A DNA stretch of 64,000 bases from Candidatus Obscuribacterales bacterium (GTDB taxonomy: Bacteria > Cyanobacteriota > Vampirovibrionia > Obscuribacterales > Obscuribacteraceae), in assembly GCA_020054205.1 (NCBI GenBank), contig JAGVLS010000018.1:1-64000 (forward strand), written 5' to 3'. The notes beneath the pieces are model-generated. The model was not told the origin of the DNA, did not search any database, and saw nothing but the letters and a program-made list of their open reading frames with translations. This document shows positions 1-64,000 of this stretch, in pieces (position 1 is the stretch's first letter; each line of letters starts with the position of its first letter). A program made the translations under genes and the position numbers.

Positions 1-1
1 A

Positions 2-3000
2 AGCAAAGGGGGGCGCGGTGAAGTTAAGCTAGTATTTGGTAATACTGCCTCAGGTGTATATCAGAATGAAAAACCAAAATATTTTATAGATATTTCCAGA
101 ATTGCTGATTTGAGAAAATTAGAGGAAAAAGATTCTGGACTTCATGTAGGCGCTGCTGTATCAATTCAAGAATTGATGGAATTTGTTGCTAAAGTCATAG
201 ACAAACGTCCTAGTGAACAAACATATGGTCTTAAAGAATTTAAGCGTCATGCTGCTTATATTGCTGGCTATCAAGTGCGCAGTGCTGGTAGTGTTGCCGG
301 TAATATATTTATGACGCGTGATCATGCTGATCATGGTGGACCATTTCCATCAGATGTATTTACAGTATTGGCGACACTCGGCACCACTATCACGATTGGT
401 TCTCTTAGCTATGAAGGTGGGGCAAAACAATTTTTACTTACTGAAATGCCAGCTCCAAAAGATATGCCAGATGATGCATTGATTTTGTATTTCAATGTTC
501 CATATACTCGCAAGCATGAATATATACAAACATATCGTATTGCTCGCAGAGTGCAAATGTCACATCCAATTGTAAACGCTGGATTTAGAGTTAAGCTCAA
601 TGAAAAAGGCGAAGTAGAAGCTAAAGAAATGACTATTGTTTATGGTGGACTTTCGACATTGAATTGTCGTTTCCCAAAAACAGAGAAATTCTTGCATGGT
701 AAAACTTGGAACGAAGATACGTTAAAAGCAGCATTGACAGAGCTTAAGAAAGAAGTAAAAGAAATTACAGTGCCACATCTTTTTGAAGAAGAAGGAATTG
801 ATGGTGAATATAGAATGCGTGTGGCAGAAAATTTCTTTTTCAAATTCTTTTTACATGTTGCACTTGCTGTTAATCCAAAATTAGTTTCTAAAGAAAACTT
901 ATCAGCTGCGCGTCACGATGTCCGTGAATTATCTTCTGGCAAACAAGAATATGAGGAACATCCAGAACTATTTCCACTAACAAAGCCGGTAATTAAAAGA
1001 GCTGCATTTATTCAAGCTACCGGTGAAGTGAAATACACACAAGATATAGGACTTCCGCTTGGTGGTTTGCATGGAGCAATGGTAATAAGCAGCAGACCTC
1101 ATGCTAAATTTACATTCACTAAAAATGTTAAAGGAGGACTGCCTGCGCTTAAAGAATTGCTTACAAAACAATTCCCAGGCTTTAAAGGTTTGGTCACTGT
1201 AGAAGATATTCCTAAAACTGGGGAAAAATTTATTGGCTTAGGAGAAGACGATCCTGTATTTAGTGATGGGGTTGTAACGTCAGTGGGTGCTCCTATCGGC
1301 ATGGTGGTGGCAGATTCTATAAAAACAGCCCGCGAGGCAGCTGAATTTGTTGAAAAAGAATGTATTGCTTATGAAGATTTGAAAGCAGCCATCACTATGG
1401 AAGATGCTGTTAAACAAAATACATTGATGCCTATGGTGAGAAAAGCAGCAGACCCCGATGCCGATATTCAACAACGTATTCCAACAATTACGCGTGATGG
1501 CAGTAATATGGAATGGCTTAAAGATCCAATGAAGCCAATGCCAGGTACGGAAGTCGTGCATGGCAAATATCATACATCTGCGCAAGCTCATTTTTATTTA
1601 GAAACTATGTGTGCTTTAGCTGTGCCGGGTTCTTATGATCAAATGACAGTTTATTGTACTACTCAAAATCCAAATGGTACTCAAGGTGCTGTTGCTCGTG
1701 CTCTTGGAATTAAACTTAATCAAGTGACAATTTTAATTGAACAAATTGGTGGGGGATTTGGTGGTAGACAACATAGAGGTAATGTGGTCGGTGCACAGGC
1801 TGCTGTAGCAGCTCATGCTATGCGTTTGCCTGTTCGTCTCTTATATAGTAGAGAAACAGATATGCAAATGGTTGGAAAGCGTCATCCATATTCTGGCGAA
1901 TATTGGGTTGCGTTTACCAAAGAAGGCAAAATTAAAGGTATGCGTATAGACTTAAGTTCTGACGCTGGCGATACTTATGATTGTACTTTTGCTGTTATTG
2001 ATTTTAGCTTGTTAAATATAGATCAAAGCTACAATATAGAAACTTTGCAAGCAAATGCTAAAGTTTATAGAACAAATAAAACAAGCAATACTGCTTTTCG
2101 TACTTTTGGAGTAGTGCAAGCTTGGGCAATTGTGGAAAATGCAATAGAGCATGTTGCTTTCCATTTAAATAAAAAACTGGGTGTGAAGATAAGTGCAGAA
2201 GAGCTTCGCTACAAGAATATGTATCGCAATGGCACTCCGGACTCTTATGACGTTACACATTTTGGTCAAGAATTAGACTTCTGCAATATCCGTACAATTT
2301 GGGATGATTTGTATAAGTCGTCGGAATTTGAGAAGCGCTCTAAGGAAGTAGAGAAATTCAATAAAGAAAATCGTTGGCGTAAACGAGCAATAACCATGTC
2401 TCCACAAAAGCACGGTATTGCTTTTACTGAACCAAGAGGCTCACTAAATTCAGCTAGCGCTTTAGTTGCTGTCAATATGCCTGATGCATCAGTAGTGATT
2501 TATCATGGCGGTGTTGAAATGGGTCAAGGTTTAAATACCAAAATGGCTCAATTGGCTGCTAATACTTTAGGTATTCCTATCGAATATATACGCATAGGTG
2601 GTATTAATACTGATACCATTGTTAATTGTCCAGCTACTGCAGCTTCTACGGGATTTGATTTAAATGGTGGAGCGGTGGAAAAAGCTTGCCATGTTTTAAG
2701 AGAACGTTTAGAAGACTTGTGTCGTAATTTGGAACAATTTACACCACAAAAACGTATTGAAGATTGGCGGACTAAGTGGGCAGAAAAATGGCCAGAAATT
2801 GTTTTCCAAGCTTGGTTCCAACGGGTAAATTTAAGTGTAGCCGAGCTTTATAAAACACCGCATTATAAAGGGCCCACTGAGAAAAATCCAAAAGGTAAGC
2901 CTTTCTTATATTATGCATATGGAGCAGCTTGTACCGAAGTAGAAATTGATGTACTTACAGGTGAGTACAAAATTTTAAGAGCTGATGTTGTGTGCGATGT

Positions 3001-3433
3001 CAATAAATCTCCTAATCCAGCGATTGATATTGGTCAGCTTGAAGGTGGATTTATTCAAGGAGTAGGACTTGCTACAACAGAAGAGCTTATATATGACGAA
3101 GATGGTCGTTTAGTAACGGACAATATTTGGAGTTATAAGCCACCATGTACAAAAACAATCCCAATTGATTTTAGAGTGAGGCTGCATCCAGTCGATCCAA
3201 AGCGAAATGAATTGGAAGTGCAAGCAGAAAAACAAGCGGTAAAGTCATCTAAGTCATTTACTGAATCGTCTTTAACGCTTGGAGCTACTGTTTATATTTC
3301 AGTTAAACAAGCGATTAAAGCAGCAAGGAAAGAATTGACGGGTAAAGATGAATGGCTTGATATGGATATGCCGCTTACATGTCAAAAGATCCAATCGCTT
3401 TGTAATGTATCCACTGATTCACTTAAATTGTAA
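2..3433 (+). CDS. Xanthine dehydrogenase/aldehyde oxidase-like molybdenum hydroxylase, 5' end missing
   Basis: The reading frame is open to the left edge, so the N-terminus (2Fe-2S domains and start of the FAD domain) lies outside. What remains matches the eukaryote-type single-chain order: rest of the FAD-binding domain and its C-terminal subdomain (to about nt 950), the a/b hammerhead (about nt 990-1420), then the two molybdopterin domains. Moco-site motifs are clear: GGGFGGRQ (nt 1751-1771), TAFRTFG, GGVEMGQGL and ATAAS. The family catalyses hydroxylation of purines or aldehydes with transfer of electrons to NAD or O2. The catalytic Glu (bovine Glu1261) is kept at nt 3263-3265, but in TESSL rather than GEPPL. 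Positions matching bovine Glu802 and Arg880 are Gln and Phe, so xanthine is unlikely to be the substrate. Fusion of FAD and Mo domains in one chain is uncommon in bacteria. The first start-like codon visible (TTG at 110) is internal and not the true start. Confidence 0.9.
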   Translation, partial: SKGGRGEVKLVFGNTASGVYQNEKPKYFIDISRIADLRKLEEKDSGLHVGAAVSIQELMEFVAKVIDKRPSEQTYGLKEFKRHAAYIAGYQVRSAGSVAGNIFMTRDHADHGGPFPSDVFTVLATLGTTITIGSLSYEGGAKQFLLTEMPAPKDMPDDALILYFNVPYTRKHEYIQTYRIARRVQMSHPIVNAGFRVKLNEKGEVEAKEMTIVYGGLSTLNCRFPKTEKFLHGKTWNEDTLKAALTELKKEVKEITVPHLFEEEGIDGEYRMRVAENFFFKFFLHVALAVNPKLVSKENLSAARHDVRELSSGKQEYEEHPELFPLTKPVIKRAAFIQATGEVKYTQDIGLPLGGLHGAMVISSRPHAKFTFTKNVKGGLPALKELLTKQFPGFKGLVTVEDIPKTGEKFIGLGEDDPVFSDGVVTSVGAPIGMVVADSIKTAREAAEFVEKECIAYEDLKAAITMEDAVKQNTLMPMVRKAADPDADIQQRIPTITRDGSNMEWLKDPMKPMPGTEVVHGKYHTSAQAHFYLETMCALAVPGSYDQMTVYCTTQNPNGTQGAVARALGIKLNQVTILIEQIGGGFGGRQHRGNVVGAQAAVAAHAMRLPVRLLYSRETDMQMVGKRHPYSGEYWVAFTKEGKIKGMRIDLSSDAGDTYDCTFAVIDFSLLNIDQSYNIETLQANAKVYRTNKTSNTAFRTFGVVQAWAIVENAIEHVAFHLNKKLGVKISAEELRYKNMYRNGTPDSYDVTHFGQELDFCNIRTIWDDLYKSSEFEKRSKEVEKFNKENRWRKRAITMSPQKHGIAFTEPRGSLNSASALVAVNMPDASVVIYHGGVEMGQGLNTKMAQLAANTLGIPIEYIRIGGINTDTIVNCPATAASTGFDLNGGAVEKACHVLRERLEDLCRNLEQFTPQKRIEDWRTKWAEKWPEIVFQAWFQRVNLSVAELYKTPHYKGPTEKNPKGKPFLYYAYGAACTEVEIDVLTGEYKILRADVVCDVNKSPNPAIDIGQLEGGFIQGVGLATTEELIYDEDGRLVTDNIWSYKPPCTKTIPIDFRVRLHPVDPKRNELEVQAEKQAVKSSKSFTESSLTLGATVYISVKQAIKAARKELTGKDEWLDMDMPLTCQKIQSLCNVSTDSLKL

Positions 3434-3445
3434 AAGGAGACAATA

Positions 3446-4207
3446 ATGAAATATTTGCTGACATTATTATCCATGATTGCTTTGCTGGTCACTGGTAATT
3501 GCGCCCGAGCAGAAAGAAATTTAGAAGAAGACTTATCTTCTTGCGAAGGCTTAATGCGGCTAATTCCAGAATTAAAAAATGCCGAAGGCAAATTTGAAAT
3601 TCCGAGTCCTAAAAAGGATGTGCAAAAATTTCTTAATGCTCATCAAGCATTAACAGAAATAATTGAATCTGCTTTGGCTAAAGCTAATGCTAATAGAGAT
3701 CCTTATACAATATCTAAGCATCCTAATCAATCATTGTCTTTTCCTCAAAAGTGGCGGGGAGCTGAAGTTGGTGTAATGACAGATGGTACAAAAACTGGTT
3801 TTCCTGATGCTGGAAAATTTGCTTATGGCGGACCTTCTTTTTTAACTGACTTATTAGCTATTGACGGCACCAATAATTCTTTTTACAAAGTTGTTAAACC
3901 AGATGGCAGCGTGCCTGCTATTATCGGGGCACAACCGACTGCAATTCCTTGTGTAAATCGGCTTGTATTGGCAGCCTCAGACACAGCTGGTGTTTGGGCA
4001 CCTCCAACATACGCATTAGGTGGCAAAGATGGAAAAGCATTTTTGGTAGTAAATAAATGTATTGATCTTGCTACTTCTAAGACTGTATCTGGAGAAAAAG
4101 TTCTCACACCGGTGGCAGAATTATTTACTGCTATTCAATGGGCTGAATGTGCAGAACTATCTCATATGAATACTAGTGATAAAGGTCATACGCATCAAGG
4201 CAAGTAG
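3446..4207 (+). CDS. Secreted protein of unknown function downstream of the Mo hydroxylase
   Basis: 253 codons, 12 nt after the hydroxylase stop, with a strong ribosome binding site (AAAGGAG) before the ATG; almost certainly co-transcribed with it. Residues 1-23 form a signal peptide ending ARA; the Cys at 19 is preceded by Asn, so it is not a good lipobox. The rest is soluble, with four Cys spread through the chain (SSCEG, IPCVN, NKCID, AECAE), compatible with disulfides outside the cytoplasm. The C-terminus is His-rich (SHMN...GHTHQGK). I do not recognise the family. Context suggests a periplasmic protein associated with the hydroxylase, but I cannot assign a function. Confidence 0.75.
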   Translation: MKYLLTLLSMIALLVTGNCARAERNLEEDLSSCEGLMRLIPELKNAEGKFEIPSPKKDVQKFLNAHQALTEIIESALAKANANRDPYTISKHPNQSLSFPQKWRGAEVGVMTDGTKTGFPDAGKFAYGGPSFLTDLLAIDGTNNSFYKVVKPDGSVPAIIGAQPTAIPCVNRLVLAASDTAGVWAPPTYALGGKDGKAFLVVNKCIDLATSKTVSGEKVLTPVAELFTAIQWAECAELSHMNTSDKGHTHQGK

Positions 4208-4209
4208 TA

Positions 4210-4373
4210 GTGAAAAAGCAGAAAACAGAAAAGCAAGATGGTCTTGTAAAAGAATATTTTGCTAGCGGATCGCTCAGTTATGTGGGCAGTACGAAGAGGG
4301 CAAGCGTGTGGGTGAATGGAAGTTTTATAATACAGTTGGTAAGTTAGTAAAAACAAAAATGTTCAAATTTTAA
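4210..4373 (+). pseudogene. Frameshifted small MORN/YwqK-type repeat protein
   Basis: A GTG at 4210 overlaps the second of two TAG codons after the preceding gene. Frame 1 reads ...KEYFASGSLSYVG and then becomes nonsense. Switching frame at nt 4284 gives GQYEEGKRVGEWKFYN..., ending at TAA 4371-4373. Joined, this reads YVGQYEEGKRVGEWKFY, a classic MORN-like repeat as in YwqK-type proteins. The frames are reconciled by adding one G in the short G run at 4284-4286, so it is either a recent one-base deletion or a sequencing/assembly error. The intact product would be about 54 residues. Confidence 0.6.
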
Positions 4374-4383
4374 CTTTGTATTA

Positions 4384-4740
4384 TTATTTTAATAACTTTT
4401 TGATATTTTCTGTTGGTCTTCCCAATACGGCTTTATTGCCACGTTCAATAATAGGGCGTTGAATTAAGTCGGGGTGTTTTACCATAAGTTGTATTAGTTC
4501 TTTCTCGCTCAATTCTTTTTTAGCCAGACCAAGCTCACGATAAATTGACTCACTGGTACGTAATAATTCATGGGCTGATATGCCCATCTTTTTTATAAGT
4601 TCTGCTAGTTTGTTGGCAGATAATGGTTTGACATAATAATTGATTTTTTCGTAGTCAATATCGCTCTCGCGTAGCATTTTGTCTGCTTCACGACATTTCG
4701 TACAAGTCGGTTTTTCATAAACGGTTATTTTATCTTTCAT
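4384..4740 (-). CDS. arsC: ArsC/Spx-family arsenate reductase-like protein
   Basis: 118 codons, the usual ArsC length. The thioredoxin-like fold begins with KITVYEKPTCTKC. Cys13 aligns with the catalytic cysteine of glutaredoxin-dependent ArsC, and Cys16 makes a CxxC as in YffB/Spx relatives. The three arginines that stabilise arsenate in E. coli ArsC (R60, R94, R107) have counterparts at R61, R95 (IQRPI) and R108 (LGRPT). That supports true arsenate reduction to arsenite using glutathione/glutaredoxin. No ars regulator or efflux gene is nearby, so a general thiol-redox role is also possible. No convincing Shine-Dalgarno is visible. Confidence 0.85.
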   Translation of the reverse strand: MKDKITVYEKPTCTKCREADKMLRESDIDYEKINYYVKPLSANKLAELIKKMGISAHELLRTSESIYRELGLAKKELSEKELIQLMVKHPDLIQRPIIERGNKAVLGRPTENIKKLLK

Positions 4741-4799
4741 TATTTCTGCCTGTCAGTACATAGAGGTATTGATTCGCCTTATTATAGGGGATTTAAAAC

Positions 4800-4868
4800 A
4801 TGGATAAAGAAAAACAAATACTCCATAGTTGGGATAAGAATGCCTTAGCATTTCCAAACATCAAATAA
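4800..4868 (+). pseudogene. Possible N-terminal remnant of a class I methyltransferase
   Basis: A 22-codon ORF with a GGGG motif 9 nt before ATG encodes MDKEKQILHSWDKNALAF. The string ILxSWxKNA resembles the N-terminus of a group of SAM-dependent methyltransferases (ILxSWxxNAxxW). The frame stops at 4866-4868. A neighbouring frame (from about 4859) stays open with ETGTDGATSLINDAKAL, as if a frameshifted continuation, and then runs into the 3' end of the opposing TPR gene. No methyltransferase core follows. This may be a decayed fragment or chance. Confidence 0.25.
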
Positions 4869-4944
4869 AAGAAACGGGCACGGATGGAGCGACATCTTTA
4901 ATTAATGATGCCAAAGCTCTTGGCAGCAGTTCTCTATCGGACAA

Positions 4945-5799
4945 TTATTTATTCTTGTTTTGATTAGTGGCGGGAGCAGATTTGTAATTGCGGATATAAA
5001 GATTTGTCCCAGTTGGCACTAGCTTCACATTGCCAGGATGTACGGGCTGAGTGAGAAGATCTTGTAGGTTTGAAGCACTTTGTTCAAGATTGGAATTTCT
5101 TTTGGCATCTTCACTGTTCATTGCTCTGGCTTTGTGACCATGTTGTTTTTCAATTGCTTCTTTTTGTTTATTGAGTTCTTCTTCAATTATTTTTTGTATA
5201 TCGCTATTGAAGAATCGTCCTCTTCGTCCACCTATAGAATCGGTTATTTCTCTGCGATTAGGCACTCTATCTAGATCAGTACTTTTTTGTTTATCCAAAG
5301 AAGTCATTTTTAACTGGTGGCTACTATTTGTATTTGCCTTAGCGTTTTCTAGCTGTTGTCTTATTCTGGTTAAGGTTTGATTGACTATATCATCCTGATG
5401 AGTAAGAATTTTTGCTGGTTTGCTTGCCGTTAGCTCATCTACGCCGTAAGCAAAAAGAGCCGTTTTGCAATACTCTGCTAATTTGCTATTTGGATCAAGT
5501 GCATAAGCAATTCTGTATTCTCGAATGGCAGCTTCATTTTGTTTTAAACGAGCAAAAGAATTTGCCAAATAATAGTGTAATACTGGATTGCTAAATTCTG
5601 ATGACATGGCAGCACCCAGGCTGCCAGCAGCATGCATGTATTTGCCAGCGTTGTAAAGCTTAATTCCTTCTTGTAAAAAATTAGGTTCAGGACGTTCTTG
5701 ATATTTAGTGTTGTCGTATTCGTTATCGGACATTGTTGCTAAAGGTATTAGCAATGAGATGAGTGCTAAGGCAATAGAGATAATTATTTTATTGATCAT
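4945..5799 (-). CDS. Secreted TPR protein, last gene of the pseudopilin operon
   Basis: 284 codons. Hydrophobic signal segment at residues 3-23, then about two TPR units (residues 41-118; GIKLYNAGKYMHAAGSLGAA and YYLANSFARLKQNEAAIREY), a Lys/Glu-rich helical middle, and a C-terminal motif VPTGTNLYIRNY. The TPR block and the C-terminal motif recur in the TPR protein at 45399-46889, so the two are paralogues. The start overlaps the 3' end of the TadG-like gene by 11 nt, which places it in the same operon. Likely a periplasmic scaffold for the pseudopilus-type apparatus; its function is inferred only from context. Confidence 0.8.
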   Translation of the reverse strand: MINKIIISIALALISLLIPLATMSDNEYDNTKYQERPEPNFLQEGIKLYNAGKYMHAAGSLGAAMSSEFSNPVLHYYLANSFARLKQNEAAIREYRIAYALDPNSKLAEYCKTALFAYGVDELTASKPAKILTHQDDIVNQTLTRIRQQLENAKANTNSSHQLKMTSLDKQKSTDLDRVPNRREITDSIGGRRGRFFNSDIQKIIEEELNKQKEAIEKQHGHKARAMNSEDAKRNSNLEQSASNLQDLLTQPVHPGNVKLVPTGTNLYIRNYKSAPATNQNKNK

Positions 5800-7375
5800 C
5801 GCTGCGGAACCGGACTTCTGTTAAGTGCTTAATATTCAATTGTCCTAAATTCTGCTGATAACCTGTAGCCGGCTGCCATTCGGTTTTGGAACTTATATCG
5901 GCAGTAGGAGGCTTCATTTTACATTTTTTTTTATTTTTGCTTTGATTACCAGATGGATCCATGACTATTTGTCGAGAAGAACTTTTTCCTTTGTAGGTTC
6001 CTTTTTCACCAGGTTTTGTTGAACCATCGGAAGGATTATTTTTTTGAAGCCAGGAAGGAAAACTACCAGTAGAGAAAGGCGCACATTGAATTTGAGGATC
6101 GGTATAGTCACTACTCTTGTAGGTGGGATAAATGACGTATTGATTGTCGTCCGTGAAATTTTGTTTGTCTAGCATTTTTTGCATTTGATCAAAAGTATAA
6201 CTTGGATTGATTTCTTGTACACGTTGCATTAGTGATGTCATTGCTAATTTGAATTGATCTTGTGGCAATCTTGTTAACTCTGTCCAAAGACTTATGGGAT
6301 TGGTAACTTTGGTCTCACTATCTATTTTGACATATTCTTTTCCTAAGGTGGCATAACCATCCAAAAGACCGTTGCAAGGTAATTTATAGTCTTGCACTCC
6401 CCAATATTCTTTGGGATTAGTATTGTAAGTAGTCTCAGTTACTTTGTTATTATTTACATACCAATCAGCAGTGTTTTGGAATGAAATTACTAAAAACGCA
6501 TGAGGAATTGAAGCAGCATAGTTTTGCTGTGGGTTTGCTACTGCAGAGGCTGAAGAAGTTATATTATTGATAGAGCCGGTCCCCATATAAGCATTAGGAA
6601 GTGCATGTTTTATTCCAGTTATAGGATTAGCGGCATTAGTATTTTGAATGAAATATTTTCCGTCAATTAAATGAGGCATTTCGTTGTTGTGGAAAGTAAG
6701 AAAGGCAAATTGTTTGTTATTTACCCGTATTGGATGATAACCTTTCATGCGTCCAGCTGTACTCATTTCTTCAAAAGTCGTGGAACCTCCAGAAGGAGTT
6801 TGCTTACTCAAAGTAGCTATTTGTTGCTTGCTAACCTGAAGATTGCTTTCGTCACCGCGATAAACCATAGCGGTTTGCGGTAAATTATCTAAAGAGTGTT
6901 TATTGTTTTTTCCTAGCATTAGTTGATCAAAATAAGTTTGTAAATGATTAGCGTCAGTAACATGTTTGTATAATCCGTCGTTAATAAATTGTGCATCTTG
7001 ATAGGCAAGTTCTGCGTTGCTTATATCATTGCCAGAACTAAGTTGATCTTGGATCATGGCTTCGTCATTAGCATTTATCAACAATGCTTTTCCCCAAACA
7101 CGATTCATATTAGATAAGCCTATTTTTCCATTGGTATCAACACAATCAGAATAAGTATCATTGGGATCAACTTTAATATCCATAACATGTTTGGCTATAT
7201 TTAAGGTGCCATTCTCAACAGCATTTCTTGTTCTATCTGAGCCAGTAAATATTTGGATCAGGCTAAATATGGCAAGCAAACACATAATCAAAACTGCTGC
7301 GCAACTAAGAATAAGAGCTAGAGTTGCTCCATCTTGTTTTCGTTTTGTTTTTGCTTTCAATCTTTGGTCGAACAT
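5789..7375 (-). CDS. TadG-like pseudopilin/pilus-assembly protein
   Basis: 528 codons. The N-terminus has a basic stretch, then a DGATLALILSCAAVLIMCLLAIF membrane segment (about residues 15-40), typical of TadG proteins, which anchor a large extracytoplasmic domain through one N-terminal helix. The remainder is Asn/Thr/Gln-rich and soluble and contains little I recognise; no clear von Willebrand domain is visible. It is third in an operon with two TadE-like proteins upstream and a TPR protein downstream. No Tad ATPase, secretin or prepilin peptidase lies in the window, so the rest of the machine would be elsewhere. Confidence 0.7.
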   Translation of the reverse strand: MFDQRLKAKTKRKQDGATLALILSCAAVLIMCLLAIFSLIQIFTGSDRTRNAVENGTLNIAKHVMDIKVDPNDTYSDCVDTNGKIGLSNMNRVWGKALLINANDEAMIQDQLSSGNDISNAELAYQDAQFINDGLYKHVTDANHLQTYFDQLMLGKNNKHSLDNLPQTAMVYRGDESNLQVSKQQIATLSKQTPSGGSTTFEEMSTAGRMKGYHPIRVNNKQFAFLTFHNNEMPHLIDGKYFIQNTNAANPITGIKHALPNAYMGTGSINNITSSASAVANPQQNYAASIPHAFLVISFQNTADWYVNNNKVTETTYNTNPKEYWGVQDYKLPCNGLLDGYATLGKEYVKIDSETKVTNPISLWTELTRLPQDQFKLAMTSLMQRVQEINPSYTFDQMQKMLDKQNFTDDNQYVIYPTYKSSDYTDPQIQCAPFSTGSFPSWLQKNNPSDGSTKPGEKGTYKGKSSSRQIVMDPSGNQSKNKKKCKMKPPTADISSKTEWQPATGYQQNLGQLNIKHLTEVRFRSDDQ

Positions 7376-7388
7376 TTCTAGGTCCTAA

Positions 7389-7799
7389 TTATTTGGGGTT
7401 GGGAAAGGCAACTATAGGGGCGGTAGCAGTAGTTCTAAAAGTCATATTTTTTATTCCAGGAAAAGGTATAGGGAGATTCATTGCCATGCAGGTAGTTACG
7501 CTGACATTGCCAGTTGTATCGGGATCGTAAGATACATCTTCCAATGTTATGCTTTCTATCACTGAAGAACTTTGGAAATTATCACTGATTGTTTTTTCAG
7601 CGGCATCCCTTGCTCCTCCATTATCTCTTTGATTGGCAGCAGCACGTGCTGCTTGTTGAGCAGCATGCTCATTATTTTGGCTAGCTATAAATATGCATAT
7701 AACATCAATGGCAAAAAGCGTAATTGGTATCATGACTATAAAACTTATTAGAGCTTCTATAAGGCTTTGTCCTTTTGGGTAATGTATGCCTCTATGCAT
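7389..7799 (-). CDS. TadE-like minor pseudopilin
   Basis: 136 codons. The N-terminus HYPKGQSLIEALISFIVMIPITLFAID fits the TadE pattern: a short basic leader, G, then a conserved Glu at the fifth position of a long hydrophobic helix (SLIEAL). A helix with many Ala/Gln follows (NNEHAAQQAARAAANQ), as in TadE proteins, and then a small C-terminal beta-rich region. It starts 2 nt from the end of the gene upstream at 7802-8329 and is followed after 13 nt by the TadG-like gene. TadE proteins are minor pilins needed for Flp/Tad pilus formation; here the role is inferred. Confidence 0.75.
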   Translation of the reverse strand: MHRGIHYPKGQSLIEALISFIVMIPITLFAIDVICIFIASQNNEHAAQQAARAAANQRDNGGARDAAEKTISDNFQSSSVIESITLEDVSYDPDTTGNVSVTTCMAMNLPIPFPGIKNMTFRTTATAPIVAFPNPK

Positions 7800-7801
7800 T
7801 A

Positions 7802-8329
7802 TTAGTCTCCTGCCATAAATTCAGGTTGTACAAAGCGGTAATTTTCAACTAATTTTCTGCCCGAAATTGCAAAAACTGCTGGCTGATGTAATCCTGGTAT
7901 TCCCGGCAAAAATGGAATGGCTAAAAATGGTCTTACTGATACAGTAGTATTAACAGTTACGTAATAGTCATTTCCATATACAGTTTGCGGACCTTCTTTG
8001 TATGAAACTTTGGTTATAGGTAGTTCTGTTAATCCTACAAAACTGCCTAATCCGGTACTAGTCCAAGTTTCTGGAATGACTTTTTTAATATCCCCATTGT
8101 CAGATTGTGCTTGAGCCGATGTAATTTTTGCAGCCTGGGCTACTTGTAGATTATTGAGAGTTTGGCAAGCGCAATAACTAAATCCCAGAAAAATGAGATC
8201 AAGCATTGGAAAAAAGGCAAAAATAAATATAATAAATATAGCTGGACCAAGCTCAGTAATAGCTGAGCCCGTATTTCTTCTCAAGGGTTTATGGAGATAA
8301 TTAAGGGTTGAATAATGAGAAAGAGTCAT
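7802..8329 (-). CDS. TadE-like protein, first gene of the pseudopilin operon
   Basis: 175 codons. Residues 20-50 read TGSAITELGPAIFIIFIFAFFPMLDLIF, a TadE-type leader and helix with Glu at position 5 after the Gly. An Ala/Gln-rich helix (LNNLQVAQAAKITSAQAQ) follows, as in the next gene, suggesting the two TadE-like proteins arose by duplication. The C-terminal half is a small beta-rich domain. It heads the leftward operon ending at 4945. Its promoter should lie in 8330-8451, between it and the cupin gene, but I cannot pick out boxes with confidence. Confidence 0.7.
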   Translation of the reverse strand: MTLSHYSTLNYLHKPLRRNTGSAITELGPAIFIIFIFAFFPMLDLIFLGFSYCACQTLNNLQVAQAAKITSAQAQSDNGDIKKVIPETWTSTGLGSFVGLTELPITKVSYKEGPQTVYGNDYYVTVNTTVSVRPFLAIPFLPGIPGLHQPAVFAISGRKLVENYRFVQPEFMAGD

Positions 8330-8451
8330 TGGTAATTACTCAGTATAGACTGATAATTACACTATACCTAATATATTTACGCAGGTATAGAGGGTGTAGT
8401 GGAACCAGTGGGACTGGAACTATGGGGTCATTAATGTTGCCTTGGCAACAA

Positions 8452-8925
8452 TTACCAATTTGGTGGGTTACCAGGTATGCCGTCATCTAATGTATCTTGA
8501 GATAATGAATTAGATTTGGCTTGAATGCAGATATAAATAAGTTCGCTATCTGAGCTGCTGCGGATTGAGCGGATGCCGTCAGGGGCAATGCGTATAGAAC
8601 TTCCTTCTTCAACATCAATTATTTGGCTGTCTATTATCATTTGTCCTTTGCCGCTAATAATTATAAATAGTTCTTCGTTTTGTTTATGGCTATGAGTAAA
8701 TGGTACAGCTGTGCCGGGCAACATTTTATTCAATGAAACTTGCATGCCAGTTAGATCTAAATGATCTTTGATGAATAATTTTCCTTTAGCTGGACGATCG
8801 CGAAGAGGATGTTTGAACTGATAGGCTTGCAATTCATTTAGAGGTCCAGAATGTACTGCCGTGAAATTTTTCCCTGTTTGCTTTTTAATATCTTGGCTCT
8901 GTGCTACTTCTGCTAGATATCTCAT
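8452..8925 (-). CDS. Cupin-domain protein
   Basis: 157 codons with a single cupin_2 domain. Motif 1 is visible as GTAVPFTHSHKQNEELF (G-x5-H-x-H-x4-E), supplying His, His and Glu metal ligands; motif 2 is weak (IAPDGIRSIR, no clear His). The protein probably binds a divalent metal; substrate unknown. It is 10 nt downstream of the TetR-family gene and shares its promoter. In Bacillus, related TetR operators (LmrA/QdoR) control the cupin quercetin dioxygenase, a suggestive but unproven parallel; this protein is much shorter than that bicupin. Confidence 0.8.
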   Translation of the reverse strand: MRYLAEVAQSQDIKKQTGKNFTAVHSGPLNELQAYQFKHPLRDRPAKGKLFIKDHLDLTGMQVSLNKMLPGTAVPFTHSHKQNEELFIIISGKGQMIIDSQIIDVEEGSSIRIAPDGIRSIRSSSDSELIYICIQAKSNSLSQDTLDDGIPGNPPNW

Positions 8926-8935
8926 ACTATTCTCC

Positions 8936-9514
8936 TTATTTCAAAAAACTTTTTAAATATTTGCCTGCTATTTGCAATGGTTCACTTGATTGTTTGATTT
9001 GGCTAAGCATTAAAGCGCCTTCTAAAGTGGAAATGATGAGAGTAGCTAATTCGCCAGCGCCATAAGATGTTTTCATATCACCTTCAGCAATAGCTTCTTG
9101 AATGATTTTTTCAGTAAAGCTTTCAAACTGTTTGAAAGCTTTAGCAACTTTTCTTCTCATTATAGGCATGCTGTTATCAGCTTCAATAGCTGTATTCATT
9201 AGTGGGCAGCCGCCAGGCAACGGTGCATTATTAAATACACTTTCGAAGTGCTCAATAATAACCAATATTTTTTTTCGTCCTGTAGTGCAAGCAGAAATTT
9301 TTTTAAACATAATACCACCCGTGCGTTTGACTGCATATTCAAATGCTTCAGCTGCAATTTCATCTTTGCTCTGAAAATGATTGTATATGCCGCCTTTTTT
9401 TAATCCAGTGGCTTCCATGATGTCATTCATAGATGAGGCAGCATAACCTTTGGTATTAAAGAGTTCTGCTGCTTTTTCAATGATTTTTTCTTTGGTCTCT
9501 TGACCTTTAGTCAT
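8936..9514 (-). CDS. TetR/AcrR-family transcriptional regulator
   Basis: 192 codons. The N-terminal helix-turn-helix (residues 7-53) is canonical: KIIEKAAELFNTKGY, SMNDIMEATGLKKGGIYNHF, SKDEIAAEAF. The C-terminal ligand domain resembles the group that includes LmrA/YxaF and NemR (GCPLMNTAIEADNS-type segment). Two palindromes with the half-site AGACC/GGTCT lie over its own promoter (9547-9590), so it should repress itself and the cupin gene downstream. The inducer is unknown; relatives respond to flavonoids, electrophiles or drugs. Confidence 0.93.
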   Translation of the reverse strand: MTKGQETKEKIIEKAAELFNTKGYAASSMNDIMEATGLKKGGIYNHFQSKDEIAAEAFEYAVKRTGGIMFKKISACTTGRKKILVIIEHFESVFNNAPLPGGCPLMNTAIEADNSMPIMRRKVAKAFKQFESFTEKIIQEAIAEGDMKTSYGAGELATLIISTLEGALMLSQIKQSSEPLQIAGKYLKSFLK

Positions 9515-9546
9515 GATTTTTAAACCTTTTAAAACCCTGCGAAAAC

Positions 9547-9590
9547 AGACCGATTGGTCTTATAGTAAAACAGACCGTTCGGTCTGTCAA
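9547..9590 (-). promoter_or_regulatory. Promoter and two operators of the TetR-cupin operon
   Basis: Read leftward there is a perfect -35 TTGACA (9585-9590) and, 17 nt on, a -10 TACTAT (9562-9567). A 7-2-7 inverted repeat CAGACCGttCGGTCTG (9571-9586) fills the spacer and overlaps the -35. A second, shorter repeat AGACCgattGGTCT (9547-9560) covers the expected start point. Their centres are 25 bp apart. This geometry would block polymerase directly. The half-sites match those known for LmrA/QdoR- and NemR-type TetR repressors. Confidence 0.8.
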
Positions 9591-9605
9591 GGACGTTGTA
9601 ATGAT

Positions 9606-11321
9606 TTATTGCTTATTTAAATCTTTCTTGCTGTTATTGATATGTTTAGTCATCCATGAAATAAGCCCATCGGCAATATCAGGATCAAATTGCGCTTCTT
9701 CAAAAATTAAATGCTCAGCACGCCCAACAAAAACAAGATCTTTGTCTTTGCATTGTATTGCTTGATAGAGCGCGAGAGTTCCAAGAGGCTTGACTAATTG
9801 ATCGCTATAGCCTTGAAAAATAATTACAGGCAATGTTTTGATTTTTGCTGCATATATCAAATTATCATCCATAAATCTTTGGAAATTCAATAATTCTGAT
9901 GCTGATAATTTCATACGAAAGCTTGGATCTTCATGCCAGGCGTTACGTAATTCAGGCTTTTCTGTAGCTTGTTTTACTATTGTTTGTCCTATATCAAATG
10001 ATTCATGTTTGTTTTTTAGTAATTTAACAGCAACAGATAAAGCTGTAGATTTTGCGTGAAATCTCGCTCCTGAAGGTACTGAGCTTATTATGCCATTAAC
10101 TAAATGTGGTGAAATTGCTCCAACTCTAAGGGCTATTGCTCCTCCCATTGATTCACCCAATATAAATATAGGTGTGTCTTTGTAGTCACGTCTTAGTGCA
10201 GTTAAAATTCTCGTTAAGTCTAAGATGATGGCGTCAAAATCAGCTCGTTGATATAACAAATCATTTCGATAAGTCCCAAATCCCCGCACATCAAAGGCTA
10301 CTATTCCATAACCATCACGTATTAATCGTTTGGCAAATGGAGTATAAGCATGATGAGATAAACCAAGACCATGTACGGCAACTATTAGACCCCTAAGCGG
10401 AACAGTTGGGTCAAAATAAGCAAGGCCAGGTGCTTTGTCACGCCCAATGCTCACTTTAAACCAATTATTGAAATCATGAGGACGTGTTAGTGGCGCTTTC
10501 ATGACATTTTCAGGAATGTCTTTTTTTAAAAGATCAATTCCTATATTGCGATCGGCGTAAGCATTGGTTAATCCATACATTTGTTGAATTAGACTTTGTT
10601 TGAAAGATTCATCGACAGGTTGTTTTGCCTCAGCAATAATTCGCTCTTCATTTTGATGTCTAAAATTCCAAAAGACCTTTTTATATAAATCTATTGCTTG
10701 ATCTTTTTGTCCTAAGCTATCTACTGCCGAGCTCAGATTTAATAGGCTCCAGGCTAAGTGAGTACAATCAGGACCATATTTTAGTAAATCTAATTGGGCT
10801 AATTTAGTGTAATAAATTTTGGCTAGTTCAAAGTTTTTGTTCTGAACGCAACAAGCTCCTAGTCCCTCGTAAAGAGGAGCTAAGTCGCAATTCCATTCAC
10901 CAATATTTTTTTGTGCTATTGCTAAAGATTTTTGATATGTAGAAAAACTTTTAGATGTTTTATCTTCTAAAATCAAACAACATGCTTGTATTGCCAGAGC
11001 ATCAGCTTCATTCATGCTTCCAGGTTCAGCTAGCTTAAGCGCTTGCATGGCTTCTTTTTTAGCTATTGGCAAATTATCTAGTTGTGTATCGCAAATAGAT
11101 AGATTTACATAACAGCGAGCTTTATCCTGTTTAGCTAAATTGCCATTATTTACTAATTCGGCAACAACATTTTTTGCTTCTTCAAATTTGTTTTGCCAAA
11201 ATAAATCGTTGGCTTTAGCCGATAATATATTGTTTTTGTCAGCATCGGCAGCTATACATGAATTTATTGAGATAAAACTATAAATGACAATAAGGCAGGC
11301 AGAAAAAATTGATTTGTGCAC
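9606..11321 (-). CDS. Secreted TPR-alpha/beta hydrolase fusion (monoacylglycerol-lipase-like)
   Basis: 571 codons. Signal peptide at residues 1-25, a helical TPR region (about 35-225), then an alpha/beta hydrolase domain (about 305-560). The hydrolase has the oxyanion region VAVHGLGLSHHAY, a nucleophile elbow GESMGG with Ser391, and probable acid and base Asp507 (GYSDQLVKP) and His537 (GRAEHLIF). This is the arrangement of monoglyceride lipases and lysophospholipases. Location is extracytoplasmic. The substrate is not evident, and the TPR part may hold it to a partner or surface. The gene is divergent from the aldo/keto reductase. Confidence 0.85.
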   Translation of the reverse strand: MHKSIFSACLIVIYSFISINSCIAADADKNNILSAKANDLFWQNKFEEAKNVVAELVNNGNLAKQDKARCYVNLSICDTQLDNLPIAKKEAMQALKLAEPGSMNEADALAIQACCLILEDKTSKSFSTYQKSLAIAQKNIGEWNCDLAPLYEGLGACCVQNKNFELAKIYYTKLAQLDLLKYGPDCTHLAWSLLNLSSAVDSLGQKDQAIDLYKKVFWNFRHQNEERIIAEAKQPVDESFKQSLIQQMYGLTNAYADRNIGIDLLKKDIPENVMKAPLTRPHDFNNWFKVSIGRDKAPGLAYFDPTVPLRGLIVAVHGLGLSHHAYTPFAKRLIRDGYGIVAFDVRGFGTYRNDLLYQRADFDAIILDLTRILTALRRDYKDTPIFILGESMGGAIALRVGAISPHLVNGIISSVPSGARFHAKSTALSVAVKLLKNKHESFDIGQTIVKQATEKPELRNAWHEDPSFRMKLSASELLNFQRFMDDNLIYAAKIKTLPVIIFQGYSDQLVKPLGTLALYQAIQCKDKDLVFVGRAEHLIFEEAQFDPDIADGLISWMTKHINNSKKDLNKQ

Positions 11322-11368
11322 TTTATGTCCTCTAATTTATCTACTTAGGATAGTACAGGTTTTTTTAG

Positions 11369-11374
11369 TATAAT
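11369..11374 (+). promoter_or_regulatory. Probable -10 box of the aldo/keto reductase gene
   Basis: A perfect TATAAT, preceded by a T-run, lies 26 nt before the start codon. A matching -35 is poor. A ribosome binding site AGAGG follows at 11391-11395, 5 nt before ATG. Confidence 0.5.
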
Positions 11375-11400
11375 ATCAAGCCACATATAAAGAGGTAGGT

Positions 11401-12375
11401 ATGCAGAAAAGGAAGTTGGGAGAGCTTGAGGTATCATGCATTGGATTGGGATGCATGGGGATGACAACATCCTATGGTTATCCAGCTGATGAAGCTGAAG
11501 CAATAAAAGTAATTCATAGAGCTCTTGATCTGGGTGTCAACTTCTTTGATACAGCTGAGTCTTATGGACCATTCAAAAATGAAGAGTTATTGGGCAAGGC
11601 TTTAAAGCAAAAAAAGAATGAGGCTTTAGTTGCTACAAAATTTGGATTTACTTTTGAAGATGGACAATTGGTAGGGACAAATAGTCGACCAGAACATGTG
11701 AAAAAAGTTGCTGATGCTTCCCTAATGCGTTTAGGTAGAGATGTAATTGATCTTTTCTATCAACATAGAGTAGACAAACAAATACCTATTGAAGAAACAG
11801 TCGGTGCGATGTCAGAATTAGTTAAAGCAGGTAAGGTCCGTTATTTAGGCTTATCGGAAGCTGGATTAGAGACAATAAAAAGAGCAGATAAAGTCCATAA
11901 AATTACGGCCTTACAATCAGAATATTCTTTATGGGAACGCGGGCTAGAGTCCACAATAATTCCATTACTAAAAGAATTGAATATAGGGCTAGTGCCGTTT
12001 TCTCCGGTAGGACGTGGATTTTTAACCGGTACTATAAAAACTTTTGATGATTTGCCAGCAAATGATTATCGAAGAAGCGATCCTCGCTATCAAGGTAATA
12101 ATTTTCAGAAAAACATAGAACTAGTCGAAGCCATTAAAAAAATTGCTGCTAAATATAATGCAACTCCGGCTCAAATTGCTATTGCTTGGGTGTTGATGCA
12201 AGATAATGATTTTGTACCTATTCCTGGTACAAAGCGAATTAAATACTTGGAAGAAAATATTGCTTCTGCCGATATTATTCTTGATAAAAATGATTTATCT
12301 CAATTAGATGAGTTGGCACAAAAAATTTCTGGTGAACGTTATAACGAAGAACGTATGGCTTGGGTTGAGCGTTAA
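11401..12375 (+). CDS. Aldo/keto reductase
   Basis: 324 codons, full family length. The AKR tetrad is visible: Asp50 and Tyr55 (FFDTAESYG), Lys80 (VATKFGF) and His122 (FYQHRVD). The C-terminal NADPH-binding part has PIPGTKRIKYLEEN. The sequence belongs with the YajO/IolS/AKR13-like group (GLGCMGMTTSYG near the start), which reduces varied aldehydes and ketones with NADPH in the cytosol. It is divergent from the TPR hydrolase. Physiological substrate unknown. Confidence 0.95.
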   Translation: MQKRKLGELEVSCIGLGCMGMTTSYGYPADEAEAIKVIHRALDLGVNFFDTAESYGPFKNEELLGKALKQKKNEALVATKFGFTFEDGQLVGTNSRPEHVKKVADASLMRLGRDVIDLFYQHRVDKQIPIEETVGAMSELVKAGKVRYLGLSEAGLETIKRADKVHKITALQSEYSLWERGLESTIIPLLKELNIGLVPFSPVGRGFLTGTIKTFDDLPANDYRRSDPRYQGNNFQKNIELVEAIKKIAAKYNATPAQIAIAWVLMQDNDFVPIPGTKRIKYLEENIASADIILDKNDLSQLDELAQKISGERYNEERMAWVER

Positions 12376-12572
12376 TCTGAAACCGGGTGCTTGGCATCTT
12401 TAAAAAGTTTATTTATAAAGATAAAGGGGCATAAAATGAAAGTGGAAATGCCTGCAGCAATATAACAGTTGTTAAATTTGTCCTGCGTGTTGGTCTCCAC
12501 CCAACTGGTAACGTGACTCCATGCTTCTGGATAAGTCTCTTGAAAGCAGTGTTTTGCACAACCTGCAAATAG
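12372..12572 (-). pseudogene. Possible remnant of a small membrane protein
   Basis: On the minus strand the interval between TAG 12573-12575 and TAA 12372-12374 is open for 66 codons with protein-like composition: HCFQETYPEAWSHV, a hydrophobic segment CYIAAGISTFILCPFIF, and a charged tail KLFKDAKHPVSD. There is no ATG; the only usual start is a GTG at 12498-12500 without a ribosome binding site. Upstream of the TAG the frame again reads like membrane protein (HLAGILF). This looks like the 3' end of a gene interrupted by a stop. It overlaps the 3' end of the aldo/keto reductase by 4 nt. Confidence 0.3.
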
Positions 12573-12641
12573 CTATGTGAATAAGATTCCCGCTAAATGT
12601 CGGTGCTTTTGAGAGGCTTATCACTTTTAAAGGAAATAATA

Positions 12642-13439
12642 ATGTCATTAGAACACATCTCTTTATTTTGGCTTATAAAGTTTATTCTAATAACGCTTGC
12701 TCTTATTTTAATAGTTAAAACTCTCTGGAAAAAAGTGGTGGTTTTCGAATATCAAGTTGCTTTGTTGTATGACAATGGTGTTTTCAAAAGAATATTGGGT
12801 CCCGGTGCTCATCATATATGGAAATTTATAAGTACAACGTCGTATGTTGATATGCGCAAAAATAGTCTTACTATTGCCAGTCAAGAAATTATTACTGGTG
12901 ACAATGTTGTTTTAAAACTCAGTTTATTGGTTAGTTACAAAATTATTGATCCAGTAAAAGCGCTACATACAAGCCAGTCATGGTACAACGATATTTATGC
13001 TCTTTGTCAATTAGCAGCTAGAGATGCTTTGTCGTCTTTAAAAATAGATGATATTTTAGCCAAGCGAATAACACTTGGTTCTGAATTGCTAGAGACAGTT
13101 AAGCCAAAAGCATCTGACTTAGGAATTGAAATTGATTTATTGCAAATTAAAGATTTGATTTTTCCAGCTGATTTGCGCAAAGTATATAGCGATGTTTTAA
13201 AAGCACAAAAAGAAGGACAGGCGGCCCTCGAGCGTGCTCGTTCAGAGCAAGCAGCGTTGAGAAGTTTAGCTAATGCAGCAAGAATTTTAGAAGGTAATCC
13301 AGCGCTTATGAATTTGAGAGTTTTGCAAACAATTAGCGCTCAATCAGGGAATAATTCACCTACAATAGTGCTTGGTGTGCCGCAAGGAATTATGCCTTTG
13401 CAAAAAGGTAATGGTAATAATATTTCTGATATAGAATAA
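12642..13439 (+). CDS. SPFH/band 7 (slipin/stomatin-like) membrane protein
   Basis: The start is placed at ATG 12642 because AAGGA lies at 12630-12634; an ATG at 12597 in frame has no site. 265 residues: N-terminal membrane segment (about 5-27), SPFH domain (about 35-200; VVFEYQVALLYDNG, GPGAHHIW, VDMRKNSL), a short coiled coil rich in Ala/Glu/Arg (KEGQAALERARSEQAAL), and an oligomerisation tail (GNPALMNLRVLQ). Stomatin-type proteins form membrane-associated oligomers in microdomains. The usual partner NfeD protease is absent here. It is the last rightward gene before a run of leftward ones. Confidence 0.9.
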   Translation: MSLEHISLFWLIKFILITLALILIVKTLWKKVVVFEYQVALLYDNGVFKRILGPGAHHIWKFISTTSYVDMRKNSLTIASQEIITGDNVVLKLSLLVSYKIIDPVKALHTSQSWYNDIYALCQLAARDALSSLKIDDILAKRITLGSELLETVKPKASDLGIEIDLLQIKDLIFPADLRKVYSDVLKAQKEGQAALERARSEQAALRSLANAARILEGNPALMNLRVLQTISAQSGNNSPTIVLGVPQGIMPLQKGNGNNISDIE

Positions 13440-13440
13440 T

Positions 13441-14106
13441 TTATTCAATAACATATGTTCTATTTTCTGGCTTGAAGATAAGACATGTTTTGTCTGAGTC
13501 TATGAGTTCGACAATTTTATTGGCTACGTAATTTGTTGAATGCATGATTTTAAGTTTTTCTTGTAGAGCTTCGCCCGATACACCAAAGCGAGAAAGTGGT
13601 GTATCTGTTGATCCAGGAAATAAAAGTTTTATTTTGTATTCTGGATAATGTTCTTGTATGTTTTGAGCCATGATGGCAACCATTTGTTTGCAAAGCCCAT
13701 ATACTGCTGGGTCTTTAGGTGGATAAAGAGCATGCCGTGATGACATTTGTACAATGGTTGCATTTCTTTCCAAATATGATTTAGCTTCTTTTAGTAACAG
13801 CCATGAACCCTTCACATTTATTTTGAACAAGAGATCAAAATCTTCTTCTTTAGTATCAAATATATTTCCACGACGCATGATGCCAGCATTATTGATCAAT
13901 ATATTTATGCCTTGACCAATATCTGTTAGAGCTTGGCTGAGGCTATTTGCATTTGTCACGTCAGCAATGATATTGGTGACACCAGAAATTTCAATTTCTG
14001 GCTTATTAATATCGAGTGAATAAACTTTATCTCCACGCTCACTTAAGATTTTAGCTAGCTCAAAGCCAATGCCGCTAGCACCTCCCGATATCACTACTTT
14101 ATTCAC
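13441..14106 (-). CDS. Short-chain dehydrogenase/reductase
   Basis: 221 codons. NAD(P)-binding motif SGGASGIG (residues 7-14), NNAG motif, catalytic Ser in VQMSSRHA, and Tyr/Lys in VYGLCKQM. These are the features of a classical SDR, slightly short at the C-terminus. An acidic residue after the second strand (LDINKP) favours NAD over NADP. Substrate not identifiable. It ends 2 nt from the SPFH gene, which converges on it. Confidence 0.93.
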   Translation of the reverse strand: MNKVVISGGASGIGFELAKILSERGDKVYSLDINKPEIEISGVTNIIADVTNANSLSQALTDIGQGINILINNAGIMRRGNIFDTKEEDFDLLFKINVKGSWLLLKEAKSYLERNATIVQMSSRHALYPPKDPAVYGLCKQMVAIMAQNIQEHYPEYKIKLLFPGSTDTPLSRFGVSGEALQEKLKIMHSTNYVANKIVELIDSDKTCLIFKPENRTYVIE

Positions 14107-14143
14107 TTCTTATACCTGTGATTAGCATTATGACTGGATATCG

Positions 14144-14377
14144 CTAGTTTTGTATGTAGTTTTCCCAATATTCAGTACGTTCTGTCCAAGTGCAAGGAGA
14201 ATTTGCACAAATAAGAGTGACTTTGGAACCACTTACTTGATGGTTGGAATCGCCTGCTCCATCCCAGATTGAACTTGTCATTTCTATAAATTTGTCGAAT
14301 GTTTTTATAGGTTGTTTGCATTGAGGACAAATGAGCTTTTTCTCGGCAATTAGCTTTTTGAACTTAGTCTCGCTCAC
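14144..14377 (-). CDS. Small zinc-ribbon-like protein
   Basis: 77 codons. Two Cys pairs, C17-x2-C20 (ICPQCKQP) and C57-x4-C62 (ICANSPCTW), flank a middle containing SIWDGAGDSNHQVSG. This is consistent with one zinc ribbon. A good ribosome binding site (GAGGTAA on the minus strand, about 9 nt before ATG) supports the start. I do not recognise the family. It lies between the SDR gene and a small TPR-like gene, all leftward. Confidence 0.65.
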   Translation of the reverse strand: MSETKFKKLIAEKKLICPQCKQPIKTFDKFIEMTSSIWDGAGDSNHQVSGSKVTLICANSPCTWTERTEYWENYIQN

Positions 14378-14431
14378 AATTATTTACCTCTTTATGTCCT
14401 TTAAATAGGTAAATATTTTAGCAAATACAAA

Positions 14432-14842
14432 TTAGCTAGGGCTGTTATTATTATTATCAATTACAACCAAGCAGTTATAATTGCGTTTGCGTCGGCCTTC
14501 TTTAGTTTCTTGAGATAAATGCCGCATGTGTTTAACGCTTTCAATTTTGATAAGCGTATTGCTTATGCGTGTATCGTTAAGGGCTAGTTGAACTTCTAAA
14601 ATTGACTTGTAGAGAGCTTCTGCTTTGCTGTATTCCAATTCAAAACAATAAAATTCCGCTACATGATAGAGTGCATCTAGTAACTTTGTATCAATGCCCA
14701 TACCGTGGCTAGAGTCTCTAAGCATGCGTTCCATAACGCCGACTAATTTTTGAGCTTCACTTGTATGCCCACGCCAGTATGCATTAATGATGCGATCGAT
14801 GTAAGGTTCCCAATGATTGATATATGAGATGTGTTTATACAT
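14432..14842 (-). CDS. Small TPR-like helical protein
   Basis: 136 codons with no signal peptide. The centre has a helix pair of TPR type (residues 60-95; LDALYHVAEFYCFELEYSKAEALYKSIL). The C-terminus is Arg/Lys-rich and ends in an Asn run from an ATT/ATA-rich repeat in the DNA (14445-14460). A protein of similar size and design is encoded at 56965-57291, so these are probably a small family of cytosolic helical adaptors. Function unknown. Confidence 0.6.
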   Translation of the reverse strand: MYKHISYINHWEPYIDRIINAYWRGHTSEAQKLVGVMERMLRDSSHGMGIDTKLLDALYHVAEFYCFELEYSKAEALYKSILEVQLALNDTRISNTLIKIESVKHMRHLSQETKEGRRKRNYNCLVVIDNNNNSPS

Positions 14843-14890
14843 GTTTGACCCTTTATGTATATGTTTACTCAGTTGGCAATGTTGTCATAT

Positions 14891-14926
14891 GTTGAATATA
14901 TTTTTTGCGCAAAAAATATATTCAAC
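14891..14926. repeat. Perfect 36-bp palindrome
   Basis: The two 18-nt arms (GTTGAATATATTTTTTGC and its exact complement) meet at GCGC with no loop. One more base pair (14890/14927) extends it. Outside, weaker complementarity continues (CATAT left, ATATG right; CAATGTT left, AACATTG right), giving an imperfect cruciform of about 75 nt. It is not a terminator for either neighbour, since both genes point away from it. It could be an operator for a large symmetric protein, a recombination site or the remnant of a small mobile element. Confidence 0.85.
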
Positions 14927-14941
14927 AAGTATATGAAATAA

Positions 14942-14965
14942 CATTGTCTTTAGATTTAGACAATG
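14942..14965. repeat. 8-bp inverted repeat next to the 36-bp palindrome
   Basis: CATTGTCT and AGACAATG flank an 8-nt centre (TTAGATTT). The left arm shares CATTG with the outer arms of the neighbouring cruciform. It may be a regulator site upstream of the kinase gene; function unknown. Confidence 0.6.
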
Positions 14966-15161
14966 GCAAATAAGGAAAGTTCCAGCAATTAATGATTACA
15001 TTGACTTTAGCTAGAGATAGGATATGCCCCCGTGTATAAAAATATATGCCATACGTATCTTTTATATTTGCGATCGATATTATAAAAATTTTTCGAGATA
15101 TTTTTGAGCTCCTATTAGCTCTAAACTTGGCGGCTCTAAATATATTTGCAACTCGATTGAT

Positions 15162-16862
15162 TTGATAGAAATTTATGAGGACACGGCTGACAAGAGAAAG
15201 CCTATTAACTCACATACGGGAATGAGATTTAGGATAGAATTTTTGTTTATGCCAGAGATAAATGACGAGAATAAAAATAAAGCTATTGAAGAGCTAATTA
15301 AGACTCATGAATTATTGAATGATTTTTTCAATCATAATCCTGTTCTTTCTTTTATAAAAGATGATCAAGGCAGATATCTATATGTTAGCGATAGTTTTCT
15401 AAAGTTTTTTAGTGTGGAAAAGCATCAAGTAATTGGTAAAACTGATTTTGATTGGTTGCCGGCAAATATTGCCAAAGAATTTACTGACAATGACAATAAG
15501 GTGAGATCGACTAGAGGCATAATTGAAACAATTGAAAATGCTTCAACTAAAGAAGGAAGTATACGTAGTTTAGTAAAAAAATTCCCAATTTTATCTTCTT
15601 CTGGAAAGTGTTATGTAGGTGGTGTAGCAGTTGATATCGAAGCTAGATTGAAAGCTGAAGAAGAATTGACTGCCACTACAGCAAATCTAGCCTTAGCGCG
15701 TGATCAAGCACTGGATGCTTCCAAATTGAAATCAGCCTTTGTGGCTAATATAAGTCATGAACTAAGAACGCCTTTGAGTGGCATTCTTGGTGTTATAGAA
15801 TTGCTTCTAGAATCAGGACTAAATGAAGATCAAAAAACATTGGCTGAAACTGTCCAAAGTTCTGCTCAGGCATTACTTGCAATTGTGACAGATATACTTG
15901 ATTTGTCTAAGATTGAAGCAGGAAAATTGATTTTAGAAAATGTGCCATTTAACGTTCTTTTTCTTGTTCAAGACTGCGCGCGTCTAATGGCAGAAACAGC
16001 GAAAAATAAAAGTATTGTTTTTCGGACTAGCATTGATCAAAATATTCCAGAATTTGTGATTGGTGATCCAGACAGAATAAGACAAACGTTACTTAATCTA
16101 ATAAGCAATAGCATCAAATTTACTAAGCAGGGTGAAATAGTAGTAGATGTTTCTACGCAAGCAAATCAAAATGATGTTGTGACAATTTGTTTTACAGTTA
16201 AAGATACTGGCATTGGTATTGCAAAAGATGAGCAGCGATTTTTGTTTATGCCATTTACTCAACTTGATAGTTCTACCACTCGTAAATACAGTGGGACTGG
16301 ACTAGGGCTTAGTATATGTAAACATTTAGTTGAAATTATGGGTGGAGAAATTGGTGTTGAAAGTGAAGAGGCACAAGGGGCATCATTTTGGTTTAAAATT
16401 CCTTTCAAAAAGTTTGGCGCAGCAGCAACTGTTTCTTATCGTGAACAAATAGGAGCAAGTACCCTAATTTCAAGTAATAAACGGATTTTGGTTGTAGAGG
16501 ATGATCCGGTTTTAAGATCGCTTACTGTAAGACAATTAAATCATTTGGGGCTGCAAGCTGAAGCAGTAACTAGCGGTAAAGAAGCAATTGAAATAGTAAT
16601 GAAAGATTCTCGCTTTGATATAATTCTTATGGACTGCCAATTGCCGGATATTGATGGTTTCGCAGCGACACAAACTATTCGTGAATTCGAAAAAAATAGT
16701 AAAATAAAACATATTCCTATTATTGCCATAACAGCTTTAGCCATGAAGGGCGATAGGGAAAAATGTTTGGAAGCTGGCATGGATGATTATTTAAGTAAGC
16801 CAATTAGTATTCAACAAATGAGCGAAAAAATAAGTAAATGGATCTCTGTTTCTAACATATAG
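15162..16862 (+). CDS. Hybrid sensor histidine kinase with PAS domain
   Basis: Up to 566 codons from a TTG at 15162; in-frame ATGs at 15222 and 15249 are alternatives, and none has a strong ribosome binding site. Domains: PAS (about residues 48-160, [16 protein letters not shown]), short coiled linker, HisKA with His199 ([11 protein letters not shown]), HATPase with N, G1 and G2 boxes ([25 protein letters not shown]), and a C-terminal receiver with Asp491 (ILMDCQLPD). No membrane segment, so it is a cytosolic sensor. It starts a three-gene run with another kinase and a response regulator. The PAS ligand is unknown. Confidence 0.95.
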
Positions 16863-16889
16863 TCTCATAAGGAAATTATTAGTTTAATC

Positions 16890-17657
16890 ATGAACTCAAA
16901 TGCTAGAGCAAAAGCGAATACAAATTCATCGCAAGAAGAAATTGCAATTTTAAAAGACAAGCTTCAAGTTTTAGATAAACAAATGCAAGAATTAGTATAT
17001 GCAGTTGGACATGATTTGAAGGCCCCTTTACGTCAAGCTCTTGGTTTTTCTGATTTATTGTTGCAGCATTCGCAGGGAAAATTTGATGAACAAACAAGTT
17101 TATATGTTTCACGACTTGTTCATTCTGTGAAAAAGATGGAAATTTTGCTGGAGGCTTTTTTAAATTTTGGTCGCGCTAGCATAAATAATTTGCAAATAGA
17201 GAAAGTAGATTGTTCTTTATTGTTGGAAGATGTTTTGAATAACTGTAATGAAATAATTGTTGCAAGCAACGGTACAATTTCATATGACAAATTGCCAATA
17301 ATAATGGCTGATCCAAAACGTCTAACTTTGTTATTTGAACATTTAATTGGTAATGCTATTAAATTTTGTAATAATAAGCCCACAGTGCATATTAGTGCTA
17401 GGCAGGTAGATAAAAATTGGCAATTTGCTGTAAAAGATAATGGAATTGGTATTGATACAAATGATTTTGAACGTATATTTAAACTATTCCAACGATTGCA
17501 TGCGACAGATAGCTATCCCGGCGCTGGTGTTGGTTTAACTATTTGTCAAAGAATCATAGAATTGCATGAAGGAAAAATTTGGATTGAATCAGAATTGGGA
17601 AAAGGCAGCATTGTTTTCTTTACTTTGCCGGCAAATATAGCAGAGGATAATAAATGA
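16890..17657 (+). CDS. Phytochrome-type histidine kinase without sensor domain
   Basis: 255 codons. HisKA with His41 in the form VGHDLKAPLRQ, typical of bacteriophytochrome and Cph1-like kinases, followed by HATPase (IGNAIKFCNN, DNGIGID, GAGVGLTICQR). There is no PAS, GAF or PHY input domain and no membrane segment; only about 35 coiled-coil residues precede the His. It overlaps the response-regulator gene by 4 nt (ATGA), so translation is coupled. It probably receives its signal by protein contact, perhaps from the preceding hybrid kinase. Confidence 0.93.
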   Translation: MNSNARAKANTNSSQEEIAILKDKLQVLDKQMQELVYAVGHDLKAPLRQALGFSDLLLQHSQGKFDEQTSLYVSRLVHSVKKMEILLEAFLNFGRASINNLQIEKVDCSLLLEDVLNNCNEIIVASNGTISYDKLPIIMADPKRLTLLFEHLIGNAIKFCNNKPTVHISARQVDKNWQFAVKDNGIGIDTNDFERIFKLFQRLHATDSYPGAGVGLTICQRIIELHEGKIWIESELGKGSIVFFTLPANIAEDNK

Positions 17658-18322
17658 TAGCTAAAAGCGAAGCAATTACAATTTTGCTTATTGAAGATAA
17701 TCCAGAAGATGCTTTATTGGTAAAAGAATATTTGAATGATTCAAAAAAATTTCGCTTAGATACTGTTAGTCGTCTAACGGATGCTCTTGAACATCTTAAG
17801 ACTAAAACTTTCGATATCATTTTATTGGACTTAAATTTACCTGATGGAATGGGTTTGGAAAATCTTATTAAGCTGCGCCGTTATTCGCAACATATTCCAA
17901 TAGTTGTTTTGACAGGGGTAGACGAAGAATCTATAGGTATTATGGCTGTGCAACGTGGTGCCCAAGATTATTTAATTAAAGGAGCAGATCATACACGTCT
18001 TACCCGTTCAATAAAATATGCTATCGAACGTATGCGTCTTCGCGGTATACAAGATTTTTCCAAGTCTGAAGAAATTTCAAAAGAAGAAATCTATATAATA
18101 GATGGCAGTGAAAGAAAGCATAAACCAAGTAAAGATTTAACCGAACGAGAATTACAAGTATTAAGATTGCTGGCTGAAGGTTGCACTAACCAAAAGATAG
18201 CAGAGCATTTATGTATTTCTCATACAACAGTCAAAAGTCATATAAGCCAGATATTGCAAAAACTGGATGTAAAAGGAAGAACAGCTGCTGTTATGGAAGG
18301 TTTGCGCCAGGGGCTTATTTAA
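17654..18322 (+). CDS. NarL/FixJ-family response regulator
   Basis: 222 codons. Receiver domain with acidic pocket (IEDNPED), Asp59 (ILLDLNLPD) and Lys in YLIKGAD; then a linker and a LuxR-type HTH (about 155-220; LTERELQVLRLLAEG, IAEHLCISHTTVKSHI). It is the output of the two-kinase cluster and likely a transcription factor. The palindromes at 14891-14965 upstream of the cluster are possible targets, but this is speculation. Confidence 0.95.
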   Translation: MIAKSEAITILLIEDNPEDALLVKEYLNDSKKFRLDTVSRLTDALEHLKTKTFDIILLDLNLPDGMGLENLIKLRRYSQHIPIVVLTGVDEESIGIMAVQRGAQDYLIKGADHTRLTRSIKYAIERMRLRGIQDFSKSEEISKEEIYIIDGSERKHKPSKDLTERELQVLRLLAEGCTNQKIAEHLCISHTTVKSHISQILQKLDVKGRTAAVMEGLRQGLI

Positions 18323-18451
18323 AAACTTGGCTTAATCTTTTTTTCCTACTTTCGGACGATTTTTTACGTTTAATGAGAAACCTGCCCAAATGGCGGATGT
18401 GATTATATTTTGCCGGTGGTATTTGTAATAGTATCGCGTTTGACCCATGGA

Positions 18452-18534
18452 GATTTTTCACTAGTCACCCCCTGTTCCCATCAGCAAATTCGAATACTTC
18501 CAAATTCGTGTACCTGGGGTGGCTGTGAAAAATC
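18452..18534 (+). other. Long inverted repeat / structured leader
   Basis: GATTTTTCAC (18452-18461) pairs with GTGAAAAATC (18525-18534), then AG/CT and CACCCC/GGGGTG extend the stem to about 18 pairs around a central loop of roughly 35 nt that has its own AAATTCG direct repeat. No T-run follows; instead the ribosome binding site of the next gene (18566) begins about 20 nt on. A terminator is therefore unlikely; a 5' leader RNA element or a protein-binding site is more plausible. Confidence 0.55.
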
Positions 18535-18565
18535 ATATAAATGAATGCCTCCTAGGAGAGTGCAA

Positions 18566-18874
18566 ATGATTCCATCCAAGGTGAATTCCGAACCTTATAT
18601 TATTGAAGATATTTTGGATTATTTATCTAATGATAATCATCCAGATGTACGTTTTGCTATGGCAGAAAATACTAGTATGCCAAAGCATGTATTGAGAAAT
18701 TTAGCTTCAGATGACAATCCATATATTGCATCACGAGCTGCATCTACTTTAGAACGCTTAGAGCAAGAACAAGAAGTAGATAAAAAAGATTCCCTTTGCG
18801 CTGTTAGTTTGACCCAAACTGAACCTAAGCTTCAAGCTTATGCTTCAAAGCAGCGCGAAGGGGCCTCCTGGTGA
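18566..18874 (+). CDS. Small HEAT/LRV-like repeat protein
   Basis: 102 residues from ATG 18566, chosen because TAGGAGAG (18553-18560) precedes it; an ATG at 18545 in frame has no site. Residues 15-66 form two helical repeats of the leucine-rich-variant/HEAT type (DNHPDVRFAMAENTSMP and SDDNPYIASRAASTLE). The tail is charged. Such repeats mediate protein-protein contact. It follows the two-component cluster but is separated by 243 nt with a hairpin, and it has its own terminator. Confidence 0.75.
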   Translation: MIPSKVNSEPYIIEDILDYLSNDNHPDVRFAMAENTSMPKHVLRNLASDDNPYIASRAASTLERLEQEQEVDKKDSLCAVSLTQTEPKLQAYASKQREGASW

Positions 18875-18898
18875 GTTTTCTTGGGATAGTAGACGCAT

Positions 18899-18931
18899 AG
18901 CTAAAGGCACATTTAGTGCCTTTAGCTTTTT
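18899..18931 (+). terminator. Rho-independent terminator
   Basis: A 12-bp perfect stem (AGCTAAAGGCAC / GTGCCTTTAGCT), a 5-nt loop ATTTA and a tail of five T. It ends the transcript of the HEAT-like gene. Confidence 0.92.
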
Positions 18932-19095
18932 ATTCATGGGCATACTTTATGTGTATCTATGAGGAAGTATCTGTTGGCAACTTTTATTTTTTTTGGAAAT
19001 ATGTGTGTGAGTGGCGGATAAATGTGTGATTTTCAATTTTAATATATATAAAAGTGCGCCAAATTAGTTAATTACCATTATGTTTATATCAATGG

Positions 19096-19509
19096 TTGGT
19101 GTTGGCGCGGAATTTAAAATTTAAAAGCCCTAGATCGGCAGACAATATGCATACCTTTTTAGTAGATCCAAGAGTATGTCTTTTGACTGGCAAACAATTG
19201 CACAAAGGGCATCATTCTTGTTGTGGTATTAAATACGATTACAATTACAAAATAAGTAATGAAGAAATTGGACTTTCACAAGACTTTCAATATCGAACTA
19301 AACATACTCAGTTTCGTTTGCAATTGATGGAAGATAACGAATCAGATATTGTTCCATTATCCAATTTTATAAAATTCAAACAATTCGATAAATCTAACTC
19401 GACTTATTCTTTTAAACGAATGCGCAAAAGAACAGCTACAGAGAGATTGCTTAGTCTATTTGTTCCGGCTAAGTTTATTAGTACCGTTCGGTCATATATG
19501 CTGATTTGA
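19096..19509 (+). CDS. Hypothetical protein
   Basis: Up to 137 codons from TTG 19096; an in-frame ATG at 19147 would give 120. Neither start has a clear ribosome binding site. The sequence has a His/Cys cluster (KGHHSCCG) and a basic region (FKRMRKRTATERLL) and no signal peptide or membrane helix. I do not recognise it. Codon use looks like its neighbours. Its 3' end overlaps a convergent small membrane-protein gene (19478-19639) by 32 nt, which lowers confidence that both are real as drawn. Confidence 0.45.
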   Translation: MVLARNLKFKSPRSADNMHTFLVDPRVCLLTGKQLHKGHHSCCGIKYDYNYKISNEEIGLSQDFQYRTKHTQFRLQLMEDNESDIVPLSNFIKFKQFDKSNSTYSFKRMRKRTATERLLSLFVPAKFISTVRSYMLI

Positions 19510-19639
19510 GTACTACATAGGCAATGAAACCGTATATGGTGGCAAGCACAACCAAGCCTATAATAGGAAATTTGAGACCAAGCTTGAGAAATGGGCGTAG
19601 AAATATGTCAAGAAAAATTATTCCAGTACTAGCGCTCAC
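19478..19639 (-). CDS. Small single-span membrane protein
   Basis: 53 residues starting at GTG (19637-19639), with AGGAG 7 nt upstream on the minus strand (complement of 19646-19650). The sequence begins MSASTGIIFLDIFLRPFLK, followed by a hydrophobic helix (FPIIGLVVLATIYGFIAYVVL) and a short polar tail ending ERY. The amphipathic N-terminus, helix and good ribosome binding site support a real gene despite its length. Function unknown. Confidence 0.6.
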   Translation of the reverse strand: MSASTGIIFLDIFLRPFLKLGLKFPIIGLVVLATIYGFIAYVVLKSAYMTERY

Positions 19640-19814
19640 AGGTAACTCCTAATTATAAATTGGACTCTCAGAACTAATTACAATGGTTGCAGCCAATTAC
19701 TAAGGTCGAGTTAACAACAAATACTTTCAACTACTTATGTTTGTTGAAAGCTAATTTAAGTTGGTAAAATATATAAGTTGCTACTTGACCAGATGGTTGT
19801 AAGGAGTGAAAGCT

Positions 19815-20408
19815 GTGAGAGATAAAGTATTTGGTATTTTGGGTTCATCCCTATTAACTAGTCTTTCTGTATTAGTTGTTGGTTCGACTTGCCTAGCTCA
19901 CAATGGGCCAACTCAAGCATTTGATGCGGTCTATAATGTGACTACTCCAGTTGGTTCGAGTTTAGTAAGAATGTTGTCTGATGGCAAAGGACATTTGCGT
20001 ACAGAAACTCAATCTGGTGGACAAAAAATAATTTCTATTTCTGATTTTTCAAATAATACCGGCTTTAGCATTCTTGAAGCACAAAAAATGGTTGTTAAAA
20101 GTAAAATGACTGGCGATATTGGTGTTGTTGATGAAACATCAGCTAAGCAAAAAAATGCTAAGTCTCTTGGTACAAAAATGATTGATGGACATTTGTCTCA
20201 AGGCTGGCAATACACAAGTCCTCAGGGCACAACTGATGTTTGGATAGGCAACGATACTCATTATTTAGTTCGTTCTGAAAGCAAAACCAAAAGTGGTAAT
20301 ACTTTGATGACCTTAAAATCATTTTCTAAAACCACTCCTGGCAGCAATTTATTTGTTGTACCTAGTGGTTATAAGGTAATGGAAGTGCCGAGCTCGTATA
20401 CTCGCTAA
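19815..20408 (+). CDS. Secreted protein, LolA/DUF4412-like
   Basis: 197 residues from GTG 19815, chosen over GTG 19806 because AAGGAG at 19801-19806 is correctly spaced only for 19815. Signal peptide residues 1-28 (ending CLAH). The mature part alternates strands, as in LolA-like or DUF4412 sheets (VRMLSDGKGHLRTE, KMVVKSKM, TTDVWIGNDTHYLVRSE), a fold that binds lipids or apolar ligands. The assignment is by pattern only. The 3' end overlaps the convergent hydrolase gene by 47 nt. A hairpin CTTTCAAC/GTTGAAAG (19724-19750) lies upstream. Confidence 0.7.
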   Translation: MRDKVFGILGSSLLTSLSVLVVGSTCLAHNGPTQAFDAVYNVTTPVGSSLVRMLSDGKGHLRTETQSGGQKIISISDFSNNTGFSILEAQKMVVKSKMTGDIGVVDETSAKQKNAKSLGTKMIDGHLSQGWQYTSPQGTTDVWIGNDTHYLVRSESKTKSGNTLMTLKSFSKTTPGSNLFVVPSGYKVMEVPSSYTR

Positions 20409-21411
20409 ATTCCAATATTCTATTTTCTGCCCAAAAGCAATCAAATAATTGTTCAGGCTCTTTTGTTGCTTGAATGAAACTGGCATGTCCACCAAACTTT
20501 GTTGGAATAAATGTCATTTGTGAGCAATAAAAATCTTTTGACTGAAATGATGAAAAAGGTACGATTGGATCATCTTCTGATGCAATTACTAGAGTGGGTA
20601 TTTTGATATTTTTTATAAGTGGTAATGCACTTGCTTTTTTATAATAATTGTTGGCATTACCATAGCCACCAAATGGAGCAGTATAAATATTGTCAAATTC
20701 ACGTAATCTTCTAATTGTTCTTAAGGGTTTTGTATCGTAAAAGTCTGGATACAATTTTGCTTTTTGTTTAATTTTGTCTTTTAAAGTTCTTAAGAACCAC
20801 TGTTCATAAAATTTATTCTTTGGTAATTCAATAGCGTCAATTGCAGCGTGTAAGTCTATTGATGGTGACACTGCTGCTACTGCAATTATTTTACAATTGC
20901 TATTTTGAGATAATTCTGCTGCTGTTTTTAAAACAATATTGCCGCCTAATGAAAAACCAGCTAAGAATATTTTTTCTAATTTGTCACTTGTATGCAACTC
21001 ATTAATTACACTAATAACATCGGCGCTGAGTCCAGCATTATATAAAGAAGGGCTTAAATGTATGCTGCCACCGCAATTGCGCATATTCATGCGTATAACG
21101 TTATAGCCAAGTTCTAATGCTTTTGCAGTAAGACCAATAACATGTAAACTATTTGCGGAACCTTCTAATCCATGCAAGATAATTATGGTTGGAGAATTCT
21201 TTGAATTGTGCTGCCAGTGGCAATGAGTTAATACAAAAGAATCCGCAGAAACTTGAAAAACTCTTTGTTGTGATTGAATTTTTAGAGGCAATAATTTGCG
21301 AGGCCAAATGGCCGGAGCAATAGTCATTAAATGTCCATTTTTTAAAAATGGAGATGGAGAAAATTGGCATTTTTCTTTATCTAACAAGGCAAATTTCCAA
21401 ATGAGCTGCAC
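20362..21411 (-). CDS. YheT-family alpha/beta hydrolase
   Basis: 349 codons. Matches the YheT/ABHD (COG0429) pattern: FLKNGHLMTIAP near the N-terminus, oxyanion LHGLEGSANS, nucleophile elbow AGFSLGGNI (Ser154), acid in ASEDDPIVP and His in FGGHASF. These are cytosolic or membrane-associated esterases of unclear natural substrate, related to human ABHD1/2/3. The last 47 nt overlap the convergent gene ending at 20408. ATG 21411 gives the usual N-terminus. Confidence 0.9.
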   Translation of the reverse strand: MQLIWKFALLDKEKCQFSPSPFLKNGHLMTIAPAIWPRKLLPLKIQSQQRVFQVSADSFVLTHCHWQHNSKNSPTIIILHGLEGSANSLHVIGLTAKALELGYNVIRMNMRNCGGSIHLSPSLYNAGLSADVISVINELHTSDKLEKIFLAGFSLGGNIVLKTAAELSQNSNCKIIAVAAVSPSIDLHAAIDAIELPKNKFYEQWFLRTLKDKIKQKAKLYPDFYDTKPLRTIRRLREFDNIYTAPFGGYGNANNYYKKASALPLIKNIKIPTLVIASEDDPIVPFSSFQSKDFYCSQMTFIPTKFGGHASFIQATKEPEQLFDCFWAENRILEFSEYTSSALPLPYNH

Positions 21412-21715
21412 AAATAATACTATATATAAGTCTTAGATTTGCTCCTTAATAAATTCGAGAGGTGTACTAGCTGTAACAGGATTGTTTTTCGGGGGATGCT
21501 TTGTAGACTTGCGTCTACGGACATCTGTTACCTAATTAGAGTGAGCAAAAATTGGAAAAATACACTTTCGAGTAAAACATAGCCAGATGTGCTTTACACT
21601 CAATAACACTTGTTTACAATTGATACACAAAGTTGAGTTTGATGCAAAGATTGTAATAAGTGTGCAGCGAAATTTGGGAAGCGCAAGAGATGACATTCTT
21701 GCGGGGGGTATTGCT

Positions 21716-22498
21716 ATGCGTTGGGGCAGCAAAAGCTTTTTCATATTTTTTCTTTCAATATTTACTGTGATTAGTAATAACAGTATTGTACTTAGTATGG
21801 ATGGCAATGCTGGTAATAATCAAAGCATAAGTGCAGATAATTATTTTTCTGGATTAACTGATAAAGGTATTGCTCATTGGCCAAAAAGCAAATTACCTAT
21901 AAAAGTTTTTGTTAGTAATGAAAAATTTGCTAATCAAATTTTTCAAGGTGCAAGCCCACAGACAATACTTATAGAATCATTTGATGAATGGACAGAAGCT
22001 TCAAAAGGCTATTTAAAGTGGCAATTAGTAAATAAGCCTAATTCTGCAGATATTACTTGTTTTTGGACAAATAATGTTTTAGAAGGAAAGAAGAACAATT
22101 CTGGTGTTTTAGAAGGTGGTGTCACTCATGGCACATGTTTCCCTACAGATAAAGGCATTGAATTACAACATGCAAGTATTACCATATGTTTGTGCAATCC
22201 AGATGGAAGTGTTGCTAGCTTGGACGAAATGAAAAGACGTTGTTTGCATGAGGTTGGACATGCTCTTGGAATAATGGGACATTCATCATGTAAGACAGAT
22301 GTGATGTTTTATTCAACAAGTATTCGCGAGGTAAATTGTTTGTCCAATCGGGATGTAGTTACTTTGTGCAAACTTTACAACATCAATGGCAAGCGTCGCT
22401 CTGCCTCTCGTGCTCGTAAATCATATGATTATGGAATATATAATGAAGCACATATCGGTTACGTAAGTCCGGCATTAGCCCCTGATTACGAAGAATAG
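21716..22498 (+). CDS. Secreted matrixin-like zinc metalloprotease
   Basis: 260 residues from ATG 21716, where a signal peptide begins (RWGSKSFFIFFLSIFTVI); the frame is open further upstream to 21587 but lacks a signal there. Residues 178-189 read HEVGHALGIMGH, the metzincin motif HExxHxxGxxH, and Met in DVMFYS serves as the Met-turn. The upstream half (IKVFVSNEKF...) matches the N-terminal sheet of bacterial matrixin-like proteins. It probably degrades protein outside the cell or in the periplasm. No propeptide cysteine switch is evident, although several Cys are present. Confidence 0.88.
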   Translation: MRWGSKSFFIFFLSIFTVISNNSIVLSMDGNAGNNQSISADNYFSGLTDKGIAHWPKSKLPIKVFVSNEKFANQIFQGASPQTILIESFDEWTEASKGYLKWQLVNKPNSADITCFWTNNVLEGKKNNSGVLEGGVTHGTCFPTDKGIELQHASITICLCNPDGSVASLDEMKRRCLHEVGHALGIMGHSSCKTDVMFYSTSIREVNCLSNRDVVTLCKLYNINGKRRSASRARKSYDYGIYNEAHIGYVSPALAPDYEE

Positions 22499-22543
22499 TT
22501 AGAAACAGAAAAAACAGAAAGCGATTAAAACAAGTATTGTTTT

Positions 22544-23470
22544 TTATCGACCGCCACGACGCCCACCACGGAATCCTCCGCCACTGCGTCCGCCAAATCC
22601 TCCCTGTCCACGTTGTCCAAAGCCGTCATTTCTGTTACCTAAATCTCTTGCTGATTGATTTTGTGCTTGATTACGCAAATCATTAGCATTTGCATTCTGC
22701 AGATTTCTGTTTGCATTATTTCTATCTTGCCAATTGCCTTGTTTATTCCATTCATCAAAATAGTGTTGATTATCGGCATTGGCATTTACATAATTCTTAT
22801 TGCCAGTATTATTGTAATAATAATGATTACCACCTTCGGCATAAACTGGTCTGCCATAAGGTACTCCGTAATAACCGCCTCCTTCATCTCCCCATATAGC
22901 TGAACCAATGGCGGCACCCGCCATTGCGCCAAGTCCAGCACCTACAGCTGATGATGTTCCATTGCCACTATTGTTTGCTGGTTGTTCAACTACAGTAGTT
23001 TGTTGTGTTGGCGGTTGTGCTGGCATATTTTGATATTGTGGATAAGGTGCATATGGTGCTGGGTATACTGGGTAAGGAGCCTGCTGAGAACTCATTGGTG
23101 GCATATTACCAACATTTTGTCGTTGCATATTTTGCACTTGTGACATTACTGATTGCACTACTTCTGGTTTTACTTCAGTAGGTTCACCATTTTTATTGAT
23201 ATACCAATAATTGTTTTGTGCATCTTGATATACTGCAACTGCTTTAGCATTGCGTGCAATTCCACTTGCTTGTCCAGGTAAAGCTACTTTAAAGCCACGT
23301 GGTGTAACAATATATTGTGTTCCATTTTCGTTCATGGTGGGAAACAATGTCATAGAAACTTGTCCACTTAAACCAGATTGACAATAAGCAGGAGTTTCCA
23401 TAGATACAAAAGCAAGAGAACTAAGCAAAATTGCTCCTGCACTCAATGTGATAAATCTTTTCGATATCAT
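22544..23470 (-). CDS. Secreted low-complexity protein with glycine zipper and RGG tail
   Basis: 308 codons. Signal peptide (residues 1-30, ending AYC|Q), a short ordered region (about 35-110), a Pro/Tyr/Gln-rich stretch (PYPVYPAPYAPYPQY), a glycine-zipper segment (SAVGAGLGAMAGAAIGSAIWG, about 175-195), an Asn/Gln-rich region and a C-terminal Gly/Arg block (GGFGGRSGGGFRGGRRGGR). Glycine zippers insert in or stack against membranes; the rest is probably disordered, cell-surface material. Family not recognised. Confidence 0.8.
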   Translation of the reverse strand: MISKRFITLSAGAILLSSLAFVSMETPAYCQSGLSGQVSMTLFPTMNENGTQYIVTPRGFKVALPGQASGIARNAKAVAVYQDAQNNYWYINKNGEPTEVKPEVVQSVMSQVQNMQRQNVGNMPPMSSQQAPYPVYPAPYAPYPQYQNMPAQPPTQQTTVVEQPANNSGNGTSSAVGAGLGAMAGAAIGSAIWGDEGGGYYGVPYGRPVYAEGGNHYYYNNTGNKNYVNANADNQHYFDEWNKQGNWQDRNNANRNLQNANANDLRNQAQNQSARDLGNRNDGFGQRGQGGFGGRSGGGFRGGRRGGR

Positions 23471-23957
23471 CTTTTCATAACCTCCAGCTTTAATAAGTCC
23501 AGATAATCAGTATTAAAATACGCCACATAGAATTTTAATAAATAATCCTTATTTTACTTGGGATGCAAAATAAAATGAAGCTTCTTGAAGTCCATACATA
23601 TTAATTATTGGTGTAAATATTTCTTGGATGTCAGACAGATTTATTGATTCAAGTACTTGAATAGGTTTTTTATAATTCATACTGGCAACAAATTTTGAGA
23701 AACATTTTGTTTATTGGGGCGTCATTGCACATAAATTAGGCAATTAATTTGCTAAATATGGGAATTTTCTGGGTTTGGTAACGTACAAAACTTCAAACAA
23801 ACTATGACTCGATTTGGGAGCACACAAATAATTATAGCTTTGTAAGTAGATTTCAATTTACTTAACAATATTGTTTTGCTTATAAAACAATAGAGAGCAT
23901 TCTCTTTTGTTTAGAGATGCTTTCGCGTATACAACTTAATCAGGCAGGTGAATCATA
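23471..23957. other. Gene-poor interval
   Basis: 487 nt between divergent secreted-protein genes. Apart from a doubtful 43-codon minus-strand ORF (23549-23680), I see only AT-rich DNA. Near 23890-23930 an imperfect inverted repeat (AGAGCATTCTC / GAGATGCT) lies before the next gene. Both flanking promoters must be here. Confidence 0.6.
23549..23680 (-). CDS. Doubtful small ORF
   Basis: 43 codons from ATG 23678-23680. The product (MNYKKPIQVLESINLSDIQE..., ending FYFASQVK) has plausible amphipathic composition, and the frame reads on upstream for ten codons (CFSKFVAS) before a stop, so it may be a fragment of a longer decayed gene. No ribosome binding site. Confidence 0.25.
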   Translation of the reverse strand: MNYKKPIQVLESINLSDIQEIFTPIINMYGLQEASFYFASQVK

Positions 23958-25022
23958 ATGAATATAAGAACAATAATTATAGCTGGTTTATTACCCGCTA
24001 TTCTATCTATAAATCTTTTGCCGGCAGCAATTTCAGCAGATACATTTGTAACTCAAACCACATTAATAACAGCTTGTGGAAAATTGTTTGAGTTGGATTC
24101 AAATGCAGCTGGCTTGACTGCTCAGCAAAGAGCAAAAATTGTCCAACGTAATTTGGACGATGCACTAATTGCAGCTAAAGATAGATCACCTTCGGCTGTA
24201 CGTGTGGAAATAATCAATCGTAATCCAGTGGTTACTTTAGATTATCGCCATATTGTTACTGCTGATGGCAACAGTGCTGTACGCAATAGTCTTACACAAA
24301 TGGAACTTGCACAAAAATGGGCCGATAATATTCGTGTTTGTTTAGCTGATGCATCTGCAGTGGATAAATATATTGCTATGCTTACTGGAAATTTTCCTAA
24401 AGCTAAAGTAGCTAAACTTTCACAAGACTTTGTAGCTGTGCTCAACACAAAAATGATTTTGCCAATTAATTTGGCAACACCAATTTCAACTATAAATTCA
24501 GTTGTAGGCGACAAAGTGAAAGCTGTTATCAGCAACGATGTTCCATTAGGTCCATCATTTGATACTTTCATACCAGCAGGAACAATAGCTTTGGGTGAAA
24601 TTGTTGATCCTAGGAAATATTATTCAGATAGTAAATATCCTGGTGGTTATGGATTTCCTGGCAAAGGTTGCTTAGCTGTCGAATTTTATGGACTTCGTAC
24701 ACCGGATGGTAAAGAAATTCCAATTGAAGGACATATATTAGGTGGTGTAAATCAATGGCAATTTATTAGTGTACAGCCAGTAACAGCCCCAAGTGTCAGC
24801 AACGGGCTAATTGTACATAATGATGCTTTGGTAAATGTTGAAGTAAAACCAGCTAAATCCACCATCGTTGGTGCATGGAAAGGCACACGTTCTAATTTTG
24901 AACAAATGCCAAGATTGATATTTGACAAACATCAACCAACGTTAGGTATTGGAAAGGGTGAGCCATTATTGCTTCAACTTTCAGCACCAACCGTAGTTGC
25001 CGTAAATGGCACGAGTATGTGA
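23958..25022 (+). CDS. Periplasmic protein, tandem paralogue A
   Basis: 354 codons with ribosome binding site AGGTGA. Signal peptide (1-26). Domain 1 (about 35-150) contains SPSAVRVEIINRNPVVTLDY, VTADGNSA and MELAQKWADNIRVCL, which resembles the extracytoplasmic N-terminal region of some cyanobacterial MscS-family proteins. Domain 2 (about 165-345) is beta-rich: GDKVKAVISNDV, IPAGTIALGEIV, AVEFYGLRTPDGKEIPIEG. Domain 2 recurs in the next gene and at 58173-59006. The next gene starts 24 nt downstream and is a clear duplicate. Function unknown. Confidence 0.8.
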   Translation: MNIRTIIIAGLLPAILSINLLPAAISADTFVTQTTLITACGKLFELDSNAAGLTAQQRAKIVQRNLDDALIAAKDRSPSAVRVEIINRNPVVTLDYRHIVTADGNSAVRNSLTQMELAQKWADNIRVCLADASAVDKYIAMLTGNFPKAKVAKLSQDFVAVLNTKMILPINLATPISTINSVVGDKVKAVISNDVPLGPSFDTFIPAGTIALGEIVDPRKYYSDSKYPGGYGFPGKGCLAVEFYGLRTPDGKEIPIEGHILGGVNQWQFISVQPVTAPSVSNGLIVHNDALVNVEVKPAKSTIVGAWKGTRSNFEQMPRLIFDKHQPTLGIGKGEPLLLQLSAPTVVAVNGTSM

Positions 25023-25046
25023 TTCAATACAGTTTAATTTAAGTAG

Positions 25047-26012
25047 GTGATTATAATGAGTAAAATAACTATTCCAATCAGTATGGCATTAGCAATGCTA
25101 GTATCAATCAGTCCAGTTATGGCTGGTTTCTCTGATGGTTGTTCAGTAACAATGGGCGGCAAGCCAGTATTCCAGATATTAGGAAGCTCACATGGTTTTG
25201 CGCCAGAACATCGTGCTTGGTTAGCTCAAGATGCATTAGATAATGCTCTTGTTTTAGCTGACAATTTATCTCCTAGCGCCGTTAGAGTAGATAGAGTGAA
25301 TGGAGCTGTTGTAGTAATGATAGACAATCAAGTTGTTGCTACAGCTGACTCTGAAAGTGCACGTTTAGAAAACATGACATCAAATGAATTAGCGCAAAAA
25401 TGGGCTGATGCAATTAAAGCATTTTTGTCGGATCAAAGTCAGACAGAAAAATATATTGCTACATTGACAGGTAAAAATCCTGTTGAAGCTTCGGTTGCTA
25501 TAGCTGAAAGAAGATTGTACGCTCCAGCTGGCTTAACTTTTACTGTTCGCTTATCGCGCGAACTAGCTGCTGGTAGCTTGAAGGAAGGTGAAATAGTCGA
25601 AGCAGTGTTAGATAGAGATGTAATGCTTGGACATTTTGTCATTCCAGCTGAATCAAAGGTAATAGGTGAATTAGTGCAAATTGGACCAAATGATTTCAAC
25701 ATTTGTTTCACTAGCTTGCGTACTCCTATCGGTACGGAAATGCCTATTAAAGCAATGGCGACCACCAACTATGTAATAGCTATAGATGGACCACATACTG
25801 TTTCTACATACGCTATTCCAGCTGGTTCGGTTATTGGAGTTCCAGAAATTGTTGGTCGAATTCCTGCTCGAGTAGGTATTGGTGTGCCAGATACTAAACA
25901 ATATCTGGTTATGAATAGACAAGCTGGTTTTCTAGCCGCCAATCAACCTCTCACGTTGATTTTCGAAGATACAACACCTGTAGCAGTAATTCATCGCGAC
26001 ATAACTATGTAA
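25047..26012 (+). CDS. Periplasmic protein, tandem paralogue B
   Basis: The likely start is ATG 25056 (MSKITIPISMALAM), with TAGGTGA upstream; 25047 is also in frame. About 318 residues: signal peptide ending VMAG, the same domain 1 (SPSAVRVDRVNGAVVVMID, NELAQKWADAIKAFL, EKYIATLTG) and domain 2 (GEIVEAVLDRDV, VIPAESKVIGELV, FTSLRTPIGTEMPIKA) as the preceding gene. Shorter because the Gly/Tyr-rich loop of paralogue A is absent. The two are co-transcribed and may form a heteromer. Confidence 0.8.
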   Translation: MIIMSKITIPISMALAMLVSISPVMAGFSDGCSVTMGGKPVFQILGSSHGFAPEHRAWLAQDALDNALVLADNLSPSAVRVDRVNGAVVVMIDNQVVATADSESARLENMTSNELAQKWADAIKAFLSDQSQTEKYIATLTGKNPVEASVAIAERRLYAPAGLTFTVRLSRELAAGSLKEGEIVEAVLDRDVMLGHFVIPAESKVIGELVQIGPNDFNICFTSLRTPIGTEMPIKAMATTNYVIAIDGPHTVSTYAIPAGSVIGVPEIVGRIPARVGIGVPDTKQYLVMNRQAGFLAANQPLTLIFEDTTPVAVIHRDITM

Positions 26013-26053
26013 AAATAATTATTTTGAAATGTACCTTATTGGAGGAAAACACC

Positions 26054-26248
26054 ATGACTAATGATAAAGATAGAGAAATGAGAGAAAAAGAAGAGCGTGA
26101 AAGAAAAATGCGTGAGCGCGAAAGAGAAGGAAAAGACGCTCAGCAACAAAACATAGGCGAACCTAAAGACAAAGAGACCAAAGAAAAACAAAATACGTGT
26201 GATACTAAACATGATAAAGAATGTTTAGAATCAGAAGAATTGGAATAG
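26054..26248 (+). CDS. Small highly charged protein
   Basis: 64 residues from ATG 26054, set by GGAGGAAAA at 26041-26049. Composition is dominated by Lys, Arg, Glu and Asp (DREMREKEERERKMRERE), with two Cys near the end (NTCDTKHDKECLE). Probably disordered or a single long helix. Similar small charged proteins are common in stress clusters, as around this one. Followed directly by a terminator. Confidence 0.65.
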   Translation: MTNDKDREMREKEERERKMREREREGKDAQQQNIGEPKDKETKEKQNTCDTKHDKECLESEELE

Positions 26249-26260
26249 TTTTTTGTGGCC

Positions 26261-26290
26261 GAAGAGTCCTCCCCCGAGGACTCTTCTTTT
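26261..26290 (+). terminator. Rho-independent terminator
   Basis: A 10-bp stem GAAGAGTCCT / AGGACTCTTC around CCCCCG, followed by TTTT. It ends the transcript of the paralogue pair and charged protein. Confidence 0.92.
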
Positions 26291-26365
26291 AAAAACTTAA
26301 TTCTAATATTTAATCTTTTAAGGAACTGTCTAAGGTTAATGAGCGTCTAGTTAACTCAATGATTG

Positions 26366-26379
26366 TTTTGCTAGCAAAA
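26366..26379. repeat. 14-bp palindrome upstream of the YvlD-like gene
   Basis: TTTTGCTAGCAAAA is perfectly symmetric and lies about 50 nt before the start codon, just upstream of a likely -10 region (TGTGATAAC). A regulator site is possible. Confidence 0.4.
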
Positions 26380-26430
26380 ACTTATTTACATTTTGCTATG
26401 TGATAACAAATATAGAGAGGTAGATGCCCT

Positions 26431-26823
26431 ATGAGATTAGTAATTAACTTATTTCTGACTGCTTCAACTTTTGTATTTATACTGCCTTTAATTCAAGGCA
26501 TTGATTTTCATGGAAATTTTCTAAGTGCAATTATACTTGCCTTATTTTTTGGCTTGATGTTGTGGGTTGTTGATTTAGTTGCAGTGGCAATTTCAGCAAT
26601 GCTCACTATCTCGTCATTAGGTATAGCATTGCTTTGGCTTATTCCATTATGGATTTTAGGATTTTGGTTATTACCGGCTGTAGCATTAAAACTAGTAGCA
26701 GAATTGTTACCTAATTATTTAACGATTACAGGTTGGTTGCCGGCAATTCTTGGTGGAGTAGTAATGCTTTTCATTGGTATATTGACGAGCAGCCTTACAA
26801 AACGTCCAGTTGAAACTGTCTAA
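26431..26823 (+). CDS. YvlD/holin-4-like small membrane protein
   Basis: 130 codons, preceded by AGAGGTAG. Four hydrophobic segments (about residues 5-25, 30-55, 58-85, 103-123) in the pattern of the phage_holin_4_2/YvlD family, whose members in free-living bacteria are envelope-stress proteins rather than lysis proteins. The characteristic short loops (TISSLGIALLWL, LPAVALKLVAELLP) fit. Its neighbours, HHE-like and CsbD, support a stress role. Confidence 0.65.
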   Translation: MRLVINLFLTASTFVFILPLIQGIDFHGNFLSAIILALFFGLMLWVVDLVAVAISAMLTISSLGIALLWLIPLWILGFWLLPAVALKLVAELLPNYLTITGWLPAILGGVVMLFIGILTSSLTKRPVETV

Positions 26824-26871
26824 TTAGAAAATAAGATGTAAATTGCAATAGACTTATTTCCGGGAGGTAAT

Positions 26872-27312
26872 ATGGACACTGATATATTTCAATACTTTAG
26901 AGATGATGACAAAAATATTGAAGAGAAATTGGTAAAATTAATCGAACAATATCCAAATTGGTCATTTGATCAAGTATTGGAAGAATCGCAAAAGATTTTT
27001 GCGGCAATCAAAGACCATTATCATAAAAAGGAACCAGTATTAATTAAGCATTTGGGACATATAAAAAATTTACGGGCAAATTTGAAAGAATTCTGCAAAC
27101 AACGTGATGCAATTGACAATGAAATTGAAAATCTAGTGATGATTCATGTAAATGAACCAGTTTACAAACGATCACTGCAAGCATTGCTTCTTAGAACTAG
27201 AGAAAATCGTAAATTTTGTGATGAAGTTTTTTATCCACAATTGCGTGAACAATTGTCAGATAAACAATTGAATTATATAACCAATCAATTAAAGAGCCAA
27301 GTCTTAAGCTAA
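26872..27312 (+). CDS. Hemerythrin/HHE-like helical protein
   Basis: 146 codons with GGGAGG before ATG. All-helical. The arrangement DDDKNIEEKLVKLIE, IKDHYHKKEPVLIKHL and ENRKFCDEVFYPQLREQLSDKQL follows an HHE cation-binding domain (H...H...E with LFPxLREHLS-like third helix). However, several ligand positions are not His or Glu, so metal binding may be reduced or lost. A cytosolic stress or redox protein is likely. Separated by only a shared terminator from csbD. Confidence 0.5.
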   Translation: MDTDIFQYFRDDDKNIEEKLVKLIEQYPNWSFDQVLEESQKIFAAIKDHYHKKEPVLIKHLGHIKNLRANLKEFCKQRDAIDNEIENLVMIHVNEPVYKRSLQALLLRTRENRKFCDEVFYPQLREQLSDKQLNYITNQLKSQVLS

Positions 27313-27328
27313 GACTTATTGCTCTAAT

Positions 27329-27366
27329 AAAAAGGCGTTGTTGATTTAAATCAACAACGCCTTTTT
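27329..27366. terminator. Bidirectional terminator
   Basis: A perfect 38-bp palindrome: A5-GGCGTTGTTGATTT and its complement, ending in T5 on both strands. It sits between the convergent HHE-like and CsbD genes and can terminate both. Confidence 0.95.
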
Positions 27367-27433
27367 GAATTGAAAGCTAACAACTATAAGAGAGAGGGTA
27401 GTTAGTTGTTTTATTGCTTTCGTAGGTTAATAC

Positions 27434-27649
27434 TTAACGACAAACATTACTTTCACATTTGCGAACAAATTCATCAATAGCCTTTTCAGCTTCGTCTTTT
27501 GTTTGTCCATAATGTTTTTGTATTTTGCCAACTAGTTCTTCTCTTTTGCCATTAACTTGCATTAAATCATCGTCAGTTAATTTGCCCCAATTAGCTTTTA
27601 CTTTACCTGCAAATTCTTTCCAATTACCTTTTACTGTGTCCCAATTCAT
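27434..27649 (-). CDS. CsbD-family stress protein
   Basis: 71 codons. NWDTVKGNWKEFAGKVKANWGKLTDDDL followed by GKREELVGKIQ and GQTKDEAEKAIDEF is the CsbD signature. A ribosome binding site AAGGAGACAA precedes ATG. CsbD proteins are small, abundant, general-stress-induced proteins of unknown mechanism. An unusual addition is a C-terminal tail with two Cys (RKCESNVCR). Confidence 0.93.
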   Translation of the reverse strand: MNWDTVKGNWKEFAGKVKANWGKLTDDDLMQVNGKREELVGKIQKHYGQTKDEAEKAIDEFVRKCESNVCR

Positions 27650-27843
27650 AAGTTGTCTCCTTATTTAGATGAGTGCAAATGTTTTTGTCTTTGAATATAG
27701 ACGCAGGTGTAAAAGGCATGTTTCTGCTTGACTTGGCTTGGTTAAGATTAAAATTTACTTTTGTAAGGCGGAACTGCAGCAGTACTTTCAGCGTCTTACT
27801 TATTAATAGAAGGCAAAAATATATGAACATGGAGGTTTAAACC

Positions 27844-28743
27844 ATGAGTATGAAAAACACTTCGTTATTTTTATCTGCCTTATTAGCATTATCTACAATA
27901 ACTATTGCTAAAGCTGATGAGTATACAACAGTAAGAACCACTACTATTTCAACAAATGGCTCTACATTTTCATTACCGGCAGGTCGATCGTTTGTTGTGG
28001 TTGATCCTATTGCTGGCGATGTAAAAGGAGTTTATGATCCTGTCAATCGATTATTGAATGGACAACCATTGGTTAGTGGAATGATAGTGTCAGATAGAGT
28101 AACAGGTAAATTAATTGCTGTTGTTGATGCATCTGGTAATTTAGTTGATATTTCTGTTGCTCCTGTTGCGACTACACTGCTTGATGCAATAGATCGTCGA
28201 CGTACAGAGCTAAATCAATTGTTGACTAATGCATTAGCAGCAGGAACAGTAACAGCTGGTCAAGCACATGCTTTGCAGGTTGAACTAGATAATTTGGCGG
28301 CAGCAGAAGTTTTAGCTAAACAATCTGGACAAACGCTTACATATTCGCAAGCATTGCCTATTGCTTATAACTTAAACGTTTTTGGCAGTAAATTGGTTCC
28401 AATTATAAAAACAGAAGTTATGCCTATTATAGGGCAACGGATAATTGCTACTAATGGACAAATTATTTTGTCTGATGATGTTACTTTCCGTAGAGTTGCT
28501 ATGGAAGCTAAGGTAGATGCAGAATATGGAGCCGGACACTTATCGGCAGATCATGTTTCTAGTTTAAAGAACAAACTGAATAAAGTTGCTGTTCAACAAG
28601 CTAAATATACAAAACATGGTGAGCTAAGATCATCGGAGAAAGCTAAATTAGATAGACAATTAGACTTGGCGCAAGATTCTTTCAATAAAAATATTGCAGA
28701 GATAAATGCTAAACGTGCTCGCATTGGTATACGGGCAGACTAG
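27844..28743 (+). CDS. Secreted protein with duplicated helical repeat
   Basis: The start is at 27844 or ATG 27850; TGGAGG lies at 27830-27835. 299 codons, signal peptide ending KAD (about residue 24). After an N-terminal beta-type region (FSLPAGRSFVVVDP) come two copies of an about 70-residue helical unit: residues 114-184 (ALAAGTVTAGQAHALQVELDNLA) and 215-284 (EYGAGHLSADHVSSLKNKLNKVA). Each has the pattern G-[TL]-x-[ST]-x-x-[QD/H]-x-x-x-L-x-x-x-L. Likely a periplasmic or surface protein; function unknown. Confidence 0.75.
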   Translation: MSMKNTSLFLSALLALSTITIAKADEYTTVRTTTISTNGSTFSLPAGRSFVVVDPIAGDVKGVYDPVNRLLNGQPLVSGMIVSDRVTGKLIAVVDASGNLVDISVAPVATTLLDAIDRRRTELNQLLTNALAAGTVTAGQAHALQVELDNLAAAEVLAKQSGQTLTYSQALPIAYNLNVFGSKLVPIIKTEVMPIIGQRIIATNGQIILSDDVTFRRVAMEAKVDAEYGAGHLSADHVSSLKNKLNKVAVQQAKYTKHGELRSSEKAKLDRQLDLAQDSFNKNIAEINAKRARIGIRAD

Positions 28744-28744
28744 T

Positions 28745-29749
28745 CTAATTTACTTGATTGTTATTTTTAAAGATAATGTATAAATAACAAAATGATGGAA
28801 ATAAAATTAAAGCACCCAAGCCTAATGCTATCAACAAATACATTAAGGTAGTTTCGGATGATCCAGCATTGAAAATGGTAATTTCTGGTCTAACTAAAAA
28901 TGGGAATTGAGCAAAAGCCCAACCCCATAAAATAAGTGTTACTTGAGCAACTGCAAATAATCTTGCTAAGCGATATTGGTTTTTCAGAAGAAAAACTATT
29001 GATGCTATTGCTAAAACAGCAACAACTAATTGTAATGGTATTGTCCAATGACTATTTGCTAGTTTATGCCATAATGCAATTGCTGCACTTTTAGAGAGCA
29101 TAAAAACAGTAAAAGCAGATAATGCTAAAAAACATTGGGATATGATTGCACGTTTTTTAAATATAGTAGCCAATGTATAATCATTTTTTTCAAAAGCTTC
29201 GACTGAAAGATAGACAGCTGCAATAAAAGCAAATAAAGCTAAAGTCATAAAACCAATGGCAATAGTAAAAGGTGACAGCCATGGCGATATGAAATCAACT
29301 ATATAGTCTCTATGTATGCGTTCTGTTGAAATTGCACCAACGATAATGCCAAGTGTAATTGGTGTAATAAGACTAGCAATAGCAAAAACTCTTCCCCACA
29401 AACGCTGACGTAAATCTTCTTGCTTATCATAAGTACGAAATGTAAAAGCAGAACCTCTTAAAACAATACCAATTAACATTAATGTAAGTGGTATATGACA
29501 TGCTATTGAAACTGCAGCAAAAGCTTTTGGAAAACCAGTAAACAAAATTACAATTACTAAAATAATCCAAACATGATTTGCTTCCCAAATTGGTCCAATT
29601 GCTTCAGCAATTAATTGTCTTTGTTTATCTTTATTTGTTCCGAAAGCAAATAAATCCCATACACCACCGCCATAATCAGCGCCTCCCATTAATACATAAA
29701 ATGTGAGCGCTATTAAAATAGAAAAAGCTGCTAGTAATTCAAGTGGCAT
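28745..29749 (-). CDS. cydB: Cytochrome bd ubiquinol oxidase subunit II
   Basis: 334 codons. The N-terminus (FYVLMGGADYGGGVWDLFA) and IGPIWEANHVW are diagnostic of CydB/CioB. About eight or nine transmembrane helices. With CydA it reduces O2 to water using quinol at the inner membrane. It is 7 nt downstream of cydA. No CydX-sized ORF with a good start is evident immediately after, because the next gene (27844-28743) converges on it with a 1-nt gap. Confidence 0.97.
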   Translation of the reverse strand: MPLELLAAFSILIALTFYVLMGGADYGGGVWDLFAFGTNKDKQRQLIAEAIGPIWEANHVWIILVIVILFTGFPKAFAAVSIACHIPLTLMLIGIVLRGSAFTFRTYDKQEDLRQRLWGRVFAIASLITPITLGIIVGAISTERIHRDYIVDFISPWLSPFTIAIGFMTLALFAFIAAVYLSVEAFEKNDYTLATIFKKRAIISQCFLALSAFTVFMLSKSAAIALWHKLANSHWTIPLQLVVAVLAIASIVFLLKNQYRLARLFAVAQVTLILWGWAFAQFPFLVRPEITIFNAGSSETTLMYLLIALGLGALILFPSFCYLYIIFKNNNQVN

Positions 29750-29756
29750 TTTGCTC

Positions 29757-31061
29757 TTATTCTATATCTTTGGGGCTTTCAATTACTTGTTTATATAATA
29801 ACCAGGTGACAATAAAGGCTAAGAATAAATAGAGCAAAGTAAAAGTTATAAAAGGTGTCAATAAGCCTTTCATGGGCGTAATAGCATGGGCCGTGCGAAT
29901 GACATTATAAACTACCCACGGTTGCCGACCTAATTCAGTGACCATCCAACCAGCTTCTACAGCTATTATACCAAGTGGTGCTGTTAAAACTACAGCGCGT
30001 AAAAACCATTTATTATTTGTGAATGTATGATATTTAAAATGTAACCACAATGCCCAAAGAGAAACAAGTGAAAGTGTTACGCCGCACATAACCATTATTT
30101 GAAAAAAAACATGAACATACAAAACAGGTGGCCAATCGCTTTCGGGTACCGATTCTAGTCCTTGAATTTCAGCTTTGGGGTCATGAAATGCAAGTATGCT
30201 TAATGCATAAGGAATTTCGATTGCAAAGCGAGTAGTTTTTGATTTTGCATCTGGTATTCCTAAAATTCGCAAAGGAGCACCTTTTTCAGTTTTAAATTGT
30301 CCTTCCATAGCAGCTAATTTTATTGGTTGATTATGAGCTATAGCTTGAGCAAGAAAATCTCCGCTAATAGGCTCTGCCAAAGCCATAATTAAGCCAAGCC
30401 ACATAGCGATATTAAAAGCAGCTTTGTGAAATAAATTGTCTTTTTGTTTTAATAACATAACAGCGTGAATGCCAGCCACGGCAAATCCTATTGATGCATA
30501 TGAAGCAATCAACATGTGTATAACCTGTACACATGCATTTGGGTTAAACATGGCAGCAATAGGATCTATATCAGCTAATTGTCCATTGACTAAGCGAAAA
30601 CCAACTGGAGTGTTCATCCAGGCATTAGCAATAACAACAAATACTGCTGATAATGCTCCGCTTATAGCAACAATAACACCTGAGGCAAAATGTAAACTTC
30701 TAGAAACCTTATTTCTTCCATATAAATAAATACCTAGAAATATAGCTTCAGTAAAAAAAGCAAAGCCTTCTAGCGCAAAAGGTAAGCCAATAATTGAGCC
30801 AGAAAAATCCATAAATTTTGGCCATAATAAACCAAGTTCAAATGATAATACTGTGCCAGAAACTGCACCAATAGCAAACATAATTGCTGTTCCTTTAGCC
30901 CAACGTTTTGACAATGTTTGGTAAATTTGATTGTTAGTTTTAAGATAACAATAATCAGCAATTACCATCATTGCCGGCATTGCTATGCCTATGCAAGCAA
31001 AAATTATATGGAAAGCTAATGACATTCCCATTTGACAACGAGCCGCCAATAAATCTTCCAT
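29757..31061 (-). CDS. cydA: Cytochrome bd oxidase subunit I, short Q-loop (CioA-type)
   Basis: 434 codons. Heme-ligand His18 (SLAFHIIFACIG), a second His (VQVIHMLIASYA) and the Met of GWMVTELGRQPW are all present. The Q-loop between helices 6 and 7 is short, so this is the CioA-type rather than the E. coli long-loop type. A ribosome binding site AAGGTGAG lies before ATG. The enzyme gives high-affinity or cyanide-tolerant respiration. The gene pair indicates an organism able to respire O2. Confidence 0.97.
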   Translation of the reverse strand: MEDLLAARCQMGMSLAFHIIFACIGIAMPAMMVIADYCYLKTNNQIYQTLSKRWAKGTAIMFAIGAVSGTVLSFELGLLWPKFMDFSGSIIGLPFALEGFAFFTEAIFLGIYLYGRNKVSRSLHFASGVIVAISGALSAVFVVIANAWMNTPVGFRLVNGQLADIDPIAAMFNPNACVQVIHMLIASYASIGFAVAGIHAVMLLKQKDNLFHKAAFNIAMWLGLIMALAEPISGDFLAQAIAHNQPIKLAAMEGQFKTEKGAPLRILGIPDAKSKTTRFAIEIPYALSILAFHDPKAEIQGLESVPESDWPPVLYVHVFFQIMVMCGVTLSLVSLWALWLHFKYHTFTNNKWFLRAVVLTAPLGIIAVEAGWMVTELGRQPWVVYNVIRTAHAITPMKGLLTPFITFTLLYLFLAFIVTWLLYKQVIESPKDIE

Positions 31062-31141
31062 AACTCACCTTTTAATTTCTAACTAGATAATTATAGAAAA
31101 AGCTATGAGTAATAAGATGAAATCCAGATAGTGGAACAAGG

Positions 31142-31345
31142 TTAATTGTTGCTACTGCCCTTAAACAATCTAGCAAATTCTGTTTTGCCATAAGCATCTT
31201 GTTCGCATGCTTCATAAGCTTCTAAAGCTTGTGATTTTTCGTGAATAACCGATATTAGATCATAAACCAAATTATCTAATGGAAAATCTTTTCCATTTTC
31301 TGCTTTTGTACTTGGTATGATAGACTGAATCTCCTTCGAAAGCAA
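31142..31345 (-). CDS. Small hypothetical protein
   Basis: 67 codons if the start is TTG 31343-31345. The product (PLDNLVYDLISVIHEKSQALEAYEAC...) is helical and acidic, with no signal peptide. A strong AAGGAG occurs inside the frame (complement of about 31329-31334), and the next codons are ATT, CAG, TCT, ATC, ATA with no ATG. Initiation could therefore be at TTG or, unusually, at ATT/ATC. Unknown family. Confidence 0.5.
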   Translation of the reverse strand: MLSKEIQSIIPSTKAENGKDFPLDNLVYDLISVIHEKSQALEAYEACEQDAYGKTEFARLFKGSSNN

Positions 31346-31476
31346 AACTATTCGCTTTTGAGTAAAATGGCATGAAAAAGTTTTTTTGAATTGTACTAAC
31401 CTAAATAAAAGACGCAGCTTGTGAATAGATAGTTCCTGCGTTGCGTGGATGTCTTTAGGCTGACAATTATCCTCTC

Positions 31477-31509
31477 AAATACACAAAGTTTCTTAAACGT
31501 GTATTTTTT
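31477..31509 (+). terminator. Orphan terminator-like hairpin
   Basis: AAATACAC (31477-31484) pairs with GTGTATTT (31499-31506), then T-run to 31509. No plus-strand gene ends upstream; the nearest upstream gene is on the other strand. It may end a small RNA starting near 31390-31410. Confidence 0.45.
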
Positions 31510-31685
31510 AAATTTCAGTAATTACAATGTTTGATAAAAAATATTTGTATTTATGGAACTATTAATATGAGCTTGCGTCATTAATTACAAAAGAGGATAA
31601 TCAGCACATATCAATATTGCACAAACAATAAAGATAAAAAAAGCATTCAAGTTATTGTGAATAACTATGACAGAATTGCTGCAGA

Positions 31686-31763
31686 TTATCGTCCCCAGTA
31701 CTGCCTAAACGCTGGTGCTGGGTCTTTGCGATGAATACTATCTGCATTAACAGCTTTCATCAT
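31686..31763 (-). CDS. Candidate micro-protein, 25 residues
   Basis: AGGAG (complement of 31769-31773) is followed after 5 nt by ATGATG. The product begins MMKAVNADSIHRKDPAPAF and ends RQYWGR. It overlaps the 3' end of the next listed ORF by 17 nt, as in translationally coupled genes. Unknown function. Confidence 0.4.
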   Translation of the reverse strand: MMKAVNADSIHRKDPAPAFRQYWGR

Positions 31764-31836
31764 TTTTTCTCCTACGTGCTTTTGCAGTAGATCGGACAGC
31801 TTGCTGGGCAATCATTTTTGCTACTTTGTCAAACAT
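31747..31836 (-). CDS. Candidate micro-protein, 29 residues, basic
   Basis: ATG at 31834-31836 with CGGGAA about 9 nt upstream. Product MFDKVAKMIAQQAVRSTAKA then RRRKNDESC: a basic amphipathic helix. Its 3' end overlaps the start of the 25-residue ORF. Could be a two-peptide operon or a decayed gene. Confidence 0.35.
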   Translation of the reverse strand: MFDKVAKMIAQQAVRSTAKARRRKNDESC

Positions 31837-31943
31837 TAGAAGTTCCCGTTTTTAAAGTTAGCTCTGCCAGGTTTTTATGAACGGAAAATTTGATTAGATG
31901 TTCCTGTTTCGTTTTTTATTTAATATAGTTGTCATTGCATTGT

Positions 31944-33143
31944 TTACTGTTTTTCAGGAAAACTAAGAATAATTCCTTCTTTTGGTAATTCATTGTTTTT
32001 AGTTTGAATGACGCTTGCTTTAATTATTTCTTGCGGGCGTGCTAATAAATCATTTTTAGCAAATTTCTTCCAATCTGTAATTTGTCCTTCAACTTTAAAA
32101 TTATCAATTTGATAAGGTATGCTATTTGCACCAAGCGTAAATGCTTTATCTGTTATATGAAAATGTAAATGAGGTTCTGTGCTATTGCCTGAATTTCCAA
32201 CTAAGGCTATGACTTGTCCTTGTTTTACGGATTCGCCTGGGTGAACACGTATGCTTGATGGTTTGAGATGAGCATAAAAAGCAAAATCGCCTGTGGGCAA
32301 ACTCATAATAATAGTATTGCCACCAGGATATAAAGGATCACCAGAGGCAGTAAATGGTGGTTGATCAGAAAATTTATCTACTATACCTATAATAGTACCA
32401 TCGGCAACAGCCAATACAACTTCCCCATAAGCAGCAAAGTTTTTTACTTCTTTTGTGTTACCTGTGCAGGTTCTATTTTCTTTGTCTAGCTTTATCCAAT
32501 CTATGGCAAAGCGTTGAGCATTTTGCAAGCTGTTATTAATTGGAAATAGAGCACGTCTATGTCCTTCTTGTCCAGAATAACCACCGATAACTAGCCATGG
32601 TCCACCTGATAAAGGAGGGGCAATTGTTATTGGCTCATGTTTGTCGACCAATAAAAAACCGCCAGTATGATCTTTAATTTCATTTTTCTTTGAGATAATT
32701 TTATAAACTATATTATGCAAAAGTGAAGCAGGCACTTCTTCTTTTTTGTTGAAAGATATATTTACCCAAACCACAATAAAACTATGAGGATTTATTATGA
32801 TTTCTTTTTTCTTTTTATTGTGAGTAGTAATTACTTCTTTTAAATGTTCTTTTGTTAAAGATAAAACAATTTTTTGAGAATTGTTTGCATCAAGAACATT
32901 GAATGTATCTAGTCTTATTAATAGAGGACTGTAATTTGTCAATACAACTTCATAAACAAGATTAGTCAGCCCGTCGCTGCCTGTAAAGGCATGTGGCGAT
33001 GTTGTAGGATTTATAATTACTGGTGTCCAGTTAACCGCAGCTGTTGCAGAATTGTTATTAAGTTCAGCAGCGCCACATTCAAGCTTCATTATTATTGTTA
33101 TTATCAAGCCAAACAGGGTGGCAAATTTTGTCTTTTTTGACAT
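31944..33143 (-). CDS. Secreted M23 (LytM-type) metallopeptidase
   Basis: 399 codons. Signal peptide (about 1-26), an N-terminal beta domain of about 140 residues, then the M23 fold. Zinc ligands are H195 and D215 (GHRRALF, RFAIDW) and the final H327 of EPHLHFH; H292 (YAHLKP) and H325 are the general base pair. GESVKQGQVIALVGNSGNS is typical. Probably cleaves peptidoglycan cross-bridges. All catalytic residues are present, so it is active rather than an EnvC-like activator. Confidence 0.93.
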   Translation of the reverse strand: MSKKTKFATLFGLIITIIMKLECGAAELNNNSATAAVNWTPVIINPTTSPHAFTGSDGLTNLVYEVVLTNYSPLLIRLDTFNVLDANNSQKIVLSLTKEHLKEVITTHNKKKKEIIINPHSFIVVWVNISFNKKEEVPASLLHNIVYKIISKKNEIKDHTGGFLLVDKHEPITIAPPLSGGPWLVIGGYSGQEGHRRALFPINNSLQNAQRFAIDWIKLDKENRTCTGNTKEVKNFAAYGEVVLAVADGTIIGIVDKFSDQPPFTASGDPLYPGGNTIIMSLPTGDFAFYAHLKPSSIRVHPGESVKQGQVIALVGNSGNSTEPHLHFHITDKAFTLGANSIPYQIDNFKVEGQITDWKKFAKNDLLARPQEIIKASVIQTKNNELPKEGIILSFPEKQ

Positions 33144-33281
33144 TGCAATTCACTCCAATTTTATAGCTTACAGTATTTTAAAGTAATGGATGGACTTGGC
33201 TGCAAAGAGCACTGCTATGTTCCACTTGTTTTGTCCGTGATATACTCAAATGTCCCGTCTCTCCATAGCTGTTAAGCTGAA

Positions 33282-34529
33282 ATGACCAGCGTAAGTTCTC
33301 ATAGTTTAACGTCAAATTCAGATCATGAGCATATTCAATTGCCAAATGGTGATGATTTAAATTTGTTGTGGGTAGATTCATCTCAGCATGTGCCTGAATT
33401 ATTATGGGATACATTCCCCTCAAACGTCGAAGGACGCTTTTGGTATAAGGCGCTCGAAGAAAGTAATTTAAACGATCAATTTACGTTTAAATATGGCATG
33501 GTTTATTACAAGCAAAAACCAATAGCCCTTATACCTATTTTTATTATGAACGTGCCAATTGACCTTGTGTTGCCAGATTATATAGCAAGAATTTCAAATT
33601 TTTTGGGAAAAATCAATCCTGCAATTAAATATCAAAAGACATTATTTGTCGGATCGCCTTGTGCTGATGAGTGCACAATTGGAATTGTAGGTGAAGCTGA
33701 AAATGAAATAAACATGGTTGATATTCTTTGCTTTGTACAAAACAATCTAGAGGTTTTAGCTAGTACTCTTAAGATTGAGATGATTGTTTGGAAAGATATT
33801 CCTCATCAATATCTTTCATCTTTTAAAATATTTGCTCAACAAAATAATTTATTTGGGATGATTAGTTATCCTAGCACAGAAGTTAAATTGTTAGGGGAAA
33901 ACTTTTCTGACTATTTAAAAGGAATGAAAGCTTCAAGGCGATATAATTTCAAGAAAAAATTACGTCTAAGTCATGCATATGGACAATTAGAAGCTTCCAT
34001 TCTCCAATATCCAGCTAGTGAAACTCTTGATGAAATATTTTCTTTATTTTGGCAAACTTATGAAAAAGGCAAAACAAAATTAGAACGCTTGAACAGAAAA
34101 TTTTTTGATAATATAGCCAATAATTCTGTTGCATGGTTTATTTTGTTGAGAGAACCTGCAACTAAAAAACTAGCAGCGTTTATGCTCTGCTTTCATCTTG
34201 GTGATAAAGTAATTAATAAATTTGTCGGGCTTGATTATTCGCTAAATAAAAGCTGGTATATATATTTTCGTCTATGGGAAGCAGCTGTAAATTGGTCATA
34301 TAGTATCGGTGCAAAAAGTATTCAAAGTGGACAAACTGGTTATAGGGCAAAAATTGATGTTGGACATGATCTGTTGCCGCTTATAAATTATTGTAAGAAT
34401 ACTAAATATCTAATTCATTTGATTATGTCTAAATTATCTAAAACAATTAATTGGGCTAGCCTTGATAGTGATTTAGATGCACATTTAAAAGCACATCCAG
34501 AAGATTATAGCCGTGGAACTGAAATATGA
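33282..34529 (+). CDS. GNAT/FemAB-like acyltransferase
   Basis: 415 codons. The C-terminal half (about residues 215-375) has the FemAB/acetyltransferase-6 pattern: MKASRRYNFKKKLRL, FWQTYEKGKTKLERLN, AWFILLREPATKKLAAFMLCF, KSWYIYFRLWEAAVNW. The N-terminal half is a second, weaker GNAT-like lobe. Such enzymes transfer acyl or aminoacyl groups to cell-wall or lipid substrates. It overlaps the next gene by 4 nt and forms an operon with two small multidrug-type membrane proteins. Confidence 0.75.
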   Translation: MTSVSSHSLTSNSDHEHIQLPNGDDLNLLWVDSSQHVPELLWDTFPSNVEGRFWYKALEESNLNDQFTFKYGMVYYKQKPIALIPIFIMNVPIDLVLPDYIARISNFLGKINPAIKYQKTLFVGSPCADECTIGIVGEAENEINMVDILCFVQNNLEVLASTLKIEMIVWKDIPHQYLSSFKIFAQQNNLFGMISYPSTEVKLLGENFSDYLKGMKASRRYNFKKKLRLSHAYGQLEASILQYPASETLDEIFSLFWQTYEKGKTKLERLNRKFFDNIANNSVAWFILLREPATKKLAAFMLCFHLGDKVINKFVGLDYSLNKSWYIYFRLWEAAVNWSYSIGAKSIQSGQTGYRAKIDVGHDLLPLINYCKNTKYLIHLIMSKLSKTINWASLDSDLDAHLKAHPEDYSRGTEI

Positions 34530-34855
34530 TGATGTGGGCGCTAGTAGCTATTTTAATGGCAATTGTAGTTGAGACTTGTGAACATTTAGCCTTTAAAAAA
34601 TCATCAAGCTCAGAAGAACACAAAATTGTTCTGAGGATAATAGGGATTATTCTTTATATAGTGCAACTATCTGCTTGGCTCTTTGCTTTATCTGTATTAC
34701 CTTTATCGGTAGCTAGTCCTCTTATGGGTATGACTTATGTCAGCGTTGCTTTAGTTGGCAGAATATATTTAAAAGAAAAGATTAGTCTACAAAGGTGGCT
34801 TGGTATTTTAACAATTGTAATTGGTGTATCTATGATTGCTGGTGTTTTAGCATGA
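34526..34855 (+). CDS. SMR/EamA-like small membrane protein 1
   Basis: 109 codons (MMMWALVAILM at the start). Four transmembrane helices; ASPLMGMTYVSVALVGRIYLKEKIS and LGILTIVIGVSMI follow the EmrE/ArnE half-transporter pattern. The stop TGA overlaps the ATG of the next gene. Paired unequal SMR-type proteins such as ArnE/ArnF flip modified lipid carriers; that role is inferred here. Confidence 0.8.
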   Translation: MMMWALVAILMAIVVETCEHLAFKKSSSSEEHKIVLRIIGIILYIVQLSAWLFALSVLPLSVASPLMGMTYVSVALVGRIYLKEKISLQRWLGILTIVIGVSMIAGVLA

Positions 34856-35259
34856 GTATGTTAAAGAAAAGAATTTTATTTTTTTCAATGTTAATACTAG
34901 TGGATGTATTGGTTTTTACCTTAGAAAAAATTGCTGCTGGTCATGCAAATGCAAAAGGTAATCGCATCGATCAATTTTATTTTTCATTAGTGCAACAAAT
35001 GCCTTTATGGATAGCCTTGCTTTTAGGACCAGCCCAACTCTGGCTCTGGACGCGGATATTGAAGGTTACAGATCTTAGCTTGGCCTATCCATTATTAAGT
35101 TTAAACTACCCTTTCACATTAGTAGCAGCATTGTTTTTAGGGGAGCATGTTACTGGTAGTATTTGGCTTGGATCATTTCTAATAATGGTGGGGGCAATTT
35201 TGCTCACTAGTCCTGATGTATTAAAAAAAATGTTTCAGATTGATAATATTAAACTGTAA
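34852..35259 (+). CDS. SMR/EamA-like small membrane protein 2
   Basis: 135 residues from ATG 34852, taken because it forms an ATGA overlap with the preceding stop. Helices at the N-terminus (RILFFSMLILVDVLVFTLEKIA) and three more, with YPLLSLNYPFTLVAALFLGEHV matching the EamA/ArnF helix-3/loop motif. It is longer than its partner because of an extended loop (GHANAKGNRIDQFY). Likely a heterodimer with the preceding protein. Confidence 0.8.
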   Translation: MSMLKKRILFFSMLILVDVLVFTLEKIAAGHANAKGNRIDQFYFSLVQQMPLWIALLLGPAQLWLWTRILKVTDLSLAYPLLSLNYPFTLVAALFLGEHVTGSIWLGSFLIMVGAILLTSPDVLKKMFQIDNIKL

Positions 35260-35339
35260 TTAAATCTCGTTTTATGTAATGGAACATTCATTCTGTTCTT
35301 TCGTCACTAAAACAAATGGACAAAAGGGGACGAAATGCA

Positions 35340-35606
35340 ATGAGTATACTAATGTTTATTTTCTTTCTGTTTGTAGCGGCCGCATGCGCCTGGATTGCAG
35401 ATTATTTCGTACCGGGCAATATACCTGGTGGATTCTGGGTGTCTGTAATATTTGGTGTCATAGGCGCTTGGCTTGGCACTAGCTTATTTGGATCGGCAGG
35501 GCCTTCATTAGCGGGAGTACCATTAATCCCTGCAGTGCTTGGCTGTGCCCTGTTGATATTCCTGCTGTCTCTTGTATCGAGAACCATGGTACCTAGAACT
35601 AAATAA
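35340..35606 (+). CDS. GlsB/YeaQ/YmgE-family membrane protein
   Basis: 88 residues from ATG 35340; AAAGGGG lies 11 nt upstream (35322-35328), and an in-frame ATG at 35316 is an alternative with no site. Three helices with the family core IADYFVPGNIPGGFWVSVIFGVIGAWLG. These small transglycosylase-associated or stress-related membrane proteins are of uncertain function. Followed by a strong hairpin. Confidence 0.88.
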   Translation: MSILMFIFFLFVAAACAWIADYFVPGNIPGGFWVSVIFGVIGAWLGTSLFGSAGPSLAGVPLIPAVLGCALLIFLLSLVSRTMVPRTK

Positions 35607-35656
35607 CGCAAGAGATAAGCGATAAAACGGTAGCACCATCAATGGTGCATCGCCCT

Positions 35657-35699
35657 GCGTCTCCTTAGAGCAAATGCTCTAGGGAGACGCTTCTATTTT
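35657..35699. terminator. Terminator hairpin between convergent genes
   Basis: GCGTCTCC-T-TAGAGC pairs with GCTCTA-G-GGAGACGC through 15 pairs (one T/G wobble) around AAAT, then TTCTATTTTC. A smaller 7-bp hairpin GCACCAT/ATGGTGC (35633-35648) precedes it. It serves the GlsB-like gene and possibly the leftward gene ending at 35700. Confidence 0.85.
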
Positions 35700-36899
35700 C
35701 TAGAATTTTAGTATCGCCTTAAATAGACGTTCAATTAATTCATCAAGTGGATAAATGGATAATAATAAAGGTGCAAAAGGAATTAATGCAGCAAAAATTA
35801 CTGCCAAGAACAAATCTTTGGTTAACAATGTTGATTTCATGCGCCTTACTGTGTCATATGATGTAATTAAATCTGCCAACGACTGTACGTCATTATTTCC
35901 CAGTATAGGCTCTTCTACTTTAGATCTCTCATTGATCCATTTGCGATGATATGTTTCAGTATATTCATCGGCAAGCGCACCGTATTCAAATAACCCTCTT
36001 CTTTTACAAGCTTGTAATTGAGGAATAAAAACTAGAAGTGGGCACACAATAATAATTAAGCTGATAACTAATTCAGCTAATATTCCATGACGAAAAGACA
36101 TGAGTGGTAAATCTTCATAAAATATACCTTGTGAAAATACTCCAGATAATTGAGCTGCCAAAGCAAAAACCAATATTGAAAACTTTGCTTGTCCGACAGC
36201 TATAAAGCCAAGCCCGCCAACAAGATCGGGATGGGTAGGAATAATTTTAAGAGATAGTTTGGACGCTCTTACTAAAAATAAAGACCATATGATATATCGC
36301 CAAACCCAAGTTAGCCATAAAACAGTGATTAGCGGTTTAGCTAAATATTGATACCAATAAAAAGCTAGTGAAGGCTCATTTGAACCTGCGACTATGTGAT
36401 GCCACGATGTCACTGCTCCTGAAAAATCTAATTCTGGCATAAAAAAATTACGCCCGAAAGCAAGAAAAATGATTATTACATCCACGAGAATAGAATCATG
36501 AGCCCGTGTTACATTCAGTAAATATGTTTGAAATTCAGGTAAATCTTTTTCTTGAACTTGCATACGCAAATGTTTTGCTACATGTATAAGCCAAGGTGCA
36601 ATAAATGCTTGTGCTGCTATAAGCAAAGGACCAACCAAAAGAAATCTGGTTGCTTCTGCATAATCACCAAGAAATGTTATTTTTACTGATGAGCCTATGG
36701 CTGTACCTTGCCACATTGAGAGTATTAATAGTGGCACCCAAGTAAAACCAATGATTAGGCTAATTCTAAAGGCTATACCTGCCAAACCAGATTTAGCAAT
36801 TCCAGCACGTACTAGGGCTGCATAAAGTGGTCCTTCATGCATCAATTTATAATCAAAATCTTCTAAATTAAAATTATGTTTTGTGGAATTAGACTGCAT
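35700..36899 (-). CDS. Multi-pass membrane protein of unknown function
   Basis: 399 codons with six or more hydrophobic segments. Conserved-looking motifs are PTHPDLVGGLGFIAVGQ (about residue 222-238), EYGALADEYTETYHRKW and GNNDVQSLADLITSY. These resemble a family of uncharacterised bacterial membrane proteins sharing the HPDxxGGLGF string. The gene is 3 nt downstream of the MFS/spermidine-synthase fusion and probably co-transcribed. No function can be assigned. Confidence 0.7.
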   Translation of the reverse strand: MQSNSTKHNFNLEDFDYKLMHEGPLYAALVRAGIAKSGLAGIAFRISLIIGFTWVPLLILSMWQGTAIGSSVKITFLGDYAEATRFLLVGPLLIAAQAFIAPWLIHVAKHLRMQVQEKDLPEFQTYLLNVTRAHDSILVDVIIIFLAFGRNFFMPELDFSGAVTSWHHIVAGSNEPSLAFYWYQYLAKPLITVLWLTWVWRYIIWSLFLVRASKLSLKIIPTHPDLVGGLGFIAVGQAKFSILVFALAAQLSGVFSQGIFYEDLPLMSFRHGILAELVISLIIIVCPLLVFIPQLQACKRRGLFEYGALADEYTETYHRKWINERSKVEEPILGNNDVQSLADLITSYDTVRRMKSTLLTKDLFLAVIFAALIPFAPLLLSIYPLDELIERLFKAILKF

Positions 36900-36902
36900 G
36901 TT

Positions 36903-39431
36903 TTAACCTTGCGCTTGGGGATGAGTTTTAGCGTATTGGAAAAATTTGTTATCAGGTGCTAGTTTTATAGTATTGTCCAATTGTTCTTTAATTTTGTTAT
37001 CAGATGATTTTTCGTACATGAGGCGGCTGCGATAGCGAAATTTAGATAAAGCATCATATTCTTTGTCTAAATTTTGTTTGTTAATATTTACTAGCTTAAA
37101 TGTATCATTGAAATGATTATAAAAATCAGGTGCAGCTGCTTGCAAATCCCATATATATGTAGGTTTGCCTATATATGGCAAATAAAATTCAAGTTTTGGG
37201 TTATTGTCAGTGACAGGACTGGCACTGCCTATATATTGATCTAATTTATTTCCAGCAATTACAAATGTGCTAAATATGGAATACACATTATTTAGGCCAA
37301 CTTCTAAAAGAATATTTTTTAGAGTGGCAGATGCATCTATTTTATTTTGTATAGCAAGTGCATTTATTTCTAAAGGCTCATCAGAAGCCATAATTATGGC
37401 TTCACCATTATTAGGTATCCATATATTAAGATTGGGAAAAATTTCTCTTAGTGATTGAACTGTCATTTTCCATAATCTATTGCTTGTGTAAAATAATGGT
37501 ATCCATTGGCAGAGAATGCCATTGGGTGCTAAGTGACTTTTAGCAATTTGATAAAATTCTTTAGAATATAAATTTACAACACCTGCTTCTGTGAGTGGTG
37601 GTGGCTCGAATGTCACTACATCGTATTGTTTTTTTGTGCAAAGTAGAAAATTGCGTCCATCATTTATATGAATACTTACTTTAGGATCTAAAACAACATT
37701 TTGATTTGAGTCGGAAAATAAATGTGCTCCCTTTATTATAAGGGGAGAAATTTCAACAATATCCACATGTTCTACACCCGGACAATTAGCAATGGCGCCA
37801 GCGGTTGTACCGGTACCAAAACAGATTACCAAAACGTTTTTGGGGTTTTTATGTATTAAAGCAGGTAATATTGCAAGCATGCGCATGTAGCGTTTTGCTT
37901 CTAATCTTGTGCTTGATACTGAATACGAATTGGTGCGCAATTCTTTGAATTCTGGATGCTGAAATATTCTCACAATACCAGTTGTATCTTCATCATAAAG
38001 AAGCACTTTGGGATTTTGGCATTTTGTCACAAATTCTTTAATTGGATCATGTACAAAATAGACAAAACATAAACTACCTATTATTGGTATTGCTGAGCCT
38101 AATATGGCAATTATTTTGTTATGCCAATAGCCTCGCAAAAAAGCTAAACCACCAATTAAGGTAATTAATACAATAGTCCATTGGAAGGCTTTAAATGAAC
38201 CAAGAGAAGGTTGCATAAATAATCCTACAAATAAAGCACCAATTACACAACCTAAAGTGTTGGTACTATATACAGAACCTATAGCTGTACCAATATTTTT
38301 AAAACAAGTGGCTATTCCACCAATCATGGGAAATGTTATACCAATGATAAGAGCTGGGATAAATATAAATATTAACCCGTTGATAAATAAAGCTAAGAGT
38401 TCGCCACCTTGAGTTTCAGCTAATTTTGTTCCCCAAAGGAAATAAGCAGAAATAGGTATAAGTAAGCCGCTGGCAGCTGTAATTATTGCGGCTGTATATT
38501 GAATAAATGCTAAATCAACTAATTTACTCTCATAAGTTTTGCTTTTATATGACAGATAGCGATATATCATGCTGCCGCCAGCTAAACCAAGTAAAAAACA
38601 GCTGATCATTATAGTAAAAGAATAAGTATTTGAAGTACCGTAGAATTTGAGCAAGCGGGTCCAAATCACTTCTAAACTTAAAGCAGCAAAGCCGACTGCA
38701 CTTGCTAAAAGACATAGGAATATAAGTTCATTTTTTGTATCTAGCTTATTACTTGTATTTGTTCCATCGTCAACTGTAAATTGATTGGTAGATGCATTGA
38801 TGTGCTTGAGGTTGGCATATTTTTTGGCTAGGACAAAAGCAGATATAGCAATTAATAAATTAATTAAGGCTGCACTAAATACAGTACCAAGCAAGCCTAA
38901 ATAAGCAAAACCAATAAAACAAGCTATTAAACTACCGATTACAGCACCTAATGTATTGGCAGCATATAATTTAGCAAATGATTGATCTGCTTTGTAATGC
39001 AAAGAAAGGTACTTGGTAAGTACTGGTGATGTTGCACCCATTATAATAGTTGGCAATAAAAGCAATAGACTATTTAAAGCAATACGTATTACTGGCAATA
39101 AAGCATGTTCTTCAGAGAATAAATGGCAAATAGGTACAAAAAATATTGGTGCATTGTAAACTAATAAACTAATAAGTGGAGCAATAATGGCAATAATTAG
39201 CTCTAGTTTGCCATAAAAAACTAGATGTCCGTTTTCAAGCTTATCTGCTATACGTCCACCAAACCAAGAACCAATTGCTAGTCCGCCTAAAAATACAGCC
39301 AAAATACAACTAGTAGCTTCAGCTGTACTGCCAAAAGTAAAAGATAATATTCTTAACCAAGCAATTTCATATATTAATGCGCTTATGCCGGAAACAAAAA
39401 ATAGCGCAAATATCCAAACGTTCACTTTCAA
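36903..39431 (-). CDS. Fused MFS-type membrane domain and spermidine-synthase-like protein
   Basis: 842 codons. Residues 1 to about 470 contain roughly twelve transmembrane helices in two halves, each starting with the ALIYEIAWLRIL / ALSLEVIWTRLL pattern of this family. Residues about 490-780 form a spermidine-synthase/methyltransferase fold (VLVICFGTGTTAGA, HVDIVEISPLI, IHINDGRNFL, YDVVTFEPPPL). An acidic putrescine pair is not evident (EPPP replaces the DxTDP type), so the substrate may differ from spermidine. The C-terminus adds about 60 helical residues. Inner-membrane location. Confidence 0.85.
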   Translation of the reverse strand: MKVNVWIFALFFVSGISALIYEIAWLRILSFTFGSTAEATSCILAVFLGGLAIGSWFGGRIADKLENGHLVFYGKLELIIAIIAPLISLLVYNAPIFFVPICHLFSEEHALLPVIRIALNSLLLLLPTIIMGATSPVLTKYLSLHYKADQSFAKLYAANTLGAVIGSLIACFIGFAYLGLLGTVFSAALINLLIAISAFVLAKKYANLKHINASTNQFTVDDGTNTSNKLDTKNELIFLCLLASAVGFAALSLEVIWTRLLKFYGTSNTYSFTIMISCFLLGLAGGSMIYRYLSYKSKTYESKLVDLAFIQYTAAIITAASGLLIPISAYFLWGTKLAETQGGELLALFINGLIFIFIPALIIGITFPMIGGIATCFKNIGTAIGSVYSTNTLGCVIGALFVGLFMQPSLGSFKAFQWTIVLITLIGGLAFLRGYWHNKIIAILGSAIPIIGSLCFVYFVHDPIKEFVTKCQNPKVLLYDEDTTGIVRIFQHPEFKELRTNSYSVSSTRLEAKRYMRMLAILPALIHKNPKNVLVICFGTGTTAGAIANCPGVEHVDIVEISPLIIKGAHLFSDSNQNVVLDPKVSIHINDGRNFLLCTKKQYDVVTFEPPPLTEAGVVNLYSKEFYQIAKSHLAPNGILCQWIPLFYTSNRLWKMTVQSLREIFPNLNIWIPNNGEAIIMASDEPLEINALAIQNKIDASATLKNILLEVGLNNVYSIFSTFVIAGNKLDQYIGSASPVTDNNPKLEFYLPYIGKPTYIWDLQAAAPDFYNHFNDTFKLVNINKQNLDKEYDALSKFRYRSRLMYEKSSDNKIKEQLDNTIKLAPDNKFFQYAKTHPQAQG

Positions 39432-39535
39432 AATCTCACATTGACAATCTGTAAGGCGGTTTTAGATATATTAACAGCTAAGGACCTAAACATAAATAAG
39501 GCATTGGTTTATAATCAGTTTGGTTCTATAAATGC

Positions 39536-40672
39536 ATGGATATATCATTGACTAAAGACTTATCTAAAAATGAAGAAATTGCTTTTATCCCAGGGCTAGA
39601 TCTTTGTGAAGCCTTTTACAAAGATGCTGTTGAGCCACTACTGCAAAAACACTTTCCAAGATTGCGATATAGTGCTGCAATAATTGGCAGTGGCTCAGAA
39701 GTAATAGGTTTTGACAGTCAAATGTCTTCTGATCATCATTGGGGTCCAAGGGTAATACTTTTTTTGGAAGAAAAAACATTTGATACTAATAAAAATTCCA
39801 TTGATAAATTATTGAGTACCGCGCTGCCAAGGAAATTTCGTGGTTATCCGACTGGTTTTACTGCTGCCGATCCAAATGGTCCAGGTGTGCAACTACTCGA
39901 TTATAGTGAAGAAGGACCAATTAACCATAGAGTAGAAATTGTTACTATCAGGCAATTTGTTTTAGATTATATTGGTTTTGATATTAATGAAAATATAGAG
40001 CCAGCTGATTGGTTATCTTTTCCAGAACAAAAACTTTTAACGCTCACAGCTGGTAAAGTATTTCATGATCAATTAGATTTGGAAAAAGTACGAGAGCGAT
40101 TTGCTTATTATCCACACGATGTATGGTTATATATTATTGCTTCAGCTTGGATGCGTATAGAACAAGAAGAGCACTTAATGGGCAGGGCTGGTTTCGCTGG
40201 TGATGAAATAGGCTCAGCAATTATTGGAAATCGCCTCGTGCGTGATTTGATGCGCTTATGTTTTCTTATGGAAAAACAATATGCACCTTATCCTAAATGG
40301 TATGGTACTGCTTTTAACCAACTAAAATGTTCTTCTAAATTGTCCCCAATATTACAGACAGTTTTATTAGCTAAAACATGGAAAGATAGGCAAGAAGCAT
40401 TAGCTGCCGTATATGAATGTATTGCACAGATGCATAATTCACTTAAAATTACAGAGGAATTAACTGCTAAAGCAAAATACTTTCATGAAAGGCCATTTCT
40501 AGTCATTAGCATGGGTGCTTTTTCTAAAGCCATTGTATCTACAATTACCGATCCGGCAGTAAAGAAAATTGCCCAAAAACGTTTAATAGGTAGTATTGAT
40601 TTGTTTAGTGATAGCACTGATATTCTTTCAGAACCAAAATGGCGTAAAATATTGCGTCAGCTTTATGAATAG
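39536..40672 (+). CDS. DUF4037-domain protein (nucleotidyltransferase-like)
   Basis: 378 codons. The N-terminal region GSGSEVIGFDSQMSSDHHWGPRVILFL is the hallmark of DUF4037 proteins, whose GS...D-H-D-like segment resembles a polymerase-beta nucleotidyltransferase active site; the first acidic residue position here reads SSDHHW. The middle (AWMRIEQEEHLMGRAGFAGDEIGS) also matches the family. Cytosolic; the biochemical role is not established. Divergent from the fused MFS gene and convergent with the permease gene 2 nt away. Confidence 0.85.
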   Translation: MDISLTKDLSKNEEIAFIPGLDLCEAFYKDAVEPLLQKHFPRLRYSAAIIGSGSEVIGFDSQMSSDHHWGPRVILFLEEKTFDTNKNSIDKLLSTALPRKFRGYPTGFTAADPNGPGVQLLDYSEEGPINHRVEIVTIRQFVLDYIGFDINENIEPADWLSFPEQKLLTLTAGKVFHDQLDLEKVRERFAYYPHDVWLYIIASAWMRIEQEEHLMGRAGFAGDEIGSAIIGNRLVRDLMRLCFLMEKQYAPYPKWYGTAFNQLKCSSKLSPILQTVLLAKTWKDRQEALAAVYECIAQMHNSLKITEELTAKAKYFHERPFLVISMGAFSKAIVSTITDPAVKKIAQKRLIGSIDLFSDSTDILSEPKWRKILRQLYE

Positions 40673-40674
40673 TT

Positions 40675-41979
40675 TTAGCTTTTAGAAAGCATTATGCTGA
40701 CAAATAATATTATTGTTGAACCAAGTAAATAAGCATTGAGTTGCCTCCATTCACATCTCACAAGCAATAAAACAGAATAAGCAGCAAAGCCAGCAAACAT
40801 TGCTTTATCCAAGCCAAATGTCCAAACTGTAACTAAAATCATTATTGCTACAGCAATTTTGTCAGCCCAAGTATATGATTTTAAATCTTCTTTGTTAGGT
40901 AATAGCATTAAACCAACAAAAAATACCGCTCCAGTTGTAGCAGAAGCTGGTACAAGATTTATTAAAGGAACCAGAAATAAAAATAATGACATAAGTAGTG
41001 CAATTATTATGGCAACCAATCCAGTTCTGCCGCCTTCGCCAATACCGATGGCACTTTCTACATATGTAATGAGATTTGATGTGCCAGTAATGCCGCCAAT
41101 GACAGTACCCAGTCCATCCACGACAAGTCCTTCTTTTATGCGAGGTAAATTGCCATCTTTATCAACAAGGGAAGTATTTCTGGTTAGTCCAATAAATTTA
41201 GCAATACTGCCGTAAAAGTCTAAGATAAAGAGAACTAAAATAACAGTCCATATTTTAGGATTGAATATTATTTGTAAATCTAAAGCAAAAGTAGCGCTAA
41301 ACATTTTGCTAGATAATTCAATTGGTTTTATAGATTTCCCAATACCTAATATATGAGCAATTATTGCGGCCCCAATAATACTAATTAAAACTGCACCTTT
41401 AATATTGAAATGTTTTAGTGTAAAAACAAATATTAGTCCAGCAAAAAATATAATTGCTTCTTTAGAGCTTATTGATCCAATGCCTGATACTTGTATGCCT
41501 TCATAAACCAAAATATTGCTTACTTTAAGAGCAACTAGCATTAAAAACACACCGACAGCAGCTGCTAATCCAGATTTTAATTTATCTGGAATAGCATTAA
41601 TAATGTTTATGCGCAATGGTGTGTAACTTAAAGCAACCGTTAAAACACCTGACCAAAATACAGCACCCATTGCTCCTTGCCAGCTAAAAGCCATTGTGCC
41701 AGCAACAACATAAGCTACATAAGCATTCATTTCTAAACCAGGAGCAACAGCAAATGGTAAACGTGCCCATAAACCCATTAAAAGAGTAGCAATTACAGAA
41801 CCCATGACGGTAGCAAAAAAAACAGCGCTCGTATCCATTCCGCAAGCAGATAAAATTGCTGGATTAACCACAAAAATGTAAGATAGCGACAAAAATGTAG
41901 AAATGCCAGCTAGGATTTCAATGCGAAATGTTGAGCCAAGGCGGGTAATGCCAAAATAATTATCAATGCTTTTTAACAT
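40675..41979 (-). CDS. NCS2/AzgA-family purine permease
   Basis: 434 codons, about 12-14 helices. The N-terminus (DNYFGITRLGSTFRIEILAGISTFLSLSYI) and PFAVAPGLEMNAYVAY are typical of the guanine/hypoxanthine (PbuG/PbuO/AzgA) branch of NCS2, and TGTSNLITYVESAIGIGEGGRTGL is the second conserved motif. Imports nucleobases with protons. The AAAGGAG nearest the ATG is 15 nt away and lies in an inverted repeat. Confidence 0.93.
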   Translation of the reverse strand: MLKSIDNYFGITRLGSTFRIEILAGISTFLSLSYIFVVNPAILSACGMDTSAVFFATVMGSVIATLLMGLWARLPFAVAPGLEMNAYVAYVVAGTMAFSWQGAMGAVFWSGVLTVALSYTPLRINIINAIPDKLKSGLAAAVGVFLMLVALKVSNILVYEGIQVSGIGSISSKEAIIFFAGLIFVFTLKHFNIKGAVLISIIGAAIIAHILGIGKSIKPIELSSKMFSATFALDLQIIFNPKIWTVILVLFILDFYGSIAKFIGLTRNTSLVDKDGNLPRIKEGLVVDGLGTVIGGITGTSNLITYVESAIGIGEGGRTGLVAIIIALLMSLFLFLVPLINLVPASATTGAVFFVGLMLLPNKEDLKSYTWADKIAVAIMILVTVWTFGLDKAMFAGFAAYSVLLLVRCEWRQLNAYLLGSTIILFVSIMLSKS

Positions 41980-41983
41980 CTTA

Positions 41984-42001
41984 AAAGGATAATTCTCCTT
42001 T
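41984..42001 (-). promoter_or_regulatory. Inverted repeat covering the permease Shine-Dalgarno
   Basis: Read on the minus strand, AAAGGA-GAATTA-TCCTTT forms a 6-bp stem that includes the AAAGGAG. No in-frame start lies closer to it than the ATG at 41979. The stem could either hide the site or bring it nearer to the start. No known riboswitch pattern is visible. Confidence 0.35.
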
Positions 42002-42073
42002 AAATAATTAGTCCATACGTAATATCCCCAATGTAAATATTTGTCCGCTCATTAAACTATAAAGGAGCTGGTC

Positions 42074-42121
42074 ATGGTGAAATGTAGGGAGATTAACTTT
42101 GACATTGCTCAATCAATATGA
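42074..42121 (+). CDS. 15-residue leader ORF of the SSS symporter
   Basis: AAAGGAG (42061-42067) lies 6 nt before an ATG that encodes MVKCREINFDIAQSI and stops at TGA 42119-42121. It overlaps the TTG start (42099) of the symporter and ends just before its alternative GTG start (42123). This is the layout of a translationally coupled leader peptide. Confidence 0.45.
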   Translation: MVKCREINFDIAQSI

Positions 42122-43580
42122 AGTGCTAACGATTATGCTTTTGTTTGGGATAAGCATGGTTGCTGCAGTACGATGGAAAACCAAGACTGAAAAACATGCT
42201 GAAGGTTTTTTAGCAGCCGATCGGAAAGTTTCAGTTTGGCAAGGAGCATTAAGTATTGCTGTTGCTTGGATTTGGGCACCAGCAATTTTTATTTGTTCAG
42301 AACAATCTTTCTCTAAAGGTTTACCGGGGATATTTTGGTTTACTGCCCCCAATATAATATGCTTTTTTATTTTTACACCATTAGCTATTAGATTAAGAAA
42401 ATTAGTACCTTATGGGTATACTTTACCTGACTTTATTTATCAAAGATTTGGCAAAGACAAATTTGTTCATATAGCTTTTTTAGTAATATATTTTGGTTAT
42501 CAGTTAGGGGCAATTATAATTAACACTTTAGCCGGAGGTTATTTACTCCATGCTTTAAGTGGTATTGATGTATCGCTTGCTATTGTTGGTATGGCAACAA
42601 TAGCTCTTGCATATTCCTTATTAAGTGGACTAAAAGCATCTATATTTACTGATGTGATTCAAATGATAATGGTGCTTGGTATTACATTTGTTTTGGTCCC
42701 TTGGACAATACACAATTCAGGTGGTTGGCAAACAGTCATAAATGGATTAGGTGGAGTCGATGGTACTCATAAATCATTATTTGATCCGTGGATAGCTTTT
42801 ACGATGGGCATTCCAATGACACTTGGGCTGATTTCTGGACCTATTGCTGATCAAATGTTTTTTCAAAGAGCAATGGCAGTAAAAGTTGAAAATATAGCTA
42901 AAACATTTATTTATGGTGGACTTTTATTTGGGCTTGTGCCAATTACATTATCTTTGCTTGGTTTTATTGGGGCAGCCGAAGTTGCAAAAGGAGCAATGAA
43001 TGTTAATGATGCTCAATTAGTTGGTGCTAGTGTAATTGCAACCTTTTTACCTAAGGCAGCTGTCTGGGCATTTGTAATTATGGCTTTTGCTGGTTTATGC
43101 TCAACCTTAGATTCGGCTATGTGTGCTATTAGTTCTTTAGGCAGCATTGATATTTATAAAAAATATACTAATAAAAATGCTAGTGAAACTCAAATCGTAA
43201 AAGCAGCTAGAATTTATATGGTATCAATGACAATACTTGGTACAAGTATTGCTTTATGCCAACCTAAATTATTATGGTTGTTTTTAATTTATGGTGCGTT
43301 ATCTTCAGCTGGGCTATTTCCAACAATTTTTGCTCTTTATTGGAATAGACTGACAGCAAGGGGGGCATCGCTAGCTGTAATGTTATCACTTTTAATAGGT
43401 ACTCCACTTTCAATTTATGCCAATATTACTGAAAATGCAATTTTAATAGTAATAGCAGCAGTATTAAGCGTTTCAATTGGGTTCATTGTCTGTCTCATCT
43501 CTGGCTTTAGCAACAAAAGAAAAACATTTGACTATAAGACTGTATCGTCAAATAAAGTTTTAGAGTCCAGTTTGAAATAA
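42099..43580 (+). CDS. Sodium:solute symporter family (SSS) protein
   Basis: Up to 493 codons from TTG 42099 (TAGGGAGA 7 nt upstream); GTG 42123 is an alternative coupled to the leader ORF. About 13 helices. Motifs typical of SSS: GFLAADRKVSVWQGALSIAVAW, YGYTLPDFIYQRFG, YSLLSGLKASIFTDVIQ, GLCSTLDSAMCAISSLGSID. The STLDSA segment corresponds to the Na2-site serine/threonine pair. Substrate unclear; similar proteins carry urea, proline or organic acids. Confidence 0.92.
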   Translation: MTLLNQYEVLTIMLLFGISMVAAVRWKTKTEKHAEGFLAADRKVSVWQGALSIAVAWIWAPAIFICSEQSFSKGLPGIFWFTAPNIICFFIFTPLAIRLRKLVPYGYTLPDFIYQRFGKDKFVHIAFLVIYFGYQLGAIIINTLAGGYLLHALSGIDVSLAIVGMATIALAYSLLSGLKASIFTDVIQMIMVLGITFVLVPWTIHNSGGWQTVINGLGGVDGTHKSLFDPWIAFTMGIPMTLGLISGPIADQMFFQRAMAVKVENIAKTFIYGGLLFGLVPITLSLLGFIGAAEVAKGAMNVNDAQLVGASVIATFLPKAAVWAFVIMAFAGLCSTLDSAMCAISSLGSIDIYKKYTNKNASETQIVKAARIYMVSMTILGTSIALCQPKLLWLFLIYGALSSAGLFPTIFALYWNRLTARGASLAVMLSLLIGTPLSIYANITENAILIVIAAVLSVSIGFIVCLISGFSNKRKTFDYKTVSSNKVLESSLK

Positions 43581-43614
43581 CTAAAAAGCAAAACAATGCA
43601 AACAATAAAAGTAT

Positions 43615-44364
43615 TTAGTTTCGTTTTTTATGATTGCGTTTATAAAACTGAGCGAGATCATCTAAAGCTTGTTTGCTAGGTGAAAGTAGATCTCCTCGAT
43701 GTGTTTTATGAAGTTTATCGTAATTTTGTGCATCTTCTGCACGGTTTTGCCATATTTTTTCTGCTAGGTCTTGTCGATTGGTTTTTTCATATAAAATTGC
43801 TTTGAGTTCTAAAGCTTTATTTTGACAACTAGTTATATGTGTTAATTTCTTAGTTGCTATTTCTAGCTTATTGATTTCATTTTCTGCTTCAGAAAATTTA
43901 TTTTGCTTGATAAGAAATTCAATTAATTCAGGTAAGCTTATCCAAATTACTGTTGATGAGTTTGGACCATATGTATGCTCATCTAATTCAAGTGCTTTTT
44001 TATACAACATTTCAGCGGTTGCATAAAAAGTATTGTCATGTTTTTTATCTGCTGCCTTATGCCAAAAGACCGCTAGGTGACGTAAATTGCCAGTATAACT
44101 AGATTCCTCATCATCATCTGCCTGCAGGGAAAGCCAACCTTCTATGGGCAATGGAATTGGTGGTGGCATTTTACCTTGATAATCATTGGCTGCATCTACA
44201 AATAAATATGTTTCTTTGAGGGCTAAATTATAATCGTCTTTGTTGAGAGCTTTATAGGCAGACTGTTTGTGTTCTACCCATGCAGGTGTGGATATTGCAT
44301 TGCAACCAGTAAATAGTCCTAGCGAAATGAAAATAATAGTAAGTAAACAAATTTTGTATTTCAA
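43615..44364 (-). CDS. TPR lipoprotein
   Basis: 249 codons. Signal peptide with lipobox LFTGC (Cys20). Helical repeats follow (SAYKALNKDDYNLALKETYLF; FYATAEMLYKKALELDEHTYG; KFSEAENEINKLE; RQDLAEKIWQNRAED). It directly abuts the PDZ-VWA gene (1-nt junction) and is the last gene of that operon. Probably a periplasm-facing scaffold anchored to a membrane. Confidence 0.8.
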   Translation of the reverse strand: MKYKICLLTIIFISLGLFTGCNAISTPAWVEHKQSAYKALNKDDYNLALKETYLFVDAANDYQGKMPPPIPLPIEGWLSLQADDDEESSYTGNLRHLAVFWHKAADKKHDNTFYATAEMLYKKALELDEHTYGPNSSTVIWISLPELIEFLIKQNKFSEAENEINKLEIATKKLTHITSCQNKALELKAILYEKTNRQDLAEKIWQNRAEDAQNYDKLHKTHRGDLLSPSKQALDDLAQFYKRNHKKRN

Positions 44365-45402
44365 TTATTGTGCCTTGGCTTTTGCCTGCAATGATTCACT
44401 GACACTATTTAAAAGTTCCCAAAGAATACCTTTATTGCGTACTTCAGAAAAAGGTTTGTAATTAACCAGATGATGACGAGCGCCTTTTGCTACAAGATTA
44501 TGGTCTAAATCATCAAATAATTCTTCAGCAATAATAGATTCACCAACTTGTAAAAATGTTACTATCACTTCTTTGGGTTTATTTAGTTTTTTAGATTCTT
44601 CAATTAAAACTTCTTGCAATGGTTGTCCGGCATTTTCAATGCCATCAGTTAGAACCAGTATTACCCATGGCTTGGAATCTTTTTTGCTTATTCTAAAATA
44701 TTCATGAAAAACTTCTTGCAGGGGAGCAGATATGTTTTTTCTTGTTCCTTCTGGTTGAATGTGATCAAATATGCTTCTTAAATCCCATAGTGTTACTCTA
44801 TTTCGTGTTTGATATGTGTTGTTGAATAAAACTAGATCAAAGCCATTGTCTAAAACTCTGTCTGTTGCCAAAAATAAATTGTCTATTTGTTGTTTGCACC
44901 ACATCCACTTACTAATATCACCAGGAACACCAGCATGGCTGTCAGCCATAGATAAAGAGCGATCTAACAATATAACTATATGACATTCGCTAAGTGTTTT
45001 AAGTTGCTCATCAAAAGGAGAATCGCCAAAAGTAAAAGGAATTTTTCTACGCTCAAACTGTGTCTTTAGTCCTTTAACATTGGTGGCAATTTCAGCTTGA
45101 TATATTTTGCCTTTTCTATCTATGGTTAAAACAACTGTATTGTCTGTTACTTGTGCGTTAAGTACTTTATCGCCTTCACGCGCTCCAGAATAGGCAGCAG
45201 CACTTCCTGGTGATATTTTACCTATTTTAGCTGGTAAATTTTTTCCTTGTAATTTAATTCCTGCTCCCGAGCATACATAGGATAATTCATCAATTTCACC
45301 ATATAATTTAATTCTGGCTGGTTTTGCACTGCTTACTGGTAATGATAAATTTGCTAGTGCCAAAATGAAAAATAAAGTTGATATTATTCTTAGCATAATC
45401 AT
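44365..45402 (-). CDS. Secreted PDZ-von Willebrand A domain protein
   Basis: 345 codons. Signal peptide (1-26), a PDZ-like domain (about 40-108; GISPGSAAAYSGAREGDKVL-type core), then a VWA domain (about 140-330). The metal-dependent adhesion site is complete: D147-x-S-x-S151 (LLDRSLS), T220 (EGTRK), D253 (LTDGIEN). The VWA domain therefore should bind Mg and an acidic ligand. PDZ and VWA in one secreted protein is unusual. Overlaps the upstream TPR gene by 4 nt. Confidence 0.85.
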   Translation of the reverse strand: MIMLRIISTLFFILALANLSLPVSSAKPARIKLYGEIDELSYVCSGAGIKLQGKNLPAKIGKISPGSAAAYSGAREGDKVLNAQVTDNTVVLTIDRKGKIYQAEIATNVKGLKTQFERRKIPFTFGDSPFDEQLKTLSECHIVILLDRSLSMADSHAGVPGDISKWMWCKQQIDNLFLATDRVLDNGFDLVLFNNTYQTRNRVTLWDLRSIFDHIQPEGTRKNISAPLQEVFHEYFRISKKDSKPWVILVLTDGIENAGQPLQEVLIEESKKLNKPKEVIVTFLQVGESIIAEELFDDLDHNLVAKGARHHLVNYKPFSEVRNKGILWELLNSVSESLQAKAKAQ

Positions 45403-46889
45403 TTTGGTTTTTGTGTTTTTGTTTGTAATTTTAGTTCTTTAGCTTTAAGTCCTGGTAAATTACCATTATCAATTACACTAGGACTACGCAAGGTATTTGG
45501 AGTATTGCGTTCGCCAAAATTTACATAATTGCGATTATATAAAGTTGTGCCTAGTGGTACTATTTGAATTGTACCGCTGGGCTTTTGCATTTGTTTGTTG
45601 ATGTTGCCAGTCTGAGCTACCATTGAACTAACTTTTTCTTTAGCGCCAGCAATTAAACTGTCAATATCTCTATAATAACTATCCTCTAGATGTTTAATTT
45701 TGTTTTTCGCTCTTTCGGTTGCTTGTGATATTTCTAGCTCCATTTGAGATAAATTTTCTTGATTGGCCCTTGGAATTTGTGCTGATGAAGCATGATAAGC
45801 TGGAGTTTGTTGGCGTCTCATGGCTAGAGCGCCATAATTGGATTGGATATTGCATATATCTTTTACCAAACTTTCTTTAATTTGCACAATTTGTCGATCT
45901 AGCCAATCTTGTTTATTTTCAACGGCATGTTTTAATTGACTAAATGCTTGTTTAGCAACTATGCGAGAAGCAGGTAGATAAGTGCTTAGTTCGCCAAATA
46001 CATCTTTGAGACTCATAAACTTTGAAGTTATCTCTGGAGTGATTTCAGCGCCAAAAGGATCATAAGGTTTATCAGGTTTGAAATATTCTAAAAGAGATCC
46101 AAGAGCTGTTTTTGTATTGTCTGTTTTTTCTTGTGGTAATTGTGGGATTGAACGTACATCTATTTTTTCTGGTGCTAACAAACGATTTTCATATCTTAAT
46201 TCTGTTGTTTGCATCTCTTGTACTCTAATTTCTGCAGTACGTCGAATTCTTTCCAATTCACTTATGTAATTTGATGTGAGTCTTGGATGAATAGTTGAAA
46301 GGTCGTCTTGCATTTGTTCGTATAACTTATCAACCCTAACTTGAAGTGTGCGACGCTGGCTTTTTATTCTTGCTACTGCTTCATTGAAGCTTTTATCTAT
46401 AGGAGCATGACTGGTTAGAGCGTCTCTAGCGGCCTCAATTGCTTTTGAGTTTACTGAAGGATCGCTTAAAGTGGCATGTGTTGTTTCTGTTTTATCATTA
46501 GCTTTTGGCATACTAGATAAACTTTCAAGCGCTGATAAAGCGTATTTACCAGCTTGGCTTGTTGGAGACACACGAACACAAGCAGAAAACATGTGTGCAG
46601 CTTGGTCATTGCGGTTTAGGTGTAAATAACAATTGCCTAGGTAATAATAAACATTGGCATCTTCTGGGGTTTGACGCGCGCGTGCTGACAAAAACTTTAC
46701 AGCATCGTCATAACTGCCTCTTTGATAAGCAGCAATACCCTGATTGGTTAAATTAGCCAAATTAAGTTCAGCTACATCGCCAGCCATTGCCATTTGGTTA
46801 TTTGTAATCAGAATAAAAATGCCTACAAAAAATAGTTTCTTTATGATTGAAAATTGATTCATTATTTTGGCTACTTTTTTGCTGCCCAT
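45399..46889 (-). CDS. Secreted TPR/coiled-coil protein
   Basis: Up to 496 codons; ATG 46862 (MNQFSIIKKL) is the more natural start for the signal peptide (ending AMAG). Two TPR units (GIAAYQRGSYDDAVKFLSA; YYLGNCYLHLNRNDQAAHMF), a long helical region with basic and acidic stretches, and a C-terminal motif VPLGTTLYNRNY. Both TPR block and end motif match the protein at 4945-5799. It heads the operon with the PDZ-VWA protein and TPR lipoprotein. Confidence 0.8.
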   Translation of the reverse strand: MGSKKVAKIMNQFSIIKKLFFVGIFILITNNQMAMAGDVAELNLANLTNQGIAAYQRGSYDDAVKFLSARARQTPEDANVYYYLGNCYLHLNRNDQAAHMFSACVRVSPTSQAGKYALSALESLSSMPKANDKTETTHATLSDPSVNSKAIEAARDALTSHAPIDKSFNEAVARIKSQRRTLQVRVDKLYEQMQDDLSTIHPRLTSNYISELERIRRTAEIRVQEMQTTELRYENRLLAPEKIDVRSIPQLPQEKTDNTKTALGSLLEYFKPDKPYDPFGAEITPEITSKFMSLKDVFGELSTYLPASRIVAKQAFSQLKHAVENKQDWLDRQIVQIKESLVKDICNIQSNYGALAMRRQQTPAYHASSAQIPRANQENLSQMELEISQATERAKNKIKHLEDSYYRDIDSLIAGAKEKVSSMVAQTGNINKQMQKPSGTIQIVPLGTTLYNRNYVNFGERNTPNTLRSPSVIDNGNLPGLKAKELKLQTKTQKPK

Positions 46890-47191
46890 GAATTTTGTAC
46901 CACAATTAGCTTTAGCTTAGCCAGATATGGCAAGCTTTTTGACTGCTTTACAACAATAAAGACCTATTAGTGCAATTAAAAGAGATTTTGACTGGCAAAG
47001 TTTCATAAACTTTAATATTCATGTCTCTATTATATGACTTATTAAGCTTTATCTGATCTAATTTATTTATGGGTAGGATAAGTTAAACTGGCGCTGTGGC
47101 AATGTTTTTTGTTAGATAAATATTGTCTTGATTTTGCGAAGGCAAAGCAAATTTGAGTTCTTTCATTGTGCTCTTTTAAAGGAATGAATTA
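46890..47191. other. Divergent intergenic region
   Basis: 302 nt between the TPR operon and the glycan locus. AT-rich, no ORF and no strong inverted repeat that I can see. A ribosome binding site AAAGGAATG lies just before ATG 47192. It must carry both promoters. Confidence 0.6.
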
Positions 47192-48043
47192 ATGTCAGAA
47201 ATGGATTTATCACTACTGCCTATGCTCTCCTCTCTCAAGCAAAAATCACAATCTTTTTTGCCTAATAATTTAAGACGAATTATTATTGAACAATCAAAAA
47301 GAGCTGGTGTAGGGCATATTGGTTCTGCTTTAAGTATTGTTGAAATTATTACTGCTTTATATGGACATGTCTTGAATGTCAGTGGTATTCGTGATCCAAA
47401 TAGAGATCGTTTTATCTTGTCTAAAGGACATGCTGCTCTTGCTTTGTATGGAGCTTTTCACTTGAAAGGTTGGATAAGCAAAGAAGAACTAGATACTTTT
47501 TGTGGCAATGGTAGCAAATTGGGTGTACATCCAGAACACATATTGCCTCATGTTGATTTTGCAACTGGCTCATTAGGACAAGGACTTAGTTTTGGTGTAG
47601 GGGCGGCCCTTGCTGCTCATCATGAAAAAGCAAATAGGCAAGTATATGTGTTATTGAGCGATGCGGAAATGAATGAAGGGGCTGTTTGGGAAGCAATTAT
47701 GTTTGCGCGCCAACACAAATTATCTAATCTTTGCGCTATTTTGGATGCTAATGGACAGCAAGCGTTTGGTTATACACGAGATGTTCTTGATCAAACTAAT
47801 ATTTCTGAACGCTTGCAATCTTTTGGTTGGCAGGTAAATTCTGTAGATGGTCATAATGTAAATGAATTAGTAAAAACAATTCATAGTCCAATTAATTTTG
47901 GGGGAGCACCACGTTTTGTCATTGCCCGTACTGTTTTTGGTAAAGGAGTGTCATTTATGGAAAACAAAATTAAATGGCATTACAGCCCATTATCAGATCA
48001 TGAATATAAAGAAGCCATGGCGGAGATTGATAAACATTCATGA
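47192..48043 (+). CDS. Transketolase, N-terminal (ThDP-binding) subunit
   Basis: 283 codons; only the pyrophosphate-binding half of transketolase. GHIGSALSIVEIITALY, ILSKGHAALALYGAF, GSLGQGLSFGVGAALA and the cofactor motif LLSDAEMNEG...DANG are visible (SDAE replaces the usual GDGE). Its partner follows with a 4-nt overlap. Split transketolases occur in archaea and in some sugar or secondary-metabolite pathways. As first gene of a glycan locus, it probably makes a special ketose or transfers a two-carbon unit to a sugar precursor. Confidence 0.93.
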   Translation: MSEMDLSLLPMLSSLKQKSQSFLPNNLRRIIIEQSKRAGVGHIGSALSIVEIITALYGHVLNVSGIRDPNRDRFILSKGHAALALYGAFHLKGWISKEELDTFCGNGSKLGVHPEHILPHVDFATGSLGQGLSFGVGAALAAHHEKANRQVYVLLSDAEMNEGAVWEAIMFARQHKLSNLCAILDANGQQAFGYTRDVLDQTNISERLQSFGWQVNSVDGHNVNELVKTIHSPINFGGAPRFVIARTVFGKGVSFMENKIKWHYSPLSDHEYKEAMAEIDKHS

Positions 48044-48999
48044 GAACGGCATTTGTCAAAACATTAGTTGAAATTGCCGAGCGTGATAAACGTGTATTTA
48101 TGCTCACGGGTGATCTTGGTTATATGGCACTTGAGCCTTTTATGGATCGTTTCCCTGATCGTTTTATCAACGTTGGTGTGGCAGAACAAAATATGATTGG
48201 CATTGCAACTGGGCTGGCTGAATCTGGATATATTCCTTTTGCTTATTCTATTGTTACTTTTGCTACATTAAGACCTTATGAGTTTATTCGCAATGGACCA
48301 GTTTTACATAATTTACCTGTAAGAATTGTAGGTGTTGGTGGTGGTTTGGAATATGGACATAATGGTGCTAGTCATTGGGGCTTGGAAGATGTCGCTGTTA
48401 TGCGTGTACAACCTAATATGACCGTTATTGCTCCGGCTGATCATGAACAAACAAAAAAAGCAGTTGAAAATACGTGGGATATAAGCGGTCCTATATATTA
48501 TCGACTTGGTAAAGACGATAAAACATTAGTCACAGGTTTAAATGGTAAATTTACTTTTGGACAATTAGATATTGTCCAGGAAGGCAAAGATGTTTTGCTT
48601 ATTTCTATGGGAGCAATTAGCGCTGACACCGCACAAGCAATTGAAGAGCTTAATTTGCGTGGTTTGTCTTGTGGATTTGCAATAGCCTCTACTATAAATC
48701 CGCCACCTGTAGAACTGGACAAAGTATTGTCAAATTATAAAGCCGTCATTACTGTAGAAGCTCACTATAAAGTGGGTGGAATTGGATCACTTGTTGCAGA
48801 GACCATTGCAGAAAAAGCTTTGAATACATTATTAGTGCGCATGGCGGTGGATGGAATTCCTGATGGAATAACTGGCAGTCAGGCGTTTATGTATAGCTGT
48901 CATGGTTTGTCTAAAGAAAATATTGTTAACACGGTTCTTATGACAGCCGATAAGCTGGAAGCGAAAAATCGAGAGAGGCAATCGTGTCCAGTCAACTAA
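48040..48999 (+). CDS. Transketolase, C-terminal subunit
   Basis: 319 codons: pyrimidine-binding and C-terminal domains. The catalytic Glu lies in INVGVAEQNM. GGGLEYGHNGASHWGLEDVAVMR and TVIAPADHEQ are typical, and the C-terminal domain has AVITVEAHYKVGGIGSLVAE. It forms the active heterotetramer with the preceding subunit. The downstream GT2 gene starts 16 nt before its stop. Confidence 0.93.
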   Translation: MRTAFVKTLVEIAERDKRVFMLTGDLGYMALEPFMDRFPDRFINVGVAEQNMIGIATGLAESGYIPFAYSIVTFATLRPYEFIRNGPVLHNLPVRIVGVGGGLEYGHNGASHWGLEDVAVMRVQPNMTVIAPADHEQTKKAVENTWDISGPIYYRLGKDDKTLVTGLNGKFTFGQLDIVQEGKDVLLISMGAISADTAQAIEELNLRGLSCGFAIASTINPPPVELDKVLSNYKAVITVEAHYKVGGIGSLVAETIAEKALNTLLVRMAVDGIPDGITGSQAFMYSCHGLSKENIVNTVLMTADKLEAKNRERQSCPVN

Positions 49000-49673
49000 T
49001 ATCTATTATTTTGCCTATACATAATCAGGCGGATCATATAAAGCCAATAGTTGAAGACTATCTTGCTCAGCTAGCTAATTTGCCTGGAAAATTTGAAATT
49101 ATATTAGTAAGCAATGCTAGCACTGATAATACTTATAATGTAGCTTGTGAATTAGCTAATAAATATAATGGCCAAATAAAAACAATTGATACACCTATTG
49201 CTGGCTGGGGGCATGCAGTTAAATTGGGGCTTAAAGAAGCAAAAGGAGATTTGTTGTGTTATACAAATTCTGCTCGTACAAGCTCTGAAATATTGAAACT
49301 CATATTGATTTATGCTCTTTCTTACAGCAATGTAGTAATTAAAGCTAATAGAAAAATTCGCGATAATTTCTTAAGACGTCTTGGCTCGCTTATTTATAAC
49401 CTTGAATGTCGTGCCTTATTTGATCTTCCTAATTGGGATATTAATGGTACGCCAAAAGTATTTCCACGTTCATTCAATAAATTATTGGACTTATCACGTG
49501 ATGATGATCTAATTGATGCCGAATTCAATGCTATTTGCCGTAAAGAAGGCTATCAAATTTTAGAAGTACCTGTTTTATCAACACGTAGACACAGTGGTAA
49601 ATCAACAACTAATTTTAAATCAGCACTAAAAATGTACTGGGGGGCATATAAGTTATGGCAAAACATAACATAA
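48984..49673 (+). CDS. Family 2 glycosyltransferase lacking DxD
   Basis: 229 codons from GTG 48984, with GAGAGAGG upstream. GT-A fold of the dolichol-phosphate-mannosyltransferase type (ISIILPIHNQADHI, EIILVSNASTDNT, GWGHAVKLGLKEAKGDLL). Where the metal-binding DxD normally sits, it reads CYTNSARTS (residues 92-100), so nucleotide-sugar binding must differ or be lost. The C-terminal part (DDLIDAEFNAICRKEGY, RRHSGKSTTNF) is intact. No membrane helices. It probably acts on a lipid- or protein-linked acceptor in this locus. Confidence 0.85.
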   Translation: MSSQLISIILPIHNQADHIKPIVEDYLAQLANLPGKFEIILVSNASTDNTYNVACELANKYNGQIKTIDTPIAGWGHAVKLGLKEAKGDLLCYTNSARTSSEILKLILIYALSYSNVVIKANRKIRDNFLRRLGSLIYNLECRALFDLPNWDINGTPKVFPRSFNKLLDLSRDDDLIDAEFNAICRKEGYQILEVPVLSTRRHSGKSTTNFKSALKMYWGAYKLWQNIT

Positions 49674-50866
49674 CTCACCCAGAAAATCTAAATGATTTGT
49701 GGATGCATCATCATGCTCAATGGCGTGATACAGCCCAAGTTACCAGTCAATGGCAAGAAGCTAATGAAATAGATGCTGGTTTATTGCGGTATAAAACAAA
49801 AGGTGAGTTTTGGGATATTGTTGATTCTTTAAAAACTACAATAATAATTACTCGTGAATATGAACATTTAATTCTGGCTCTTACTTGTTTAAACAATGAG
49901 CCACATGTTTCTTATATGCCAATGCCGCACCCATCAGGAATAGCTATAGATAGAAAAAAAGGGATTGTGCATATAGCAAGCACACGCAATCCAAATCAAA
50001 TATTTGATTTAATGCCTGTTACTGATTTTACTCCGAGAGCGGATGTCAAAATGGAAAATGAATTTGATCATCCACTTATACCTGTGCAATCACGTTTTTA
50101 TCCTGGTTGTCTTTATATGCATGATTTGGCAATGATTGATAACAAATTATATGCTAATGCTGTGGGACAAAATGCTATTGTCGAATTTCAAACTAATAAT
50201 AGTTATAAAACTATTTGGTGGCCTAAATGTATTGAGGCAAAGAATAAGACTCATTTTGATCAAAACTATATTCAGCTCAATTCTATTGCGGCTGGTTCTA
50301 ATATCAAAAATTCATTTTTTTCAGCCTCTTCTGATAGCATTTCATCATTAAGACCTGGCCACAAAAATTATCCAGTAGATAAAAAAGGCGTGATTTTTTC
50401 TGGCGCAACTAGACAAGTTATTGGACGTGGACTGACAAGACCACATTCGGCACGTCTTACAAAAAATAAAATCTGGGTAGATAATAGTGGTTATGGTGAG
50501 CTTGGTTATATTGAAGATGGTTGGTTTGAAGCAATTGCTAAATTACCGGGTTGGACACGCGGTTTGTGTTTTGTTGAAAATATAGCCTTTGTTGGTACTT
50601 CACAAGTGATACCGCGCTTCAAGCAATATGCTCCAGGATTGGATGTAGATAAAAGTGTTTGTGGCATTCATGCTGTCGATATCAAAACTGGCAAAATTAT
50701 TGGTAGTTTGACTTGGGCTGCCGGTAATCAAATTTTTGCTATAGATGTTTTACCAAGGAGTTTTTCGTCTGGTTTTCCCTTCGTTGTGGCAAGACGTCAG
50801 GAGAAGGAAAAATTGCTTTTTTACACATTTGCTATTAAGGACAATAAAAAGGAGGTCCGCGCATGA
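49655..50866 (+). CDS. TIGR03032/DUF4915-family protein
   Basis: 403 codons. WMHHHAQWRDTAQV, MPHPSGIAIDRKKGIVHIASTRNPNQ, RFYPGCLYMHDLAMID, LTRPHSARL and LWVDNSGYGELGYIEDG-type strings fit this family, which folds as a beta propeller and is usually found in loci with sulfotransferases or glycosyltransferases. No signal peptide, so it is probably cytosolic. Enzymatic role not established. Overlaps neighbours by 19 and 4 nt. Confidence 0.88.
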   Translation: MAKHNITHPENLNDLWMHHHAQWRDTAQVTSQWQEANEIDAGLLRYKTKGEFWDIVDSLKTTIIITREYEHLILALTCLNNEPHVSYMPMPHPSGIAIDRKKGIVHIASTRNPNQIFDLMPVTDFTPRADVKMENEFDHPLIPVQSRFYPGCLYMHDLAMIDNKLYANAVGQNAIVEFQTNNSYKTIWWPKCIEAKNKTHFDQNYIQLNSIAAGSNIKNSFFSASSDSISSLRPGHKNYPVDKKGVIFSGATRQVIGRGLTRPHSARLTKNKIWVDNSGYGELGYIEDGWFEAIAKLPGWTRGLCFVENIAFVGTSQVIPRFKQYAPGLDVDKSVCGIHAVDIKTGKIIGSLTWAAGNQIFAIDVLPRSFSSGFPFVVARRQEKEKLLFYTFAIKDNKKEVRA

Positions 50867-51810
50867 GCGCACAGTTTAAATTTTTGATGTTGGGTGCTAT
50901 GTATGAAAATGGTGGTAATACTACTCATCGTTTTTTGGATGGACATCCTCAAATGTTTGTTTATCCTTTTGAATCTCAGCCAGGTACAAGACTGGTAAAT
51001 GATCATTTGAGCTCTACGTTTCCAGTTAAGTACAGATGGCCAGTTTTCTCTCTTGAGGCTACAGCCGAGCAAGACTATCAAGCCATAATTGATGAAGAAG
51101 GCAAAGTAAGGTCAAGAACTCCTCATGTGAGCAAATTTCGCCATATGCCTTTTGAATTGGATGATAACGAGCGAAAAGCCATCTATACTCGTCTTATAAA
51201 AGAAAGTGGTAGATCAAGAGCTAATAATATGGCTGCTTTTTTCAAAGCTACATTTGAAGCTTGGAAAGACTACAATCGTACAGGTAAAGAACAATTTTAT
51301 GTTGGCTATAGCCCAATTATTGTTGTTGATGCAGATAAAATACTTGATGATTATAAAGATGCTCATTTTTTACATCTTGTTCGCAATCCTTGGTCTGCTT
51401 ATGCTGATACAAAGAAACGCCCAGTGCCATTGTCTTTGAAAGACTATATGTTGGCTTGGACATTGAATCAATATCATGCTCTTTTATTTCAAAAGAAATA
51501 TCCAGGCAGAATGCATATAATAAGAACAGAAGATGTTATGGCTGATCCGTATAAAACACTTTCTCAACTTTGTAAGAATCTTGGACTAGAAGCTAGTGAA
51601 TCTTTAAAGCAACCAAGTTGGAATGGTAAAGTTCTTGATGAAGTGTATCCTTGGGGTACAATTCGCAAAGCCACACCAGAAGCTAATTTAGCAACGGCAC
51701 TTGAACTTTCCAAAGAAGAGCAAGAACAAATACGATTAGCTACTTGGCAGTATCTAGAAGTGTTTAATTACAGCAATTTTCTAGACGGTAAGGTATTAGC
51801 TCGCGTATGA
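50863..51810 (+). CDS. PAPS-dependent sulfotransferase
   Basis: 315 codons. The 5'-phosphosulfate loop near the start is MYENGGNTTHRFLDGHPQM, matching the GxxxTTxxRxLDxHP type. The 3'-phosphate motif is LHLVRNPWSAYADTKKR (RNPxxxxxS-like). GRMHIIRTEDVMADPYKTL is also typical. Transfers sulfate from PAPS to a hydroxyl, here most likely of the sugar or glycan made by the locus. No APS kinase or sulfurylase is in the window. Confidence 0.88.
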   Translation: MSAQFKFLMLGAMYENGGNTTHRFLDGHPQMFVYPFESQPGTRLVNDHLSSTFPVKYRWPVFSLEATAEQDYQAIIDEEGKVRSRTPHVSKFRHMPFELDDNERKAIYTRLIKESGRSRANNMAAFFKATFEAWKDYNRTGKEQFYVGYSPIIVVDADKILDDYKDAHFLHLVRNPWSAYADTKKRPVPLSLKDYMLAWTLNQYHALLFQKKYPGRMHIIRTEDVMADPYKTLSQLCKNLGLEASESLKQPSWNGKVLDEVYPWGTIRKATPEANLATALELSKEEQEQIRLATWQYLEVFNYSNFLDGKVLARV

Positions 51811-52736
51811 AGCGCGTTTTAATAACTGGAGCTGCTGGGTTTGTTGGTGCAAACCTTGCTAGACGTTTATTACATGATGGTCATTCTGTTTGTTTGGTAA
51901 TTAAGCCAGATTCTCATACCTGGCGTATTGATTCCATAAAAAATGATTGTCAGATAAGCAAAATTTCTTTAATTGATTTTGAAGCTGTGAACAACCAAAT
52001 TGTTAGTTATAGACCAGAATGGATTTTCCATTTGGCTGTTCATGGTGCTTATTCCTGGCAAAATAATTGGCAAGAAATGATTTCAGTAAATATAAACGGT
52101 ACTATGAATGTGGTGGAGGCGGCACTGAAAGTTGGTTTTGAAGCATTGATAAATACTGGCTCGTCATCCGAGTATGGTTTTAAAGATCATGCTCCATTGG
52201 AAGATGAGCCGGTTGAACCAAATAGTTATTATGCTGTAACTAAAGTAGCAGCAACAAATTATTGTCGCTTTATTGCCCATGATCGTCATGTTAATATCAG
52301 TACACTCAGGCTTTATTCTGCTTATGGTCCTTACGAAGATCCAAATCGTTTAATGCCAACTTTAATACGGCAAGGTATGGAAGGTCATTTGCCGCCGCTC
52401 GTTGATCCAAGTATTGCACGAGATTATATTTATATTGATGATGTGGTTGATGCTTACATAGCATCTGCAAAAAACAATAAAGAACCAGGTGCAATTTATA
52501 ATATTGGTACGGGCAAACAAACAAATATAGCTGAAATTGTAGATATTGCTAGGCAGACATTTGATATTAAAGATGAACCTAAATGGGGTTCGATGGACAA
52601 TCGCATGTGGGATACAAATGTCTGGCTTGCTAATAATGAAAAAGCAATGAAATTTTTAGGATGGTCTCCTGTTTATAATATTCAATCAGGATTTAATAAA
52701 ATGGCTAACTGCTTTAGTGTGAAGGTAAAAGGCTGA
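51807..52736 (+). CDS. NAD-dependent sugar epimerase/dehydratase
   Basis: 309 codons, extended SDR. TGAAGFVG (residues 7-14) for NAD, NTGSSSEYGF with catalytic Ser, and YYAVTKVAA with Tyr and Lys. RLYSAYGPYEDPNRLMP and RDYIYIDDVVDAYI are diagnostic of GDP/dTDP/UDP-sugar epimerases and dehydratases. Closest in feel to the GDP-mannose 4,6-dehydratase/reductase or CDP-sugar groups; exact substrate not decidable. Ends 7 nt before the membrane glycosyltransferase. Confidence 0.92.
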   Translation: MKRVLITGAAGFVGANLARRLLHDGHSVCLVIKPDSHTWRIDSIKNDCQISKISLIDFEAVNNQIVSYRPEWIFHLAVHGAYSWQNNWQEMISVNINGTMNVVEAALKVGFEALINTGSSSEYGFKDHAPLEDEPVEPNSYYAVTKVAATNYCRFIAHDRHVNISTLRLYSAYGPYEDPNRLMPTLIRQGMEGHLPPLVDPSIARDYIYIDDVVDAYIASAKNNKEPGAIYNIGTGKQTNIAEIVDIARQTFDIKDEPKWGSMDNRMWDTNVWLANNEKAMKFLGWSPVYNIQSGFNKMANCFSVKVKG

Positions 52737-52743
52737 TTGAGAT

Positions 52744-54027
52744 ATGCATAAGTCTCATTGGACAATTTTTTGCACACTGGCACTTGTTTATTTTATTAGT
52801 CGCATTATATTAGTTTTTATCATTCCTATTAGTGAAGCACCTGATGAGGGAGCACATTATTGGGTAATTCATTTCATTGACACTTGTTTTAGATTGCCAG
52901 AATATAGTGATTTACTAAAAGATCCTGCTGCTTCTTATTATGGTGCACTTTCGCCATTTGGCTATTTGATGCATATTATATTGAACTGGGTTTTGCCTTT
53001 TGACAATGTATTATTAGTCTCTCGCATTGCTAGCGTTTTAATAGGTTTATTTACAGTCTGGGCAGCATTGGCTTTAGCAATAGAAATATTTCCGCAAAAG
53101 AAAATTTATCAAATTGCTTTGCCTTTGATTGTAATATTGCATCCACAATTAGCCTTTGTTCAATCGTATACAAATAACGATAGTATGGCTTGTACTATAG
53201 CTAGTCTGGTTATTGTTATTATGGTTAGGATAATAAAATATGGCTTTAGCACTCGATGCTCTTTTATTTTAGGTATTTTGCTTGGCATTTTACTTTTAGG
53301 TAAATATTCAGCTTTTTCATTATTACCTGCTCTTGCCTTAGGCTTTATTCTTGCTCTTTGGGCTAATTCAACAACACTCACACAGTTTATTAAAGCGGCT
53401 GCTATATCTTTTGTTACTGCTCTTTCTCTTTCAATGTGGTGGTTTATTCACAACTATTATTTATTTGAGGGTGATATTTCTGGCTTGGGTACAATGATGA
53501 AATTGCACAGGATGGCATATGTAGAGCCTCCAGCATTATATAAATGGCCAATAGTTGATAATGCTTTGTGGAGACATACGGTTTTTATTAGTTTTTGGGC
53601 TTTATTTGGCAATATGAATCGATTGCTTCCAGCTTGGATGTATAAGCCTTATGCTCTTTTTCCCATAATTTCTTTTATGGGTTATTTATCGGCTTTTTTC
53701 AAACATAAGTTAAATAAGCTGTTCAATAAAGATTATCAGCATAGTTTTGCCATATGGATATTTATTCTTGCTTGTGCAATTTTAAGTTTTGTAGGTTTAG
53801 TTTTAGCTTCTGCTTCGCTTAATGCAACAGGTTCGCCTCAGGGCAGATATTTGTTTGTTGGTGAACTTGCTTTTATGGCCCTTTTATTGAAAGGATTTGA
53901 ACTTTTAGGTAATCGTCTCGGTAAAGTAATGGTAATAATTTGTATTATTTGTTTTGCCGGGCTTTTCAGCTATATGGAATTTATGTTGTATAACATTTAT
54001 GGATTTAGTTTAAATCCAATGAGATAA
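52744..54027 (+). CDS. DUF2142/GT39-like membrane glycosyltransferase
   Basis: 427 codons, about 10-11 transmembrane helices. The first periplasmic loop has EAPDEGAHYW, the conserved acidic motif of GT-C enzymes. NNDSMACTIASL and TGSPQGRYLF fit DUF2142-type proteins. It probably transfers a sugar from a polyprenyl-phosphate donor outside the inner membrane. It is the last gene of the seven-gene locus and gives the pathway an export-side transferase. Confidence 0.8.
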   Translation: MHKSHWTIFCTLALVYFISRIILVFIIPISEAPDEGAHYWVIHFIDTCFRLPEYSDLLKDPAASYYGALSPFGYLMHIILNWVLPFDNVLLVSRIASVLIGLFTVWAALALAIEIFPQKKIYQIALPLIVILHPQLAFVQSYTNNDSMACTIASLVIVIMVRIIKYGFSTRCSFILGILLGILLLGKYSAFSLLPALALGFILALWANSTTLTQFIKAAAISFVTALSLSMWWFIHNYYLFEGDISGLGTMMKLHRMAYVEPPALYKWPIVDNALWRHTVFISFWALFGNMNRLLPAWMYKPYALFPIISFMGYLSAFFKHKLNKLFNKDYQHSFAIWIFILACAILSFVGLVLASASLNATGSPQGRYLFVGELAFMALLLKGFELLGNRLGKVMVIICIICFAGLFSYMEFMLYNIYGFSLNPMR

Positions 54028-54046
54028 ATTATTTTTTGCGGAAGCT

Positions 54047-54052
54047 TATAAT
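54047..54052 (+). promoter_or_regulatory. Possible -10 box of the rlpA-like gene
   Basis: A perfect TATAAT in the 75-nt gap between the glycan locus and the RlpA-like gene; no convincing -35. Confidence 0.3.
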
Positions 54053-54102
54053 ATTGTATATATTCTCGTGAAAAAAATGCTTTTTAATGCTTAAACTCTA
54101 GA

Positions 54103-54600
54103 ATGATTAGGTCAGTCATGCTTAGATTAATAATAGGTGTTCTGGAAAATAGAATAAATAGGTGCTTAAAATTGCAAATCAAAATTAATAGCTTTAGTTA
54201 TGTAAGTGTTTTATTGATTGTTTTTCTGGTAATGAGTACAAATATTGTCATGGCACAAAAAGTTTCAATTGCTGCTGCAAATATAAAGCAGGTGGAAAAT
54301 GCTAAGCAAAAAAGTTTTAGCGGAAATGTTTCTTGGTATGGTGTACCTTTTCATGGACGTAAAACAGCTTCTGGCGAAATTTTTGATATGAATAAATTGA
54401 CTTCTGCGCACCTGAAATTGCCATTTTTTACAAAAGTTTTAGTAGAAGATCCCTCTACTGGCAAAACAATTATAGTAAAAGTGAATGACCGCGGTCCTTA
54501 TGTAAAAACTCGAGTTATGGATTTATCTCGAGAAGGAGCAAGACGTTTAGGAACAATACTTAGAGGTGTTGCTTATGTAGATTGTCTTGTTTTAGACTAA
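54103..54600 (+). CDS. rlpA: RlpA-like double-psi beta-barrel protein
   Basis: 165 codons; the first ATG is 54103 with 54118 as alternative. A hydrophobic segment (about residues 38-52) followed by VMAQ looks like a signal peptide with a long N-region. The DPBB domain has VSWYGVPFHGRKTASGEIFDMN, KVLVEDPSTGKTI, VKVNDRGPYVKTRVMDLS and the catalytic Asp of NDRGPY, all typical of RlpA, a septal peptidoglycan lytic transglycosylase. There is no SPOR domain. It overlaps the convergent TPR gene by 4 nt. Confidence 0.9.
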   Translation: MIRSVMLRLIIGVLENRINRCLKLQIKINSFSYVSVLLIVFLVMSTNIVMAQKVSIAAANIKQVENAKQKSFSGNVSWYGVPFHGRKTASGEIFDMNKLTSAHLKLPFFTKVLVEDPSTGKTIIVKVNDRGPYVKTRVMDLSREGARRLGTILRGVAYVDCLVLD

Positions 54601-56216
54601 TTATTTTCTACTGCTTCTTCAATTTTTCTTGCTTGATTATCTAGTTTATCTGCTTCATTAGCACGATTCATTTCTCTTAAAAGTAAAGCATAATTTCTTA
54701 GACTAGCAGCAATGCTTAGATCGTTTGGATCTAGCACTTTTTGCCTAATTGATAAAGACTCTTGGTATAAAGCTTCGGCTTCTTTAAACTTGCTATGGTC
54801 GCGATAAAAGCGAGCTAAATTATTTAAGCTATTGGCTAATTCGGCTGAGCTACAATCAGGAGAATTCCTTTTTATAGCAATAATTTTTTTAAAATACTCT
54901 TCTGCTTGAGCATTCTTATTTTCTTCTTTGTATAAAAGGGCGAGATTGGTAGCGCTGGTCGCAGCATCTAAACTTGATTCACCAGAGGTGGCTTGAGCGA
55001 TTGTAAATGCTTTTTGTAGCATTTCTTCTGCATTTACATATTTTTCTTGCAAACGATATAAATTAGCTAATTTAGTCATGCTGGTGGCGATTTCTTTATT
55101 GTTGTCACCAAGTAATTTTTCTCTTAAAGCCAATGCTTTTTTATATATTGTTTCAGCATCATCGAGCTTATTTACTTCCAAATATAAATCAGCTAAATTG
55201 TCCATGTTGTAAGCAATGCTTACATCGCTGTCACCGGCTGCTTTTTCTTTGAGATCTAAAACACGTTTATATAATTCTTCTGCTTGTTGAAATTTACCTT
55301 CTTCTCTACACACCATAGCTAGATTATCTAAAGCTACGCATAAATTCTCGTTATTTTTGCCAGGATTTTTTTCTGCACTGATAAGAGCTTGACTAAGCAG
55401 TGGTTCAGCTTCTTCAAATCTACCTAATTCACGCAATAATCTTGCTAAATTATTTTGACTGGCAATTATGCCTGCATCATTTGCTGGCAAAACTTTTTGT
55501 CTAATTGCTAAAGCTCTTTCATAAAGAGGGAGTGCTTGATCGAATTTTTGATCTTCTCTATATACAACAGCTAAATTATCGAGTGCAACTGAGACAGCGA
55601 TATTATTACCACCTTGAATTTGTTCAACAAGAGAAAGCGTACGTTTTAATAAAACTTCGGCTTCTTTCAATTTTTGTTGTTCTCGATATACAGCAGCGAG
55701 ACTATTTAGTGTTGGCGCAATTTGTGGACTATTTACTCCAAATGCTTTTTCTTTGATACTTAATATGCGCTTGTATGTTGATTCAGCTTCCAGATATTTA
55801 TGTTGTTGTCGATACATCATGGCTAAATTAGTTAATTCTGGTGCAATTGAAATATTGTTGGGTCCAGATACTTTTTCTCTTAGAGCAATAGCTTTTAAAT
55901 AAAATTCTTCAGCTTTGTCATATTTGCTTTCAGCATCATAAACCAAAGCAAGATTATTTAAACTAATTGCTGATTGCACACTATTTACACCAAAAGTACT
56001 TTCAGCTTCTTGTATTGCTTGATTGAATTTTTCTTCCGCTTGGGCATAATTACCTTGTTTTAAGGCAGCGCTGCCCTCATCAATATATTTACTCCAATTA
56101 ACTGCGCTGGCAAATACAAAGATAGGATTGTAAAAATCAATAAATAAATAGCCAATAATTAATAGACTTATTGACAAAATGTTCCGCTTGAATTCCTGTA
56201 TATTTGTTCTTTTCAT
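54597..56216 (-). CDS. Kinesin-light-chain-type TPR protein
   Basis: 539 codons. A signal or anchor segment (about residues 13-36) and then about twelve tandem 42-residue TPR_12-type repeats covering nearly the whole chain. Each has the form LNNLAxxYRxxxKYxEAExLYKRALxIxEKxxGxxxxxIA. The repeats are very regular, indicating recent internal duplication. Forms a superhelical scaffold for protein binding, outside the cytoplasm. Partner unknown. Confidence 0.92.
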   Translation of the reverse strand: MKRTNIQEFKRNILSISLLIIGYLFIDFYNPIFVFASAVNWSKYIDEGSAALKQGNYAQAEEKFNQAIQEAESTFGVNSVQSAISLNNLALVYDAESKYDKAEEFYLKAIALREKVSGPNNISIAPELTNLAMMYRQQHKYLEAESTYKRILSIKEKAFGVNSPQIAPTLNSLAAVYREQQKLKEAEVLLKRTLSLVEQIQGGNNIAVSVALDNLAVVYREDQKFDQALPLYERALAIRQKVLPANDAGIIASQNNLARLLRELGRFEEAEPLLSQALISAEKNPGKNNENLCVALDNLAMVCREEGKFQQAEELYKRVLDLKEKAAGDSDVSIAYNMDNLADLYLEVNKLDDAETIYKKALALREKLLGDNNKEIATSMTKLANLYRLQEKYVNAEEMLQKAFTIAQATSGESSLDAATSATNLALLYKEENKNAQAEEYFKKIIAIKRNSPDCSSAELANSLNNLARFYRDHSKFKEAEALYQESLSIRQKVLDPNDLSIAASLRNYALLLREMNRANEADKLDNQARKIEEAVENN

Positions 56217-56335
56217 AGTCTAATTTCTACAAATCCTGTACATTAGGATCTAGTTTAACACTAGAACTTATAAGTATACTTACTTATATATTTCCGTATA
56301 GATTTTTTGTTGCCATTTTAGGAGAAGCAATAAAC

Positions 56336-56776
56336 ATGCCTTCAGTTTTGCCATATACTCAGCCATTCGTGGCAAGAATTGATTTACCTGTAAGAACATA
56401 TGACATTGATTTTAATGGTCATGTTAGCAATATTGTTTATATTCGTTGGTTGGAAGATATGCGCAATACAAATTTTGACAAGATTATGGGATTGCAAACA
56501 TGTTTTGAACAAGGATATATGGCTGTTTTGATCTCAACCAATATAAATTACAAGCGAGAAATAAATTTATTTGATAAACCATATGGGATGATTTGGGTAA
56601 AATCTTATAGCAGAACAAGTTTTACTTATAGAGAAGAAATTTTTGTTGATGATAAATTATGTGCTGAAGCCAATCAGGTTGTAGTTTTTTTAGATCGTAC
56701 AACTGGGCGTCCAGTGCGTTTGCCGCAAATATTACAAGAGAAATTTGTAGCAAATAATGTCGAGAAAGATTATTAA
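56336..56776 (+). CDS. 4-hydroxybenzoyl-CoA/acyl-CoA thioesterase family protein
   Basis: 146 codons with TAGGAGA upstream. Hotdog fold: VRTYDIDFNGHVSNIVYIRWLEDMRN contains the conserved Asp and the NGHV(S)N helix start of YbgC/FadM-type thioesterases. Cytosolic hydrolysis of acyl-CoA. A hairpin follows the stop. Not obviously linked to its neighbours. Confidence 0.9.
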   Translation: MPSVLPYTQPFVARIDLPVRTYDIDFNGHVSNIVYIRWLEDMRNTNFDKIMGLQTCFEQGYMAVLISTNINYKREINLFDKPYGMIWVKSYSRTSFTYREEIFVDDKLCAEANQVVVFLDRTTGRPVRLPQILQEKFVANNVEKDY

Positions 56777-56780
56777 AAGA

Positions 56781-56808
56781 CCAGGGAAAGATATAGATCT
56801 TCCCCTGG
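56781..56808 (+). terminator. Hairpin after the thioesterase gene
   Basis: CCAGGG-A-AAGAT pairs with ATCTT-C-CCCTGG (11 pairs, one mismatch) around ATAG, 4 nt after the stop. There is no T-run, so it may act as an attenuator or RNA-stabilising end rather than a classical terminator. Confidence 0.5.
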
Positions 56809-56964
56809 ATAGTTACCAATCAGTGGACTGTGCATGAACCAGCTGAGGGAGTTGCCTAATTCATACATATTCTCTGGTTGTTGTATTCAATAGTAAATGG
56901 TAATTGTGGCATTCGTGTGACAAGAGTATTAAATTTCAAACTTTATGCAAAAACATTGTACTGC

Positions 56965-57291
56965 TTATGTTCTAGGCAGCAATACTTTTCCTTCTTTGTT
57001 TAATGCCCTGTGTAATTTATTTTTTGCGTAAGAAGCTAAAACATAAGTAGCTCGACTATATAATTGTTCTGCCTGAGAATTATCGCCAGCACTTTTAGTG
57101 CATTCAGCTAAATCCATAAGTGGAATACAGACTTCAATATTGTCTCTGCCAATATAGTGTTCTATGAGAGCAATTGCTTCTTCATAATAATTTTGTGCTT
57201 TTATAAAATCGCCATTACGCCAGGCGCCTCTAGCAGTGGATAATTTTTCTTGCCATGGAAAATTGTCTCTATAAGTTTTCATTGTTTCCAC
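56965..57291 (-). CDS. Small TPR-like helical protein
   Basis: 108 codons with TGGAAACA upstream of ATG. Two TPR-type helix pairs (GAWRNGDFIKAQNYYEEAIAL; LMDLAECTKSAGDNSQAEQLY) and no signal peptide. Similar in size and style to the protein at 14432-14842. Cytosolic, function unknown. Confidence 0.65.
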   Translation of the reverse strand: METMKTYRDNFPWQEKLSTARGAWRNGDFIKAQNYYEEAIALIEHYIGRDNIEVCIPLMDLAECTKSAGDNSQAEQLYSRATYVLASYAKNKLHRALNKEGKVLLPRT

Positions 57292-57377
57292 CTTTGAAGC
57301 CTATATTCGTAAAGACCTGATGGATAGCTAAAAGTTCCGTTTTTATTTCAACCAAAAGTGTGATTTGAGAGGGGGAT

Positions 57378-58079
57378 TTATTTCAAAGGTAAACGCTCAA
57401 CGTCGAGAAAATATAAAACAATCATTAAGGAGGCAAGTATAAACAAACGAATTAAATCCAAAAAGCGAAATTGAAACTCACATAGCTTTTTAGGCATAAC
57501 ACAATGTCCAGCTAAATAACCAAAAATAAGTCCACCAATGTGACAAGCATTATCGATATGTTTGCTTAATGCTCCAAATGCCAAATTATAGATAATAAAA
57601 GCAATAATCGTCTGACTTCTTTTTTCTATAAAATTACTAGTAAATTGCTGACGATGAGCTTGAAAGAATGCTAAAAGGGCTCCATACGCTCCGAACACTG
57701 CCCCAGAAGCACCAGCGCTAATGCCTATAGGATTAGCGTATAAACTGATTAAAGAGCCTCCAATACCGGCTATTAGATAGATTATTAACAGTTTTTGTGA
57801 GCCATAAAACAATTCAATTACAGTGCAAATGTCTTGCAAAACATACATATTCATCATTATGTGTATTAAGCCAATATGGATAAACATGCTTGAGACCAGG
57901 CGCCATGGCTCTGAAGAAAGGGCTAAAGGACCATAATCAGCCCCTACAGCTAATAAAAACTCGCCTGTAGGCGACAATATTGCTTGTCCCTGGCTAAAGA
58001 TTGCCATTAAAATAAAAATGGCAATATTAGCGGCTAAAATTGCTCTAGTTAGATATGGTTTTGGCAGTGTTTCTTGCAT
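57378..58079 (-). CDS. Rhomboid-family intramembrane serine protease
   Basis: 233 codons with six helices. The catalytic Ser125 sits in GASGAVFG and His180 in CHIGGLIFGYLAG; the HIMMNMYVL motif (His73, Asn77) of helix 2 supplies the oxyanion. The dyad is complete, so it is probably active. Cleaves membrane proteins near the outer face of the inner membrane. Substrates unknown. Confidence 0.94.
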   Translation of the reverse strand: MQETLPKPYLTRAILAANIAIFILMAIFSQGQAILSPTGEFLLAVGADYGPLALSSEPWRLVSSMFIHIGLIHIMMNMYVLQDICTVIELFYGSQKLLIIYLIAGIGGSLISLYANPIGISAGASGAVFGAYGALLAFFQAHRQQFTSNFIEKRSQTIIAFIIYNLAFGALSKHIDNACHIGGLIFGYLAGHCVMPKKLCEFQFRFLDLIRLFILASLMIVLYFLDVERLPLK

Positions 58080-58172
58080 TTAGTGCTTTTAATAATGGGC
58101 GATACGTGATTTTCACATAGTTATTATCACTTATTTCTACTAGACTAAATGAAAGTCTAACTAAGTTCAATT

Positions 58173-59006
58173 ATGAATGTAATCAAGTTTTGGCAAAAAA
58201 TTATGCAAAAAATGCTAATTATTGTATATGGCTTAAGTATGACATTGTCGCTTACAGCACATGCACGTGATCAATGGCAAAATAGTCAAAACCCGCAATT
58301 CCAAAGTTTTCCACAATATACTAGTCAACAAGCATTACAAACACCACCTGGTTATTTCAAGTCATTTAGTCCAGATTTTTGGAAAAATCGTTTTGCTAAT
58401 CAACTTTCAGCTGGTACAGTTTTAACAGCAATTTTAGAAGATGATTTAGCGTCCAATAAAAATCAAGCTGGTGATACATTCACACTGATATTGCAAGATG
58501 GTTATGTCAGTGGTGGTTTGCAAGTTATACCTTCTAATTCAAGAATAGTAGGTACAATAATTTCTGCTATGCCGGCAAAATCATTTCGCCAAGGATCTCC
58601 TGGCAGACTAGATGTTAGTTTGCAAACACTAATTTTTCCAAATGGAAAACATATACCAATATTTGCCAATATTGATCATAATCCAAATCATGATTTAACT
58701 GATTTACCTAAAAAACGTTTTTCTGGTCCTAGTTTGGCTGATTATGGACAATCAGTAGTGAGCATGTTTGGTTCATTCACTTCTGGGTTGGGCTTTATGC
58801 TCAATAGACGCAATCAAGGAGCAGATTTTGCCTTGAAAAAAGGAGAAGTATTACCAGTTCGACTTAGCCGTACATTGCAAATACCAGAAGGGATAAATCA
58901 AAGTTTTAGCCCCTTATTTGCTCCAGCTCCAGTTAACGAAAGTCTAGTGCCAGCACCGGCTAATAACCAAACACAAGCACCAGCAAATAAGAGCGATCCA
59001 TTTTAG
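58173..59006 (+). CDS. Secreted protein with the domain shared by 23958-26012
   Basis: 277 codons. Signal peptide (to about residue 32, ending HAR). A beta-rich domain (about 78-190) carries LSAGTVLTAILEDDL, GDTFTLILQDGYV, IPSNSRIVGTII and VSLQTLIFPNGKHIPIFANI. This is the same arrangement as domain 2 of the tandem paralogues at 23958 and 25047. The C-terminus is Pro/Ala/Asn-rich (VPAPANNQTQAPANKS). The cyanobacterial-like domain 1 is absent. Function unknown. Confidence 0.75.
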   Translation: MNVIKFWQKIMQKMLIIVYGLSMTLSLTAHARDQWQNSQNPQFQSFPQYTSQQALQTPPGYFKSFSPDFWKNRFANQLSAGTVLTAILEDDLASNKNQAGDTFTLILQDGYVSGGLQVIPSNSRIVGTIISAMPAKSFRQGSPGRLDVSLQTLIFPNGKHIPIFANIDHNPNHDLTDLPKKRFSGPSLADYGQSVVSMFGSFTSGLGFMLNRRNQGADFALKKGEVLPVRLSRTLQIPEGINQSFSPLFAPAPVNESLVPAPANNQTQAPANKSDPF

Positions 59007-59017
59007 TTGTTTAAATA

Positions 59018-60040
59018 TTAGTCTAATTTTTGTGCTTGTGTACTAGCTTTGTATTCAGCTAAATGTCGCCAACCTTGATGAAGGATGAGTTCATAAGCAT
59101 AAATTTGTTCCAGCCAGCGACGTTCTGACTCAGGTAAATCAGGACGTTCCAAACGGCGCTTGAGATTGGATGTGATTTGTCTGGTTTCTTCAATAGCTTT
59201 ACGATAACTTCTCACACCATTTGTTTGTTTAACAAGTTGATTATTACTTGTGGGCATTACCACTATTGGTGCAACGGTAGCAGGAGCATTTTGATTATTG
59301 TTTTGTTGAGACTTGCTCAATACTTGTTGTGCTAGTGGATGTTGAATAACATTTTTGTGGCGATCGGCTCCACCACGTCTTCTTTCTTTTCGTTTGGCTC
59401 GATAACAATCCAAACAATCTCTTAAACGGGGATTTAAATGTTCAAATGTCTTGCCACAGGTTTGACAGGTTAAAGAATGTTTTGACTTATCAACTTGTCC
59501 AATTTCAAGTGGTGTATCTTCTTCTTCTTTTTCTGTTTGTGTTTCTGAAGGCTCACTAGAAGATTCTTCTTCAGCAGTTTCTTCTGCTTCTTCACTAGCT
59601 TTTACTTTTTTGCGATAAGCAGGCTTGCGATTGTCTTTGTATCTTTCTTTTTTCGCTTGCGGTTTACTATCTTCATCATTATCTTCACTAGCTTCTAATT
59701 CAACATTATCTTCAGCATCATTATTTTCTTCTTCTTGATTTGATTTGCTAGCTCGTTTGTTTGTTTCAGGTTTTTCTTTGCTTTTTGGTTTACTTGATTT
59801 AGGACGCATGCCTGTCAAAGCATCCATTATTTCAGTATTAGGCATGCCTTCTTCTTTCATACGGCGAATTTCGTGTAATTCTTTCATGGCATTGGGTGGT
59901 AACACTTTAATGCCATTGTCGTCTGAGGTTGTTTCAATATCAAATTCCGAAATATAACGACGTATTGTGACCGATGTGACGTTTAACTCTTTTGAGGCAG
60001 CTGCAATTTTTGTGCCTTCGTCTTTGGTTGATTGACGCAT
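59018..60040 (-). CDS. MerR-like HTH protein with acidic linker and zinc ribbon
   Basis: 340 codons, AAAGGAAATTC before ATG. Residues 9-75 form a MerR-type winged helix (KIAAASKELNVTSVTIRRYI, VLPPNAMKELHEIRRMKEEG). A long low-complexity Glu/Ser/Lys/Asp region follows (about 80-185), then a zinc ribbon with two CxxC pairs (CQTCGK...LRDCLDCYRAK) and a strongly basic patch (KRKERRRGG). The C-terminal helical region ends at the MerR-unrelated LERPDLPESERRWLEQIY. No known family combines these; a DNA- or RNA-binding regulator is likely. Confidence 0.75.
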   Translation of the reverse strand: MRQSTKDEGTKIAAASKELNVTSVTIRRYISEFDIETTSDDNGIKVLPPNAMKELHEIRRMKEEGMPNTEIMDALTGMRPKSSKPKSKEKPETNKRASKSNQEEENNDAEDNVELEASEDNDEDSKPQAKKERYKDNRKPAYRKKVKASEEAEETAEEESSSEPSETQTEKEEEDTPLEIGQVDKSKHSLTCQTCGKTFEHLNPRLRDCLDCYRAKRKERRRGGADRHKNVIQHPLAQQVLSKSQQNNNQNAPATVAPIVVMPTSNNQLVKQTNGVRSYRKAIEETRQITSNLKRRLERPDLPESERRWLEQIYAYELILHQGWRHLAEYKASTQAQKLD

Positions 60041-60261
60041 GAATTTCCTTTATTTCCTATTTTTGTTTTTAATCGTTTGTTTACTAACTTGCCCGACCCA
60101 ATAATTTGGACTTTGGACAGTTTTTATAGTCTTAAAAGAGAAAGGTTTACCTTTAAAAAACTCTTGTCTAAAGAATGACATAGACTAAGAGTTCGCTATT
60201 TACAGTAACCGATTTCCTAGAATAACTGTCATTCTAGCACATTAAATCTTAATTATTATCT

Positions 60262-61209
60262 TTATTTGCCCAATTCAAAATCTAATTTTAGCTGAGCATT
60301 TAGATAAGCTTTTTTCAAATGTTGGCGGCTTACATGTGTATAGAGCTGGGTTGTCACAATATTGGCATGACCTAACAATTCTTGTACGGCACGCAAATCT
60401 GCTCCATTTTCCAGCATATGAGTAGCAAAAGTATGTCTTAATGTATGAGGAGAAAGAACTTTATTTATTTTTGCTTTTTTAGCTAGCCTTTTTATTATTT
60501 GCCATACAACAAGCCGGCTTAAAGCTTCACCACTTAAGTCAGTAAATAATGGTTCAGGCTTTTTCTTTAGTTCGGCAAATTTATCTTGTTTTTTGCTTTT
60601 ACTAGTTGCTTTTTTTTGTTGTTTTTGTTTTTCTGCGAGATATTCTTTAATAGCAGATATTGCTTTTTGACCAATCGGAACAATTCTTTCTTTTGAGCCT
60701 TTGCCTATACAACGTAAATGTCCATTTTCTAGATTTACTTGTTTGATTTCCAAATTGGTTAATTCAGAAACACGTAAGCCCGCTCCATATAGTAATTCTA
60801 TTATTGCTTTGTCTCTTTTACTTTTTGCCTCAGCAATGAGTTTATCAATTTCGCTTGTAGACAATACAGATGGCAAATTTTTTTGTTTTTGTGGGTTATT
60901 TATTCCATATAATGGATCAATTTCAATTTGAGAATTATCTTTTAGCCAAGTGAAATAACCTCGCAATGTTGCCATATTACGTATAAGTGAAGCAGTGCTT
61001 AGTTTTGCTTGTCGCAAATTTAAAAGATATTGTGTGATTTTTTGTCTCGATATTTCTCCAGGTTCATGCTCCAACCATTTGAAGAATGCTTTCAAATCTT
61101 GTTTATAGGCCGAAATAGTATTTACCGACAAACCACGATCGTAAGTCAAATATTGTATGTATTTTTCACCAAGCTCATAAGAGCCGGATTTAAATGGGTG
61201 TTGTTGCAT
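60262..61209 (-). CDS. XerC/XerD-type tyrosine recombinase
   Basis: 315 codons. N-terminal SAM-like core-binding domain (1-105) and catalytic domain. Active-site residues R146 (GAGLRVSEL), K172 (GKGSKERIVP), H255 and R258 (HTLRH), H281 (LGHANIVTTQLY) and Tyr290 are present. A Lys/Gln-rich insertion (about 193-220) splits the catalytic domain. Chromosome-dimer resolution at dif is the typical role; the gene is single, with no mobile-element context, so it is probably the housekeeping enzyme. Confidence 0.92.
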   Translation of the reverse strand: MQQHPFKSGSYELGEKYIQYLTYDRGLSVNTISAYKQDLKAFFKWLEHEPGEISRQKITQYLLNLRQAKLSTASLIRNMATLRGYFTWLKDNSQIEIDPLYGINNPQKQKNLPSVLSTSEIDKLIAEAKSKRDKAIIELLYGAGLRVSELTNLEIKQVNLENGHLRCIGKGSKERIVPIGQKAISAIKEYLAEKQKQQKKATSKSKKQDKFAELKKKPEPLFTDLSGEALSRLVVWQIIKRLAKKAKINKVLSPHTLRHTFATHMLENGADLRAVQELLGHANIVTTQLYTHVSRQHLKKAYLNAQLKLDFELGK

Positions 61210-61246
61210 AGGGACCTATCTTTTTGCCCTTTGCCAAATAGGCAAT

Positions 61247-61261
61247 AGACATCAGATGTCT
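61247..61261. repeat. 7-1-7 inverted repeat upstream of the recombinase gene
   Basis: AGACATC-a-GATGTCT lies about 40 nt before the recombinase start. A 5-bp stem TTGCC/GGCAA is just beside it. Possible regulator site. Confidence 0.4.
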
Positions 61262-61324
61262 GATAAATAAATTTAGATGATTTAGCTTAGTTCTTATTAG
61301 TATATACGCAATTGTCTAATGTCA

Positions 61325-64000
61325 TCAATTAATAGAGTTGGACAATTTTTGACCGGGCAATGGATGCGCTGATGCATTTGGTTTATTTGGTAACCAGCGG
61401 AAAGTTTTTTCTATTGATTGACCAATAAGATTAGTATTTGTGGGTGGAGCAAAAATTCTAAATGTAAAAGCTCTTGGATTATCGGAAGCTATTTCTCCCA
61501 AAATTGGAAATGACGGTAAGCTTTCTAATTGTCTAAAGGTGATTGTGTGCAAAAACTTTTGTACAGTAAACCTCTTTGAAACCTCTCCAAAAGGACCGGG
61601 GATTATGCTGGATGAAACACGAGGAATATAGCCTGCTACATCTAAATCAATGAAATTACCTTTTAAATCTAAATTTCCAGCTGCTCTTAATCTAATATCA
61701 TTACCATCAAAGCGTAATTGGTCGATTGAGGCAATACCGTTTTTTACGTCGAAATAGCCTGTTACTTCGTTAAAACGACCAGTTTTTACTGGTAAAACTG
61801 ATTGCAGCAAATTATTGACATTAAAACCAAGCAGACCTTGTTGTAATAAATTGGCATGAATTAGTTTTTCTTGCAATTTACCAAATGAGCCCATCAGTCC
61901 TCTGTAAATAGAAAATTCTCCACTACCATTGAGATTGCTAAGGAAATCTTTTATATTGGTGCCGCGACTATTGAAAGTCATTTCGGCATCAGCTAATCCA
62001 GTAACAGCGCTTGATTGTTCCATTAAATCCAAAAGAAATTGATCTATTTGTAATTTTTTCATACTTATAGTTATGCTTGATTCTTTTGTCGATGGTATAT
62101 ACCTGCCATCCATATGGATTTCGCCACCGGATATAGTGGCATGAGCGTCTTTCAGTAAAATCTGTGGCACTTGTTTATTTTCGAAAATAATATTAGCGTG
62201 CATATCTTTGACATTTAGCCCAGCAATCGAACCTGATTGAAAGTCTAACTTGGTTTGCGAAGTGCTATCGGCAGTGAGGAAGCTATTCATGTTAAAGATT
62301 GTCCATTGAGGAGTTTCAATTTTGCCATTAAGATCAACAATCTTTAATTCAGGTATAGACACATTTTTGATAGCGAGATCGGCATGTGTTAAAAGGTGAT
62401 CTGCTTGTCCAGACATAGCAATTGTGCCTTTAAATGTTCCATTTGTTCCATCGGTGGAAATAGAAGGATCGAGCATGGACAAAACAGTTCTAGTGTCGAT
62501 AGCATTAATAGTAGTAATAACAAAATCAAGTTTGTCTTTTTTACTATCCAAAGAATTTGGAATGTATTTGCCTCTAGCTTGAATAACGGATTTGCCTATG
62601 GTTAGCTCACACTTTGTGATATCAATGTAATTGCTATTTGCATCTTCATCCTGGTCGTCATCATGTATTCTCATTACTATGTTCAAATTCATGGCTTGTG
62701 GAGCGGGTTGGTAAATAGTGCCCCATTTGCCAAATTTGATTTTAAAATTGCTATTAGCAATAATTTTAAGCGTTGACTCAATATTTTTTGTTTGCTTGTC
62801 GTTTGTTATGTTAGCTTTGATAAACAAAGGCTTATTAGAAAATATTTCCATTTTATAAACACTGGCAAGTTCTGGCAATAAATTAGTTAAATCCTGAGGA
62901 AAGACCTGTCCTTTTATATTTGTTGTTATTGCCTGCTTACCAAATAAGTCACTTATATGACCAGTAATAGCAAATCTGCTTTTGCCAAGAGAAACGCGAG
63001 AATCTTGTATGTCTACGTCCTGATTTTTAAAATTCAATAAAGCCAATGTACGATAAAAAGGCAGCTGATTATTCCCAATTTTACCTGCTAAATTGTAAAC
63101 ACCAAGACTGCCGTCTATAGAAGGATTATGTGTTTTCTTCTGCCATGAAATACTGCCATATAATTTACCGCGTAATAAAGATAAATTGTATTTGTTTAAA
63201 AGATTGGTATAGAAAGAAAATGTTTCTTTTAAATAGGGAGAGCTCAGAACATAATTATTTACTTCAGCAATATCTATTTCATCACAAGAAATTTTTGCCC
63301 ATTTTACTTGGATATTGGAATTGATATTAGTGAAACTTCCATTTGCTATTAATTTGCCAGAATTACCAATTATGTTTACATCTTTTAAAGACATATCATT
63401 ATTTGTGATGGCAATTGTGCCAGCTGATAATTTAAGAGAAGTATTTTTATTTGGTGAATGAGAAACTAGCCGAATGTCTTCTGGAGACAAATTTATAGAA
63501 ATACTAGGTTTATCTAGGTTATTAGTAACATTACAGGTAATGTTAGCTGCTCTACCACTTATCGAATTTGTAATTTTAGGTAATTGGATTTGATAAGAAT
63601 GGGCAATATCTATAAGTTGTTTTAAATCTACATGAGTACCGGTCAAAACTAAATTGCATTTGTTGTGGGTCCCTGTTTGGATAGATCCATTTATACGAAA
63701 ATTGCCTGGCTTACTCTTGGTGGTACCCGGTAATTGTCCTTGTATATTATTGAGGCTAATATAATTGTCTTTGTAGGTTAATCCACCAGAGACATGCTCA
63801 GCAATAATTTTGTTGTCGTTATAAATAAGTGCATCTTTCAATACTGTCTCTATTGTAGTAGTTTCTTTCTTGTCAATTATGTCTAATTGTCCAGTTAGGC
63901 TAGCTTGCCCAGAAAAACGTAATGATTTAAGCGTCATTGATTTGCCAAATAAATTTTGAGGCAACCAATCAGTATTGGTATTTTTTATTTCAAGATCGTT
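61325..64000 (-). CDS. Large AsmA/DUF3971-like envelope protein, N-terminus cut by window edge
   Basis: The frame is open to the right edge (NDLEIKNTNTDW... upstream of the TTG at 63962-63964), so the N-terminus with any signal or membrane anchor is missing; at least 890 residues. The chain is a repetitive beta structure. Near the C-terminus are the AsmA-2-type segment (ADAEMTFNSRGTNIKDFLSNL, GSGEFSIYRGLMGSF) and GNLDLKGNFIDLDVAGYIPR, followed by PSFPILGEIASDNPRAF. AsmA-like proteins form hydrophobic bridges for lipid transfer between the two membranes of diderm cells. Supports a diderm host. Confidence 0.85.
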   Translation of the reverse strand, partial: NDLEIKNTNTDWLPQNLFGKSMTLKSLRFSGQASLTGQLDIIDKKETTTIETVLKDALIYNDNKIIAEHVSGGLTYKDNYISLNNIQGQLPGTTKSKPGNFRINGSIQTGTHNKCNLVLTGTHVDLKQLIDIAHSYQIQLPKITNSISGRAANITCNVTNNLDKPSISINLSPEDIRLVSHSPNKNTSLKLSAGTIAITNNDMSLKDVNIIGNSGKLIANGSFTNINSNIQVKWAKISCDEIDIAEVNNYVLSSPYLKETFSFYTNLLNKYNLSLLRGKLYGSISWQKKTHNPSIDGSLGVYNLAGKIGNNQLPFYRTLALLNFKNQDVDIQDSRVSLGKSRFAITGHISDLFGKQAITTNIKGQVFPQDLTNLLPELASVYKMEIFSNKPLFIKANITNDKQTKNIESTLKIIANSNFKIKFGKWGTIYQPAPQAMNLNIVMRIHDDDQDEDANSNYIDITKCELTIGKSVIQARGKYIPNSLDSKKDKLDFVITTINAIDTRTVLSMLDPSISTDGTNGTFKGTIAMSGQADHLLTHADLAIKNVSIPELKIVDLNGKIETPQWTIFNMNSFLTADSTSQTKLDFQSGSIAGLNVKDMHANIIFENKQVPQILLKDAHATISGGEIHMDGRYIPSTKESSITISMKKLQIDQFLLDLMEQSSAVTGLADAEMTFNSRGTNIKDFLSNLNGSGEFSIYRGLMGSFGKLQEKLIHANLLQQGLLGFNVNNLLQSVLPVKTGRFNEVTGYFDVKNGIASIDQLRFDGNDIRLRAAGNLDLKGNFIDLDVAGYIPRVSSSIIPGPFGEVSKRFTVQKFLHTITFRQLESLPSFPILGEIASDNPRAFTFRIFAPPTNTNLIGQSIEKTFRWLPNKPNASAHPLPGQKLSNSIN

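What the first reader, a model, noticed from the sequence alone, without database searches (positions are those of the whole stretch)
47192..54027. Sulfated-glycan locus headed by a split transketolase
Seven genes with overlaps of 4-19 nt or a 7-nt gap include both transketolase halves, a GT2 enzyme, a TIGR03032 protein, a sulfotransferase, a sugar epimerase and a GT-C membrane enzyme. A dedicated transketolase suggests an unusual ketose or branched sugar, later sulfated and transferred outside the membrane. No Wzx/Wzy or ABC exporter is present, so it may decorate a lipid or protein rather than build a polymer.
Basis: inference. Interest (0 to 1): 0.68.

Follow-up and report, generated by a model that had tools for sequence, protein, structure and literature searches.

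The report
Widespread split-transketolase sugar-building gene cassette
Six neighbouring genes in this uncultured bacterium (a two-part transketolase plus partners) recur as a set in at least eleven bacterial phyla and probably build and attach an unusual, still unknown surface sugar; the gene labelled "sulfotransferase" has lost the parts needed to use the normal sulfate donor.

Summary
The gene list and overlaps are real. The genome has a separate full-length transketolase, so the split pair is an extra, dedicated enzyme. (1) Sulfation is not supported. The "sulfotransferase" has YENGGN where PAPS enzymes have PRSGTT, and Asp where they have the 3'-phosphate-binding Ser; both changes hold in 33 of 33 homologues. 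Own genome and 15 of 28 cassette genomes searched have no clear APS kinase. (2) The GT-C gene is not part of the set; it belongs to a family present throughout the order.

The unit is a six-gene cassette: TK-N, TK-C, short GT2, TIGR03032 beta-propeller, sulfotransferase-like protein, SDR. All six occur in 29 loci from 11 phyla, 23 in identical order. TK-N/TK-C/SDR also occur alone, or with a different GT2 and a methyltransferase, so they are probably the sugar-making core. The transketolase keeps its ThDP/donor residues but has lost canonical phosphate- and acceptor-binding residues; the GT2 lacks DxD. Best model: the pair transfers a two-carbon ketol unit onto a non-standard, probably keto-sugar, acceptor; the SDR makes or reduces it; the other three transfer or tailor it. 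Product unknown. I found no paper describing the set.

The parts
47192..48043 (+). TK-N: ThDP pyrophosphate-binding half of a split transketolase (283 aa)
   Evidence: PF00456 1e-41; closest PDB hit is the C. hydrogenoformans split TK N chain, 8e-58; His42, 80, 113, 263, Asp157 and Asn187 kept in 71-74 of 74 homologues
48040..48999 (+). TK-C: pyrimidine-binding + C-terminal half of the transketolase (319 aa)
   Evidence: PF02779/PF02780; catalytic Glu49 73/73 but the canonical phosphate/acceptor-site residues replaced
48984..49673 (+). Short GT2 (229 aa), polyprenyl-phosphate-glycosyltransferase fold, no DxD motif
   Evidence: PF00535; YTN in place of DxD, N95 invariant and Y93/T94 nearly so in 32 homologues; AlphaFold pLDDT 91, best PDB matches ArnC, DPMS and GtrB
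49655..50866 (+). TIGR03032/DUF4915 protein, predicted beta-propeller, soluble (403 aa)
   Evidence: PF16261 5e-58; no PDB sequence relative; AlphaFold pLDDT 87, YWTD-type propellers among best fold matches
50863..51810 (+). Sulfotransferase-fold protein with degenerate PAPS site (315 aa)
   Evidence: PF13469 8e-12 over the C-terminal part only; YENGGN and D182 invariant in 33 homologues; canonical enzymes of the same order carry RSGTT and R-x-P-x5-S
51807..52736 (+). Extended NAD(P)-dependent SDR of the sugar-nucleotide epimerase/dehydratase/reductase type (309 aa)
   Evidence: PF01370 3e-45; GSSSEYG...Yx3K motif; found with the TK pair in most loci
52744..54027 (+). Predicted GT-C-like membrane protein; neighbour, not part of the conserved cassette
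   Evidence: no Pfam/NCBIfam match; homologues in 43 of 53 genomes of the order and a paralogue in the own genome; absent from all other cassette loci

Best explanation
47192-52736 is a horizontally mobile six-gene sugar-tailoring cassette. The two halves form a ThDP-dependent transketolase that transfers a two-carbon ketol (hydroxyacetyl) unit to an acceptor other than the usual small aldose phosphates, most likely a keto-sugar or sugar nucleotide, giving a branched or chain-extended sugar. The SDR makes the keto acceptor or reduces the product. The DxD-less GT2, the TIGR03032 beta-propeller and the sulfotransferase-fold protein then transfer or further modify this sugar on a lipid-linked intermediate or cell-surface glycan, without ordinary PAPS-dependent sulfation. 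Shown: the genes, conservation as a set, residue changes, absence of a convincing APS kinase in the own genome. Inferred: acceptor, product, order of steps, destination.
For: Six genes together in 29 loci of 11 phyla, 23 in the same order. TK-N/TK-C/SDR occur without the other three, or with another GT2 (with DxD) and a methyltransferase, and the two forms are interleaved on the TK-C tree, so the core is reused. In one genus the TK+SDR and TIGR03032+sulfotransferase-like parts lie apart yet occur in the same genomes; over the order the two co-occur in 13 of 15 genomes against 1 of 38. Own genome has a separate full-length TK. Catalytic Glu and donor-site His kept, while the residues aligned with E. 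coli H461, D469, R520 and S385 are Gly, Asn/Ala, Lys and mostly not Ser; changing S385, D469 and R520 in the laboratory moves E. coli TK away from phosphorylated acceptors (PMC5073344). GT2 model matches ArnC/GtrB/DPMS. Two actinobacterial loci carry TK-N/TK-C/SDR; the one annotated also has EryCIII-like glycosyltransferases, a DegT aminotransferase and a B12-radical-SAM protein. Split TKs are proposed to add hydroxyacetyl to keto-sugars in miharamycin and amipurimycin (PMC12247030).
Against: No product, substrate or activity known for any member. The lost phosphate-site residues also serve donor phosphate binding, so they may report a different donor rather than a different acceptor. Residue numbering relies on alignment plus remembered TK structures. 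The SDR reaction cannot be fixed from sequence. The miharamycin/amipurimycin role is itself untested and those sequences were not compared here.
Confidence: 0.5

Rival explanations
1. One reading: a sulfated glycan locus in which the sulfotransferase sulfates the transketolase-derived sugar using PAPS.
For: The gene is a Pfam Sulfotransfer_3 member above cut-off and is always next to glycosyltransferase-type genes; 13 of 28 cassette genomes searched do have APS kinase.
Against: PAPS 5'-phosphosulfate loop PRSGTT replaced by YENGGN and the 3'-phosphate Ser by Asp in 33 of 33 homologues, while canonical enzymes in the same order keep RSGTT and R-x-P-x5-S. Own genome has only a borderline P-loop hit for APS kinase and 15 of 28 cassette genomes have none. 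In the order, genomes with full-length canonical-type sulfotransferase matches have APS kinase in 9 of 11 cases, cassette-only genomes in 1 of 8.
Confidence: 0.13
2. The split transketolase simply supplies an ordinary ketose phosphate (xylulose 5-P, sedoheptulose 7-P) or erythrose 4-P as precursor for a ketose- or heptose-containing glycan.
For: Closest solved relative is an active split transketolase from C. hydrogenoformans; R2 (aligned with E. coli R358) is kept and K158 could still bind phosphate.
Against: H461- and D469-equivalent residues lost in essentially all members although the C. hydrogenoformans enzyme and the own full-length TK keep them; the own genome already has a full-length TK for such products.
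Confidence: 0.25
3. The pair is the organism's housekeeping transketolase or its DXP synthase.
For: TK-C scores 132 bits against the dxs model; the own genome lacks DXS.
Against: Full-length transketolase present on C2; DXP reductoisomerase is absent too; many relatives with the pair also have a normal DXS.
Confidence: 0.03
4. The cassette makes a diffusible specialised metabolite rather than a surface glycan.
For: TK-N/TK-C/SDR lie near macrolide-type glycosyltransferases in Saccharomonospora, with a similar layout in Amycolatopsis.
Against: The six-gene form lies among polysaccharide-type glycosyltransferases and ABC-2 exporters in relatives and no scaffold-building enzyme is conserved with it.
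Confidence: 0.09

Closest known systems
Split-gene transketolase of Carboxydothermus hydrogenoformans (6YAJ/6YAK, PMC7661550)
   Same: Two chains, PP domain on one and Pyr + C-terminal domain on the other; best PDB hits for both halves
   Different: That enzyme keeps the canonical residues aligned with H461 and D469 and is its organism's only transketolase; this family has lost them, sits in a sugar cassette and coexists with a full-length TK
Split transketolases proposed for miharamycin/amipurimycin (PMC12247030)
   Same: Split TK with an oxidoreductase in a sugar pathway; [quoted passage not shown]
   Different: Those are Streptomyces nucleoside antibiotics, untested in vitro; here the set is a six-gene cassette in 11 phyla with other partners. 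Sequences were not compared
wps-2 exopolysaccharide cluster of Actinoplanes missouriensis (PMC13390465)
   Same: Split transketolase genes inside a polysaccharide cluster
   Different: Accompanied by DegT aminotransferases and Wzx/Wzy; no TIGR03032 or sulfotransferase-like gene described in that cluster
Polyprenyl-phosphate glycosyltransferases ArnC/GtrB/DPMS
   Same: Predicted fold of the 229-aa GT2
   Different: No DxD motif and no C-terminal membrane helices
PAPS-dependent Sulfotransfer_3 enzymes
   Same: Fold and C-terminal sequence family
   Different: Both PAPS-binding motifs replaced

Membership tests
Transketolase (ThDP-dependent, split) | PP, Pyr and C-terminal domains, here on two chains | tested here: met
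Transketolase (ThDP-dependent, split) | Catalytic Glu and active-site His set | tested here: met
   E49 in 73/73; H42, H80, H113, H263 in 71-74 of 74
Transketolase (ThDP-dependent, split) | Canonical sugar-phosphate site (E. coli R358, S385, H461, R520) and acceptor Asp (D469) | tested here: not met
   R358 kept; H461 to Gly 74/74, R520 to Lys 70/74, S385 kept in only 8 of 72, D469 mostly Asn or Ala
PAPS-dependent sulfotransferase | 5'-phosphosulfate loop [RK]-[ST]-G-T-[TS] | tested here: not met
   YENGGN in 33/33; canonical controls keep it
PAPS-dependent sulfotransferase | 3'-phosphate motif R-x-P-x5-S | tested here: not met
   Asp at the Ser position in 33/33; Arg kept in 32/33
PAPS-dependent sulfotransferase | PAPS supply (APS kinase) in the genome | tested here: inconclusive
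   only a borderline P-loop hit in own genome (8e-4); missing in 15 of 28 cassette genomes; draft genomes
GT2 glycosyltransferase | GT-A fold | tested here: met
   PF00535, AlphaFold/Foldseek
GT2 glycosyltransferase | DxD metal/nucleotide-sugar motif | tested here: not met
   YTN instead; the alternative GT2 of the second cassette form keeps DxD in 27 of 28
Extended SDR, sugar-nucleotide type | Rossmann fold family and YxxxK | tested here: met
   PF01370; Y142 and K146 invariant in 59
Extended SDR, sugar-nucleotide type | Which reaction (dehydratase, epimerase, reductase) | not testable with these tools
   best NCBIfam matches far below cut-offs

The most novel reading that the evidence does not exclude
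A previously undescribed sugar-building system spread over at least eleven phyla, in which a split transketolase makes a carbon-branched sugar by ketol transfer to a keto-sugar and a sulfotransferase-fold enzyme works with a donor other than PAPS, together with a DxD-less GT2 and a beta-propeller of unknown function.
Probability: 0.3. Interest if true: 0.8.

Novelty: new variant of a known kind. Interest (0 to 1): 0.6.

Why it matters
A six-gene set kept at roughly 50-60% identity across cyanobacteria, Chloroflexota, Actinomycetota, Pseudomonadota, Omnitrophota and others, including cultured or named strains (Spirulina, Mesorhizobium, Solirubrobacter), is likely to do one definite chemical job that nobody has named. 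It would answer whether transketolases really build branched sugars by adding to ketones, which a 2025 review calls untested. It also warns that genes annotated 'sulfotransferase' in such loci should not be read as evidence for sulfated polysaccharides.

Tried and rejected
Housekeeping TK or DXS reading: rejected, a full-length TK exists and the pair coexists with DXS in relatives. GT-C gene as cassette member: rejected. PDB sequence search for the TIGR03032 and sulfotransferase-like profiles: no hits at 0.1 and 0.01; a single-sequence search of the sulfotransferase-like protein gave only weak C-terminal matches to CurM-type sulfotransferases. Fold search of the TIGR03032 model gave only generic beta-propellers. 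Viral contigs searched with the GT-C gene: nothing. Rfam on the window: nothing. Literature searches for TIGR03032 and DUF4915: no paper; transketolase + sulfotransferase clusters: only unrelated or loosely related papers. First ORF-based clustering missed genes in high-GC loci and was replaced by tblastn. Alignment attempts with mis-set starts failed.
Full report
OBSERVATION. The seven ORFs are present as described, with overlaps of 4, 16, 19, 4 and 4 nt and a 7-nt gap. Domain searches confirm both transketolase halves, a GT2 domain, DUF4915/TIGR03032, Sulfotransfer_3 and an epimerase-type SDR; the GT-C gene matches no Pfam or NCBIfam family. The window is contig C15 of a 3.3-Mb draft genome (93.7% complete) whose relatives are labelled Candidatus Melainabacteria or Obscuribacterales.

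DEDICATED TRANSKETOLASE. The genome has three Transket_pyr matches: this pair, a PDH E1-beta, and a 624-aa full-length transketolase on C2. The pair is therefore an extra enzyme. No DXS and no DXP reductoisomerase were found in the genome; since relatives with the pair also have DXS, the pair is not a replacement.

THE CONSERVED UNIT. A scan of one genome per species with TK-C gave 80 loci (this tool finds close relatives and returns at most 80, so numbers are lower bounds). tblastn of the window proteins showed all six genes TK-N, TK-C, GT2, TIGR03032, sulfotransferase-like and SDR in 29 loci (window included; L085 and L086 are near-duplicates), 23 in the same order and strand within 5.3-7.8 kb. 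They fall in Chloroflexota, Melainabacteria, Omnitrophota, Actinomycetota, Pseudomonadota, Cyanobacteriota, Acidobacteriota, Elusimicrobiota, Myxococcota, Lentisphaerota and a Riflebacteria MAG. Many are MAGs, so single phylum labels may be wrong, but named strains (Spirulina CCY15215, Mesorhizobium, Solirubrobacter) carry it too. In the two cyanobacteria the order is rearranged with extra genes between. Median pairwise identities are 49-64% and gene distances correlate between cassette genes (Spearman 0.36-0.80).

A second form has TK-N, TK-C, a different GT2 that keeps its DxD motif (27 of 28), a methyltransferase and the SDR; a minimal form has only TK-N, TK-C and SDR. On the TK-C tree the family is a supported clade apart from canonical transketolases and the forms are interleaved (21 label changes; shuffled mean 31.7), so the TK+SDR core has been combined repeatedly with different transfer genes (quick tree with long outgroup branches). 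In one genus of the order TK+SDR and TIGR03032+sulfotransferase-like lie at different places but in the same genomes. Over 53 genomes of the order the TK family and the TIGR03032/sulfotransferase-like pair co-occur in 13, occur alone in 2 and 1, and are both absent in 37 (Fisher 2e-9; genomes are related, so the p value is optimistic).

The GT-C gene does not belong. Homologues occur in 43 of 53 genomes of the order, many without the TK pair, a paralogue lies on C11, and none is found at any other cassette. It may be co-transcribed here, but that is local.

ACTIVE SITES. TK-N keeps its four His, the ThDP Asp and Asn in 71-74 of 74 homologues. TK-C keeps the catalytic Glu (73/73) and R2. Aligned to the own full-length TK, the positions I assign to E. 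coli H461, D469, R520 and S385 are Gly (74/74), Asn/Ala (31 and 30 of 74), Lys (70/74) and Ser in only 8 of 72; the C. hydrogenoformans split TK keeps H461 and D469. The E. coli numbering is from memory plus PMC7661550, PMC5073344 and PMC10787763. Directed evolution of S385, D469 and R520 moved E. coli TK away from phosphorylated acceptors, so nature appears to have changed the same sites. Because these residues may also touch donor phosphate, the change could concern the donor.

The GT2 has YTN in place of DxD, with N95 invariant in 32 homologues, no C-terminal membrane helices, and a confident model closest to ArnC, DPMS and GtrB. The TIGR03032 model is a confident beta-propeller with only generic fold matches.

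The sulfotransferase-like protein matches Sulfotransfer_3 from residue 70 on only. Its N-terminal loop reads GAMYENGGNTTHRFL where canonical enzymes of the same order read, for example, GAPRTGTTILHAIL, and its second motif reads RNPWSAYAD where they read RDPRDAVLS; E15-N19 and D182 are invariant in 33 of 33. The own genome has only a borderline P-loop match to APS kinase (8e-4), and 15 of 28 cassette genomes have none. As a control, genomes of the order with full-length canonical-type sulfotransferase matches have APS kinase in 9 of 11 cases, cassette-only genomes in 1 of 8 (Fisher 0.005). Draft-genome gaps remain possible, but motif and supply point the same way: PAPS-dependent sulfation is unlikely.

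MECHANISM. Shown: the set, its conservation, the residue changes. Inferred: the pair forms a transketolase tetramer as in C. hydrogenoformans; it transfers a hydroxyacetyl unit to a keto-sugar or sugar nucleotide; the SDR makes the keto acceptor or reduces the product; the GT2, propeller and sulfotransferase-fold protein transfer or modify the sugar. Supporting context: in Saccharomonospora TK-N/TK-C/SDR lie among EryCIII-like glycosyltransferases, a DegT aminotransferase, an aldo/keto reductase and a B12-radical-SAM protein, and Amycolatopsis has a similar layout; in Melainabacteria relatives ABC-2 exporter genes flank the cassette. Split TKs are proposed to do this reaction in miharamycin and amipurimycin but this has not been tested (PMC12247030), and an Actinoplanes polysaccharide cluster also holds a split TK (PMC13390465).

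VERDICT. Every component belongs to a known protein family; the conserved combination and the three altered active sites appear undescribed in the literature searched (open-access PMC only).

Noticed in passing
whole genome G000: No DXP synthase above cut-off, no DXP reductoisomerase and no HMG-CoA reductase found, although 46 of 53 genomes of the order have a full DXS; either assembly gaps or loss of isoprenoid synthesis.
   Followed up: partly
L021, L022 (G029:C67, G025:C556; also G021:C56:161071): A second, more distant group of split transketolases in the same order, also with altered acceptor-site residues; in L021 and L022 it sits beside a zinc-type alcohol dehydrogenase gene instead of an SDR.
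   Followed up: partly
L080 and L091: Actinomycete gene clusters (Saccharomonospora iraqiensis, Amycolatopsis rhizosphaerae) with TK-N, TK-C and SDR; L080 annotated with EryCIII-like glycosyltransferases, methyltransferases, DegT aminotransferase, FGE-sulfatase domain protein and B12-radical-SAM: an uncharacterised natural-product cluster.
   Followed up: partly
window 52744-54027: Predicted GT-C-like membrane protein family with no Pfam or NCBIfam model, found in 43 of 53 genomes of the order.
   Followed up: partly
many phyla: Split transketolases are common in mesophilic bacteria, contrary to a 2020 statement that they are restricted to archaea and thermophiles (PMC7661550).
   Followed up: yes
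window 54103-54600: RlpA-like DPBB protein gene 75 nt downstream on the same strand; relation to the locus unknown.
   Followed up: no
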